Positions 1 to 64,000 of a DNA stretch of 64,000 bases are shown here, piece after piece (within the stretch, counting starts at the first letter, position 1; each line of letters opens with the position of its first letter). Both the position numbers and the translations under genes were made by a program. Origin of the DNA: Eimeria necatrix (Eukaryota; Apicomplexa; Conoidasida; Eucoccidiorida; Eimeriidae); NCBI RefSeq assembly GCF_000499385.1, contig NW_013651818.1:7501-71500 (forward strand), written 5' to 3'. The notes below the pieces were generated by a model. The model was not told where the DNA came from and did no database searches. It saw only the letters and a program-made list of their open reading frames with translations.

Positions 1-263
1 GATCTACTGCAATGGATTACCCACCTGAGGGGCCCCCGAAACCTGATTTTAGGGGCCCCCAGGGGGCCCATTTAGGGGCTTTTGGGGCCCCCAGGGTACC
101 TAATTTTGGGGGCCCCCAGGGGGCCCCCTGGGGGCCCCTTTTGGGGGGCCCCTAGGGGGCCCCTTTCTTTGTGTGAGAGTTTTATTAGCGAAGTAGTCAA
201 AGGCAATTCTTAGCTGCCGTCCACGTCTAGAGGCCAAGTTCGGGGGCCCCCGAACCAGCAGAA

Positions 264-315
<52 letters not shown>

Positions 316-656
316 GAATGCAACAAAAGCTCAACTTATTGGTTGCTTGTGGCTGTGTCTAAAAACTGCAGCGACGCCAAACTCTAAGATTTAGTTGGGG
401 CCTCCAAGTGGGGCCCCCCTGGGGGCCCCCACAAGGGGGCCCCCCTAAATCCTGAAGTTTAGTACCCTTTTTTAATGCTTATAACTTCTTGGGGGCCCAC
501 CTTGGGGGCCCCTCACCTGGGGGCCCCCCTAAGGGTAGGGGCCCCTCAGGACAGCTGAGGGGGGCCCCACAAAGGGTAGGGGGGACCCGACAGCTGAGGG
601 GGGCCCCACAAAGGGTAGGGGGGACCCCCACACGCCTACTGGCATTGCCTGCAGCA

Positions 657-700
<44 letters not shown>

Positions 701-802
701 AGATTGCTGCTTACACACGTGTTTAGATACGGGCTGCTGCTGCTGCCGATGCTGCTGCTAAAGTTAACTGAAGATGCTTCGCTGTGTCTAAAGACACCAG
801 AG
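1..802. repeat. GC-palindrome and CAG/CTG-rich flank
   Basis: No gene can be supported. The stretch holds dense GGGGGCCCCC-type palindromic blocks (about 20-175, 400-450 and 490-630) separated by a CAG run near 260-315 and a CTG run near 655-705. A near-perfect direct repeat of about 33 bp carrying the words acagctgagg and gggccccacaaag lies at about 550-625. It forms the 3' flank of the minus-strand phosphatase that ends at 803. Open frames here are low-complexity translations of the repeats. Confidence 0.7.
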
Positions 803-836
803 TTATTGGTGGAGTAGCTGCGCCCGATCTGCGGTC

Positions 837-896
<60 letters not shown>

Positions 897-1440
897 TGGG
901 GCCTGTGTCGACACACTGCCCAAAGAGGTCGCCAAGACGAATACGACGCCCAGCAAACAGCTTTTTCTCCGGCTGCTGCTTCTGTTGCTGCTGCTGCTGC
1001 TGCTGCTGCATGCTGCTGCTGCTGCTGCTGCTGACTTCTTTCTTCCGGACAACTCGCGGAGTACACAAGTAGGATGGGACTCCGCCTTCCCCCAGCGCTT
1101 GCGAAGGGCTGTGTTGCAGCAGCAGCAGCAGCAGCACTCTGCGTTTGCCCCTCAGCCAGCAGCGAAGCATTATAAGGTGCTTCGTAATCTAGAGGAGGCA
1201 GCAGCAAAGGAGGGACTTTGCTGGGGCCCCCAAACCTCCGGGGGGGCCCCCCTGGGGCAGCTAAAAAGTTAAAACCCTCTCCAAAGTTGGGGGGCCCCCC
1301 AAGATCGGGGGCCCCCATGGCATTGGGGGCCCCCACGAAGTTCGGGGCCCCCATGGGGTTGGGGGCCCCCTGCAGCAGACTTTGGCGGAGGGAAGCATAT
1401 TGCATGCAGGGGGTGCTGAGCGAAGCAGCAAAAGCGTTGC

Positions 1441-1479
<39 letters not shown>

Positions 1480-1827
1480 ACAGATTACCACCTAGGGAGG
1501 CCCCCTGAGGCCCCCCTAAAGGGGCAACCCCTGGAGGGCCCCCCAGGGGGGCCCCGAGGGGGGCCCCTAGGGGGGCCCCTAGGGGGCCCCCTAAGGGGGC
1601 CCCTAGGGGGGCCCCTGAGGGGGCCCCTAGGGGGCCCCCTAGGGGGGCCCCTAGGGGGGCCCCTGAGGGGGCCCCTGAGGGGGCCCGCAGCAGTGGTCCA
1701 GGTTGGGGACCAGTGGTCAAGCTGGCAGAAGTTGCTGAAGCTGGGGGCCCCCTGGGGGACAGCAAAGGCACAAGAGGTACTGAGGAGAGGTGGGAGCCCC
1801 TTGCTGGCAGATGCACAGCAGCAGCCA

Positions 1828-1892
<65 letters not shown>

Positions 1893-2273
1893 GGGTGCTT
1901 GTATGGAAGCTGCCTGAAGTGGGGGTCGTAGAGTAGCTGCTGCTGGGAAGCAGATAAACAGTCCATCAGCTGCTGCCGTGGCGAGAGCGGCAAGGTCTGC
2001 GGTTTGTGGCTCGCTGGCTGGAGCATCTGCTGCTGCAGCTGTTGCTGCAGCTGTTGCTGCAGCTGTTGCTGCAGCTGTTGCTGCATCATCAGGTGTTGTT
2101 GCAGCTGCTGCTGCAGCAGCGCCTGCTGCTGCTGCTGCTGCTGCGGCCCCGGGTGAGCCTGCAGGTCTTGATGGCTGCTGCAGCTAATATCTGAAAGTGT
2201 TAGTGGAAGTGGAGGCAAAGACTGTCTTTGGAGGTGCAGCAAAGGCCTCGCGTGTGCGTTATTCCTTCCTGCT

Positions 2274-2306
<33 letters not shown>

Positions 2307-2450
2307 CAAGGCCGCCCCACAGTCAACTCAGGTGGATGTACACTTGGGCAGCCCCTGAGACTCGCTGGCTGCTTCCAGCCCCCTCTCTTTTGCCGCACTG
2401 GCTCTGCGCAGTCGCCCCCTAAGTGCTGCTGCTGCTGCTGCTGCTGCTGC

Positions 2451-2489
<39 letters not shown>

Positions 2490-3835
2490 GCGTGCGGGGC
2501 CCCCAGCGTCTTTGAAACGTCGTCTTTCTCTGCTGCATCACACGGCTGGCTCCAAGGGCCTTGAAAGCCCTTCGCTGCTGCTGCTGCTGCTGCTGCTGAG
2601 GCTAGTGCTTGCGGTGCTGCTGCTGCTGCTGCCGGCGCTGCAGCAGCTGCTGCTGCCGCGGGGCTTAGCAGCAGCAGGCTTTTCTCGTGGGTCTTGTCTC
2701 TTTGTTTGTCTCTTTGTTTGTCTCTTTGTTTGTCTCTTTGTTTGTCTCTTTCTTTATCTCTGCTGCGGGTCCTGCTGCTGCTGACATTTATATTGTTGTT
2801 AATTGTATTTATATTAGTGTTGGGCTGGCCGCTGCTGCTGCTGCTGCTGCTGCTGCCGGTCCTCTTTTCCCTGTACTCAAAGGTGGTCCTGTATTCCCTG
2901 CTGTTGCTGGGGCTCCTGCTGCTGCCGCTGCTGCTGCTGCTGCTGCTGCTGCTGCGGTCCGAGGCGAGCTGCCAGGAGCTGCTGCTGCGGCCCTGCTGAG
3001 CAGCAGCAGCAGCAGTTCTTGCTGCTGCCTGCAGCGCCTTTGCTGCGCTGCTGCACGTACACCAGGCGCTGCCTTCTCTTTCTTGTCTCTTCAAACAAGA
3101 GCCAACATGAATTATCATTTCTTTTTCTTTTTCTTTTTCTTTTTCTTTTTCTTTTCTTTCTTGCAAATTTCTCCCTCTCTGCTCTTCTGCTTCTCCGTCG
3201 CGGCCTCTGCTTCTGCTGCTGCTCCTCGTGTCTTGCTGCTTGCTGTCCTTCTGTTTCTGCTGCTGCGCTCTCTGTGCTGCTGCTGCATGTGCAGCAGCAG
3301 CAGCAGCAGCAGCTCTCGCGGCTGCACTCTGCACGCTTTCTCTTTCTTTCGCTGCTGCTGCTTTTCTTCGCGCGGCTGCTGCTGCTGCTGCTGCTGGGCC
3401 TGCTGCTGCTGCTGCTGGAGCTGCTGCTGCTGCTGGGGCTGCTGCTGCTGCTGCTGCTGGGACAGCCAAGTTGAAATCTGCTCCCGCTGCACCTCCCCTA
3501 GTTTTGGACAAAGAAATAACAGCAACAGAAGCGCTGCGTCTGCCGCCCCTTTGCTGTTCTGGCTTGCCAGCAGCAGCAGCAGGTGCAGCAGCAGCAGCAG
3601 GTGCAGCAGCAGCAGCGGGTGCAGCAGCAGCAGCGGGTGCAGCAGCAGCAGCAGGAGTCATCAAAGGGTGTCTCGAGACAGAAGAGCGGCTTGCGGTTCC
3701 GGGCGCTGGGGCTGTTGGTGCTGCTGCTGCTGCTGCTTCTGCTGCTGCAGCTGCTGCTGCTCTTTCGAGCCCCGTATCTTTGCCGCTGCTGCTGCTGACC
3801 ATCTGGCGACGCGTCCGCTGCTCTGCCCGTGCCGG

Positions 3836-3871
<36 letters not shown>

Positions 3872-3971
3872 AGCCTCTGCTGCTGCTGCAGCCTGCACCT
3901 CCCCGTCGCCCCCCTCGCCCGTCTTGAGCGCCGCCTGCGGCGTTGCCCCCCCCTCCGCCTCCCCGCGCGCC

Positions 3972-4023
<52 letters not shown>

Positions 4024-4310
4024 AAGCCTCCCAGGCTGCGCTGATGAGCGAACCCCGCAGCCCCGCGCGCACGTCCGGCAAGCTGCTGAGCTGCTGCAGC
4101 ATGTTTGGCAGCAAATGGAGTTCATCATCTCCGGGGTCTCCGCAAAAAGGCCGCAAGTAAAGTCCGTTTTCAACTTGCGCAGCAAAAGACACGGGGCTGT
4201 TGTCCAGCAGCACGCAGCGGCTCAGCTGCCGCCCCGCAGCAGCAGCGCCCGCCAGGTCCTTCACGTAGTAAAAATTCTCCCCCCACAGCCAGTCCCCCAG
4301 CGCCTCCCCC

Positions 4311-4348
<38 letters not shown>

Positions 4349-4381
4349 GGGGGGGGCAGGCGCGCCGGGGCCTGCGGCTCC

Positions 4382-4429
<48 letters not shown>

Positions 4430-4507
4430 GGCTGCTTCCCCCCCGTCAGCGCTGGCCCCGCCAGGCCCGCTGTCAAGCCCCGGGAGGCCCCCCGCGGCTA
4501 CGGCCGC

Positions 4508-4546
<39 letters not shown>

Positions 4547-4753
4547 GCCCTTGCTCCTGGGAGCCCGCGCGCAGTGCTGCCGGTAAAGCCTGTGGTCGAA
4601 AAGCTGCTGCTCTTCTTCCAAACAATCCAAAATTGGATCTGCATATTCTCGAAGTGCTGCTGTAAAAGCAATAAGTTCGAAGTTGCCGCTGCGGCGCAGC
4701 TCCAGCAGCATGCGGTGGACGAAGGGGCGGAAGTACACGTACAACACGGTGCA

Positions 4754-4806
<53 letters not shown>

Positions 4807-4912
4807 CCGTGCTGCTGCTGCAGGAGCTCCTCGTCGACGTCGTCGCCGTGCCGCTTGCAGCAGCAGCGGGCTCGCGGGCCGCCGCCGACGTGGGGTCCGC
4901 TGCTGCTGCGGG

Positions 4913-4954
<42 letters not shown>

Positions 4955-5254
4955 GTTTGCTGCCAGCCTCGCGGCGCCCCCGAGGCCCGCCTCGCCGCCG
5001 CAGCAGCTGCTGCCGTCTTCGTTCCCCTTGCTGCTGCTGCTGCCGCTGCTGCCGCTGCTGCTGCTGCTGCTGCTGAGGCCGAACTGATCTACAAAAGTAA
5101 AAGTCCTGTCTGGCTGCAGCCCCGGCAGCAGCACAGGAGTAACAAATACAATTGTTTCATCAATGTCTACAAAGACTGTCAGTTTTGCTGCTGGGCTAAA
5201 CGGCAAACAAAGCGGCTCCCCCGGCTCGTACCTGAATGCCACACACAAACGCAC
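803..5254 (-). CDS. FCP1/NIF-type (CTD small phosphatase-like) protein with homopolymer inserts
   Basis: Likely a Mg-dependent aspartate-nucleophile phosphatase of the HAD/FCP1 group, whose best known members dephosphorylate the RNA polymerase II CTD. The catalytic motif VFVDIDETIV (DxDxT-type, Asp at residues 30 and 32) lies near the start. The rest of the domain follows in order: YFRPFVHRML, then FELIAFTAALREYADPILD, then the YVKDL and VLLDNSP motifs near residue 350, then an NMLQQLSSLPDV tail. Between and after these come long poly-Ser, poly-Ala and poly-Gln tracts from CAG runs; the domain itself is only about 200 residues, so most of the 1,480 codons are low-complexity. The frame opens at a GTG, and a good acceptor (ttgtgtgtggcattcag, exon from about 5232) suggests that upstream exons exist, perhaps in the Q-rich frame at 5512-6414. 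The C-terminus is uncertain because CAG runs keep all frames open. Confidence 0.8.
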
Positions 5255-5271
5255 ACAAACACTGCCCCGCT

Positions 5272-5318
<47 letters not shown>

Positions 5319-5511
5319 AGCAGCAGCCTGCTGCTGCTGCTGCTGCTACAGCTATTTGCTGCCCATGGGAACGCAAATTAGGCAGCAGAAAATCTGAGTT
5401 GCAAGCCAACAGCGGCAGTGGCAGCAGGGGAATTTGCTGCTGCTGCTGCTGCTGCAGCAGGAGCAGCAACGCAGCAGGTCGCCAGCCGCGTCTCTGCATT
5501 AAGTGTCCCCA

Positions 5512-5562
5512 CTAGCTCCCCCATGCATGCCTGCTCATGCCACAGCAGCAGCAGCAGCAGCA

Positions 5563-5597
<35 letters not shown>

Positions 5598-5759
5598 AGG
5601 GGGCTGCAAATGCATGCACTTGCCTGCCAGCCTCTCGGTGCTTCTTGACTTCGTCAATTGCCCGAAGGCCCTCAAGAAAGTCTTCAGGCAAACATGACAG
5701 CTCCAGGGGGGCAGCCGAAGAGCTGGGGGCCGCTCCCATCTGCGGCTGCTGCAGCAGCA

Positions 5760-5800
<41 letters not shown>

Positions 5801-6346
5801 GGGTCCTGCTGTTCCTGCTGATCTGGACCCTGCTGCTGCTGATGAGGCGGACTACGTTGGTGTGGAAGCACCTGATGCTGCTGCTTCAGGCGCTGCTGTG
5901 GTTTCTGCTGCTGCTGCTGCTGCTGCGGCTGCAGCTGCGGCTGCTGCTGCTTGTGCTGCTGCTGCGGTTGCTTCTGCAGCTGCTGCTGCGGCTGCTGCTG
6001 CTGAAGCTGCTGCTGCTGCAGCGGTTGGTGTTGCGACTGCTGCCTTTGCTGGCTTGGCTGCCTAGAACGAGCCTGCACTTGCTGTTTTTGCTGCTGCGGC
6101 TGCTGCTGCTGCTGCTGCTGCTGCTTTCTGTGCTCTTGCTGCTGACGGTGGCGGGGGGGGTGCCGCTGGCTGTGCTTGAGTTTGGCCTGAGTGTCTGTCT
6201 TTAGCTGCTGCCTGCACCCGCCAGAAAGCTGCAAAGGAAGAGACCGGGGGGCCCCTTCGGCTGCCAAAGCTTCCTCTGGGGGCCCCCCTCCTGCAGCAAT
6301 GTCAGCAACAGCCAGCAGGGTCATGCCGAAGAACGACAGGTGCAGC

Positions 6347-6382
<36 letters not shown>

Positions 6383-6414
6383 GGTGCAGCAGCACCCACC
6401 ACAGACTGGCGAAT
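5512..6414 (-). CDS. Gln-rich exon, possible N-terminal part of the phosphatase gene
   Basis: An open frame whose upstream stop is preceded by a clean acceptor (ccttttccccccag, exon from 6414). It encodes an Ala run, a short hydrophobic stretch (HLSFFGMTLLAVADIAA), then a strongly Gln-rich region with Arg/His/Lys interruptions, and ends in a more complex segment (LPEDFLEGLRAIDEVKKHRE). That last segment is not pure repeat, which favours real coding. It is on the same strand as the phosphatase frame and about 250 bp upstream of it. It may be the 5' exon of that gene, with the hydrophobic stretch as a membrane anchor as in Dullard-type phosphatases, but I could not match splice phases. It could equally be a separate gene. 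Confidence 0.4.
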
Positions 6415-8050
6415 CTGGGGGGAAAAGGCCTAATCGGCAGCCAGCAGCTGCCGCGGGGTGAACCTGCTGAGGATCTGAAAGGCGCTGCGGATGAGAAGCA
6501 AGAATTCAACGAGAAGCTGAAGTATGAGCTGCTCAAGTTTGGCTATTTGAATCAAAGAAAGTGGAAAAGAAGAAGGCGAAAAAAGCACTTCTGAAACCGA
6601 GAAGCTGCAGCGCGCAGCTCCTGCTTTCCCTTTGGAATTCGTGTTGTTCGGGCGCCGCGATCAGCCCGTTAAAAACGCCCAACACCGACTCAAATAGAGC
6701 TAATTGTGCTTTGGTGGGACTGCTGCAACAAATAAAGGAGTCAGGGAAAAGAAACTAATGAGGATGGAAGAAGAATCGACGCGACGGGGCTGTTACGGAA
6801 CAGACAGAGTCGAGCCGACGCGCTGCGGTGACACCTCGCCATGCTTGCTCGCAAGCGGAAAGGGAATTTAAGCCAATTAAAGCTCTCAAAGCAAAGAAAA
6901 TATTTACTTGTAAGAATCCTATTTAGCGCAGATCGGGGAGAAGCACCTGCAAGAAGCCGACTTCCTCATTCTCGGCTGCCGTGGCTAGCTGGCCAATGGC
7001 AGCTCCTCGCGAAGCTCCGCACGAAATACCTCTTCTTGTAGAGCCCATTAAGCTGAATAAAAGCCTCTTTTTAAAATTAAACTCTAATTTACCCTGTGCG
7101 AAGACGCAATAGTCCGCGGGCGTCACTCGACAGCCACCTAGAGCCGACTCGACTCGGCGCAGGCTTTGCAGCTCCGATCTTCCACTCAGAAACACTCCAT
7201 TCCCTCTGTCGCTTCGCCTTTCTTGTTTAATTCATTATTTATATATTAAAATAAATATTGAGAACCAGTTAACTTTCCAGCTCATGCATGTTGCCGCCGC
7301 CGATGGGAGCTGTGAGCTGTGCTGGCCCCTGACACTTGCGTGTTCCCGTACCAGTACTTTCCCAAGAGGGGCCCGTGTCTTTGTTTCACAGCTGATTGTA
7401 CAAGTCCAATTTGGTCTTTTAAAGCATCCTGAGAGGTAAGTATCTCAAAAACTACCCTTTTTTATCTCCATTAAGAGTTACACAGGTGTTCTTGTTTCTG
7501 AAATCCCTTTGCAAGTTGCTTGGGTCTCGGGAACACCCGCGCAATCAGAAAATCTAAAGCCACAGTTGTGCACATTTGCAGATAACAAAAGGAACAAAAA
7601 ATAATCCTAATAAGTCGAAAAGAGCAAAAAAAAACAGAAATGTGGCTTTCCTTTCAAGTATTCATCAACTGGAGTCGCAGAAACAAAAAAAGAAAGAAAA
7701 GTTCATCTTTATATCTCATTATTTGCAAAAGATCTGCTGCAAAATGGCCTACAGAAGCAGAATTGGCCAAGTTTGAGCCGTGGAAACTTCAGTGTACTTC
7801 ATGTTTCGGACTTGTGCAAATTCGCGTCTTGTGCATTTAAGAAGAATAAAATGGTAATTTCGAAATATAAATGCAGCAATTTGTTCACTGCTGCAGTCAT
7901 AAGCAGCTAAAGGACTGCGAGATTTTGCAAATAAAAAATAAAAGTTATTTTCCTAAGTAAGAAACTCCAGCAGGTCTTGTGGGCCGCTGCAGCCAAAAGA
8001 AGCAAAAGTGGTGAAGCAAATGCTTTGGAGTTTATTTGAATGGTTAGTTG
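6415..8050. other. Intergenic, mostly AT-rich, no gene seen
   Basis: The left part (to about 7200) has mixed composition with short open frames that show no family features. From about 7200 the sequence becomes AT-rich with scattered poly-A. It separates the minus-strand phosphatase region from the tandem-repeat block. I see no RNA gene or coding exon I can defend. Confidence 0.5.
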
Positions 8051-8212
8051 GTTGTCTTTAAACATTTCTTTTTAGTTTTAGTTTCTTAAACATTCAACTT
8101 TGTAGTTTGTTGTCTTTAAACATTTCTTTCCACTTTTAGTTTCTTAAACACTTAACTTGTTAGTTTGTTGTCTTTAAACATTTCTTTCCACTTTTAGTTT
8201 CTTAAACAGCAG
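8051..8212. repeat. 58-bp tandem repeat, about 2.8 copies
   Basis: Units begin with gttgtctttaaacatttctt at 8051, 8109 and 8167, giving a 58-bp period. Copies two and three are nearly identical over the core (ccacttttagtttcttaaac) and copy one is slightly diverged. No coding potential is evident. Confidence 0.85.
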
Positions 8213-8339
8213 TGAATGAGCCTTCGGACTCAGTCGAATTTCCGAGTTCAACTTCTTTCAACTTCTTCTGCAAGTCTTCTCCCCATTTAAACTCGCCACT
8301 CAGTTTCCCAGAGCCTACACTTTTTGCTAACAGAAAAAT

Positions 8340-8745
8340 ATCAAACAATTTAAAAAATTTAAACAATTTAAACACTTTAAACAATTCAAATACTTTGAAC
8401 AATTTAAACAATTTAAACACTTTAAACACTTTAAACACTTTAAACATAAATTTGTGAAATTTGGTAAATTTGTTAAATTTGTGAAATTTGTTAAATTTGA
8501 CTTTAAACCATTTAAACAATTTAAACACTTTAAACAATTTAAACACTTTAAACCATTTAAACAATTTAAACACTTTAAACAATTTAAACACTTTAAACAA
8601 TTTAAACACTTTAAACCATTTAAACGGTTTAAACACTTTAAACAATTTAAACAATTTAAACAATTTAAACACTTTAAGCACTTTAAACGATTTAAACACT
8701 TTAAACAATTTAAACAATTTAAACAATTAAAACAATTTAAATTTA
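8340..8745. repeat. 9-bp minisatellite based on AATTTAAAC/ACTTTAAAC
   Basis: About forty units of a 9-mer, mainly AATTTAAAC, ACTTTAAAC and CATTTAAAC, with a variant patch at 8454-8500 (AAATTTGTT/AAATTTGTG). Because the period is a multiple of three, every frame on both strands stays open and gives periodic peptides (FKH-FKQ, LNTLNN, KVFKLF). Each unit carries the self-complementary core TTTAAA. The long open frames here are best read as by-products of the repeat. Confidence 0.9.
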
Positions 8746-8924
8746 ATAGTGCTGCAAGTAAAGTCACTGCAAGCCGCAGTGCAGCCACAGAATAAGTGAA
8801 AGACTTTAACTTTATTCTTAAAGAGATGCACAAATGCCCAAAGTTATTTGACTTTGACTTTAAGGCTGCAGCTCTATGAGATAATAAATCAACTTGAATA
8901 TTAAAAGCTTTTGCAAAAGGCTGT

Positions 8925-9296
8925 GGGCGAATAAAAAGTGGCAAAAGAAAAGATAAAATGAAAACTATTAATTAAAAAGTGGCAAAAGAAAAGATAAAAT
9001 AAAAACTGTTAATTAAAAAGTGGCAAAAAAACCAAAATAAAAAAGCAATAATTGAAAAGAGGCAAAAGAAAAGACAAAATAAAAAACCATTAATTAAAAT
9101 GCGGCGGAAGAAAAGATAAAATAAAAAACTATTGATTAAAAAGTGGCAAAAGAAAACATAAAATAAAAAAGCAATAACTGAAAAGAGGCAAAAGAAAAGA
9201 GAAAATGAAAAACCATTAATTAAAATGCGGCGAAAGAAAAGATAAAATAAAAAACTATTAATTAAAAAGTGGCAAAAGAAAAGATAAAATAAAAAA
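8925..9296. repeat. A-rich tandem repeat of about 42 bp with a 127-bp higher-order unit
   Basis: About nine units with the core agtggcaaaagaaaagataa followed by an AT-rich linker. Between about 9051 and 9296 a three-unit block (variants with gaggc, gcggc and gtggc) occurs twice, with starts about 127 bp apart, so the array shows higher-order structure. It is non-coding as far as I can see. Confidence 0.85.
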
Positions 9297-11133
9297 CAAC
9301 TATTTGGAAGTGAAGATTGTGCAATTTGAATATTTAAAAGCGGCTAAAGAATGTCCTAAATGGCATATTACAAAACAAAACTCTTGCCATTAGCATCTTT
9401 GCTTCTCCACAAAGAATAAAGTTATTTGCATTTCCTGGAAATGAAAATTTAAAAGAAAAGTTGTTTGCATTTTCCGAAAATGAAAAGTTCAAATAATATA
9501 AATATAGATTGAAAGAGAAGCGCCCAACAAAAGGCGTCGCTGCTGCACCTTTTGGGTGTTTTTTGTTTTCTTTTTGGGCCCTTTAAAGATACAATTTTGA
9601 GTTTTATTTTAATTACTTTGAAGTGTTATTTGTTTTCTTTTTGGATCCTTTTGAAGGTGCAATTTTCATTTTAATTCCATTTTGTTTTATTTATTTTTGC
9701 TGCGAGTTGTCAAAACTAGTTGGGGGCCACCGCGGGGACTCTGCGAAAAAAATACTTCGCCAAAAGTTGGCCTTTAATGCAACAAATGAGGGACTTTAGT
9801 TTGGAGAAATATATTTAAAGAACAAAAGAACAACAGCAAAACGAGGGCACAGAGAGCGGCCAAAAGGGCCGCCAGTTGAAGTTCGAAAACGCGGAAATAA
9901 AAACAAATGAACGAAATATTCAATAGGAGTCCATGTGCACCATACTGCGTTCAGGTGTATGTACAGGGGTCCTTGAATTCGTTTTTTATTTTTTTTTCCC
10001 ATTTTTTTTTTCCCTTTTAATTCCTTTCATTGCAAAAGACTTTCCACTCTTCAAAACCCGCACTCTGCAGCTCCAGAGGCCCACTTCAGAGGGCCTCCGT
10101 CTCAGAGTTTAACTCGCAAAAGACTCTGGAGTTCAGTTCTTAAGACTCCGTTTTAAAAACTTCAATTTATTGCCAAGTCCCCCGTGGCCCAGGGCTGCAG
10201 AGCCCCTCGTGGGGGGCTTTATTAGCCAATTAAAGTATGTTTGGCCGCGTGGCTTTCTGCTGCAGCAGATTTGCCTGAGAGGCAGTGCTGCTGCAGCAAG
10301 CCCGCTGCTGCAGATTCGTCCAATTTGTGGTCTTTTGGGTTTAAATTTGGGTTTAAATTAATAAATAATTTAAATATTTTCTTTTTATTTGCAAATTGCT
10401 GCAGCTTTTGGCGCACTTGGGGGGCCCAGCCAGCCGTGGGGCCCCAGCACAAGACCCCAGCTGCTGCAGGGTGGTGGTGGTGGTAGTTTGTATGCGCGTT
10501 CGCTGGCTGGCTCGGCCTCGGCAGTTCCTCTGGAGTTAATAAATTGAAAACATGAATTGTTTAACTTCGAAAAAATAAGGAAATTAATCAATGCATCCAT
10601 TAACTGCGCTTTCCCACACACAACCACCCCGCCTAGCCAGGGGCTGTTGCTGTCTCAACTTTCCGCCGGGGCCGAAGGCCTTCTCTCTGCCGGCTATTTG
10701 CGGCGACCAAGACAAAAGTAGAATAATTAAAATGAATTAATTATTAATTGGGGATAAATAAAGGAGATAAGCCGCAGACGCAGCCCTCCGCAGGGCGAAG
10801 CCAACATGTGACACCTCAACACCCAGGTGAACATACACCTCAATTTTTTCCGCCGGCTTTCCGAAGTTTTTTCAAAAGTGAATCAAATAAATAAAAAACA
10901 AAACTTGGCGCTGCTGGAATGGCCTCAAAGGGACTCCGGGGGGGGCCATTACACGCGGCTGTGAGGCCAGAAGCTTGGGAACTAACTGGCAAACGGCAGC
11001 GGGAAACCAGCTATAGACTTCCAGATCTGCTTCTGTTTATTTAATTATTCTTTTTGTTTTATTTTGCTGCTTCTGCATTTGACTTTTTTCCGCTGCATGC
11101 ACTCATTTGCTTCCTCCTGGCTCCCTCTTCTCG
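9297..11133. other. Intergenic AT-rich region, no gene seen
   Basis: AT-rich with poly-T and poly-A stretches, a GC-richer island near 10,170-10,500 with short CTGCTG runs, and two near-palindromes of the recurring type (about 9952-9968 and 10825-10840). Open frames are short and featureless. Confidence 0.5.
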
Positions 11134-11176
11134 GGGTGTATGGACACCTCCCCCTTCTCGGGGTGTATGGACACCT
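11134..11176. repeat. Duplicated 27-bp unit with near-palindrome GGGTGTATGGACACCT
   Basis: The unit ctcggggtgtatggacacct occurs at 11131-11149 and again at 11158-11176, ten bases before the ATG at 11185. Each copy holds the near-palindrome GGGTGTATGGACACCT, which recurs elsewhere in the window. The position fits a promoter or 5'UTR element, which is inference. Confidence 0.6.
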
Positions 11177-11184
11177 CACCAGCC

Positions 11185-11275
11185 ATGTCGCGCGCCAGCT
11201 GGCTGAAGGATTGGCTTCCTCGGCTGCTGCTGAATCCATTTCGCTCTTCTCTTTCAAAGAAAAGAAAAGCTGAAG

Positions 11276-11325
<50 letters not shown>

Positions 11326-11426
11326 GATGCGGCTCATCCGTTCAAGAAGCTGCGGCAGCAAATTCCATCGAGAGCAAACGACAGACCTGCAGCCACACCG
11401 AGTTCGCTTTCTGCTGCTCACAGCTC

Positions 11427-11464
<38 letters not shown>

Positions 11465-11561
11465 GTGGAGTCTACGCGGCTCGTTCGTTAAGGGCTCATC
11501 AATTGACTCCTCTTGTTCACAAGGTGAGAAGGCCCTTCTCCTGACTTGCCTGCATTTGTAT

Positions 11562-11606
<45 letters not shown>

Positions 11607-11742
11607 ATTATTCTTTGGGTGTTTGTGACTTTGCTGCATCTCAGTGCCGAGACGCGGAGATAAACAAAATTGAAAAAGTCAAAACTAAGCAAGCAGCAAG
11701 CCGCGGGGTGTACAGACAGCTGCATTCCAAGACACAAGGCCT

Positions 11743-11778
<36 letters not shown>

Positions 11779-11938
11779 GCTAGTGCCTCCGCTGTCGCTG
11801 CAGCAGCTGCAGCAGAATCCGCAGCACCCTCGACCTTTCCCCAGCTTGCTGCCTGCTGCTGCTGCTGCTGCTGCTGCTGTGGAGAAGCCGCAAACGAGTG
11901 TTTTCCTCTGCAAAGGTCCAGCAGCAACTGCAAACACT

Positions 11939-11981
<43 letters not shown>

Positions 11982-12053
11982 GCGGCTTGTCCAGCAACTC
12001 TGTCGCCGCACTGCGGGGCAACCGCCTGCACCCTCTGCCCGCAACTGCTGCTG

Positions 12054-12110
<57 letters not shown>

Positions 12111-12431
12111 GGTCTACCTCGTCGCTGCCGCTGCTGCCGCGCCTCTTTGCTGCTTCTCCTTTGAGGAGCCGCAGCACTTCGGCGTTGCCTCTGTTGGCTC
12201 CAGCAGCAAACAGGCCCCCGGCTCTACTCCCCCAGCAGCAGCAGCAGCAGCAACTGCAGCAGCAGCAGCAGCTACAGCAGCAGCAGCAGCAGCAGCAGCA
12301 GCTGTTTCTTGGGCGGCAGCAAGGGCAAGCAGCAAAGCTGCGGAACAGCAGCCGAACTGAGGCGGAGAATGCACAGCGACCTCCGAGGCCTCTCGAGTGC
12401 AGCAGCAAAAGCTTCAGCATCAGCAGCAGCT

Positions 12432-12473
<42 letters not shown>

Positions 12474-13135
12474 GCCTGTCCTTCAAGCTCAGCGCAGCAA
12501 GCTCCAGTGTTTACTTCGCAGCAAAAGCAGCCACAGGGGCCCCCGCAGCCTCCAGTGGGGGCCCCACAGGGGGCCCCCTAGAGGGTATTTCGGGGGCCCC
12601 ACTAAAGGGTACAGCTGGAGGGGCCCTGGGGGGCCCCCCGGGGGCCCCCAAGAGGCCCCAGCCTGCTGCTGCTTTGGGGGCCCCTGGGGGGGCCCCCCTG
12701 GGAGCTGCTTTGGGGGCCCCCTTGAGTGCTGAGGGCCCTTTAGAAGCTCTTGATTTGTTTCGATCTCCAGTAGGCTGCGGGGGGCCCCCCGGCGCGGCGG
12801 AGGGCGAGGCCGAGACCCCTGCTGCTGCTGAGAGTTGGGGTTTGGGGCTTTGCACTTCTTCTAAAAGCTGCGGAAATGAAGCAGCTGCCTGCGCCAGCTC
12901 TGCGAGACTGCTGCTGCTGCGTGGCACCAGAAACGCGGGGCTGCTGCTGCCGCTGCTGCTGCTGCTGCTGTTAATGCTGCTGCTGCTGCTGTTGGTGCTG
13001 CTGCTGCTGCCTCGCTTTAAGGGAAATGAAGTCAAATACGTAGTGCTGCTGCACTCACAGCACTGCAGTAAAGGTGCTGTGAGGCAGATAGAAAGAGCAG
13101 CAGCAGCAGTAGAGCAACAGCAGCGGCTGCGAAAA

Positions 13136-13177
<42 letters not shown>

Positions 13178-13418
13178 GGATGGCAGCACTTGGGACGCAT
13201 GTGGAAGCAGCTCTGTGCGTGTTGCTTCTCCGCAAAGAGTGGCTCAATTATCTTCTGCTTTCTTCCAAGTGCGCATTTGCTGCTGCTGCTGCTGCTTGCT
13301 GCTGCTGTTGTGTCTGCTGCAGCTGCGACGCAGAAACGCTGCAGCTGCTGCTGAGAGACAGCGAGCTGATTTTTTACACCCGCGGAAACTACCACCCCAA
13401 GATTGCGCTGAAGCACCT

Positions 13419-13483
<65 letters not shown>

Positions 13484-13732
13484 TTGCGCTGTCTCACCGG
13501 CAGCAGCAGCAGCTGCCCGGCGCGCGCCCCGCGTGGGCTGCCTGTGCTGCGCTGCTGGCCACGCTGCAGCAGCAAAAAGATGTGGATCCTTTTTCAGTGT
13601 TTGGAGAAGCTCCTCCGCAGCTGCTGCTGCACGAGGTGTACGGACAGCAGCACTACAACGCTGTGGGGCCCCACACCCTCAGCACCCACCCAGTGGTGTC
13701 GAAGCTGATGAAGCAAAACATCATCCCCCCCC

Positions 13733-13777
<45 letters not shown>

Positions 13778-14048
13778 GCGGCGGGGCGCGCATCTCGGCT
13801 GCTGTGTGGGAGTCCGTGCTGCTGCCGGCGCTGCAGCAGCACTGGGCAGCAGAAGCTGCTGTGGAACTCGACTGGAGGGGAGACCCGCTGACTGCAGCAG
13901 ACTGCTGCTGGTACTTGCAAGCAATAGCAGCAGCAAGAGACATAAGTGATGAAGTGACGAACAAGCAGTGTTGCTTTTGCCCCACGCCGCCTCCCCACGC
14001 GGCCTGGGGGTGGACAGACACCCGGCGGATCTTGCGGCAGCGCGTCGA

Positions 14049-14090
<42 letters not shown>

Positions 14091-14232
14091 AGCAGCGGGG
14101 GGCGGGAGGCGCGCGCTGCTGTTTTGCCTCTCGCCTTCTCCTATTAAACAAGGAAAGAGACAAACAAACAAAAGGCCGAAGATTAAAGACAGCCACAGCA
14201 GCCAGAAGGCGAAGCCGCCGCCTGCTGCAGCA

Positions 14233-14274
<42 letters not shown>

Positions 14275-14518
14275 GTGTCTCCAGTCACGCCCGGGCTGCG
14301 GCAGAAGCGGCAGCGCATGGCCAGGGCAGCGGGAAGCGAGAGCAGCGAGGCAGCAGCAAAACACTCAAGAAGCAAATTGAGTAGAGGCGCTGCTGCTTTC
14401 TGCTGCCGCCAAGACAAAGCCCAGCAGCAGCAAGTGACTGCAGCAGCAGCAGCAGCAGCAGCGCCAGCCCTTGCTGCTGCTGGCAGGGGAGGTCCCGCGG
14501 CCGCAGCAGGCCCCGTAC

Positions 14519-14569
<51 letters not shown>

Positions 14570-14728
14570 GTGATGCCTCCTCTTTCAGGGGAGAGTGGAG
14601 CCGCGCGCTGTCTGCGGTGCAGTGCAAATTAGATGAATTGAAAACAAAAACAAAATCCAAAGAAAGAAAGAAAGCAGCAATAGGCGCGGCCCCACACCCA
14701 TGCAAGGCCCTTACTAGCATCGCATCGT

Positions 14729-14780
<52 letters not shown>

Positions 14781-15441
14781 CCTTAGGTACGCCTGCAGCA
14801 CCTCCACCACCACCAGCACCAACAGCATCGGCGGCAACAGCAGCAGCAGCATCAGCAGCAGCAACATCGCCAGCGGCAGCAGCAACGTCAGCAGCAGCGA
14901 AATTGGCAGCAGCAGCAGCAGCAGCAGCAGCCTAAGGTATGTCCCGTCAAACCTCTTTGAATCTGTGGGAGCTCTTGGCAGTAACGGGGGGCCCCCCAGC
15001 CTCACGCCCCCAGCCATGGGGCTGGGGGCCCCCGCGGGGGCCCCTGTGGGGTCTTTTCCGAAGGGGGCCCCCATCGGGGGCCCCTCCAAGGGGGCCCCCA
15101 AGCTGCTGAATAGGATATACTACAGCAGCAGCAGTTTGCCCCTCCTTGGCCGCCATGTCAAGTCCCCTACTGAAGCAGTACCCTCTTTTGGGGGCTGCCC
15201 TCCCACGGGGCCCCCGGGGGCCCCACAGGGGGCCCCCTTCAGTGGGCTCTCCCGAGGGGGCCCCCCCTGTAGTGATGGCGCCCCAGTGGCTTTTTATGGG
15301 GGGGCCCCCCAGGGGCCCCCGGGGCCCCAGGGGCCCCCGGGGCCCTCGAGACCCCTGGGGCCCCCGGGGCCCTTGGGGCCCCCGGGGGCCCCCTGGGAGC
15401 TGCGGGGGGTTTCGGGGGCCCCCCTGCGGACGGGCGGGTAG
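11185..15441 (+). CDS. Homopolymer-rich protein with a possible INCENP-like Aurora-binding box
   Basis: Model: exons 11185-11523, 11645-13073 and 13334-15441 (1,291 aa); junction phases agree (CACAAG|GTGAGA to CAG|TGC; AAAG|GTGCTG to GCAG|AA). The start is the ATG giving MSRASWLKDWLP, followed by a basic KKRK stretch. Most of the protein is poly-Gln, poly-Ala, poly-Ser or Gly-Ala-Pro repeats. One complex segment stands out: RPAWA, then about 16 residues, then DVDPFSVFGEAPP and LLLHEVY. Its spacing resembles the C-terminal IN-box of INCENP, the Aurora-kinase activator of the chromosomal passenger complex, and ISAAVW follows where INCENP has TSSAVW, though after an insert. The box is central rather than terminal, and the usual TSS phosphosites are not intact. 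The identity is therefore tentative; exon 2 to 3 is the weakest junction. Confidence 0.5.
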
Positions 15442-15582
15442 AGTAGAGAGCCAGTGGAAATATGAATTATGTTTTTGATGCTTCAGTTTTTCTGTTTTAT
15501 TTCTTTTCCGTTTTATTTCGTTTGGCAGCCTTTTCGAAGTCTATACTGCGCGAGGTAGAGAGAGGCAGGGGCAGGTAACAGC

Positions 15583-15628
<46 letters not shown>

Positions 15629-15827
15629 CAAGCAGCAGCAGCAGCTCAGTGCAAAGGAAAAGAAAAAGCAAACATCATGAATTGAATAATCAACTTAGGG
15701 GTCTGAGCGACGGCTCCGAAGAGTGCGCCAAAGTCCGACGCGAAAAATCGTTTAAAGAATTGGCAATGAAAACAAGAAAAACAGAAGAGAAAATACAAAC
15801 CCCTCTTTATCAATCTGCTGCTGCTTG

Positions 15828-15859
<32 letters not shown>

Positions 15860-16513
15860 GTGCTGCTGCTGCTGCTGCTAAACTCACCAAAAATCAAGCC
15901 TACAGAACCCCCCAACTGCAAACACAAAAACTAACCCGAGGGGCCCTCAGGGCTCCTTGGGGGCCCCCAAGTGCTTGGCGGGGGCGCAGACTCAGGGGCC
16001 CCGGGGGGCCCCCCAAAAAGTCATTTCTGGGGCTCCCCAATGCCATTTGGGGCCCCACGGGGGCCCCGACGGGGGCCCCTCAAAAGAGCCTCGGTGGGGG
16101 CCCTTAAAAGCCACTGGAAGGCCCTTCAGGGAGCCTTCGAAGGGGCCCCAAGGGGCCCACTACATGGTGCAAGGGGGGCCCTTTGTGCACTGCGGGGGCC
16201 CCCACAGGAGCTCTTATGCACCCTTCTAGGGCCCCTCTTCAGGGCCAACTCAGTGGTGGGCACTAGTACCCAAGGGGCCCCCTAATAAGGTCCTAATGGG
16301 GGCCCTAACATTCGCAGGGCCCCTTCACAGTCTTTCGGGGCTCATTGAATTAACTGGAGGCCCCTCTGGGGCCCCTCTTGGGGCCCCTCTTGGGGCCCCA
16401 TCAGGGCCCTCAACAGAAATTCACGGGGGCCCCCCAAGGGGGCCCCTTGGGGGCCCCAAGGAGGGACTGGGGGCAATCTCTAAGGGCTCATTAAGGAGCC
16501 CCTCCGCATGCAT
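15442..16513. repeat. Convergent 3' flanks with CAG run and GGGGCCCC block
   Basis: This lies between the 3' ends of two converging genes. It contains a (CAG) run at about 15580-15645, a CTG run at about 15818-15880, and a dense GGGGCCCC/GGGGGCCCCC field from about 15935 to 16500. Open frames are Gly-Ala-Pro-rich translations of the palindrome and are not convincing genes. Confidence 0.6.
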
Positions 16514-18822
16514 TTAAGTTTTGTGTCTTTTAATTTGGCGCCACAAATACTTGAAGGTCTCGTAAGAACCTGCAAAAGAAATGAAGCCGAAGACGCCGCT
16601 GCGGGCTTGTGAACTTTGGAAGCGAACAGAATAAAATGAAAGAATGGAATTTAATGTCAAAAACAAATAATAAATTCAAATAAATATGTACATATAACAC
16701 AGCATGTACGAATTATAACAAGTGGTGGCCGCCAAACAACAAGCAGGCAAGCAGCAAACAGCAGCAGCAGCAGCAGCAGATTGAAATAAATGCAAAACTT
16801 AACTTTTAAATGAACAAAAAAGATAAAAACTCACCCCAGCAAATAGCGGAAGACGGAACATTGAGACAAACGCGGCCGCTGACGCCCTGAACAGCCCACC
16901 GGAGCAGCAGCAAAAGGAAAGAAACCTGCAGCAGCAGCTGCAGCAGCTGCAGCAGCTGCTGCAGCAGCTGCAGCAGTGGCTGTTTTGCGTCCTTGAAAAC
17001 ATAATGAAAGTGCAAAACCATATAAATGGAATACTCTGGATGGCGCATCTGACGACAGAGGCAAAAGGACAGCTGCAATTCAAGAGAAGTCGAGTGGGGG
17101 AACAAGCAAAGGCAAAGGAAACAAAGAATAGAATTAAATATTTAGTAACTTGCTAATTATTTAAAATAATTAATTAGGGACTAGTCAGTTTTGTCGGCCT
17201 CCGTACGCGCCAAAAGCCCAGAATTCCCTCCTCAGACCAAATGGTGCGCATGGTCCCCAACAAGGACTGCAGCACAGTCAAGCCACAGCAGTAGCAGCAG
17301 CAGTTGCAGCAGCAGCAGCAGCACTCGCAGCAGCAGCAGTCGCAGCAGCAACAGTTTCAGCAGCAGCAGCAGCTGCTGCAACAGCAGCTGCAAAGGGAGC
17401 AGCATCCAACGGCCACGCAATGAACGGCGAGAAGGCAGCAGGCGAACAACAGCTCGAAAACTGGTAATAAGAACCAAAAACTGGTACTAAAAGCCAAAAA
17501 CAATTTTGAAATTGACAAAATAATGAAAATTAAAAACAATTAATAAACTTTCTTGACTCACTTGGTACTTGGGCGTGCACGGAGCGAAGGGGCAGCCACC
17601 AGGCCTTGTGACGCCCGATAAGCCAGACACCTGCTGAGAAGCGGAAACAGGAGATTCTTTGGCATGCATTCATTGTTATATCATAAAAATAAATACTATT
17701 TAATTAATTTGGTTGTTTGTTTTCAATTTACTCATTTATTTGGCATTTAAATGTGTAGTTTGAGCTGCTACTTTGAGCCTCACGTTCCTGACGGCGCAGT
17801 CTTGAGTCTGCAGTCTCGTCTTCACCACATCGAGGGGATTCGATATAAAACCAGCAACGCCACCGCTTATGCCTGCAGCAGCAGCAACAGCAGCAGCAGC
17901 AGCAGCAAGAGCTGCAGCAAGAGTCTGTGAAGTGGCTGTTTCAGATATTCGCCGTTTGAGAGGGCTAAAGAGTGCCCAATTGCTCTAAGTTGCATCTGTG
18001 TGGAAGAAGATTTCCTTCAAGACGCACCCGCACACAGGAAGTAAATGGGCAAGCTGAGCTCTTCAGGCCTGCTGCTGCTGCTGCCCGCTGCGCTGCTGCT
18101 TTCTGCTGCTGCTCCCCCCGGGGCGCTGCGGCGCTTCCAGTTGGCGGCTCTTTTCTTCAGCTGTTCGTTGGTGCAAATCAGCACAGCCCCAAACGGCAAA
18201 TTCAAAACGAAAGAAACCGGCAAAGACCGCACGAAGGCCAGGGGGCCCTCGACGCGCAAAGTGCTTTCGATGCACTGGCCCACTGACCTGAGTTCGACAC
18301 ACAAACGAACAAAAAACGAAGACAGAACATCAAAAACAATCCAAAATTCCAAAAATTAAGAACGAGACACAACAATTGACTGCGGAAAGCTAAAATATGA
18401 ACGTAAAAAACTTGAATTCAAAAAGCGGCAGCCAGAAAAACAGAAAGCGCAGGCTAAACAGCAAAAGGGAAAGGCTCAACACAAAATAGACACAAAAGAA
18501 TATCCGAAATGAAAAATGAAAAGAGGGAATTGAATGAATTGGCGAGTTGATCTAGGCAAGAGGCAAACACGAACTTGAAAAAGAAATGCAGAAGTAGCTG
18601 CTGAGGAGCAAGTCGCTACAAGCCCGACTAATAACAATTATTGTTAGTTTTTAATTATTAAGAAACAAATAAAAAGAAACAAAGAAAGTAAAACAAACTC
18701 AGACGCACTTAAAACAACCCAGCTGCATGCGCTGCTTGAGCACGTCCACAGGAGTCAAGATCAGGTCGTGGCTAAGGGTGGCGCCAACGCCGCAGAGCAG
18801 CAGCTGCAGCCCCGAGAGACCC

Positions 18823-18862
<40 letters not shown>

Positions 18863-19772
18863 CTGCTGCTCTATCTTGGTGCTGCAGCGCTTCTCGTTTG
18901 CCCAGGCACACGGGGCACAGGCAGAGCGGGGAGCCGCCGCCCGCAGGCGCGGCGCAGCAGCCAGCACCTGCTGCTGCTGCTGCTGCTGCTGCGCCTTCTT
19001 GCTGCTGCTGCCGCCGCAGCTGCTGCTTCTGATAGGCCTTCTCCTTCATTTTCCGCTTCGTGAGCTCGTAAGAAGTGAAGTAACAGGCGTGGGCCGGCAC
19101 ACACCCCAGCACCACAGCCCCAGCGCCTCTGTACAAACTCCTAAGCCCGCCCTCAGCATAAACTGATCTTAGGCAAGAAATGAGGCCCCAGGCCCCGCCC
19201 CCAGCGCGGGGGTTGGGGGCCCCCCCGTGGGGGCCCCTGCCCGGGAGGGTACTGCTTGGGGGGCCCCCAGCTGCAGCAGCAGCCCCGCTCAGGGGGGCCC
19301 CTGACGCTAGTCGCAGTCCTGCTGCTGCTGCTGCTGCAGCGCCCGGAACACTCGGGCCGCACCGCCACGCCCCGCTGAGCCCGCCCCTGGCTGCTGCTGC
19401 TGCTGCTGCTGCTGCTTGCTTCTGCTGCTGCAGCAGCAGCATGCCGGGGCTCCGCATATACCCCAGCGGAAGCCTTAGTGGCGACGCCTGAGTCACTGCT
19501 GGCACTGAGCAGGGGCCCCCGAAGAGGGCCCCCCCAGAGGCCCCCACAGGGGCCCCCGAGAGGGCCCCCAGGGGGGCCCCCCAGGGGCCCCTCGCTGCGC
19601 GCGCTGCTGCGCCGGCTGAATGCATTGTTGGGTATATAAACTTGTGCTGCGCGGCTGTTGAGATATTCGGCAGCGCAGCAGCAGAGTGGATCTGAGAGGA
19701 GTGCAGGAGAGAATGAGAAAGCGACAGCCGCGAGGGCGGCTGCGCTGCTGCTGCTGCTGCCTTTTGTATGGC

Positions 19773-19813
<41 letters not shown>

Positions 19814-20486
19814 AGCTGTCTGTACACCGCGGAGAGGCGAAGGGGGCCTGGCAGCTGGGGCTCGGGGGCGCCCGCCTGTGGTGGCAGTGGGGCGCCTCTG
19901 CTGCTGCTGCTGCTGCTGCTGCAGCAGGGGCGTCTGCTGCTGCTGCTGCTGCGCCTCTGTAGGCCTGCATGCGAGTCTTCACTGTGTCTATGGGGTACAT
20001 AGCCACGTGCTCCATCACCCCTGCGCAGCTGCCAGCAGAGGCGTGCAGCAGCAGCGGCCAGTCGCCCCGCCATTCTTCCCACTCGAGGCTTTCGTACGAA
20101 AAGGCTGCTGCTGCTGCTGCAGGGCAGCAGCAGCAGCAGCTCAACGCCGAGCGCCCGCAAGAGCAGGGGCCCTCGTAGGAGGGCGGGGCGCTGGGGGCCC
20201 CCGCAGATACGGGCCCTGGGGGGCCCCCCTGGGGGCCCCCGGGGCTCCCGGGGGGAACTAAAGCGCTCTGGGGCAGGGGCTCGGAAGCCTGGCGAGGGGC
20301 CCCCGGGACTGGGGAAGAGGGGCCCCCCGAACCCTTGTGGGAAAGCCCCAGCGGCTGGGGGGGCCCCGGGGCCTCCGGGGGGGGCCCTGCAGAGCTGGTG
20401 AGTGGAGGCGATGCAGAATTGAAGAGGGAAAAGAAAGAAAGGCCTGCGGGGTCTCGAGAGGGGCTGTGGAGGGCCGAGGGACTCAT
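16514..20486 (-). CDS. Mitoferrin-like mitochondrial carrier (iron importer family)
   Basis: Mitochondrial inner-membrane carrier; mitoferrins (yeast Mrs3/4) import iron for haem and Fe-S synthesis. Exon 1 (18710-20486, ATG start MSPSALHSPS) has carrier repeat 1 (HASAGSCAGVMEHVAMYPID, then TVKTRMQ) and the start of repeat 2 (GVGATLSHDLILTPVDVLKQ). Exon 2 begins at 18287; the junction AA|GTGCGT to CTCAG|G gives CFKSVGQCIEST, followed by LPFGAVLICTNEQ. Exon 3 (about 17984-17772) gives GISGGVAGFISNPLDVVKTR of repeat 3. Exon 4 is 17630-17562. The exon ending at 16835 gives QGVSGRVCLNVPSSAICWG, and the last exon (16569-16514) gives SYETFKYLWRQIKRHKT. All three PxD-x-x-K/R motifs are present. The length is inflated by poly-Ala/Ser and Gly-Pro inserts. 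Exon 2's 3' end and the exons at 16,890-17,460 are unresolved. Confidence 0.85.
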
Positions 20487-23400
20487 TTGATGAAGTAGAA
20501 GTGGAATACCAATGAATTAGAGTTTATATATAAACCCAAATGCGGAAATGTGGGAGATGGCACAGATGGCTCTGTGTTAGCCTTGCTAGTTGAGCACACT
20601 GACTAAGCGCGAAGGCCTGAATAGGGCTGTTGGGTTCATCTCGGAAAAAAGAGAATAAATGAGGAGAAAACGAAAGGGGCGCAAAGAATGAGACGCAAAG
20701 ACAGCCGCAGAAGCAGCAACAACAGGAAAGAGGAACAAATACGAACAACAACCGCGGCCCGAAGTGCGCTAGCCAGGCTGGCTCTGTCTGCGTTTACGTA
20801 AAGAAACTAAAAAGTAATTTCTATCCATTACTCTTTACTAGTCGCTATGGCGGCAAACGCGGGAAGAGCAGCAGCTCAAACGCCCACGGTGAGAAACCTG
20901 AATGTGTACATAATTATCGACTGAGACCCTCATACCCGGCACAGGCCCAACCCAACTTCTCAGGTGTACGTACACCTCGGCAAAAAACCAAAATTCCACT
21001 CACAATTCACACCCTCGCAAAAACAAATTTCAGCAGCAGCAACCACGTTCAGCAGCGCCAGCCCCAGACCACGCGCACTGAATGCAGGGTCAGGATCGGC
21101 GTACGGGTGTTCTTTTGACGAAAAATCGACTCATCTAATCGTTTACATGCATGAAATATGGCGAAGTTTTTGTATTCATGAAAGAATCACTGAAGATCGA
21201 ATTACTCACTTTGGTTGCAAGCATCCCTTCCGCGCCAGCTGCGGCGCCCCACACTCCGAGTTTTGTTGCAACACTTTTTGCCAGAGAGTTAATTCATTTT
21301 AATTAAGTAAAAGGTGGGAAATAAAAACGTCAGTCATTAGGAAACAACGAAGGAGCCAAAAGGGGTTGGCTGCGCAGGGGTGGAGGCGCACCCCTACACG
21401 GCGACTTCAGGTGTTATATCGGCACTCAAAAAACTACGAATTTTTCGCTTTTTAGCACTCAAAAGAAGAATTAGACCAGCTTAACCATTTATATAGGGGA
21501 GAATGAGTAGATAATTCGATTTGCTATCATTCAAGTGTATTTATTGCATTGCTCTCGAGGTCCCTGTGGTGTTAACTTGTTCTGCAACCCTCACTGGGGC
21601 CAGCAAGCCGAAAATCCAAAACTCTGAGCAGCAGAGCAATGGTTAAAGCAGGCATCAAATAAAATTCTAATTTTTTGTTCAAAATATAGCAGCAGGGAGT
21701 TAAAATGGACTCTCTGGCCCTCACTGGACCGGCAAGGGAACCTGTGCGTCATTGCACTATTCAAGAAGACCACCACCACCTCCTTAGACCAAACGACCCC
21801 TAAACGCAAGTCATTCTTAACCCTAACAATTCATAGCACTAAATCTTGTTGTACCCTTCGATTAAAGCCTGGGTGTGCAAGGAACCGCCATAAAGGGTGC
21901 TGGGGCTCCCGGTAGACAGCATCAGGGTTGAAGGTTTTGAGTTTTCTTCCGTAAAGTTTCAGGGTTATGAGGTTAATGAACCTTCAAGCTGCTTCATCAG
22001 GGCTAAACTGCCAAAACACCCGTTGTGGGCGGGGGCTATTAAACATGTGTAGTGACTGTTCCGGTGCAGCACGGGTTTGCAGCCAACTGAGCCAAGCAAA
22101 TGAAACAGAAAAAACTCTAATGTTGCGAGTTTGCTGCCATGGACAGGGTTGGGGCAACAGCAGCCAACGTAAGTGAAGAAAAGAAACCCCAGACCCCTAG
22201 CAGGAGCTCCAAAATGAGCTGAAATAGAACTAGTTTCCGCCACTAACAGCCCCTCCCGAAGCGCATGGGGAAGCCAGAAGAACAGCAGAAAGAGTCTGCT
22301 CTCTTTATTTAATATAATAGCTGCAAGAAGCGAATGTAGGAAGTACTTTGTGGGATCAGCTGTGTGGTATGCTGAGGGCGGTGGGCAACGCTGCTGAAAT
22401 CTATTTGTTGCCTTTTCCCTTTAAAATTAAAAACATAATATCCTAGATAGCGAGTCCTTATTTGAATGCATTGTTGCATAGGAAGGGCTCATGGTCCTTT
22501 AGAGTAGCGCCGTTCAGCGCCGCGTGGCTTTCGGCTGAGCACCGGGGTGTTTTCATTTGAGTTTTCACAACTTATAGTATTTATAAATGGCAAAAGTGAA
22601 CAATTTTAAAATAAGGGCAGAAAATATGTACAGTGGAAGATGCATTTTCGAGCCCTAAGCTCGGAAACCTCGTTCGTACTTCACGTTTCTCTCTGTTTCA
22701 TTCCCGTTGCGTTTTCTTGCCACTGCTGTTCCGTCCAACAGATAATGGTTATAAACATCGAAAAATGAACAAGGAGAAGAGCGAAAAAAAAACGAAAAGA
22801 AGTCAAACGGACGCAGGCAGGCTCTACACAGCGCTTTTCGCTTGTGCGTTTCGTCTGAACTGGACTAAAGTCTAGCAAAGAACAAGTTAATACAAAAAAA
22901 TAGACGAATACTTGAGTGGTAAATAAACATTTAGCGTCTCTTCCAGTTGATGGTTCTGTTGTCTTGTCGCTGTGTCGCCTCTCCGTTGCCCTGTTGTGAA
23001 ACGCAGCCAAACAAAAGAAAATAAAATGAGACAAGGCTGATAATAAACGCCACTGCGATTCAGTAGTAACTGGAGCAATGAATGCAATCAAAGAAGCAAA
23101 CCGGCCTATACCAGTGATTCTTGATTCAATGAAATATTCAATTAGGCAAAGGTTGTTTCTGAGGAAGCACACCTTGAGCAAGCATACAGGGCAGCCAAGC
23201 TGCAAAATGTATATATTCTGCATCCAAGTGATAAGTGTTTGACTGCGGGACCCAACTGCATAATTACCAAGAACTAAAAGAATTAATTCGTTGGGGGCCT
23301 CAGTGTGTGGATGAATCGAAATAAACCACCAGTGTCAGTCAATCAAAAATGCTGAAATGACGCACCCAATTTCCTGTTTCTTTTTCGCCTTGATAGGCAG

Positions 23401-23503
23401 CGAAAAAATGCATTTGGCGAGTTGAATAAACATTTGGCCAGAAAATCAGCAAAACAAGTAACATATTGTGCGCTGCCACCATTCAAATAGCTCATAAAGC
23501 TAA
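20487..23503. other. 3 kb without a recognised gene
   Basis: Upstream of the mitoferrin ATG and downstream of the MRE11 stop. Composition is ordinary, without CAG runs. It holds a perfect 16-bp palindrome at 20962-20977 and isolated CCCTAA-like words near 21,800. Several open frames of 60-180 codons exist on both strands (for example 22,681-23,223 minus), but none shows a domain, homopolymer signature or convincing splice pattern. A 3' exon of MRE11 could lie here (see MRE11). Confidence 0.45.
20962..20977. promoter_or_regulatory. Perfect 16-bp palindrome AGGTGTACGTACACCT
   Basis: Fully self-complementary 16-mer about 480 bp upstream of the mitoferrin ATG. Related near-palindromes recur at 9952, 10825, 11134, 11161, 26329, 30403, 37220 and 57288. 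The recurrence is seen directly; a role as a protein-binding site is inference. Confidence 0.4.
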
Positions 23504-26496
23504 TCAACTTACTCTGCATATCACTCCTCTCTCGAACGTCATCTGGCTCTCTCCAACTCCAAATTCTAAATCGTCACCTTGTCTTTGCCTTTTAGTCCAA
23601 GCAAACCCACTGGAAGTGCCGCCCACATTTAGGGGGCCCCCCACTGGGGGACCTCCATTTGAGGGGGCCCCAACTGGGGGCCCCCCACCCCCTGAGTTGA
23701 ACCCAAGAGGCAAGGCAGGACGGAAGGGGCTGGGCCTTTTGGAAGGGCGTTGAAATCCCCCCTGGAGGCCTGGTTGCGAGGGCCCTAGGGAGCCCCCTTG
23801 GGGGCCCCCTAGGGGCCCCCCTTGGGTTTGCTCTATGGAGTCGATTTGTGTGGCGTCGCTTTGCTGTGTGGGCACATCTGGTGGCAGATGAGAGTGCACT
23901 GGAGGCTGTAATGAAGCTTGAGAGCGGATGCCTCTTCTTTCGGACTGAGACGCAAACACTTCAAACCCTAAACCCTAAACCCTAAACCCTCGGCAGCGGA
24001 GAGAACCTCCGTGTATGCGTTTTTCAAGCAGGGAAAGAGAAATCGGGAGAATGCAACCAAAAAAAAGAAAAGGCATAAACGTGAAGACAGAGAGAAACAA
24101 AAAACGTACTAGCTGCGAGAGGAGTGACCGAATATCTCTTTGCTTTGAACTTTGAGTTGACGGAGTTTCTCGAATATCTCTTTGCTTTGAACTTTGAGTT
24201 GACGGAGTTTCTTCTACGCAAGTGGCCCCCCTTCCTTTCCTCGAGCGGGCAGCTACACTCTGTAACGCAGCAGCAGCAGCAGCAACAGTAACCACAGCAG
24301 CAGCAGCAGCAGCAGCAGCGACAGAAACCGCAGCTGCATCAGCGGCAGCGCAAAGACAAAACGGCTGAGGCGCCTGCGGCCCAGTGGAGCTAGAAGATCG
24401 GTTTCCTCGGCTTAGAATTTAGGGTTTAGGGTTTGGGGTTTAGGGTTTGTTAGCCTACCTCTTCCTTAGCCTCATCGCTATCACTGACAACTGTCTCTGC
24501 TACATTTCTTCGGCTCTGGGCTCCTCTCCCGCGGCGCCCTCGGCCTCTCGTTGCTGAAGTTTCTCCCGCTGCTGCTGCTGCTGCTGCTGCTGCTCCTGCT
24601 TTGTCCTGAGCCCCTCTTTTGGGCCTCCTAGCAGACCCCCTAGAAGGAGCCCTCGCCATGTCTGCAGTCTCTGTCTCTTTTTCGCCGCTCAGGTCGACCA
24701 CCGGAAGCTCTTGCAAGAATTCGTCGGCCTGAGTTGCTGCTGCTGCTGCTGCTGCTTCTGCTGCTGGTGGATCAGGTGCTGCAGCTGCTGCCGCTTGCGT
24801 CTGTTCCGGTGGCTGTCCTCCTTCCTGCAGCGGGCAGCAACAGTGAAACATGTGACTGCGCAGTTGCAGGAGGAATAAAAAACAGGCAAACGAAAAATCT
24901 ATTCGAGAAAATCAGGAAACAGAGTTAATCCTAGACTGCGCGAGTCCTGAAAACACACCGTTTCGTTTAGTCTGCGCATGCGAGCAGCCTGGGTAAACTC
25001 CTGAAAAGAATTGCAGACCAAACAAAAACACATTAACTAATTGAAAAACAGATAAACCGTAAAGCAAACAGCTAGGTAAACATGCAACTAACCACCTAAT
25101 CGCCGAGGCAAATGAACCTTCGCCGCAGCAGCAGCAGGTGCAGCCGCAGCCGCAGAAAAGGCAGCAACAGCAACAGCAGCACACTTACGGCGATAATGTT
25201 CCTGACAAGCTCTTTAGTCGGAGTTGTGTTTTTATTTTCCTTGAGTTGTTTCATCAGCTGCTCCCTTGCATGCACACGAGCAGCGGCAATGCTTCGGTTA
25301 ACGAAGGAAGATATGGCTGAGGGGTCCTGGCACAGCACAAATTGCGAATATAAACGTAAATGAATATGCCAGTTCAATTGTGCATGCAAACATACGCATG
25401 CGCACATTTAGAAACAGCTCCTCCAAGCATTTTTGTGGTTTGCCTTGTTGGAAGCATGAGTATGCATGCAGTGTGCACGCGCGTGAAGCCATATGAACAA
25501 ATTAATGAACAAATATATATATATATAGTCCTAATACAATGGAAAGATCAAATTATTCCTGTGCATTAAGCGTAGACTGGTGTTTCCACAAAAGAACAGA
25601 AGCAAGTATTTCCACCGGTCGCATCTCTATCCAGTTACATTGTTAGAAGGCGGCAGAATGAAAATGCAAATATTTCGTGAATTCAGTCATTTTGCCGATT
25701 AAGAAGGCGGAAAATGGACAATAACGCAGGCTTCAATCGTTTATGCAACAGCAGCAGCAACAGAAGCAGCAGCGGAAATGGCAGCAGCAGCAGCAGCAGC
25801 AGCCGCAGCAGGTACCATCTTGACGGCAAACTGCTGCACAGCATCGTTGAAGTCTGGCTCTGATAAGACGCTAAGGCCGCTCGAGTCTTCGAGGTAGTGA
25901 AATATCTGCGGCAAAGAAGACGAGCAAACAAACACAAAAACAAGTAAGACTGGATCTCAAAATAATTGGAAAATGAACCAGCTGCTGGGCCTGCCAGTTC
26001 AGCAGCTATTCGAATTCGCAGCAAAAGCTCAAGCATTTCTGGTGCACAAAGCAGTGCCACAGAAAGAGAGGCAGCATTCTACTGAGGCACGGAAGATGTT
26101 CTGGACACTAAACAAACATTAAATGTCATCTGGAAAACAAATACAAGTCAAATAAATGTAAGGGGGTAAAAAGAAAGACAGAGCAGCACAAAGCAACCCC
26201 GAAGAGGCAACAGCAGCGAGAACAAAGCCCACAACAGACGCAGCAGCATCAGCAGCAACAAAAGCACGGCAGCAGCAGTGCCGCTGCAGTGACCCTGCAA
26301 AAGAGAACCAGCAGCCCCTGCCTTCCTGGGGTGTATGTACACTAGCGCACAATGTCGTGGATGTCTGAAGGGCCTCCTCCGCTCGCTGACTCTAATTCCA
26401 ACTCAGGAATAAAAGAGCCCTCTGAAGAGGACCTGCTTGAAGAGACGCATGCGCAGCAAGACGCAGGCACGGACAAAAAGTGACATATATATACAC

Positions 26497-26551
<55 letters not shown>

Positions 26552-27409
26552 ACATATACGTACACGATATAAGTATAAATATGCATTTTTATGTACAGGC
26601 GGCCACGCATTCACACATAAATCATTGCTTTTGTCTGTGAATTTATGATTCATGTATGGGGGCCTCCAGGGATATTCATCTGCGTGCTTTTGAGTGAACG
26701 AATTCAATACGGAGGAACAGGTTTGAACATTTTTGTAGAGACACAAATAGGCATATGGGCCCAATAATATATGTATAAATATGTATCCGCATAAATATAT
26801 GTATATATATCCATATATATATGATGCACATGTGCATATACATATATAATATGGGCACGCATGCAGGCACGTTACACTTGCACGCATGCAGTTTGAAGGC
26901 ATCTTGATTGCTGCAGCGGCCCACATTTATTTCTGTTTGATGGGCTGCTTCTTTCATCTGATTTGTCTTTGTGTGCCATTGTCCCTGCTTGTTTAGAGGA
27001 GTCTGTACACCCGAGTGCAAGGACTATCACTTGTGCCTTAGCTGGTTATTGCTCATAACTATTAATAGCCTGCTATATAAGCGCTGCAGTGCTGCTGCTC
27101 ACTGAAGGTGGCCTCCCCTCTTCTTGTAAAAGCATAACAGGCTGTCAGGATTTGCCACGCGCCCCACGAACTGAGACGCGAAGCGGGGGGCGCTGATGGT
27201 GCTGTGGCCTGAGTGCTCTACACGCACACGGACCAGCGGCAGCTGCTGCAGCAGCTCACTGCTGCTGCTGCTGATGTTGAAACCCAGAGCCTCCATAATA
27301 GGCCCCCCGGAGCAAATGCGGGGCAGAGAGGCGATGTCTTGGGTCGCCCCCGACTTGTAGTTGCAAAACAACTGGTAGGCCTGCTTCCGACGCGAAGTAC
27401 GACCCTCCA

Positions 27410-27459
<50 letters not shown>

Positions 27460-30400
27460 GAGAGAAAGAAGTTTGCTGCTTGGTTTAGGTCTACTTTGTA
27501 GGTGTGCATGTACCGGCTCAGTATGCCTTCCACTACTCCCGTGAGGGCCTCCCAGGCCTGCCTGTCGGCTGAAACCTCAGAGGGGCCCCCTAGAGGGGTG
27601 GGGGGCCCCCCGTTCTGAGGCAAAGAAAGAGAGGAGCCCCCTTTGCACAAATCAGCAAGACAAACATCTTCCACTAGCAGCGGCCGCACAGTGCGCAGCG
27701 GCACGGGCTGAAGGCGGAAGCAGTCCCCCCTGTGCACAAAAGAGGAAAAGACAATTCTCTTGCATCTTCTGTTCAAGCAATTGCGCAGCTTTCATAATTT
27801 CTTCTTGCTTATTGAACTTGTTGTTAAGCTTCTGGCCGGCTGCTGCTCGCTAGCGGGAGATGAAAGATTGACGTAGAGACGAACAAAAAAGGCACCTGGA
27901 CTTGAAATGCAGAAGTATTTTACCACGAAAAAAATAGAGCAAAACAGAGGGGCGCACACGGCAGCAGGGGGCAACAGAGAAACGCAGTGCAAACAATTTA
28001 ACAAGCGAACAATGAATGACCTGCAAAACAGCCAATGCAAATGCACCAACACGTGTCCATACACAACAGCAGCAACAAAATAAAAGCCCAATAATAATAA
28101 TAGCAAGCAAAAAACATTGATACGGCAACCATCAACCAGCATCGCCAAGGACTGCAGCCAGCGCAGCAGCAAGAACAGAAACAACAGCAAAGTTGTGAGG
28201 CTGCAGCCTCACTTGACTTCAAGAATAAAAACGTGTTTCTGCAGCGCCTCCCCAGCAGTCAGGGAAGTGGCGATGGAAGAGCCTGGCTGCAGCACTTGGC
28301 AGCGGCCTTCTACGGACTGGCGCAGCTCCGTGTGGCAGTCGTGTTCGTGGCCCTGAAGCAGCAGAAACAGCACCTTCTGAATTCCTAAAGAATGGGCATC
28401 TCACTTTCAATATTTATTATTCCTTTGGCCGCCAAAGTAAGAAGGAAAGTGCGGAGAAAAGGGTGAATGCTGCACAGGCAACGCCGAGTCGCCGCGGCGT
28501 CATAAACCTCACACAAGGCACACCCAAACGACTATGTCTGCAAACGAAGGCAGCATTCTTTCCAATATGCAGTTCTTTGCGGGAACACCTCCGTGAGCCC
28601 CCTTGTACCTGCAGAAAGCAGCCAAGTAAATGCAGCAACAGACGCTAAGCCCGAAATACCAGGACTAAACCCTGGAACCAGAGAAACGTGAACAAGTCGA
28701 GCCAGAGGGCGTAAACTAGTTCACAACTGGAGCTTGGAAACCTAAAATCTAGACTAAAAGCCCTAAAGCCTGGAACCCAAAGATCCCTCAGGGGTAGCTC
28801 TCCCCTTCAGTTTCTCGCGCCGCAAAGTGCCACTCAGTGCAACTCGGAATCACTGGATCCGACGGGCTACAGGTAAAGCACAGCCCCTAGATGTCTCGCA
28901 GACGATTAAAATGACAATAAGATTGTCGCCGAGGGTTTAGGGTTTAGGGTTTAGGGTTTTAGGGCCGCTGACATGTTCTGGTGGATAAGAAGAATGTTGA
29001 ACCAACTGTTCACGTCGCCCTCTGCGGGGACCTCATAGGTGACCTGAAGAGGCGCGAAAACAGAATTTATGATTTAGGAAATTACACTGAGGCAAAAGCT
29101 AGAGAGTGATGCTTCTGCGACTTTCATTTATTTTACTTTGTGGTTTGAAGAGAAAATAAAAGAGCTGCCGCGGAAGAGCTGCGCCTCCTCAGGCACCCTC
29201 CAGCAGAAGACATCAACAAAAAACGAGACAAACCCGAAAAAGAAAACGAACAGCCATTGCTGCGGTGGCTGGGCAGCACATGCTGTTTCTAGGGTTTAGG
29301 GTTTACGGGCGAGGGTTTAGGGCCAAGGGCTGAGGGTTTAAAAGTTGGAGTGGAGACGAACTTTGCCGCTCATGTACGCGCGATGTAGGCGCTCGTCTCT
29401 GACCCATCCCATTCCATATATCGCCAGCTGAAGAGTGACACCAGCATGCATGCAGAAATGCATGCACACACTGCCTACGCTGCATGCATGCATGCACGCA
29501 GTCCAACTACTACATACAGGCATGCACACAGTGCAAGCACGTAATGCATGCATGCGAACAATGCATGCACTGCATGCTTGCATGCAGATTATGCCAGTAC
29601 TGCTTCCACAGACGCAGACAACGCATGCAGGCAATGCATGCAATGCATGCACATCACGCACGCAGTACGTGCGTGGCACTTGTTGGGAGCAGGCCTTGCA
29701 TGCAGCCATTTCCTGCACAGCTGAGTAGGCAGCGCTTAAAGTAAAGTCTAAGGGGGCTCTTGTCTGCTTGCTTTACTGGCTAGCTGCTCAGGCAGCCAAA
29801 CGAAGCAAGAGCACAAACTAACATGCAACTCTAAAAACCATCACAAGCAAATTCTCCAGGTTAGAGACAAAAAGGGGAAAAAAGGATTAATAAAACAGGC
29901 AGATGAAATGTGCAGTTGCTTGCCTTCGAGTCGCCTTTTTTCAGCAGAATAGGCCTCACTCGTATATCTTCAACGTTGTCAACTCGGCCAAAATAATTTA
30001 TCTGAAATAAAAAACTCCCGCAGCAGCTGCACTCATCGCATGCGCGCACGCAGTCTAATACTAGAGACAGAGTTGAGTTTGTCACTTGCACTTTTGTTCT
30101 GCCTCGAGTGAGTGAAATGACGAAACACTTTAATGAGGCATTTCAGATCATTTTCAATACAGTCTTTCAAAAAATACGTATGTGCTCGCAGCTCGCAACA
30201 TCGCTGTCCCAGCACCAGCCATCATTACCCCGGGTGTCTGTACAGTTGAGAGACACAAAATGAAAGCTCACGAGATGTGCTGCTTCTAATATGTCGAGGG
30301 GAGATAAGTGAGAGGCGTCGCCAGGGTCGTCTGCAGCGGCCCAAGCACAAAAACAAAAGTGACCCCAATGAGCTACGTTCACTGCCAGTTGCAGTTATTT

Positions 30401-30717
30401 GCGGTGTACGGACACCCCACGAGAGCTGCACCCGCCACAAAGCAAAGACGAACCGCGTCTGACAAAAGTAATTGGCGAACAGCAGCACAACCAGCAGCAG
30501 CAGCTCAGCAAACAGCAGCAACCCCAGTGTAGATCCAGCTAGTGGGGCTTGCCGCACCATGGTTTCCGTGCATGGCAAAGACGGGCATGCACACATTGAC
30601 GTTTTCACTTAAGTAGTTAAGTCCAAAACGAAATATGCCCGACGCCTGCTCTTGAAGAGCGTCCCTTGCTGCACCATTCATCTGGGGGGTCTCTTGAACC
30701 GCCTGGAAGCCTCCAGC

Positions 30718-30766
<49 letters not shown>

Positions 30767-31566
30767 TTCTGGGCCGGCGCGGCTAACGCAGTGCTGCTCC
30801 CGGCTGCTGCTGCTTGCTGCGTCGCTTCGAGCTCGCCGTTGGGGGCAGCGGCAGATGTAGTAGTTGACAAAACGTCGAAGAGAACAGAGCCGGAGCCGAA
30901 GCAGTACTTGCGCAGCAGACACATTGCCCGGTACCTTAGCACAGCAGCAGCAGCAGCAGCAGCAGCGGCAGAGAGAAACTAAAGAGCCCCAAAGGAGCAG
31001 CCGCTGCTGCTTCCCCTCAGCAGCCAGCTAGCACCTGAACAGCCACTGGACAGAGAGAGCTGGGGCCGCCCCACACTTGCCGCGCGCCTTCCCCACGAAG
31101 TGCTGCTGTTCTGCTGCAGCAGTGCTGCCTTTTGCTGCTGCAGCGCCACCCGGCTGCTCTGCTGGCCTCGTGGCACTTACAAAGTGGTCCTGTTGGGTTT
31201 GTTTTCGTCGAAGAGGTCCCCCGCATGCAAGACGAAGTCCACCTTCTCTCTGCGGCCAATTTGCAGGACTTCTTCGAAAGTTCGGAAGCTGTCGTTGCCG
31301 CGCACTGGGTCCTCCCCCTTGAAGCCCAAGTGGGTGTCAGTGGCAATCAAGATCTTGAAGGCGCTGTCCTCCCCCCCCTCCTCCCCAGGGGCCCCACAAG
31401 GGGCCCCGCCATCCTCTCCCTCGCCAGCAGCAAACAGCGGGGGGCCCTCATCGTGGCTGTCCTCGCTGGGCCGGCTCGCAGGCAAGCAGCAGCCGCCGGC
31501 GTACGCTGCAGCTGCTGGCGGACCCCCGCTGCTGGCTGCGCCAGCGCTGCGGAGGGAATCCGCCAT
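23504..31566 (-). CDS. MRE11: MRE11 double-strand-break repair nuclease, 16 exons
   Basis: Mn-dependent nuclease of the MRE11-RAD50 complex. Exons: 31566-31181, 30934-30558, 30330-30272, 30001-29924, 29427-29362, 29043-28973, 28608-28524, 28352-28213, 27729-27103, 26432-26351, 25905-25816, 25326-25189, 25000-24959, 24824-24459, 24373-24110 and 23944-23504. They total 3,312 nt (1,103 aa) with every phase agreeing. Phosphoesterase motifs are intact: ATDTHLG (Asp77, His79), GDLFDENKPNR, GNHDDP across exons 2/3, VVWGHEHDC across exons 7/8, and QPGSSIATSL. The capping-domain segment FVGRVANPDSLLCFYKKR follows. The C-terminus has an RGRGRRGRG-type basic stretch and SDSD acidic sites. Family proteins are about 700 aa; the excess is Gln/Ala tracts and a Gly-Pro tail. 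Intron 4 uses a GC donor (AAG|GCAAGC). Four introns hold telomere-like repeats. An AGA|GTAAGT just before the stop means a further 3' exon is possible. Confidence 0.93.
23963..23990. repeat. Interstitial telomere-like repeat (AAACCCT)4
   Basis: Four perfect AAACCCT units inside the last modelled MRE11 intron, about 19 nt from its 3' splice site. On the MRE11 sense strand it reads as TTTAGGG. Confidence 0.95.
24129..24212 (-). repeat. 42-bp coding duplication in MRE11 exon 15
   Basis: Two adjacent identical 42-bp units (core aatatctctttgctttgaac). In the MRE11 frame they encode a duplicated 14-residue segment, ETPSTQSSKQRDIR, which is Ser/Thr-Gln-rich. The perfect identity indicates a recent in-frame duplication. 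Confidence 0.9.
24418..24448. repeat. Interstitial telomere-like repeat (TTTAGGG)n with one variant unit
   Basis: About 4.4 TTTAGGG units, one of them TTTGGGG, located 10 nt inside the 5' end of the MRE11 intron that starts after 24459. Confidence 0.95.
26484..26570. repeat. (AT)n microsatellite in an MRE11 intron
   Basis: An alternating TA/AT tract of more than 60 bp with short GTATACATA interruptions, within the intron between MRE11 exons 9 and 10. A second, looser run of ATATGTAT words lies at about 26765-26850. Confidence 0.9.
28933..28964. repeat. Interstitial telomere-like repeat next to a splice site
   Basis: About four GGGTTTA units with one extra T, beginning 8 nt inside the MRE11 intron that follows exon 6 (exon end 28973). 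On the sense strand it reads CCCTAAA. Confidence 0.95.
29290..29341. repeat. Degenerate telomere-like repeat cluster
   Basis: Two clean GGGTTTA units followed by four diverged GGGYNNNN units (gagggtttagggccaaggg and gagggttta). It lies in the MRE11 intron between exons 5 and 6, about 20 nt below exon 5. Confidence 0.85.
29440..29660. repeat. TGCATGC-rich cluster in an MRE11 intron
   Basis: More than ten copies of GCATGC/TGCATGCA within about 220 bp, many spaced 10-30 bp apart, in the intron between MRE11 exons 4 and 5. TGCATGCA is a known recognition motif of some apicomplexan ApiAP2 factors, and dispersed TGCATGC repeats occur in Eimeria genomes. Whether this cluster is regulatory or simply a repeat cannot be told from sequence. 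Confidence 0.75.
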
Positions 31567-32890
31567 TTAGCTGCTGCAAATTAGAGTTCAAAGGCTAGAG
31601 AGATATCAAATCTGATGCGGTCTCGAAGAGAGCATCAGAAATCTGTGAGATGGCCGTGCACTTCTTCGACCCGCGAAGAGCTACTGGCTACAGCCGGCGA
31701 GTGGGTGGGTGGCTGCACAGGAAGAGAACTGAGCCATGATGCTCTTACAATGCAACATGCACTGTCATGAAAGAAATCCAGTCCGCATAATGGTAAACAT
31801 CTTGGAAGACTGCCCCGAATTGGCAGGATGGGGGAGCTGGAATTGGCAGGGGGAGCAGCCTGAGGCCTTGGTGGTCTGTGGTCGGTTCTCGTTGATAGAG
31901 ATCCTTTCAGGATTTCACAGATTCAGATAAATCGCTGACTTTTGGAATATGAGGCAGTAACTAGTGCAGATGGAGCTGCGCTTTCCGACCTTTCATGAAT
32001 TTCCTCCCATCTAGTGAGTAATGCGCCGAAAAAAAGGTGAATTTTCCCTATCCTGCTTCCGCTGTAAGTCATACAAGCACTGTAAATTCGACCTTTTCAT
32101 ATTAACAATTCATATCTCTATGGGAGCACCCAGAAACGTAAGGTAATCTAGGGGCCCAGTCCCAAGAAGGTACTGAGTGGTGGTTGCTGTTGTTCTTGCT
32201 GATCCCGTTGGTGTTGTTGCATTCGTTACTAGTTAAGCCTTTAGTAGCTGTGTTTGGACGTTTAACATTAACTTATTTACTTTAAGTTTACTTCCAAGCG
32301 GAACCACTGATCCCATCCATTCGAACCAGTACAGCCGACTGAAGCAGCTTCGTTTGCGTTCAGTCCTCACCATTCCAGCTGAAGTGTGTGCCAGTGTGAG
32401 ATACTGTTAAAGCATTACTTCTTAGTGAAATGGCAAAAAATTTGACCTCGCTTCTACTGTGAGGAAGCTGTAGTAACGTCTTTTTCCTTGATCGATTAGG
32501 GCTAGTGCTCAATTGACGCAATTGGGAAATGAACTATGAGAAAGGCTTCAGATGATGGGCCTTTTTGTGTCTTGAGGGTATCTCTTCTCACGCTCACGTA
32601 TTCTTCCCTTCCATTTACTAAGCAAATCATTAAGTACATCTTTTGATGTATGGTTGCTCAGTTTTCACTCCGCTTTCTGCCGAAAATCTCCTTGCAGCTG
32701 AGCAGACCGGCAGAGGTCAAACCTGGTCAAGGTTGCCTGCTCAGCCACACGCCGGCAGTGATCGCAAAGATATTTCGCGAAAAGTCCTTTCATATTTAGT
32801 AGGCCTTTTAGCCTATCCATTTATGGCCGCCTCGTCTCGATTGTTACTTGCTGGAAGGCCTGTGGACCGCTGCTTCTCGCTTCGGAAAAG
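31567..32890. other. Divergent intergenic region between MRE11 (-) and a coiled-coil gene (+)
   Basis: 1.3 kb of non-repetitive DNA that should hold both promoters. There are no long CAG runs or GC palindromes; the change from repeat-rich to repeat-poor sequence happens here. Short open frames show no features. A short repeated attggcagg word at 31819-31850 is the only local oddity. Confidence 0.5.
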
Positions 32891-35800
32891 ATGCAACAGC
32901 AGCCGACTGAAACCGAGGCTGCCTCTGGCTCCGGAGGCGCCGTCCGATCTAATGATACAAACACACGGGCAACTCTTTTGAATATGCAAAGAGGCGGCGT
33001 GAAGGAAATACTGCGGAACTTCGAACGAAAAACGCAGTAAGCCAGGCACCAGCGCTGAAGCCGCTCGCAGGCAGACTGTTCCGTTCAGACCGTTCCATTG
33101 CAGCTGCAGCTGATCTGTCCCTTATCAGAAACCTCATATCCTCTAATAATAAATGTACACTGCAGAACGTTTAGCTCTTCTTAGTAAACGTACCCGACTT
33201 TCTAGGCAGGCCCGTGAATATCCAATATCCTGGCGTTGTTCATGTTCAATGCAGAAACGGACCCGTGCAGTCGGTGGGCGGTGGAACGGTGCTACGGCAT
33301 AAGCAGCAAGAAGTAAATTCAACTTTCTCTTCATCTGCATCTGAGAGGAAGGTAATCAAAGTGTTATGCCCAAGCAACAGTTTGGGTTCCCCCTACATCT
33401 CGTCAAGCTCGCAGCCAATAGAATCAATCCACCACATGGCCTTGTGAAAGATAGTAGATGGGGAGCCATAGAAACACAAGCATTTGCGATGAGTTGCAGT
33501 TTTTAGCACCGCTTGTTTCATCTAAAAAGGCCAAGGCAAGCAGAACGGCGTTCTTTGCGAATTCGTCCGGCTGCAGTTACAGGAGCTTCAAAGCGTTTTG
33601 AAACACCGCGAGGAGTTGATTCGTTCCCTTGAGGGTGCAGTTGCTCAGCGCGAGTCCGATTTGTCCTTCGTGCTAAAAGAAAAGTTTCACCTTTCCAAGG
33701 AAATCGTCGCTTCACGGTCTGCCTCACAGCCAAGCGGCGGCCCCTGCCCCTTTGGTGTCCACCAAAACGCGTCAGTCCCAGTACAATCCACAACAGTGGG
33801 AAACGGAATTTCTCTCCAGCCGGCCAACTCGTGCACAGCGGGTGAGCCGCAGGCAGAAGCTTTCGCGGCTCAGCGACTGCAGCCAGAGAGCAGCAGCTGT
33901 AGCGACCCTGAGGACAGGAGCGGCGTTGGAGTGCCTTGTAGCTTTAGTGGGACCAGCAGGGGGCCAAAAAGCGACTCTCGAAAGGCCCCCAAAAGAAACG
34001 ACTGCGGCGAAGCTGAAGAGCTGTCGCCGAAGCGCGTTACGTGGAGAGAAACCCAAAGCCCGAACAGACTTTCCACTGAAGAAATTGACGGAGCAGAAGA
34101 GATGGAAGGCACAGCGCCGGCCGATGCACCGCGTGAAGTGGGAGCACTGGCAGCAACTTCCCAAAGTGCAAGCAGTGCACATTCATGTCCACGACAATCG
34201 GGGGCTGCGGAAGGCGACAGTACAGTGAAGCAGGAGCTGCCTGTAGAGCCAGGACTGTCGTTTTCCGGTGATGAAGACACTGTCAGCATCGGGTTGCCGC
34301 CGGAGGCTCCTGAAAAGTCTTGCAGTGCCACCAGTGCTGCAGATCCGCGCCGAAATGAACTGAGGCCGTCTAAATGCTCTGAGACCTCTCGCTCTAAGGA
34401 CCTTCTGGCAAACGCCGCAGAATACCTCGACTTAAATAGCTGGCGGCTTGACAAAAATCTCGCGCAAGCGGAGCAGTATAATGGCTGCATGGCGGTGTCA
34501 GTAGCTAGTGAAGGCAAGCACAAAGCTGAGGAGGCAAAATTGGACGAAAGGGGACGCGTCGAAACCCGCAACAACACGCGGAACATTCACTTTTCAACGG
34601 CAATAGACCAAGATCGGAAGGTAGTGGATGGTGCAGGCGAAGGGGGCGATCCAACGGACTCACCGGATCTTCATAGCGGCACTAGAGTGAGGGCCGGTCT
34701 TTTCAGCAGCACCACGTGGCCACTAGGCAGGCAGCTTTCAAGGATCTGCTTTTACTTGTGATAGTTTGTTACTCAGCAAAACTAAAAGGCCGTGCACCCA
34801 TCTGCAAATTCTGCTTTTGCGAGTGCAGTTCCAGGCGGAACTGTTCTTTAAGGCTCTATTGGTAAGCACTGCCCAAGGCAAGTGCCTTGCAGCGTACATT
34901 TGATTAGGCATGTATGATGTGCTTTCTAAGTGTGGTTGGTGCTCCCTCTTCTGCACCTAAGGGCAGCAACGAAGCGTAGCTGTGGATGGGCTTATACTGC
35001 AGGTGCAAACGCAGGCCATGATTGAAGCGGAAGCGGAGACTTCAGACGTCCTAGAAATGCAAGATGGTGAGAATTTTGATTCATGCCGGCGCAGCTTCCA
35101 GCTGGGAGCTAGAAGGAGCTGGGGTGAACATTGGGGGAGAGGCGCTTACCAGTTTCCCGTTTGCTTCTAATTCGTCGATCAGCTGACTACAGATCGTGAA
35201 GCGTTTTCAAACAAAGCTGGCATGCCTCCCAATCTTTTTTATTATGTGCAGTTAGCCGCATTGTGTGAATTGTATTTGTGTTTCTCACACTGGCCGGTAG
35301 CGCTGTGTTTGTTTCGTGCGCAGAATTGTCGTCTAAGATAGACTTCCTGCAGAATGCTTTTGAAGAGGTATCAGATAACACGGAAGTCTTTCAAATGCGC
35401 CTACCCATGGAAATCAGGCGCTCTTTCATATGGAGCTGAAAAGGCGCATTGTTTGTCTCATTTCAATGTACTGTGTGCTGTCCTTCAGATTTGTCAGGAG
35501 CTAGACGCCGCTAGGAAGGAGAACAGAGCCCTCGTCCAGTGCGTACTACAGCGAACATAAATTCTGTAATTGTAAACTTCATTTTGCCTTGCCAGAGCCA
35601 TACTTCAAGTCTCCATGCAAATGCATTTCTTGGTGTTTTCTTTGCTTCGACAAACTGTAACCCACTGGACGCAATGTGAAAAGCTCTGTGCCGGCGACGG
35701 GTAGGCACCGCCAAAGGCCTTCATCAGATATTGTTCAAATACATTCTGCAGAAGATTTACTTTTCGACTGCTTACGCTGTGTGGAAGGGTGGCGTAACTT

Positions 35801-36892
35801 AAGCTGGTGTTGCTTGTTCCGGGCAAGTTACACAAGCATAGTACGTTCGAATTCTGAAAGGTCTTGTCATGCACCACTGGTACGATGGCGTGATTCTTCA
35901 CCCAACAGTGTTCATATATTCTTAAGGCTGATCTCTTCGTGTGTAGGAGGATTTCACTGAACGACACACAAAAGAACCCGATCACTGAACCATCTGAGAT
36001 GCCTACAGCATCAAATAAAAGGAGTAAGCCGAACACATAAGTAGCTGCACAATATCAAGCAAAGTGGGTACGTCCAAACTAGCTGCATATCGATACTCAC
36101 CCCACTTTCGAATATTTTCTAGTGCTCTTGCATCGAATGCGACAGATATTGGTAGTTGTCGAGTCACACAGTCTGAAGCACATAAGGGGGAGCCTGGACA
36201 ATGTGAAACTTTCTATGAATGTTTCAGCCACCAACAGTGGAGAGTGCGCTTCGTCCCTCTCCCAGGCATCGCTCAACTTGACGAGGACTGTTGCCGGCAT
36301 TCAAAAGGAGGTACTCCAAAGTAATCACCCAACGATAATAAATAGTGCAAGAAGTGTAGATCGTCTGTTGCTGCAAAATTACGCATTACAAAGCCTAGCT
36401 TTTGCTTGCCCAATGCTGTGAAAATTTTCATTTACCAAAAGCAGTACAGCAAACTGACACGTTTGCTCGGACTCAGAACGTGTCTGCGCGCAGCATCATG
36501 AAGAAAGCATGGAGGAAAAACTGGAAAAAGCACTTCTACAGATTCGCAGTCTTGAGGAAAAGTATGCAAGATCAGAGTCTGCCCTCAGTACTGCGCAAGC
36601 TGCATTGAATGAGGCTCGGAATCAAATAACGTTTTTGCAGCAAAGATGCGAACTTTTGCAGGAATTTGACAAACGGGTGAGCCTCGGCACTTCGTGCAGT
36701 TATGCAAACCCAGGTGGAATTCTGCAGCGGTGCATGCACTACTACGCCTTCTACGTGTGATTCAAAGCAGTCCATGGCTTATTTTGCTTTTTTCAGACTT
36801 GGCAACTGCTTGAGAAGTTAATGCTGAATGTAGTTCAAGAAGGCGGACCTCCAGCTGGCACGTTCTCAGCGAGAGCAGGCGGCGATGACTGA
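32891..36892 (+). CDS. Coiled-coil protein of unknown function, 10 exons
   Basis: Model: 32891-33036, 33129-33154, 33206-33351, 33577-34686, 35003-35066, 35324-35367, 35489-35538, 36172-36310, 36494-36676 and 36797-36892, 2,004 nt (667 aa) with all phases matching. The start is ATG MQQQPTETEAASG. The N-terminal third has a helical segment (SVLKHREELIRSLEGAVAQ) rich in heptad-like Leu/Glu/Lys. The large fourth exon then encodes a polar, disordered region rich in Ser, Pro and Glu. The C-terminal exons return to coiled coil (ELSSKIDFLQNAFEE; MEEKLEKALLQIRSLEEKYA; AALNEARNQITFLQQRCELL). I do not recognise the family; a cytoskeletal or scaffold role is plausible but unsupported. Exon 2 is only 26 nt, so the 5' part is the least certain. 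Confidence 0.7.
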
Positions 36893-37352
36893 AACGTGCT
36901 AGGACTGCACGGAACGAAACTATTTGGGTTCAAATATTTTTAGTATCTTAAAAACGTTTGGGGGCCTTCGACACAAAGAGTTTTGTGTCCTTGGGTCACT
37001 GCAACATTTTGCTTCTGACGTCGATGCTAGAGCTTTCGACTAGGCAAGTCATGTTTTGCCTATCAAAGCTATTGTACAGTCGTCCTCGTTCACACATTTA
37101 GGGGCCACAATTAATTTAATATCATTGAGCATCCAAGTAAAGAGGTATTATCACGTTCAAATCAGGGAAATTTAGGGAGTTCGCAAGATCGGCTGTAGCT
37201 AGATAAACTGACACTAGTCAGGTGTATCGACACCTGCCATGAACCTGGAGAAAGTGCAGTCATTCGCGCTGCACTAGAATTGCTGCATGAGCGAATAGTT
37301 TGCCGGGCTCAGAACCGGGGATATTCAATAGTCACTATTTCATCTAGCCACC
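36893..37352. other. Intergenic, promoter region of the membrane-protein gene
   Basis: 460 bp between two plus-strand genes. It contains the near-palindrome at 37220-37235, about 120 bp before the downstream ATG. Nothing else stands out. Confidence 0.5.
37220..37235. promoter_or_regulatory. Near-palindrome AGGTGTATCGACACCT upstream of membrane-protein gene
   Basis: A 16-mer with 7-bp inverted arms, 118 bp upstream of the ATG at 37353. It belongs to the same recurring family as 20962-20977. Its promoter position makes a transcription-factor site plausible, but this is inference. Confidence 0.4.
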
Positions 37353-39350
37353 ATGAGAGCCTACGGCGCGGCCCTCATTGCCGCTTGCTCCATTGTGAGC
37401 AGTGGAGCAATAGACGTGTTGGAGGGACCCGAGTTCATTGATGTCCTCCTTCCGGAAGTTGCACACGTGTTTGGAGTGACATCAGCTCATCATACGACTC
37501 TCGAGGAAATGAACCTGTAAATAAATCGGCTTACCTGACCTGATCACAGGCTGCATCAATTCATTTTCTTCAGGAGAGCCGAAGATGTATACGTCCTCCC
37601 TCGTGCCCCTAAGCTTGAAGACTGCCTTTCTGCTCTTGTTGGCATTCCGATGACTCACCAGGTACATTTTATTACTTTCTTTAGTCGTCGCCTTCAGTGC
37701 CTAAGGAAGAACATCTTTTCAGATCAAGCCATTCTCTGACTCCATCAGCATGCTCGATGTCAAGCCATACGAGAATGCTCAGTTGAAGATCGTAAGGGCT
37801 TTCGTACCTCGTTTGTTGGAGCTGAAGAATATCCGCTTTACAGGCAGAAGCGCGTGCCGCGGAATTAGCAGCTTCTGTAGCGCCGGTACTTCCTATTGTT
37901 CCGAAAAAAGCTGTCATCAGCCTTTAACTGAGAGTTTTGCGGTTCAGCTTGTGTCGCTTGCACCTAAATCCAAGTTCAACAAGTCGGCATCCTTCTTCAG
38001 CATTGAGGTTGCTCCTGGCCCGTACCAATCGACGCTTTACGCGGTCGTTCAGGCGCTAGTCTATTCCATCCTTGTAAGCTAGTGCTGCGTTTGGTTCTGC
38101 GATGGGCGGGCTCATGATCTCGTTTACCCAGGTTCCGGGAGCTCTCAGAGGCATTCGCAGAGGGTACGCTACCAACAGTCACGAAACCTCAAACGCTTCT
38201 TGATAATTTAAAAAACAGGAGATCAACTGCCAATGTCGGAAAGATGCTTATTGGCACAGCCTTCTTTGTCTACCACTCTGCCGGCATAGTGATCCTCCAA
38301 AATGGTACGAATTGCTGCACGATTTATTTTCCACTTCACTGGTAATAACGCACCACAGTGCTGTGCCTGAGGGCGCTGTTCGCCATCCCACTGGCTCTGA
38401 TCTTCGGTCTCGTCGGCATGATGCTTGCGCTCAGATCTGTGGAGTCTGTTGAGCAACTGCGAAGTGTTCGGGATCACCTTCCCCATCTCCAAGGAATGGA
38501 AAGAGTAGGGTTGACATGGCTCGTAACTAGGGGAATATGTAGATCATCATATCTGACAGGAACCGGTTGCATGGTGTTCCTGCATGAAAATGTACTGCAT
38601 TCTCATGGCGAACCTCTCCTACCATTTCCTTTCAAGGCAAGTTGAATAAGTACAAGTTCCATCTACTTCTATCATTACCGCTAACAATAACACAGCCTGT
38701 TGCCATACCGCTATGGTGTGGCAGGGATCCTGACGAGCAACGTGATGATCGCTGGACTGCTTTATTTGGCATATCTGGTGGTGGTCTCGTGTCTTGTACT
38801 ACGCAAGCTTAGATCGGACGCTGACAGCCGAAAAGTGCAATGCCGCATTGTTTCCTTCAATTGCGCATACATTGTGGCCTCTGGCGTAACTTTCTATACT
38901 AATGTAAGATTCATTCATTTATGGGCGCCGGAAGGAACAACAGTACACAATTGAACACAGTTGGTTGCGGTCTACTACGGCGTAGGTGACTTTGTCGCCC
39001 TGGAGCCAGGTTTGTCTCCACAATATACAAGTTTCTTGCGAGCCTCACCCATTGCTGTTCTATAGCCGTATTCTTCGCCGCCAATCGGATCTTTGAGCTT
39101 AACCTGGGAACAATTGTCGCAATCATTGCGCTTCTGTCCATGTGGGGTGTTGGATACCATGAGCAAAGTAAGGATTTTTCATCAATAAGTCTTCGACACA
39201 GATTAGTACTTTCTGAATTTAGGTCAAATGGATGAGAGCGGAAAGAATGTGTCTTCAATGTCCTCCGTGGCTCTGTCCACTCATGAAGAGTCGCGCAGGG
39301 CACTGGAAGAGGCACTCCATGAAATGCGCACTGGCGTGTACAGGGAGTAA
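37353..39350 (+). CDS. Multi-pass membrane protein with signal peptide, 13 exons, family not recognised
   Basis: Model: 37353-37516, 37574-37661, 37723-37791, 37844-37885, 37948-38073, 38132-38163, 38219-38304, 38359-38504, 38560-38636, 38696-38903, 38961-39009, 39066-39167 and 39223-39350, 1,317 nt (438 aa) with all phases agreeing. It starts with a probable signal peptide (MRAYGAALIAACSIVSSGA). A lumenal or extracellular region follows, then about six hydrophobic helices, including KMLIGTAFFVYHSAGIVILQ, LFAIPLALIFGLVGMMLAL, VMIAGLLYLAYLVVVSCLVL and LGTIVAIIALLSMWGVGY. The C-terminal tail is polar and Ser-rich. Introns are very short (about 50-90 nt). The intron after 38636 uses a GC donor (AG|GCAAGT), which is the only choice that keeps the frame. 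I cannot assign a function. Confidence 0.75.
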
Positions 39351-40238
39351 TCTTGTGCACCAAAACACGTTTTCGGCTTTTGCCCCAACTTTACACAAAT
39401 GTTCTAAGACACTATGCGAAAATATCAATTCCGATGGTGTACAATTCTTGGAAAACTTAGACCGCTCCCAAAAGTTTGAGACTGCTTACATGAGTAACTA
39501 AGATAGTTGTGTAGCTCTGGGACAAAAGAATGCCTGATAGTGCGATAACTATGTGAACAATATGTGGTCGCATTAGGCTATGGTTTTATGTCCGTGCAGG
39601 CCTTTCATGCAGTCTAATGAAACACATGTCACACGGTGGTACAGTTAGAGGGGGGGTCACTTCACAATCCCTCGTTGCATTTGCCTTGAATAAAGTTTAT
39701 ATAGTCATTTTCACCATAATACTCTGCAATACATTTCGTTTGAAGTGAAACGTCGAAGTAACATCATGCGCTGGCATTCCTCGTGCGCTTTCTCAACAGC
39801 TGCATGCAATGATCGTTTCACCATGTTCACAAGCTTTCTCGGGTTCTTCATATAAGATACTCTTTCTATTCATTATTTTTGTTGGAAAAGGAGAGTAACT
39901 CATCTTGTCTGTACGTTTTGAGGTAGGATCAGCAAGCGGCTTCATTCATGAAAGGATTTACAGGTGAAGGGCAAGAAAACGCCTGTGGAGGGCCTAATGC
40001 GTTTCCTGTACCTATTTGGAATACAAGTGACTCGGTCTTCGGCCTAAAATGAGTTGGCCTTTTACCATCTTGCCAAGCATACGTTAACAATGTTGCTTCG
40101 GCGTCGTTCAGTGCGTGCAGGCGCTGTACAGCAACTGGCGTCCGCCGAAAAGAGCATATTTAACCACGATGTATTTTGAGACTTTCCAAGCCGTTTGCCT
40201 GCTGTAGAGGAGACAGCATTAGGGCACACCTCAACGAA
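39351..40238. other. Intergenic, no gene seen
   Basis: About 890 bp between two plus-strand genes. No repeats or splice-supported exons are apparent. The frame of the downstream WD40 gene is open from 40176 but has no ATG before 40239. Confidence 0.5.
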
Positions 40239-42689
40239 ATGGAGCGGCTGCTCTCCAGCTCAATATGTTCTTTGGCTTACGGGTCTCTTGCCGAAGGACG
40301 AGCTACAGTGGATACTCATCTACTTGCACTGTGCCGACCGCACTACAAACCACCGAGTGCAATTTTCCCCGTGGCAAGTTATGGGTTGCCATTTCCGCAA
40401 TCTTCTTCTAGTTCTCGCTGCCGGGAAGTCTGCGACATCTTATTTGCGCCGTACAGTCCGTCGCTGGCGTTGGTGTGCACGTCTGGAAATGATCTTCTTA
40501 CATTCGACATGAATTGCGGCTCTTTCATCTCAGAAATTCAGTTGAGTCCGGGGAGTGGTGCAAATGCAAATAATGGCCACCGCCGTTCCTGTACCCATAT
40601 AAACCGAGACCCAGGCGCCCCTCTCATCTTTTCCGGCGCTCCAAATGGCGATGTAATGGTGTTTGACGCGCGTACTTCAGGCATCACTGCAAAGCTCCTT
40701 GGGCAGAAGTTCTGTCCGACTCTCCGTCTCCCGTCTGCACATGACGGCGCTGTGTGTGGGATTGGTACAGGAATAGCGCTCCATCCGCAGCTTTTCCTCA
40801 CTGGAGGCCGGGAAGACCGGTGGCTCCGCCTTTTTGACCTCCGATTTCCGTTTCATTATAGTTCTGCAGGTTCCAGCAACGGAAATCCCGTCGCGTATCC
40901 GCTGGAAGCAAGGAGGTTGGGACCAAGCGAAGACCATGGTGCTGGGTGGCGGACCTGCTTCATGGCATTTGATGTGTCTCCAGATGGATCGTTGCTAGCA
41001 GGTTCTGTTGCTCGTCATCGTACTGCTGAGCCCACAAGCATGGATCGGAAGCCGCAAGGAACCGATGGCGAAACAGTGCTCCTCAGCCTATCGGATGGAT
41101 TACGCACTGTCAAAACCATTGCATCCGCTGATGCTTGCGCAGCAGACTACGTTCAGTTTTCGCCTAACGCCAAGTATATTCTGCAGACGGGCGGCGTTGG
41201 AGGAACATTCTGCAAAATGTGCTGGCACTGCGATTGCCGCTGCTCCTGTGTGTCGAAGCGCCGCGAAGAACAGTTGGACAAGCAGGCAAATGGCACTACC
41301 GAAAGCCATTATAGTATGTCTAACATCCGGGGTTGGGAAAAAACGGTAGTATCTAGCTCACGAAGTACTGTTGAGCTGGAGAGTTCACCGCAGGAGACTG
41401 GGATTTCCTCTGACTATTCACGCGCTCAGTATCGGTGCATGTATCATCGAGCACAACTAGTAAATCTTGTCCAGTCCAATAGAACTATCAACCTCAAAAG
41501 TCCCGCGGATGGTGCCGTTGCCTTCACCGATTCGTTTTGCTTGTCTCACTCATTCAAAGGGCTTCAGCAGCACGCTGCCCAGTTGGACTGGTCGAGGTAT
41601 GAAGGACTGGCAAAGGACCTCACTCGACCAGTGATATCGGCTGCGGCAGGCAATGGCGGTTTCCTTCGTATTCTGCACTTCACACTGCAGGGCCCGACGA
41701 GCAGGCATGCTCACAAGTGCAGGCAAAGGTTTTGGAAGTATCTGGCCAAGATCCAGAGTTCAGCAACCACTCCTACTGGACATACTAGTTCTGGTTTTAA
41801 GGCTATGCACCGAGAAGTGAAGTGTGGTAAGGTGCGACCAGTTATGCGACCAACAAATGGAAGAGATGAGGACGGCGCCCATAGCGGCGGTGACATGCCG
41901 CTCCGCGTGGCTGGTGCTGGTTCCCATGACTCCGTACGAACGACCCCACAGATAGAAGAAGCAGCTGTTGACAAATCAAGCGCAGTTACCAAGCCGTTGC
42001 TATTTCCTCTTCTCCACCCACAGCTGTCACAATTCATCTCGAGCTGTGGGCCACTACACCCTGCATTCGTCCGAGCAGAAGCAGCAACGTTCCCTTTTAA
42101 GTGCAGGCTATGGGGAGGCCTCGTCGTCGGATATGGTGGCTCTACAGCGGATGGCTGTGGGCGTGCCCGGATCTATGACGGCCTAAAATTGTGGGACTCC
42201 ACGACAGGCGTCGTACTAAGCTGGACAGAAGGCGACTTGGTAAGTGCAGACATGTTCGCATGCATTTCTGCCGTTGCTGCTGTCGCAGTAGGCGAACTGC
42301 AGTTTTCAAGTGAATGTGACGATGCGTAGGCAGGCTGGCAAACAGCGTGTTCAGGAATCCAGATCACCCCGGTGTATCGAATGGCAGAAAATTGAATAGC
42401 AAGATGCCTGTTCGTATTGAAACTTGGCTTAACAAAAGGGTATGGTGTCGGTTTTCAGGCACAAGAAGACAATTTGACTTGTATAGCACCTATTCCAGAC
42501 ACCAGCAGCTGCCTCCTGGCCACCGGAGGGTATCTCCCTGTTGGTGCTAGGAACTGCCAGAGTTCTTCCCCATCATCGGGACTCACGTTTTGGTCCCTGC
42601 GTCGCCGGGATGATCTCATCATGTCTGCCCTCGAGGGGTGTCTTTCCCTTGAGGTAGAGTCAGAAGACTCCGAAGCCTCCAGTCACTGA
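40239..42689 (+). CDS. WD40-repeat protein
   Basis: Two exons, 40239-42239 and 42459-42689 (TTG|GTAAGT to TTTTCAG|GCA, phase 0), 743 aa. WD-like strands are visible: SLALVCTSGNDLLTFDMNCG, APLIFSGAPNGDVMVFDAR, HPQLFLTGGREDRWLRLFDL, MAFDVSPDGSLLAGSVA, and near the end GLKLWDSTTGVVLSW joined to CIAPIPDTSSCLLATGGYLP. These fit a beta-propeller interrupted by a long variable region (about residues 350-600) with a Cys cluster (CKMCWHCDCRC). WD40 propellers are protein-interaction platforms; I cannot say which complex. The start is the first in-frame ATG (MERLLSSSICSL). A large exon with a single intron is unlike most neighbours. Confidence 0.8.
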
Positions 42690-43006
42690 CTGACAGGTCA
42701 AAGCAACGACCCTAGCCGGCGCCACAGAAAAATGTCCGCGATGTTTCAGTGTTTGCTGAAGCCGCTGGCGAACGCTAAGATTGGAGACACGCAGCGAGCA
42801 GCATAGATATGCAACTCGAACTTGACAGCACAGTGCACACAAGTTGTTTTCTCCAGCATAATTCTACCTTTCCACATTGTGTATATGCACATGCGGAACA
42901 CCTGCGCCGACGAACTCAGGAAGAAGGCGTCTTTGGCGAAAATCATTAGGCTTCACATATCCGCAGGGCAACAGAAGTAGAGTAGGCACAAAGTGCTACA
43001 GCCACG
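42690..43006. other. Convergent 3' flanks, no gene
   Basis: 317 bp between the stop of the WD40 gene (+) and the stop of the RPC9 gene (-). It should hold both 3'UTRs. Nothing distinctive is seen. Confidence 0.6.
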
Positions 43007-44330
43007 CTAGTCGTCAATTACCCGTTTCCGCCTGCTAACGGGTCGGCGTTTAGCAGCACCACGTACAGCCCTGGCTCTGGGCTTCGCTTCTTTTGAAGTA
43101 GCATCAGCAGGTCCTGCTTTTGAAGCAGGAGGCTCTGATGCTGCTTCTGCAGGCGCGAACAGATCCACTGTATCTGATACACCTAGGGAAGCATTAGCTG
43201 CGGAGCTGCTGTTGTGCTGCTCGTCGTCCTCGTTCTCCTTCCTTACTGTCAGTTGACTGTTAGTCAGCGAGCCGACTGTCTCGCTTGCTTCTAGCTGCAC
43301 TTGATGCTGCTGAGCACTCAACTGCCTTGCCTCATCTTCCAACTCTTCGTGCTGCAGCTGAAGCGCTTGGAATTCAGCTGCGGCAGGAGCAACTGCTTCC
43401 TCTGGGTCAGCCTGCGCATCGACAGCCATCGGGGCTGCTGCTTCTCTTGCAGGTTCAGGCGCCGGTGGGAGTGGCTGCTGCTGCACTAGCGCGAGATCAA
43501 TCAAATGCAGCATCGCTGCGGCGTCTTCTTCTGTGAATCTGCACGCCGCAAGTCAGACGGGCAGGGCCGCAGCCGGTCGGCACCAGCTATCCTGCAGTGC
43601 TTCTCTTGAACTACGGGTGCAAGTGCGGCTAAAAGCAGCTAAAATTAATAATTTTGGGACTTCTGCACACACAAAGTACCCATGCAGCGGTACTTGCAAG
43701 CGCTAACCTGTTTGAGCAGTCGTCCAGGTACGTGTAGATTTCGACGGGCTTGAAGGCCCCCAAGTTCATTATGGTTAGCAACTCTAGATCAGTGAGGCCG
43801 AAACGATGCACTAAGGCGTCAAGGCACTCGCGACAATGCTTGCTGATGAGGGATAAATTTCCCCCCTGGCGGACGCCGGCAATTCCACTTGTTCTTCTGT
43901 TTCCCGTTTGGCCCGGAGGGCTTCGCTTCGTTGGGGCCTTTGTGTTGTTGTGCATGCGGGTTCGATCTTGAGAACTGCGCGGATCAGGCGGCACCCGCGC
44001 GAGGTGAAGGTAAGGACACGTCTTGCGAATATAATCCTGTACCATATGGTTGAAAGTGTGCTGGTAAAGCAGCTCCTTCACGTGGTCCAGCTTGAGACGC
44101 TCAACAGTCGGCTCGCCCTGCTCATTGGCGCCGCTTTGGCGGCCGTTACTGTTCCGAGAGTCCCCCATGGAGTCTGCAGCTGGTGCGGCGCTGCCTGGAC
44201 TGGCAGAACTTGGCTTGCTCGCATGACGCAATAAGCTCTCGACGGATGGAAGCAATTGTTGCTGTTGGACTAGAAGCAGCATTACTTCCATATTAGTTAT
44301 CACATCGCATCGTTCTTCCAGTACTTTCAT
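43007..44330 (-). CDS. RNA polymerase III subunit RPC9/Rpc17 (CRCP family)
   Basis: Small stalk subunit of RNA polymerase III (Rpb4-like fold) that pairs with Rpc25/RPC8 in initiation of tRNA and 5S transcription. Exons 44330-43708 and 43538-43007 (AACAG|GTTAGC to TGCAG|A, phase agreeing), 384 aa. The N-terminus gives VLEERCDVITNMEVMLLL, like the start of CRCP. Residues near 165-215 give GLTDLELLTIMNLGAFKPVE, then IYTYLDDCSNRFTEEDA and AAMLHLIDL, matching the HRDC-like C-terminal part of the family. Known members are about 150 aa. The extra length is a Ser/Asn-rich insert between the two halves and a 160-residue Glu/Ala-rich, finally Arg/Lys-rich tail (RRPVSRRKRVIDD) that could carry a nuclear signal. 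Confidence 0.85.
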
Positions 44331-45243
44331 TTTGCAGGCACAAAGGAAGAAATGAAGTCGCTTTCAGAACACTAGCTGTACTCACTACTCTTCGCGTGAT
44401 CGGCACTGGGGGCTCCGCTAAGTCTTCATGAGCGTATACACTTCTTCAGCCTTGCTGCATATGAATGTGGGCTAAGTAGAAGTGAGCGCATTCGATGCGC
44501 ATTCTGCCTTGCCATTGAAGCAAAAACCTTGAACGGGCTCTTAGATACCGTCCCCACGTCAACTCTGCCGGCCTCCAAAGAGTTATAAAGCGTTTAATTA
44601 GGCAAATAGCAGTGAATGATCGCGAACAGGAGCAGATAACCAACGGCGCTCAAGCAGACCCTGGAGCCGCAAGGAGGGTGTGTAAGAAAGTAATAGAGCT
44701 CCGGCGCAAGACAGGCCATTACGGAAATTATTCGTAAAATAATATGTGCTGAATGGGCCTGTCACGCGTTCATGAAAGGAAGAAGTGACTTTTGAGTTGT
44801 CCATGCATACTTCGCCGCCTGAGTTCCGCATGCTTGCCAGCCCTATGAGCATTGCTGGCATCTTCAACAGGCGAAAGCGAGTTTTGATGAATTGCGGTTG
44901 CTAGTTTTATACGATTTAAAACAGATAGACTGGAACTAGTGAGACGTAGTAGCTCCCAACTCTTTCCCGCAAGGGGATTTGGGGCCCTCTTCACAAGACC
45001 AAGCGCTAGCTCAGGAGACCGTTGTCGGCCTAGTCTTGGATGCATGTCATGCGTGAGGTGGAACAAATACCTCGTGTCTATAAATGAAGGCTTTTCACGG
45101 GATAACTGAGCAGCTCCTGTGGAGTGGTTGATGGTTCGCTCTCAGCCCCAGCAGCGCCCGAGTAGAGAAAAGCATGTGCCTTTTCTTGGCCCGTTTGTTG
45201 TTTACTGGAGATCTTCGCATAGCAGTCTACACATGGTCTCAAG
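44331..45243. other. Divergent intergenic region between RPC9 (-) and Derlin (+)
   Basis: About 910 bp of non-repetitive sequence expected to hold both promoters. Small open frames on the minus strand (44,446-45,066) have no features. No motif is recognised. Confidence 0.5.
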
Positions 45244-46050
45244 ATGGAACAAGTGGACTTGTTTCTCACGCACATCCCTCCAGTGACTCGGGTCTGTCTC
45301 GTGGCGTCCACCGTGTTGATGGCACTATGCACGCTTGAGATCATCTCTCCGTTCTCTTTATATATGAACTGGCAGCTTGTATTTGCACACGCACAAGTCT
45401 GGCGCTTAATTACCTGTTTCCTTTTCTTTGGAACGTTTTCTTTACACTTCTTCTGGAATGTTTATGTCTTAATCTTCTACTGCTCAACCTTGGAGGAGCA
45501 TCGCCGCAGTGCGACGTTTTTGTGGATGCTTATATGCACTGGGGGCCTTCTTCTGGTACGTCTAAGCAGCAGTTATTTTATACGCGCGTTTGCAGCTGCC
45601 GTTGATGGGAAATCCTCTATAATATAAACAGATGTGACAGCCGACCCCATGTCCCCTTCCTAATTTTTTCATCGAAAACAATTTGCTCCTTGTCGCCTTT
45701 TTTGACGAACATTGTGTTTTCAGGCATTTTCATACATTTTCGGAGTCAGCTCATACTTCTTCAGCGGCTCGATGATCAACGTCATGACCTACATCTGGGG
45801 TCGACGAAATCCGAATACTCGTCTGTCCATTTTTTTTATGCCTGTACAGGCTCCTTACCTTCCATTTTTACTTGCATTGTTATCACTGTTAGTGGGGTGG
45901 AACATGGCGGACCATCTTGTTGGCATTGCAGTTGGACACTTCTACTACTTTTTCGAAGACGTCTATCCTCTGTTGCCCACGAGCAAGGGATTCCGCATCT
46001 TCCGCACACCTCGAATATTGATGTGGCTCTTGAAGCAGCCGGAAGACTAG
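45244..46050 (+). CDS. Derlin-family ER membrane protein
   Basis: Rhomboid-pseudoprotease-fold protein of the ER (or apicoplast-periphery) membrane, acting in retrotranslocation of misfolded proteins (ERAD). Exons 45244-45555 and 45724-46050 (CTG|GTACGT to TTTTCAG|GCA, phase 0), 212 aa, a usual Derlin length. It starts MEQVDLFLTHIPPVTRVCL. Hallmarks include WRLITCFLFFGTFSLHFFWN, FSYIFGVSSYFF, MTYIWGRRNPNTRLSIFF (Derlin WxR signature), and APYLPFLLALLSLLVG with a following NMADHLVGIAVGHFYYFFED. The end has PLLPTSKGFRIFRTP. Apicomplexans carry both ER and apicoplast (ERAD-derived) Derlins; without a clear N-terminal leader this is more likely the ER type. Confidence 0.93.
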
Positions 46051-46408
46051 ACTGGTGCGCCTGCTATACGCGATGTTCGGACTCTCGAAGAGCAGCCGTG
46101 AGGCAATTCAGTGGACATTGAGTGATAGCAGTCACCGCAGGATACAATGGACTGCGGCTGGGCCAATTAGTACGTAACCGGACCTCTCAGCTGTCGGTTT
46201 AGAAGCTCGTGCTAGACAAATAGGAGTAAAGTTTGCGGTTTAGTAGGACTGAGCTGCACACGCCGTGCAACCACTCTAATGGGCCTTGGAAATTAGTCTA
46301 GGCTTCCTGCGAACTGGAAGGCTGCTTCCCGGTATGGTCAATTGTTAGAACTGATGCAAACAGCGGCGGGAGGCTTCTTCTTTTGTTAAGCCAACACAAG
46401 ATCCGACC
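46051..46408. other. Intergenic, no gene seen
   Basis: 358 bp between two plus-strand genes. No repeat or motif is recognised. Confidence 0.5.
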
Positions 46409-46724
46409 ATGGTGGCTTCAGCGAGGTATATTCACTTGGTACTGTGGATCCTGCTTTTTCTTTTGCCAAGGGCCTACTGGCGACCAGCATAGCATAAAGT
46501 TCTGTCGTTTCTGCGTGGTCAAAAGGTGGCACGGATTAGGCGCTCCTGTATTAGTCCTACTGATAGGGGCCGGTACTTTTTCGACTTTTGCACTTATCTG
46601 TCCTTGCTCGCTTGAGTCGCTTCTCAAGAAAGAATTGCACCCAGACGCTGGGGTGAAGAGCTTTCCAGCCATTCGGCTTAACGTGCAACGAAGTGGGCAG
46701 TCAAGTGTTTACTTTGGGGGATGA
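46409..46724 (+). CDS. Small single-TM protein (71 aa)
   Basis: Two exons, 46409-46425 (17 nt: MVASA and part of an Arg codon) and 46526-46724; GCGAG|GTATAT to AAAAG|G agree in phase. The predicted protein begins MVASARWHGLGAPVLVLLIG, followed by the rest of a hydrophobic helix and a soluble, basic tail ending SVYFGG. The layout (short basic head, G-x-P before one helix, short tail) is reminiscent of small mitochondrial inner-membrane assembly factors such as Cox16, but the resemblance is too weak to name it. The very short first exon makes the model moderately uncertain. Confidence 0.45.
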
Positions 46725-48634
46725 TACAGAAGTTGCTAGGCGCAAAGGAGTTGTACGAATATCAACAAGCATGAGCTAGTTGGAGAACCGCGCAAGTATA
46801 TCTAGCAAATGTGACTGCCTTCGGTTGTGGCGAGTAGGGAATTCAGACTTGGAGATAATACACAGTAGTAACAGTCACAAGAGTCCTTGAAGCCTGCCCG
46901 GGATGTACGTAGGTTTAGCTTAAAGCTTGCGAAGGGTGGACGCATTGGTACGCATTCATGCGAAACTGTGGGGGCTCCAAGAGAAACGGGTAGCGGAAAA
47001 CGGTAGCACAACGAAATAGGCAGGTATCCACTAGCAGGGCGTTGCGACATCCTCCCAGTGTTTGGGGGCTCTCACGTTGCTCATGTAAATGCTGTACAGT
47101 TACTTGCTCACGCCCCTTTGTGTATACAGGCACGGCAAAACTAAAAGGCTTTCGAGTTACCGTTAATGTTATTCCTGGTTTTGATTCACCATCTGACGCG
47201 AGGTGAAATATCTTCCACCTGCGCTTTCGTGTGCGCAGCAGCAGGAGCGCCATATTGCTGGAACCTGAATTTTGGCTAGTAATTTGAGTTTCACCAAACT
47301 TTGCGCTTCAAGCAAATGCTAACTGCAATCTTCTCTCAGCCGTAGGAATCGAAGAGGGCCACCATATGATCCAACTTCTAGCATGAATCCGCATCTAAAT
47401 AATAGTCAGCGTGTGCAGTTGCATTTCTCTCACTCATTGAAGGCGACCGTATTTCAGTGCCGAGTTCTTTATGCCGCAACCAGTGGCAATTCCGCAGGCT
47501 GCGATGGGACGGCTTGCGAAACCGTTTCCTTCAGAAAATAAACCGAATTAGGCTTGTGACGACTAGTGAGTCACACTGCATCTCACTTACTTCACTAGAG
47601 GTGAAATTCTTGGAAGTTTTTGATGGGTTCGTTTCAGTGGGCTTGTCCACTGGACCTGCCTCAAGTTCTCAGCTGTGAAGAGATGAGGCGCGCCCTAGTA
47701 GACTGGGCTATTTGGAGCAAGAGTACTAGTCCCTTAGTCATGTTCTGGCATTGGATTAGTGAAGAATTCGTTGCTCTGAGCCAAACTGGGGACTGCGCAC
47801 GACGTGCTCTTGTTCACAGGCAAGCGCCAGGTTTCAAATATCGTCCAAACCGAGTTGTTATTTTAAAGACTGTCCGGAGCAAAATTCCACGCAGAACGTG
47901 TCTATTGAAGTACCTAAGATTGATTATTCTTCCTCTCTAATCCTATGATTGCTCTGAGCGAGTGACGGAGCCAGGAGTACACCCTAGCTCGATCTCGTCC
48001 GGTACTTCTTGAACTGGCAACTAGAAAAGCATTCCTCATAGTCTTCTTCAGTTCAAATTTTGCCACTTTTATGGTTATGAGGGCGTCCATGGAAGAAGGA
48101 GTCAAACGCTCTGGCCGAAGAGGACCTGGCAGGGTGTGCTTAGTGAAATTCCCACCGTTCCAGAAAGACGGTTCGGGTGAACGGAGTCTCATTATGCACG
48201 AATTAACCTAAGACACATGTCGTTATTACATCAGCCCATACACACAAGCTTTTAACTGCAAGAAAACTCGCGAAACTAGTCATTTTACAAGCACTTGCGA
48301 AAGGCGTGAGTCTTAGTGACCTATCACAGATGACACGCAACTTCTTGAATTCCCCTCACAGAGGCTTCGTTCGAGAACGTGACGACTAGAAAAGTATTTA
48401 AAACACATGTAAAAATAGTTGGACCACTTTGCGGGCCACATTTGCTCATCTTTTCCAGCGTTTGCAAGTTGAAGTTGACTATCAGGCCCGTTGCCATACA
48501 AGCGTACTATTGTCTGTACTTCGTGAGAGCTTGTTCGTAGGCAGCTGCGTTCTCTGTGTCATTTTATAGTACAATATGTTTTAGTGGACGCACAAATTAA
48601 TCCAAACCATTGGCTTCATCACCAACTCGAGAAA
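46725..48634. other. 1.9 kb without a supported gene
   Basis: Ordinary composition. Candidate frames include a 92-codon ATG frame on the minus strand at 47,914-48,192 (basic, ending in a Leu/Arg-rich stretch) and a 106-codon frame at 47,620-47,940 (+). Neither has a family signature or splice support. An 18-bp match to a conserved small-subunit rRNA word is at 47597-47614 (see rejected list). Confidence 0.45.
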
Positions 48635-51600
48635 ATGGCCGCGCAGGAAGCCGGCTTCGGTCGGATTTCGGACGACCAAATAGCAGCAGTGATTCGGTAT
48701 TCTGACGAATGGGCATTTATCGAGTACATGCTCCAAATAAGCACACGAACGTCTCGTGTGAAGCTTCTCCAGGCCTGGCACCTGTCTCCGCCGCAGGTGG
48801 TGAACCAGTTTGAGAGACGTACAGCCGTGAGGTCAACATCGTCAGACTAAACTCCTTAGTTTGCGCCAAATAAGCGTGCAAATGGCCATGAATATGACTA
48901 AAAATTGCCAGTCTTCATGCATCGAGAAACATGTGAAGAAGCGCCCTCCCTTTGGTCTTTGTGCAGCGACGTCTGGTGGTTTATTCATTCGTGGAAGCTT
49001 CACTGCTTGACGAGGAGAACACTATTCAAAATGTCACTAGACGCGGCTTCAAAATTGACTCTCGGGGTATGAAATTTGTGCTCGGGAATTTCAGGTGTGT
49101 GGTGTTAGTCTTAACACTGCACAACTCCAGAACCAGAGCATCAAAGTTGTCGCCGTCTGTTGCCTCCTCTTGGCGGATGTGAGGCCACTGAAGCACAGCG
49201 AAGGCGACCATACGCTTGTGCATATTTGTTAAGCCTGCAGGGAATTCCTCTTCTTCGCGGCGCATCAGCTCAAGCTATAGATCCATTCACACTCCCATCA
49301 TGTGGGCAGTAGCTCTATAAGGGGCTACTATTCCACATATTGCATCCTCCACCAGCAGGCAGCAAGCACAGCTGCTTCTGTATCCTGGTCCTCGACAAAA
49401 GCTTCCATATGTTCTTTGCCCTGTGGGGTCCTTCTGTTCTCAATATCAGTGATTCTCTGCCCTTTCCAGATGTGTACAAGTGTTTTAATCTCCTTTTGAG
49501 CACTGTGCTGCGCAGCTGAGTTGACGACCAGTGCGAAGGAGCAACAAAAACATGAACGCTCGGCTTTTATTGAGGCGGCGAAATCCCAACTTCTCAGTGG
49601 AGAACGACGCGTTTATGAGTTTTTTCTGTGCAAAGTTGGTGAGAAACCATCGTAACGAATTCTGCAGCGGCGCAGCTCGCAGCTGCTTCCTTTAAAGGGG
49701 CTGCAGGCTACTTGTGAGCCGTTGCATTAATTCGATAGCGAAAGTATCCCATGTAGGCTACTTGCGTCGCCAGCGAAGCAAACTGTATTGGGGATCGCTG
49801 TACCGGTGCTCCAAAAGTTCTGTCATGAAAGACTCGATTTTGCTGGGCCTTCAGGAGTAGGTCACTCAGTAGTCATGAAGGATGAAAGGGAAGCGTCAGG
49901 AGAACGCACCACGCTTCCTCAGGAGTACGATAGTGCATATCTTGAAGATGGAAACACAGCCCCTACAGAGACACTCACTGTCTTCTTTGACAATCCTGAC
50001 CAGTACTTGACTAAAGGCTCGTCTAGTATCAGGAGAGGGGAAGCCATTCAGCAGATCAAGAAGGGGCTCTCCATGGCTACAGCAGGAGTGTTGCCTCAAC
50101 ACACAATGCGCCAGGAATATGTTGTCTACGATTCATCACAGGTTAGATCATTGCAAGACCAGCAATGGATACGCAGCCTGGTACTTCGACTTTCGCCCAG
50201 ACAAGTTTGTTGGTTTCTTATGTGGCAAAAATGTCATGCCGCCGTTTGCTGAAGAACTTCAAAATGTGTCATGCAAATTGCACCTTGCGGCACCTTAGGT
50301 ATTGCCAGTTTACTTGGTGCTCTTTGAAGTAGATTCTACTGAACCTGAGCTATTTGCCGTACCCCTATGCGAAGCTTGCCAGGACTTCCCTGCTTCAATA
50401 TGGTGCCCAGCGGACACAGCCAAGTACGAGTGCACAAATTAGGAAAGTTGATAAGATACATGTAGAAATTCGAAAGGCATAGCAAATAGTGTTTTCCCAT
50501 TACAGTCTGTTTGTGCTGCGCTCGTGCCCTCAGGCTGTGCGAGGCTTGTGACGAACGCTTACACTCCCACAACAAGCTTGTTTCAAGGCACATTAGAGTT
50601 CCTCTAAATGAGGTTAGAAGCTCACAGTTTCCGCAGATCGATGCCCTAAGAGCTAGATTGTGTTTTGAAGGGAAGCATTTAGTGCTGCTGCTTTCCTGAT
50701 TTCGTGAGCGCTCAGATGCCCAAACCAAGTGGACGGTGCAAGCAGCATACAGAAGAAGCCTACGAGTCATTCTGTACAATGTGTCATGCTCCTGTCTGCC
50801 GACTGTGTCGACCCAACCACATCCACGCGGACGTAACGGGTGGCTCATCCGCCAACAATTTCGAAGGTGACTTGGGCTTGACAGGACGCCGGTAGGGCTA
50901 ATGAATGAGACTTCCACTATGGTAGCATGGACCTCCATTGTGGCGGCTGGTCTACAGACTTGAAGATGCCTGCACGCGTGCACGCTTAATGCACGCAGGA
51001 ACGCCCACATTAATATCGCTGTCACTGGCGTACTCTGGTGTTTTAGAGAGAGCTCGCCAACCCCACCTCATTTTAAATAAGCGCAAGACAGACCTGCAAG
51101 AAAGGCTCGAAAGGCTTCAGATTCTGATCGAGTAGGTCTTCCCAGGGTTTTGGGTGGCTGCTCTTGCTTCTTTTGACCTGCGACTGCAAAAGCCGTTGTC
51201 GCTGTCTTTGCTCTTTTCTTCAGCGGCGCTCGCTGTAACTATCGATCCGTCGAGCAGAGGTGTTACTCCATCCTGGGAGAATCAATGAATCAGCTCAAGG
51301 TGAGCACCCAGAGCTCTCTAACAATCCACCGAAACTATCTGAAAGCCCCGCAGCTAGCTAGATACATCGTGACTTCAATTGTGACTACGTTCCGTGAAAG
51401 CAGCTACTTTGCTCTATGCCTCCGCACCAAAAAAAACTATGAATTTCTTAGCTATGTTGTGAGCCGCATATCCCCCCAGTCGTGCACGGAAGATAAAATG
51501 GGTGCAGTTCTGTCCCAGCAATTCGAGCTGCAAAGACGGATGGATATGATCGAGTGGAGCGAGCAACTTCTGCGGCTTCTGCGTTCCGTACTCCCCCCAG

Positions 51601-52287
51601 CCGACTTCTTGGCTGCATGGTGATTCGTGATTGCAACCTGAACCCTGTGGCGACCCACTTGCCAAACTGCATCGAGAGGCTCATAAGCTTAATTTGGCTT
51701 GCAGAGACACATTTCAGTAGTGTGTTTTCTTCCATTGTGGAATAATGTGCAGGCTTCGGCAATGCCGCCTAAGAGACGAAGTAGAATCGCTCAGCGGCGA
51801 CTGGTCAGACCTCTCCCAGATGGTTTTGGTGAGCTTGATACAAGATTACAACGAACTAGCTGGGATAATTAAGACCTCAGGATCACGTCTACAGTAAAGA
51901 AATACTACACCAGGTGAATCTCTTTGGTGGTATTTGTGCACCGAATATTCAGCCAAACATGCGTCTGGACGGTACGGTTGAATTTCTTACGGACTCGGCA
52001 CTGCGACACAGAGAATTGCATCGGATACAAGGTAAAAGAGAATGAAATATATCACATTCCCCCGCTCGACCGGCTCGACCGGCTCAGGGCACCGGTCAAG
52101 TTTCCCCGAGGTCAGTGATGGAGCGAAGTCATTAGCCAGCAAGCCAGCAAGGAAGTTCCGTTCTCTCTACGAGGTCTACCGTTTGGGCATAAAGGGTCTG
52201 TTGTTCTTGCCTTGGCATATGCTGCTGTCTCCCAGTCACAGGCTCTGCGTAGAAGCAAGTGCCGTTTCCGCAATACACACTTTGTAG
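48635..52287 (+). CDS. PARP-like ADP-ribosyltransferase fold fused to tandem B-box zinc fingers and coiled coil
   Basis: Model: 48635-48826, 48967-49094, 49532-49638, 49855-50141, 50299-50423, 50534-50612, 50716-50866, 51047-51131, 51224-51299, 51480-51619, 51753-51828, 51914-52031 and 52136-52287, 1,716 nt (571 aa) with every phase agreeing. Residues 1-240 resemble a PARP catalytic domain: RRLVVYSF where PARPs have LLWHGT, then RRGFKIDSRGMKF, VYEFFLCKV, and QEYVVYDSSQVLPVYLVLFE, which keeps the Glu of the H-Y-E triad. The His and Tyr positions look substituted, so activity is doubtful. Next is a B-box 1 (about 262-295) with C-x2-C-x8-C-x7-C-x2-C-x4-H-x8-H and a B-box 2 (about 313-345: CKQH, FCTMC, CRLC, HIH). 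Helical coiled-coil segments follow (KTDLQERLERLQILIE; QQFELQRRMDMIEWSEQLLR). Exon 3's start and exon 7's end have alternatives. PARP identity is inference from motif order. Confidence 0.7.
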
Positions 52288-53398
52288 CCACTTAAGTGCC
52301 TTGCATGCAGTTCCTTCAGTTGCAATGGGGCCCTTACATACGACGCACAACATTACACAGCACTACAAACATCTAAGCTGCGAATGCAGCTATCCAGAGT
52401 ACGCGTACAAATCCCTTGAAGTGAAGCACACCGCATGATCACTTTACGCGCACTTCCAATGTACATGGCGGAACTCCATTCGCCGTGCAATCCTTTTACC
52501 GCGCGCAGCGTGCATAGCAGTAGCATGCTTTAAACGCAGGTATACATGCAACCCATTTGGAAATTTAGCCGTTTGTCCGCCGCAGTATTGCTGGTTTTGC
52601 CTTGGTCCGCACGCAGCGTGCATAGCAGTAGCATGCTTTAAACGCAGGTATACATGCAACCCATTTGGAAATTTAGCCGTTTGTCCGCCGCAGTATTGCT
52701 GGTTTTGCCTTGGTCTTGCACTATTTGGTTTGCGACGGCATTGGTAGTGACGATTAACTCTTTTAAAGACCATCCTTCCTTCAAAACGCTTTGATCCGTC
52801 ATCGTCTACACTCGGCTAGCATACATCAGATCGATAGCGCTGTTCGATTTAATGATTTCCTGCACTACAACACGACGCCTTATGGCACGATTGAGCGAAA
52901 CATCAGCTCTGTATTGAACCCAATTCGGGTGCTAGTAAGATCCCATAGCTCCGTCGCTCCCCTGCGATACCTTGAATACGGGAGAGGCATCTTCTATCTT
53001 TGCGCCTATCTGCTGGCCTTACTCATTCCAAAACAAAACAATAAGAATTCAGCCTTGTGCACACAATGAGGCCGCGCTTGGTGGCCTTTGATCTCTGTCG
53101 CACTCAGCTCGTACGGCCTGCTTGCACTTGAATTCCATGTGGCACGGAATCAACGAGTGCGTTCAACGGCCTCCTGACGCCCCCTAGCTGCGGAAACAAA
53201 CACAGGAGGATCCATCAATTCTCGAGTCTAGTGAATAGAATTTCCTGTCTTTGTGTGGGCTGAAGGTTGCTGTGTCTTGCAGACTATTAACGCGACAGCA
53301 ACCTCGAGAATATGGCCCCGCCACATCCACTTCCCCCTAAGTAGACTGAATTCGGCTCAGTCACGTTATGAAGGGCCTTGCCTCTACTACAAAGATGC
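52288..53398. other. Convergent 3' flanks with a 108-bp tandem duplication
   Basis: Between the B-box gene (+) and the ATEL1 gene (-). Its main feature is the duplication at 52504-52719. A minus-strand frame (52,444-52,773) runs through both copies because 108 is divisible by three; I do not regard it as a gene. The rest shows nothing distinctive. Confidence 0.5.
52504..52719. repeat. 108-bp direct tandem duplication, two near-identical copies
   Basis: Copies start with the word cagcgtgcatagcagtagca at 52506 and 52614, so the period is 108 bp. Identity is essentially complete over the unit, pointing to a recent duplication. Confidence 0.9.
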
Positions 53399-56131
53399 TT
53401 AGTATTTCACTGTCTCACCAGAGTTGACTCCTTCCAAGGCATCCAACGCGTTATGTGACCCTCCAAGCACAGCTAAAAGATTGCGGCATTCAATGAACCC
53501 CTCTGGAGCACGAAACTCACTCAGTCCCTCGCTTCGTGTACCACAGGCTGTAGTTTGTGGTTCATTTCTTTTCACAGCGCGCTCGCCCTGTGCCCCCTCG
53601 GCTGCTCCATTTCGCATCTCGTTCGCAGAATGTGAAATTCCCTGGTAATACTGCAGAACAGCTTCTAGCGGTGCAGCATGCCTCTCTCGAAGTCTTCTGA
53701 ACAGCCTTAGGAAAACGCTGCGGGGAAAAGCTTTCGCTCCCAGCGATTCCTTGTATGGCAGCTGCATCCCCAAGTCCAGAAGCTCGTACCCTGGTGTCTC
53801 ACGCATAACGCAGCAAGCAACGCAGCTTAGCCATAACTGGACTTATGGCTCCTACGCGCGTGCAGCGTGAACAGCACAGCGGCCGGGATCGTGTTTCCAT
53901 GCGCAGCCGAATTGCTTTGGTCACCTGATTTACTGAGAAGCAGCCGAGTAGCTGCAAGTTGAGCAGTGCCAGCTGAGTCAGCATCCGTGAAAGCGGTGAG
54001 ACTGGTGTAGACACTGCCTATGGAGACACCAACTTCTCCAGCTACAAGACAAAGGTCCTTATACCTTGAACTTGGCTCCCCTACACGACTAGACGAGCCA
54101 AGAGAAGCCAAAACTTCCGACAAATCTGTTGTGGTCGCAGATGCTTCTTCTGCGGAATCAATTGATGCTTCCCACTCCTCCGATGAGATACGCTGCAATG
54201 GCATGAGCTTAACTTTTTCTATGTTGCAAAGCGGCACCCAAACCTCAAAACTGTGAAGCTGCACATCTTCAGGACAGTCTTCATTGCAGGGCTTTTCAGG
54301 CTCGCAACCGCTACTGCCAGATGATTCGCCAGGAGACCCCTCAGTCACGTCTGCCCTCCTACGTTGTAGTTCCGTGTCACGCAGAGTTCGTCTGTGTAAA
54401 GCTCTGAGGCACTTTAATGGTTTTCAAACCGCGCAACACACATACGCTAGCGCTGCGACTGCAGTTCTTGGTACGCAAGCCAGATACAAGGCTTCCCTTT
54501 GAGGTGTAGACGTTCACAATTATGATGACAAAGGGATACGCCTCCATACGCCTCCCCTGGCCCCGCAAAGGCAGCATCGAGTGAACGTTCCTCCCGTGCG
54601 TCAGAATTTGCAAGTAAGAAAAACGACATCCAGCTCACCTGCCTCACAGGCTTCCAAAGCCAGTTTTCTCCATGACGCCGCACACAACCAGCCAGCACCT
54701 GCATCCAGAGTCATTAAGCCAAAGGTACACATAGTGAAAACGAGACGAAGCAGGGAGCGCTCATTTCTGAAAAGTCTATAGGACTCGACTTTTGAACGCA
54801 GCAGATCAGCACCTCGTCAAACGCCTTGTCCATAGAGAAAAGAAAATGCCGAGCTTTGCGTCGCAGATTCTTTGAGGCTGGGAGTGCCCCCGTCCCGGAC
54901 TTCAGCAGAAGGCACATCCGTTCTAGGTGTAACTTAGGCAGCAGCAACGTTGTGCTGGAGTCTGCAAAAGAAAACAAACTACAGGAAAAGCAGGCAAAGA
55001 ACTGACTGGAGAACCCTCAGTTTGCCAGTCCGTCGTAGTTATAGAGCTTCGCGGTCTGTTTTGCCGTCTCGCATGCCACTGGGATGTCGAGTACTCTACA
55101 TAATTCCGCCTCCATATCTCTGTCTCAAATTCATGCAATATTGCGTTTGGTTTGTGCGCGGTGAGATTCGACATTCGCGTACCGTGTGAGTGTTGGAAGC
55201 ACTCTGCTACTGGCAAGAAGCCAGCACGACAGAGCCTGGCATAGGTGCAGGGAGAAGCCTCCTTTGCCCACGCAAATGAGCCTAAGGCATGCAAGAGAAA
55301 ACGTCTTCTATTGAGCACAAAGTGAACCTGTGGCGTTCCTTCGGATAGAGCTCGGTGAAGCGTTGCGTTGAGCTCGATCTGTGGATAGAGTTAAGAAACA
55401 AAGCTAAGCTCTAAAGAGATACTTATACTGCTGCCAACCATTCTGCCTGCTTCCACACAAATGTCTCAGTGAAATATTCAGGTCCTGAGGAAAGACTTGC
55501 CTGGGTAACCGCTCTGTGTGATTGCCTCCGCTAGCTGTTCCTCATTAGTGTTTTCTCCAACCATAGGTAGTTGTGACAGATAAGGGTTGCTTCTCAAGAC
55601 AGCGGCTAGGCGGTTGGCTGACGGAGTGGAGCAACTACAAATGCAGCAATGAGAACACCTACACACGCGATGCTGCCGCTGTCCATTTCGCCCATTCAGA
55701 GCGCAGTCCTCACAGACGTATTTGGAACAGCCATGACGGTGCCGGTCACCACAACTGTTGTATGAGGGGTTACGAGCGAAGGGGACGCCCTCATTAGTGT
55801 CAAAATGGGCGCAGCTGGCCGCAGCACTCCGGCTTGCTACGGAGGGCATCGCGGAGCATATGTGGCTTTGAGAGGTATGTTCAGCATTATGACATGAGCA
55901 TTTACAGCAGCAGCAACAACCTCTAACAGCAGCATCTGACAAAGAAGTTGAGGCACACAATGCCATTTTCTGAAACGGCTCCACACAAGCGGGCTCCTCC
56001 TGGAAGCGAGTATTTAAGCCAAGTTTTGCAGCAACTGTTGGCACTTGACGCATTAGCGAACCTGAAAACAGTGTTGATCCCTGGAGAAGAATTCGCTGTC
56101 GTCGACGGAAACACGCTACATGCATGCTCAT
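53399..56131 (-). CDS. Bacterial-type Aat/ATEL1 aminoacyl-tRNA-protein transferase
   Basis: Transfers an amino acid from aminoacyl-tRNA to N-termini of proteins (N-end rule). Exons 56131-55501, 55378-55328, 54961-54813, 54698-54639, 54411-53925 and 53790-53399, 1,770 nt (589 aa), phases agreeing. Family landmarks in order: MVGENTNEEQLAEAITQSGY (bacterial LLAVGGDLSPERLLAAYRRG region), LLLPKLHLER, FSMDKAFDE joined to VLAGCVRRHGENWLWKPVRQ, CLRALHRR, HSFEVW, LVAGEVGVSIGSVYTSLTAF, KSGGYELLDLGMQLPYKESL, and AFPRSVFLRLF. E. coli Aat is about 230 aa. Here a 180-residue Cys/His-rich N-terminal region, an acidic insert before HSFEVW and a C-terminal extension add length. Intron 1 uses a GC donor (CAG|GCAAGT). 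P. falciparum ATEL1, an Aat relative, transfers Arg, so substrate cannot be taken from the bacterial enzyme. The exact start is uncertain (ATG at 56131 chosen; the frame is open to 56173). Confidence 0.82.
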
Positions 56132-58341
56132 TGACCGTGGGACGGGCTGCAAGCTAGGGACGGTGGCCAACACCGTTCATGAAATCGCCCCACAACTAGC
56201 ATTTCATTGATAAATGTGCTGCTCAAAGTGACAAAATGTAAAATTTAGGGCCTTGCGAGGTGCTGCAATTACGAGGGTGTACCGCGAATATCAGCTACCG
56301 GCCTAGGAAGACAGAAGCGAAGTGGCGTGCTAAACTTCGTATTGGCAAATGCAGCGACGAATCCAGCAGAGAAATCAAATTGTGGCAAGAAAGAAGTGGG
56401 GTGACCATGGATATCTATGAGAGAGCCTAGAAGGCCAGTGAAGCAATTGTCGAACCCTCTTAACAGCAGTCCAGTAGGGGCTAGGGGAGAAACACTATGG
56501 AGAGACCCGACTTGGATTAAACCAATGCTGAAGATTTCGATCAGGAAGGTGCCGTAGTTACCTACTGCACTACAGGGGCGGTATGCGGAATTTCGGAAAA
56601 GAAGGGTTGCTGCATTTTCACGAAGGCTGGGACTGCTGCCCTAGCAGACACAATTCTTGTTTGCCCTGATGCAAGGGAATCCACACATGAAGAGCCGAGG
56701 TTGCCCTAAGGCTACTAGAAGCGCAACGCGCTCTTCGCCATTCACAGTCTCCTACTTCGGTTCTCAGACCCCGAGGGACGTAAGTTTCGTGCAGATTTAT
56801 TGGTAGCACCTGAAAGTAAAGCAAATTTAGTGCAAAAGCCAAATACGCACTTTTGCTGTCGGAAACTTATTTAAGCTGTGGCCATTCACAAATATCTGGA
56901 CCGAAACACGGTTTCTCGCCGGAGGCATATGAGACATCTGAAGGTGCAGGACGCAACCACAACCCCTAACTCTGCAATTCAGAGCCTGTCTTTAATGTTT
57001 TTCAAGGCCTGCAGTTCAACATTTTGGGCGCAGCTCGGACTGAGGTAGGCGCTGCTCAGCCCACAAGCAGGAATTTCCAGAGTTACAGTTGTGCAGCAGA
57101 GCACAAAACATCGTCCTCTTTCCCTCCTGTCGGTGCTTGCAAAGAAAGAAGATGTAGAATTGCCCTGTAATTGAATGCCATTCCTAGCTCTATTGCGTAT
57201 TAGACAGTATTTGCTTAAATCAACACAGTGGATAGTTCACGCATTTTGCTGAGAGTAGAAGTTCATGAACTACAGTTAACTACGTGGAGGTACCCGTGTA
57301 CCTACGGTGGTGATAGTTTCAGATAAGGAAGTAACCGCAACCCAGCGCAAGCCAACAAGCCAGGGTCAGGGCGTGGATATAGGCCACCAGCCAGATCCTT
57401 CTGCGCTGACTCATTCAAAAGGGTTTTTTAATGCAAATCCTAGCAACAACGTCTATTAAGCTTGCTTCTTCTGTCTTTCTTCCAGCTTCACATTAACTGT
57501 CTTTAGCGCTCATCGGCTACTTGACTGGTTTGCAGCTGCGCCTACCTTGCAACTGAGCGGCTTTGCGCTGTACCTTGATGGCACACGTGGGTTATTCCCT
57601 CTGTATCCGGGCTTCTGTAGACGCTTTTTGTTTTACTACTGCTCAAAATCAACGAAAATGCGTGAAGTGACTTTTTAGCAGTCCCAGTATAAGGGGACTT
57701 CGTCCATCGGTTGCAATGCAAGAGGTGCAACCCTGGAACTGCGTGAGGGACACATATTGCGGGCGTTAAGATTACTTAAGATCATTCGCCCTGTAGCGTG
57801 TACCTTGAGGTTAGAGGCAGGCCAATCACAAAAGCCCGAGAGTCTACTATTCTACACATAGGCAGGCACAATAAATTTGGGGCTCATGGAACTGCGTTCT
57901 GAAGCATGCGCCAAAGCAATTTTGGGTTTGCCTGCCGAGTTCTGACAAACTTTACCAAATCAAGTCCGCATTGAAACTGCGCGTGGGCAGCTCACCACAA
58001 ACAAATGCACTTCTGGAATCTTCCTGAATGAAGCTGCTGACAATGCTTGGACTCAATCCGCCGCTCTACCGACAGGGAAGGCTTGCTCCATACACTAAGG
58101 TTTCCCTACCTGAGTTCCTGGATATCTCGTATCATCGTCTTTGTGGGCCCACAATAGAGGAATGATACATAATGAAGCTCTAGAATCCAATAAAACTGTA
58201 ATTTACTATAGAGGAGGAGAACAAAACCAACAAAGGGGACAGCTGTGGTGCGTTGACGCTTGACTAGAGGCGCAGTGCTAGGGGAAGAGTTCAAGAAGCA
58301 ACACACCAGCTCAATACGCAGCAGAAGATAGCTAACAAAAA
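56132..58341. other. 2.2 kb without a supported gene
   Basis: Non-repetitive DNA upstream of ATEL1 (-) and of a small plus-strand gene. It contains an inverted repeat AGGTACCCGTGTACCT at 57288-57303, a variant of the recurring palindrome. Short open frames (for example 56,618-56,842 and 57,542-57,730 minus) are featureless. Confidence 0.5.
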
Positions 58342-59427
58342 ATGACAAATATTGGAAAAATTTTACTGCAGTCTTTACAGGTGGAATCAATGTTGTTAGG
58401 GCAGTTGTTTGGCAACAGGTCACGCGGATCCACTTGTGAGCTGCTGCGCAGTACAATGGAGAAAGACAATGTGGCCTTGGGACGTCATGCAAGTCAAAAA
58501 AGCTTCTGCAATATTGAATTTAGCTCTATATGTTGTATTCAAGATGTGAGGATGGATAGATGCTGCAAACGGCTTTGCAAGCTGGACGAGGTTGTGGGAC
58601 TGGCTGGTGAGTCATGGATTCCGTAGCTGACATAGACACTGCTCACCCCAGAGGCAACTCAACAGCGCTCAGTTCTTCGTTAGATGATTTTTTTTAAACT
58701 TTTGTAATTCAAAATCAAGTCAGCGCTGCGAAATAAGTATTTGCGCAGTTTATATGAGATGTTAAGGGAGTTTAGGTTTACTAGCTTTACAGAGCCCCCA
58801 CCAACCAGGGCTGGTTTCCTGGAGCGTGTTCCTGTCGCTGAAAGACACAGGTTCACTTGCCATAACTCTCCCTTCGCCTTTTCTCTATCAGTGAGTGATG
58901 TAACACTCAAGTAACTTGTCAGCTTATTCTTGAAGCAGTCATGGATGCATTTAACTCAGTTGACATAAATTCACACCGGTACAAATTGTTCTCTCTTTTC
59001 AGTGGCCATTTCCACATTTCCACCTATGTATTCTAGGCTTAGTCTCCACAGCAGTGTATGCTGGCGCAGGACAGAGAAGTGCGCACCTCTCCGTGCAAAC
59101 GGGGCTCAAGCTCCAAACACTGCTTATCTTCCCGGCCTCCCTACTGACTTTGACGGCTCTTCCCTGTTCATAAATCTTCTTTCATCTTCTGTGTCGACTT
59201 CTGATTCCCTTTATTCATCGAGCCGCAGAAGGGAGGGTAGAACACGTTGTGTGGCAAACTTTCATCCTGACATCATTCATGTTTCTCGCGGCTCGCGACG
59301 AGAACTGCTTACCTCATTACTCGCTACCAACAGTCGAGAGCGACCAATCATATGCATTCTCGACTATTTTTGCCATAGAATTACTTGGTCCCTGCTGCGT
59401 GTATACATTCGAGACGGCTCTTCATGA
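58342..59427 (+). CDS. Hypothetical protein, two exons
   Basis: Exons 58342-58606 and 59003-59427 (GCTG|GTGAGT to CTTTTCAG|TG, phase agreeing), 229 aa, ATG start MTNIGKILLQSLQVES. The protein has a Cys-rich middle (CNIEFSSICCIQDVRMDRCC), a Ser-rich stretch, and a basic C-terminal half (SSRRREGRTRC; RGSRRELLTSLL). No family is recognised. Support rests on the strong donor/acceptor pair and the unbroken phase. A competing frame at 59,249-59,518 with a good donor (CAG|GTACCA) could instead be the real second exon. Confidence 0.35.
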
Positions 59428-61336
59428 GGCAGTAACATTCAGGAGCGAAGCCTATGAAGCTCTTGCTTGTCTCCAGGTACCACGGGAAATGCTTTTCGTG
59501 TATTTCCGTCCCCTCTAGCTCTTAATCACCTTTCATTGGCAGAATGAGGAGCCACGTGCTGAACATAGAGCGACGGGCGCCAATGTGGGAGGGGATGGTG
59601 AATGAAGCAAGAAAGGGTGAGGCCATTTCCGCGTGACAGGCAAAGCTGATACCAACTCAGCTAGAGGATGGTATGAGGGGGAGCATAAATTACTTCAACA
59701 AAGAGACAAAGATAAAGGTGGGGGCACAATAGTAGAGCTCTTCGTCCCCATCCGTCTTTCCAGGGATGATTAACACAGCAGCGAAAACCAAGCGTCAGCC
59801 CATGTGCGCTAGTAGCGCAGCAGTGGAGGCCTCCCTTTGCGATAAAAAACAGGGATCCACACACGGCTGAGCCCCGATGGCAGCCGACAATTGAAGGACC
59901 AGTGGGCACAACGCTGCACAGTACTTGGACGCTGTTGATGCAGAGTTCTGCGTACTCGGCCTACAATCGCAGTCGCGACCTTCGTCGAGGCCGAGAACGC
60001 GAGAAGCAGCTCTGCAGTAGATGACTACTCCCACAGCACAGGAAGTGGCCGTATGCAACCTAATGTTACCAACATTGAATGGATAGCTTTTCGCACGGAG
60101 TGCATCTGCTGCCAACTCATGAGAGTGCCTTTTCGTGCTCCCCGTTCTTGCTCCTTTTATTCCTCGTGTGACTCGAGCTCAGCAGGTGCAGGCCTCCCTC
60201 ACCTGTGTTTGAACCTACTTTGCTTCTTCTATTAACTAAACGACCTTTAGACAGATCAAGGTGGGCTGGGTTAATTCGGTGGATACATTTGGCTTGATGT
60301 CTGCCATTGGCCTTTAGACAGAACAAGGTGGGCTGGGTTAATTCGGTGGATACATTTGGCTTGATGCCTGCCATTGGCAATGGGCCTGGCCCAACGTGCT
60401 GTAGCTTAACTACAATCTGCATGCCTGTTGTGCATTGCACAAGAATCTTCCGCTTGCGGCTCATTTCTAGAACAATTACGCGTAAAGTAAGAGCGGTAAA
60501 AGTATGAAAGGCTTGGCGCTATGTATGCGGCTTGTGCGCAATCTGTATATCTTTGGCGCCAAATGCCCATTGGTTTTCTTCGGCAGCGCGCAGGATAGTT
60601 AGGCAGATTAGGTGAGCAGCTGGCCGTCGTCTGCTAACAGACGTTTGCTCACACAGAGCATCCAGTCATTGCTCTTTTTGTTTACCGCAAAACCTTTCAT
60701 TGCCACATTTCTAGCCGTGAAGCCTCCCAGTGCATTGTTCTAGTGGATTACATGATCTGCATGCAATCCACTAGAGTGGTGCATCTGCAGCACTTTCTGA
60801 GCCCATCGTACTCTTCTAACGTACCCTGTTTATGAACCGCTGCAGAAAATGTAATACAGCGCACTAACGAAGTGTTGCAGCAAGGTATATCCAACTACGA
60901 CTAAAAGGCTAACCGCACATTAGACTTCTTCACAGTACGCAGTAACTATGATTGTAGACAGTGCAAAGCTTGGGGGCAGTGCCGAAGACCATCACGCTTC
61001 AACGAACCTTCTCTTTGCACTGTTTGACCCACATGCAACGATATTATTTGTTGCAAAAAAGGAGGCTTTACTAGTTTTTACGAAGTTTAGGCGCACGTGC
61101 ACACAAAAATAATTTCCTGTTTTTATATAATTGCGTGAACTTATAGCCGCTAATTAGTAACGCGGCGCATAATTCTTTGAAGGAGAGCTAACTCTTCAAG
61201 GACAATTGTGTGCGCTGCAGCAAGCGTGAATACATGCGACACTTACGCGGCGCTTAGTGCATCCTGCAAGCAGGCGTGTTTGTGATTCGAACATAATTTG
61301 CGCCAGCAAAAACGCCTGCACCAGCTTGACGCTTTC
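59428..61336. other. 1.9 kb without a supported gene, with a 67-bp duplication
   Basis: Between a small plus-strand gene and the stop of a minus-strand membrane-protein gene. It holds the tandem duplication at 60244-60377. A cctttagacag word marks each copy. Other open frames are short and unremarkable. Confidence 0.5.
60244..60377. repeat. 67-bp direct tand­em duplication
   Basis: Two adjacent copies beginning cctttagacaga at 60244 and 60311. They differ at about two positions (atcaag/aacaag and gatgtct/gatgcct), so the duplication is recent. Confidence 0.9.
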
Positions 61337-63793
61337 TTAAGTGGCTGGAAAGTTCCGGTCATCTTCTCTCCACGGATCCCATTCAGGCTTTTTAAAATAC
61401 TTGGGACTGTCAGGTCGGCAGAAAAGCTGGCGTTTCAACTCAACTATTTGAGCTGCGGTAGGGCGCCTCCCGCTTTTGAATTCTTCAAGTGCAGCCACCA
61501 AATCACGAGCAAGCTGGTCTCTGTCGGGTTTAGATTTTCTGATAGAAGGCTTAGGGAGTGGCGTAGCCAGTGTTCTCCTCATCAACTTTTGCCACCACGT
61601 GAACTGCCTCATTGGAGCACCAACGACTTCACAGATGCTCCACAAGCAATCCACCAAGAGGAAACGACGAGCCAGTGGAATCAAGATCCACCAGCCGGGA
61701 AGTTCTCTGCTATCAGAATAGGGCAGCGACATGATGTTTCTTACCAATTGCTCACCAATGAAAACGAGCGTTTGCGCATCATCGTTAGTAAGAGACCTCT
61801 TCTTCAACAGACTATAAGCTTGCAGGAGTGGACTTGCGGGAGACTTGCGAGGAGTATAGACAATGGCCCGATTCCAACTAAACGGGGCCACAAGTAGACT
61901 TCCACTAGTTCGCGGCAAACGATAAAACGGGTGCCCTTCTAAACCCAATTCTTCAGGGATAAAAGATTCTTCACGGCTTTCGGCGTCTCTCTGTTGCATC
62001 TGTATGCAGAGTTCAATCATAATTAGCAGACAACAAGGAAATGACTGAGCACGAGAACGGGAAAGCTCAAGGGCAGAACCACAACACAAGCAGGTGGACG
62101 TTGCACACCACTCAGCTCTTGTATAGAGGTTCAAAATTTGGCGCATCGATCACAACAATACATAATGCCATTGGTGGCCCAGCAAAAGCTACCCAACTTC
62201 GATGTCCTAACCGCGGAAAGATCTGGGCGACAAGGGGGTGCCACCAAAAAATTATTGAGAGGCTAGAGTACCCATACAGAGGACCTAATGCTGGGCTGAC
62301 GTGAGTTGACATTTATAAAAACATTCGAAGAGGAGGGGTCAACTACGCTAGAGGCAAAGAATCAGCTGCCTGACAAAAAGCAGAGTTGATGGAAAATCGT
62401 GGGGTCCTCTGGTGACTTTGGTTTTTGTCACGAGAGCGTGGCGTGGTGACTTACAGTACGACGTACAAGTGCTTGCAAGAAACCCGCTTCTAAAGCTGCG
62501 TTATCGGAGCTCTCAGACAAACCAGCAAAGCTTGTAGAGGGCCCAGAGGGGAAGTATTCTTCTTCCTGAAGTCGTAAAGGCGCATCATCATTCACTACCG
62601 AAGCAGTAGCTGTGAGAAGATCATGAATGAGCGATGCACTGCTGGCAGCAGTTGCGGGAGTTCTGAACAAAACTAAACGATTGCCAAGAGGCCCTATTAC
62701 TCCTAGATCGGCCAAAAAAGTGCACTCCACATTACAGGCACACCAGAGATTCCCTGTGGCATTACTGCAGTGACAAAAGCCACTACGAGCAGTAGGAATT
62801 CAAGGATAAGGCCTTCCCCTGATTGCGAATTAATCACTTGTCGTTCAAACATGGTGAATGCTGTGCCAACACAAGTACCTGCAACGAATGCGACGGCGAA
62901 CCAGGGTGCTCTTGTGCCGAATCGCCTCTTGGCTGGTCCGAGAGAAATTGCCGAGGCTCGGGAGACCCAGGAAGTCGTTCAGAAGGAGAAAGCTTGCCGC
63001 TAGTTGCGCTTGGGATCCCAGAACCTGAATCTAAAGGGCCCTCACTGGCAGTATCCTCGCTTGGGCTGCCGTCTCGTCCGGGTCCAGGCTCCACACCTCC
63101 ACTAGGAGTAGCTGCATCCTTGCTTGAAGAAGGGCCTGATGGCCGCTGTAGAATGTGATCAAGAAACCATTGGTCAATCGATAGAGTAGGCGCCGTTAGC
63201 AACTCGCCTGTTCCCATCAAAAGGCTGTCAAGCCATTCACTTTCTTCAGTAACGTCGGCGCCTCCAGTTTCTGTTTGCCGATCTTCTAATTCTGAAGGCT
63301 GTGATTCTGCCGTAGAGGCCGCACTTTGTTCCTCCATGTCCTCCGTTCTGGATTTTTTAGCCTGGTCTTCTCCTTCATCTGTGCTTATGAGCCTTTTCCT
63401 GCCAGTGGTGGTACGTTGAACCCCGCCATCTACACTTTGCAAAGGCGACTCCTCGGGCCCTGCGTCACTCGTACTTTCTTCTCCTGAGAAAAGCTGCCGG
63501 CACTTTTCTTCATCTTTGCCGTCAGCCAGCTGACGGGAGACTGGACCAGGCGATTTCAGCGAAGGGCTTGAAAAGAAACAGAAGTAGGCCGTCAAGACAA
63601 TGGAGAGAATTGCTGCCACAGCATAACCCACTAAAGATACAGAATTTAATCTTGCTCGTGAAGAAGAAGGAAAACAGGGGCTGCCATCATCGCCATTGTC
63701 GGCTGGGAGTGGAGGCGAACCAGACCGATGAGCATGGTAAGCCTCCTGCTCGCCCACATGCTGAGGTTCACTAACCCACTCAGATATTTGCAT
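61337..63793 (-). CDS. Single-pass membrane protein with conserved C-terminal region, three exons
   Basis: Model: 63793-62879, 62724-62455 and 61999-61337, 1,848 nt (615 aa); phase 0 at each junction (TTGCAG|GTACTT; CGTACT|GTAAGT; CATACAG|ATG). The start is ATG MQISEWVSEPQHVGEQEA. A single hydrophobic helix (LVGYAVAAILSIVLTAYFCF, about residue 55) follows a short basic head. A long acidic, Ser/Pro-rich disordered region comes next. The last exon holds the ordered part: EGHPFYRLPR, PLLQAYSLLKKRSLTNDDAQ, LPGWWILIPLARRFLLVDCL, FTWWQKLMR, and near the end KYFKKPEWDPWREDD. This layout resembles a family of coccidian transmembrane proteins I know only as hypothetical. Function and surface exposure are unknown. 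The middle exon's start is the weakest point. Confidence 0.6.
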
Positions 63794-64000
63794 TTCAAAC
63801 ACAGTGAGATAGCTGGATATGAACTGTAGGTCTGGATTCCACAGCCATGCCCATGCAGGGCATTGCAGCCATGAATCCAGGACAAAGTATACTCTTAGGA
63901 ACTCGAGAGGAAGAATTCAAAGAAATCAACAATTTTTCGCCGTCAGCTTGCATTAGTAAAGTGGAAGCGTTGAAAAAATATTAACACATTTAAATAGTGC

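What the first reader, a model, noticed from the sequence alone, without database searches (positions are those of the whole stretch)
48635..52287. PARP-like fold fused to two B-box zinc fingers and a coiled coil
The spliced product puts an ADP-ribosyltransferase-like domain (RRGFKIDSRGMKF; QEYVVYDSSQVLPVYLVLFE) directly before two B-boxes with complete Cys/His spacing, then coiled coil: the back half of a TRIM-like protein with an ART domain in place of a RING. The catalytic Glu is kept but the His (HGT) and Tyr positions appear substituted, which suggests a pseudo-enzyme or altered chemistry. I know of no characterised apicomplexan protein with this arrangement.
Basis: partly seen in the sequence, partly recalled or inferred. 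Interest (0 to 1): 0.8.

Follow-up and report, generated by a model that had tools for sequence, protein, structure and literature searches.

The report
Degenerate PARP-fold apical ring protein
This gene is one of two Eimeria copies of PCR4, a structural protein of the ring at the tip of apicomplexan parasites that is needed for motility, and its front half is a worn-out relative of PARP enzymes that probably serves as a building block and not as an enzyme.

Summary

The claim that no characterised apicomplexan protein has this arrangement is wrong. The gene is an orthologue of Toxoplasma PCR4 (TGME49_201220, PDB 9YA0; E 1.8e-203), which with its homologue PCR5 forms the core of the preconoidal ring (PMC12819142). 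It is best read as a ring scaffold, not a TRIM-like ligase or a working PARP. Possibly new: the PARP kinship of PCR4, found in no held text searched (one domain figure could not be seen), and an old PCR4 duplication in E. tenella-type Eimeria.

The parts
48635..52045 (+). PCR4-like gene (window copy), 13 exons, 556 aa
   Evidence: Exon-by-exon model; paralogue on C284 has identical exon lengths and phases; phmmer to TgPCR4 E 1.8e-203 over 2-555
48635..50343 (+). ART-like (PARP fold) region, residues ~1-281, exons 1-5 and the start of exon 6
   Evidence: Foldseek and VIA matches of homologue P0001's model to PARPs; Pfam PARP 14.8 bits, below the cut-off of 26.7; 11 of 14 family ART rows hit PF00644 at E<=1, best 1.1e-4
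48982..48987 (+). Codons of Y70-S71, where PARPs have the His of HG[ST]
   Evidence: hhalign to PARP exons of the same genome puts H on S71 (weak, Prob 53); column content; positions
49090..49092 (+). Codon of F106 in GNFSL, where PARPs have Tyr of GxYFA (placed by eye)
   Evidence: 0 Tyr of 29 filled rows; canonical GIYFA in the PARP of the same genome
50115..50117 (+). Codon of E258 (QEYVVYD), equivalent of the PARP1 catalytic Glu
   Evidence: HMMER alignment to PARP1 NEYIVYD; position
50368..50591 (+). B-box 1 (CONSTANS-like), residues 290-327, across exons 6-7
   Evidence: Ligand spacing; PDB match to CONSTANS-LIKE 2, 6.7e-16; Pfam zf-B_box 42.7 bits, 2 stretches
50737..50826 (+). B-box 2 (C-x2-H type), residues 342-371, exon 8
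   Evidence: Ligand spacing; PF00643 29.1 bits at this exon
51067..51792 (+). Long helix / coiled coil, residues ~408-488 and 494-514, exons 9-12
   Evidence: AF2 model of homologue P0001: helices 408-488 and 494-514; ten-residue pLDDT means 74-91 over 411-510

Best explanation
The gene is a PCR4 orthologue, one of two PCR4 paralogues in this Eimeria genome. The protein is a structural subunit of the preconoidal ring at the parasite's apex. Its N-terminal half is a catalytically degenerate PARP/ART fold used as a folded interaction module. Two zinc-binding B-boxes and a long helical part then pair it with a homologous partner (PCR5, or possibly the other PCR4 copy), and repeated heterodimers build the ring core, on whose outer rim the actin nucleator FRM1 sits. 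Shown here: gene structure, orthology, ART fold of a close homologue's model, loss of His and Tyr. Shown by others in Toxoplasma: ring location, PCR4/PCR5 heterodimer core, essentiality. Inferred: that the Eimeria protein does the same, which parts make the dimer contacts, and that the ART part is scaffold only.
Against: The fold model is of homologue P0001 (75% identical), mean pLDDT 65.2, pTM 0.44; loops 111-160 and 201-250 and B-box 1 are poor. Whole-model superposition on 9ya0 PCR4 is bad (rmsd 25-30), so the arrangement of the domains is not reproduced. The window protein itself was not folded. Pfam PARP stays below its cut-off for both copies, and the profile match to PARP4 is made of three stretches that are each insignificant alone. 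In Toxoplasma, nascent rings still form without Pcr4 and are lost on maturation (PMC12663574), so 'core' may mean maintenance more than first assembly. No expression or localisation data for Eimeria were seen. No PCR5 partner was found in this assembly with fragments of Toxoplasma PCR5, without a positive control. Ligand binding without catalysis cannot be excluded.
Confidence: 0.86

Rival explanations
1. The ART-like domain still binds NAD+, ADP-ribose or another nucleotide and works as a non-catalytic sensor or ligand-gated joint in the ring.
For: The fold is retained; the stretches around LLCKVGVG and EYVVYDSSQVLP are among the best conserved of the domain; position 71 is S, A or C in all 29 filled rows.
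Against: The HG[ST] motif that holds nicotinamide (recalled) is gone and the Tyr is never present. The passages seen of PMC12819142 describe PCR4/5 as deeply embedded structural subunits and mention no ligand.
Confidence: 0.08
2. It is an active mono-ADP-ribosyltransferase with altered chemistry.
For: The Glu is kept in the window protein (E258) and in 22 of 32 filled rows. Some human mono-ARTs work without the full H-Y-E triad (recalled).
Against: His and Tyr both lost; Glu replaced by D, N or V in 10 of 32 filled rows, including D in Toxoplasma PCR4, so no residue of the triad is held family-wide.
Confidence: 0.04
3. It is a TRIM-like ubiquitin ligase or adaptor with an ART domain in the place of the RING.
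For: Domain order B-box, B-box, coiled coil resembles the back half of TRIM proteins; weak matches to TRIM63 and TIF1-beta B-boxes.
Against: No RING was listed; the best full-length relative is a ring scaffold, PCR4; B-box 1 is nearest to CONSTANS among solved structures outside PCR4/PCR5.
Confidence: 0.02
4. The window copy is a decaying or expendable duplicate, the C284 copy being the working PCR4.
For: Two copies exist; the E. tenella equivalent of the window copy (P0006) is annotated as only 354 aa.
Against: All 13 exons open, no frameshift, splice sites intact; dN/dS about 0.1 at dS 1.43; 97% identity to E. tenella P0006 over 354 columns; the short E. tenella model lacks exon 3 and stops after exon 8, which looks like an annotation error.
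Confidence: 0.03

Closest known systems
PCR4, preconoidal ring protein 4 (Toxoplasma gondii TGME49_201220, PDB 9YA0)
   Same: Full-length homology (54% identity), same domain order, His and Tyr lost in both; closer to PCR4 than to PCR5
   Different: Toxoplasma protein is 603 aa with a longer loop and a C-terminal tail and has D at the Glu position; this Eimeria has two copies, while no second Toxoplasma PCR4 was listed
PCR5 (TGME49_242320)
   Same: Homologous N-terminal region, B-boxes and helix; stated as homologous to PCR4 in PMC12819142
   Different: E only 6.1e-35; PCR5 has an added C-terminal GTPase-activating domain, for which the window protein has no room and no Pfam match
PARP/ARTD catalytic domain (PF00644)
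   Same: ART fold; EYVVYDSSQV aligns with PARP1 NEYIVYDIAQV
   Different: Below the Pfam cut-off; no His, no Tyr; a long loop before the LLCKV strand
Plant CONSTANS-like B-box proteins
   Same: B-box 1 ligand spacing and sequence
   Different: No CCT domain listed; different neighbours
TRIM/RBCC proteins
   Same: Two B-boxes then a coiled coil
   Different: No RING listed; ART-like domain first; matches confined to the B-boxes

Membership tests
PCR4 | Full-length sequence kinship to TGME49_201220, better than to PCR5 | tested here: met
   E 1.8e-203 versus 6.1e-35
PCR4 | Order ART-like, B-box 1, B-box 2, helix, no C-terminal GTPase-activating domain | tested here: met
PCR4 | Located in the preconoidal ring | not testable with these tools
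   Known to me only for Toxoplasma (PMC12819142, PMC12663574, passages)
PCR4 | Partner PCR5 present in the genome | tested here: inconclusive
   Two fragment searches found no PCR5: one search hit the two PCR4 copies only, nothing; no positive control
PARP/ARTD enzymes | ART fold | tested here: met
PARP/ARTD enzymes | Pfam PARP gathering score | tested here: not met
   14.8 and 17.6 bits against 26.7 for the two copies
PARP/ARTD enzymes | Catalytic His (HG[ST]) | tested here: not met
   Y70-S71 here; His in 1 of 29 filled rows (P0015) at column 70 and 0 of 29 at column 71
PARP/ARTD enzymes | Catalytic Tyr (GxYFA) | tested here: not met
   0 of 29 filled rows; column placed by eye
PARP/ARTD enzymes | Catalytic Glu | tested here: met
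   E258 here; 22 of 32 filled rows E, the rest D, N or V
PARP/ARTD enzymes | ADP-ribosyltransferase activity | not testable with these tools
   Needs a bench assay
TRIM/RBCC | N-terminal RING | tested here: not met
   No RING among Pfam matches listed to E 10; residues 1-283 are ART-like
TRIM/RBCC | B-boxes followed by coiled coil | tested here: met
CONSTANS-like BBX | CCT domain | tested here: not met
   None among Pfam matches listed

The most novel reading that the evidence does not exclude
The core of the apicomplexan preconoidal ring is built from a family of former PARPs (PCR4 and PCR5) whose ART cleft still binds a nucleotide ligand and so couples NAD+ or ADP-ribose state to ring assembly or conoid extrusion; Eimeria of the tenella type build stage- or position-specific rings from two PCR4 isoforms that split before the E. 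tenella / E. brunetti divergence.
Probability: 0.07. Interest if true: 0.82.

Novelty: new member of a known kind. Interest (0 to 1): 0.47.

Why it matters
PCR4 is reported essential for the ring from which gliding and invasion start, and relatives were found from Eimeria to Plasmodium. Reading its front half as a degenerate PARP gives a testable origin for the ring's core: an NAD+-enzyme fold turned into a building block, much as human PARP13 (recalled) is an inactive PARP. It also points to faulty public E. tenella gene models and shows that this lineage keeps two old PCR4 copies, so ring composition may differ from Toxoplasma.

Tried and rejected
TRIM-like ligase: rejected for lack of a RING and because of full-length PCR4 orthology. 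Chimera of two transcripts: rejected by the paralogue with identical exon lengths. Extension of the gene to 52287: rejected, since the last exon with its stop (93 nt) matches the paralogue's 93-nt last exon. Exon 3 read as a continuation of the YFA motif (REFLFF): rejected; that frame stops within the exon, and the frame whose differences sit mostly at third positions is SLQGIPLLRG. A third copy: none found in a six-frame search (26 matches at E<=0.1, all on C292 and C284; the tool scores only best candidates). The B-box match on contig C248 (25.8 bits) is a lone one in the ~690 bases looked at and does not resemble PCR4 or PCR5. PCR5 in this genome: two searches without a hit to a PCR5, inconclusive. 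The last protein search, aimed at longer PCR5-like proteins, scored only 70 candidates and listed 22 proteins of 375-668 aa, all of which I read as PCR4-type, also inconclusive. NCBIfam gave nothing and Rfam nothing in the window. A segmental duplication around the two copies: blastn (E<=1e-8) of the window against 29 kb around the C284 copy printed 9 matches, all inside the PCR4 gene. The register of the His strand could not be settled: by eye H falls on Y70, by hhalign on S71 (Prob 53, 52 columns); His is missing at both in the window protein. The 2022 paper that first described PCR4/PCR5 is not held, and figures cannot be read (Extended Data Fig. 8 of PMC12819142, domain assignments), so I cannot say whether its authors labelled the domain PARP-like. 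Paper searches: B-box + conoid + Toxoplasma, 0 papers; Toxoplasma + preconoidal + ADP-ribosyltransferase, 0 papers. Broader searches showed only the top of longer lists (10 of 176 papers, 12 of 13,753, 10 of 11, 4 of 4); no title or abstract start listed there speaks of an ART nature of PCR4.

Full report
What was claimed.

The gene is real and is one unit. A B-box search of the assembly (44.0 Mb, 1148 contigs) found, besides the window, a near-equal match on contig C284 and a weaker one on C248. Aligning window and C284 shows that exons are conserved and introns are not. Using GT/AG borders shared by both, each gene splices to 13 exons of exactly equal length and phase and to 556 aa, with 421 of 556 residues identical. 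Substitutions fall mostly on codon position three (82/65/260 by position over 557 codons); NG86 dN is 0.136 and dS 1.43. The window gene runs from 48635 to the stop at 52045. No third copy was found (26 exon matches, all on the two contigs).

Species. The window protein is 97% identical to E. tenella P0006 over 354 columns, and its paralogue is 98.8% identical to E. tenella P0005 over 481 residues. Both E. tenella proteins are listed with a longest contig of 299,945 bases, which suggests but does not prove that they lie on one contig. The genome is thus an Eimeria very close to E. tenella (E. necatrix would fit; inferred, not tested).

What it is. Against the PDB sequences the best match is PCR4, TGME49_201220, chain AB of 9YA0 (E 1.8e-203, residues 2-555), then PCR5, TGME49_242320 (6.1e-35), then plant CONSTANS B-boxes (best 6.7e-16). 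The paper behind 9YA0 (PMC12819142; [quoted passage not shown] PMC12663574 (passages) reports that deletion of Pcr4 or Pcr5 leads to absence of the rings and failure to start gliding, but also that nascent rings still form without Pcr4 and are lost in mature parasites. PMC11005440 (passages) notes that TGME49_201220 has a Plasmodium orthologue. Protein searches found relatives in Eimeria, Cyclospora, Toxoplasma, Besnoitia, Cystoisospora, Cryptosporidium, Plasmodium, Babesia, Theileria, Selendium and unnamed transcriptome or metagenome sources.

The active site. In an alignment of 34 rows (the two spliced proteins and 32 of 33 fetched proteins; a plant protein was dropped; several rows are faulty public gene models), the column of the PARP Tyr, placed by eye, holds F 17, L 6, I 4, V 2 and no Tyr in 29 filled rows. 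The two candidate columns for the His hold Y 15, E 7, D 4, K 1, S 1, H 1 and S 21, A 7, C 1. The Glu column holds E 22, D 6, N 3, V 1 of 32 filled rows; Toxoplasma PCR4 has D. The same genome holds a canonical PARP with WHGS, GIYFA and NEYIVY, so an enzyme and the ring protein are separate genes. I read PCR4 as a pseudo-ART.

B-boxes and helix. B-box 1 has the spacing C-x2-C-x8-C-x2-D-x4-C-x2-C-x4-H-x8-H in both copies; with C allowed for D, 21 of the 24 proteins then fetched have it, the plant protein included. B-box 2 is C-x2-H-x8-C-x2-C-x4-C-x2-C-x3-H-x-H in both copies; a looser form is found in 18 of 24. The misses include truncated gene models. The model has one helix at 408-488 and a second at 494-514.

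Duplication. In a tree of 16 rows (4 of 20 prepared rows left out; other fetched rows not included; the deep root is weak, 47/42), the window copy groups with E. tenella P0006 (100/100). The paralogue groups with E. tenella P0005 (100/100), and these with E. acervulina and E. brunetti (89/88), inside a six-row clade (100/99). The split is therefore probably older than the E. tenella / E. brunetti split, with moderate support. Public E. tenella models of both copies look faulty: P0006 lacks exon 3 and ends after exon 8, and P0005 departs from the family after about residue 481.

How it probably works. Shown: gene, orthology, fold of a close homologue, loss of His and Tyr. Shown by others in Toxoplasma: ring core, heterodimer, need for gliding. 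Inferred: the Eimeria copies do the same; the ART part is a packing module; the helix and B-boxes carry dimer contacts. Not settled: whether the partner here is PCR5, which two fragment searches did not find (no positive control), or the other PCR4 copy.

Novelty. The protein is a new member of a known kind (PCR4). The held literature that I searched does not join PCR4 or the preconoidal ring with PARP, ADP-ribosyltransferase or B-box in its text: PARP, B-box, ADP-ribos and zinc finger have 0 occurrences in the main text of PMC12819142, PARP and B-box have 0 in PMC12663574, and the library searches gave 0 papers. Extended Data Fig. 8 of PMC12819142 shows domain assignments that used Foldseek, which I cannot see, so the PARP kinship may be drawn there. 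No search of mine was aimed at a PCR4 duplication in Eimeria; I met no mention of one in the passages seen.

Noticed in passing
window 52499-52715: A 108-bp unit repeated twice in tandem (99% matches) just downstream of the gene.
   Followed up: partly
window 1-30000 versus 30000-64000: The first half is rich in CAG/CTG arrays and other tandem repeats (39 of 41 TRF rows at score 100 or more, overlapping rows counted), the second half nearly free of them; a stretch at 8001-10000 falls to 29% GC.
   Followed up: no
G000:C200:40811-41703 (-), loci L004-L006, L008: Exons of a canonical PARP1/2-like enzyme with WHGS, GIYFA and NEYIVY motifs in the same genome.
   Followed up: partly
P0005 and P0006 (E. 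tenella public proteins): Public E. tenella models of both PCR4 copies look truncated or frame-shifted relative to the 13-exon structure shared here.
   Followed up: partly
P0019, P0022, P0023: Distant family members from unnamed transcriptome and metagenome sources lack the long loop before the LLCKV strand, so the family may reach beyond Apicomplexa.
   Followed up: no
G000:C248:4951-5043 (-): A lone B-box match (25.8 bits) beside long alanine runs in the same frame, not resembling PCR4 or PCR5.
   Followed up: no
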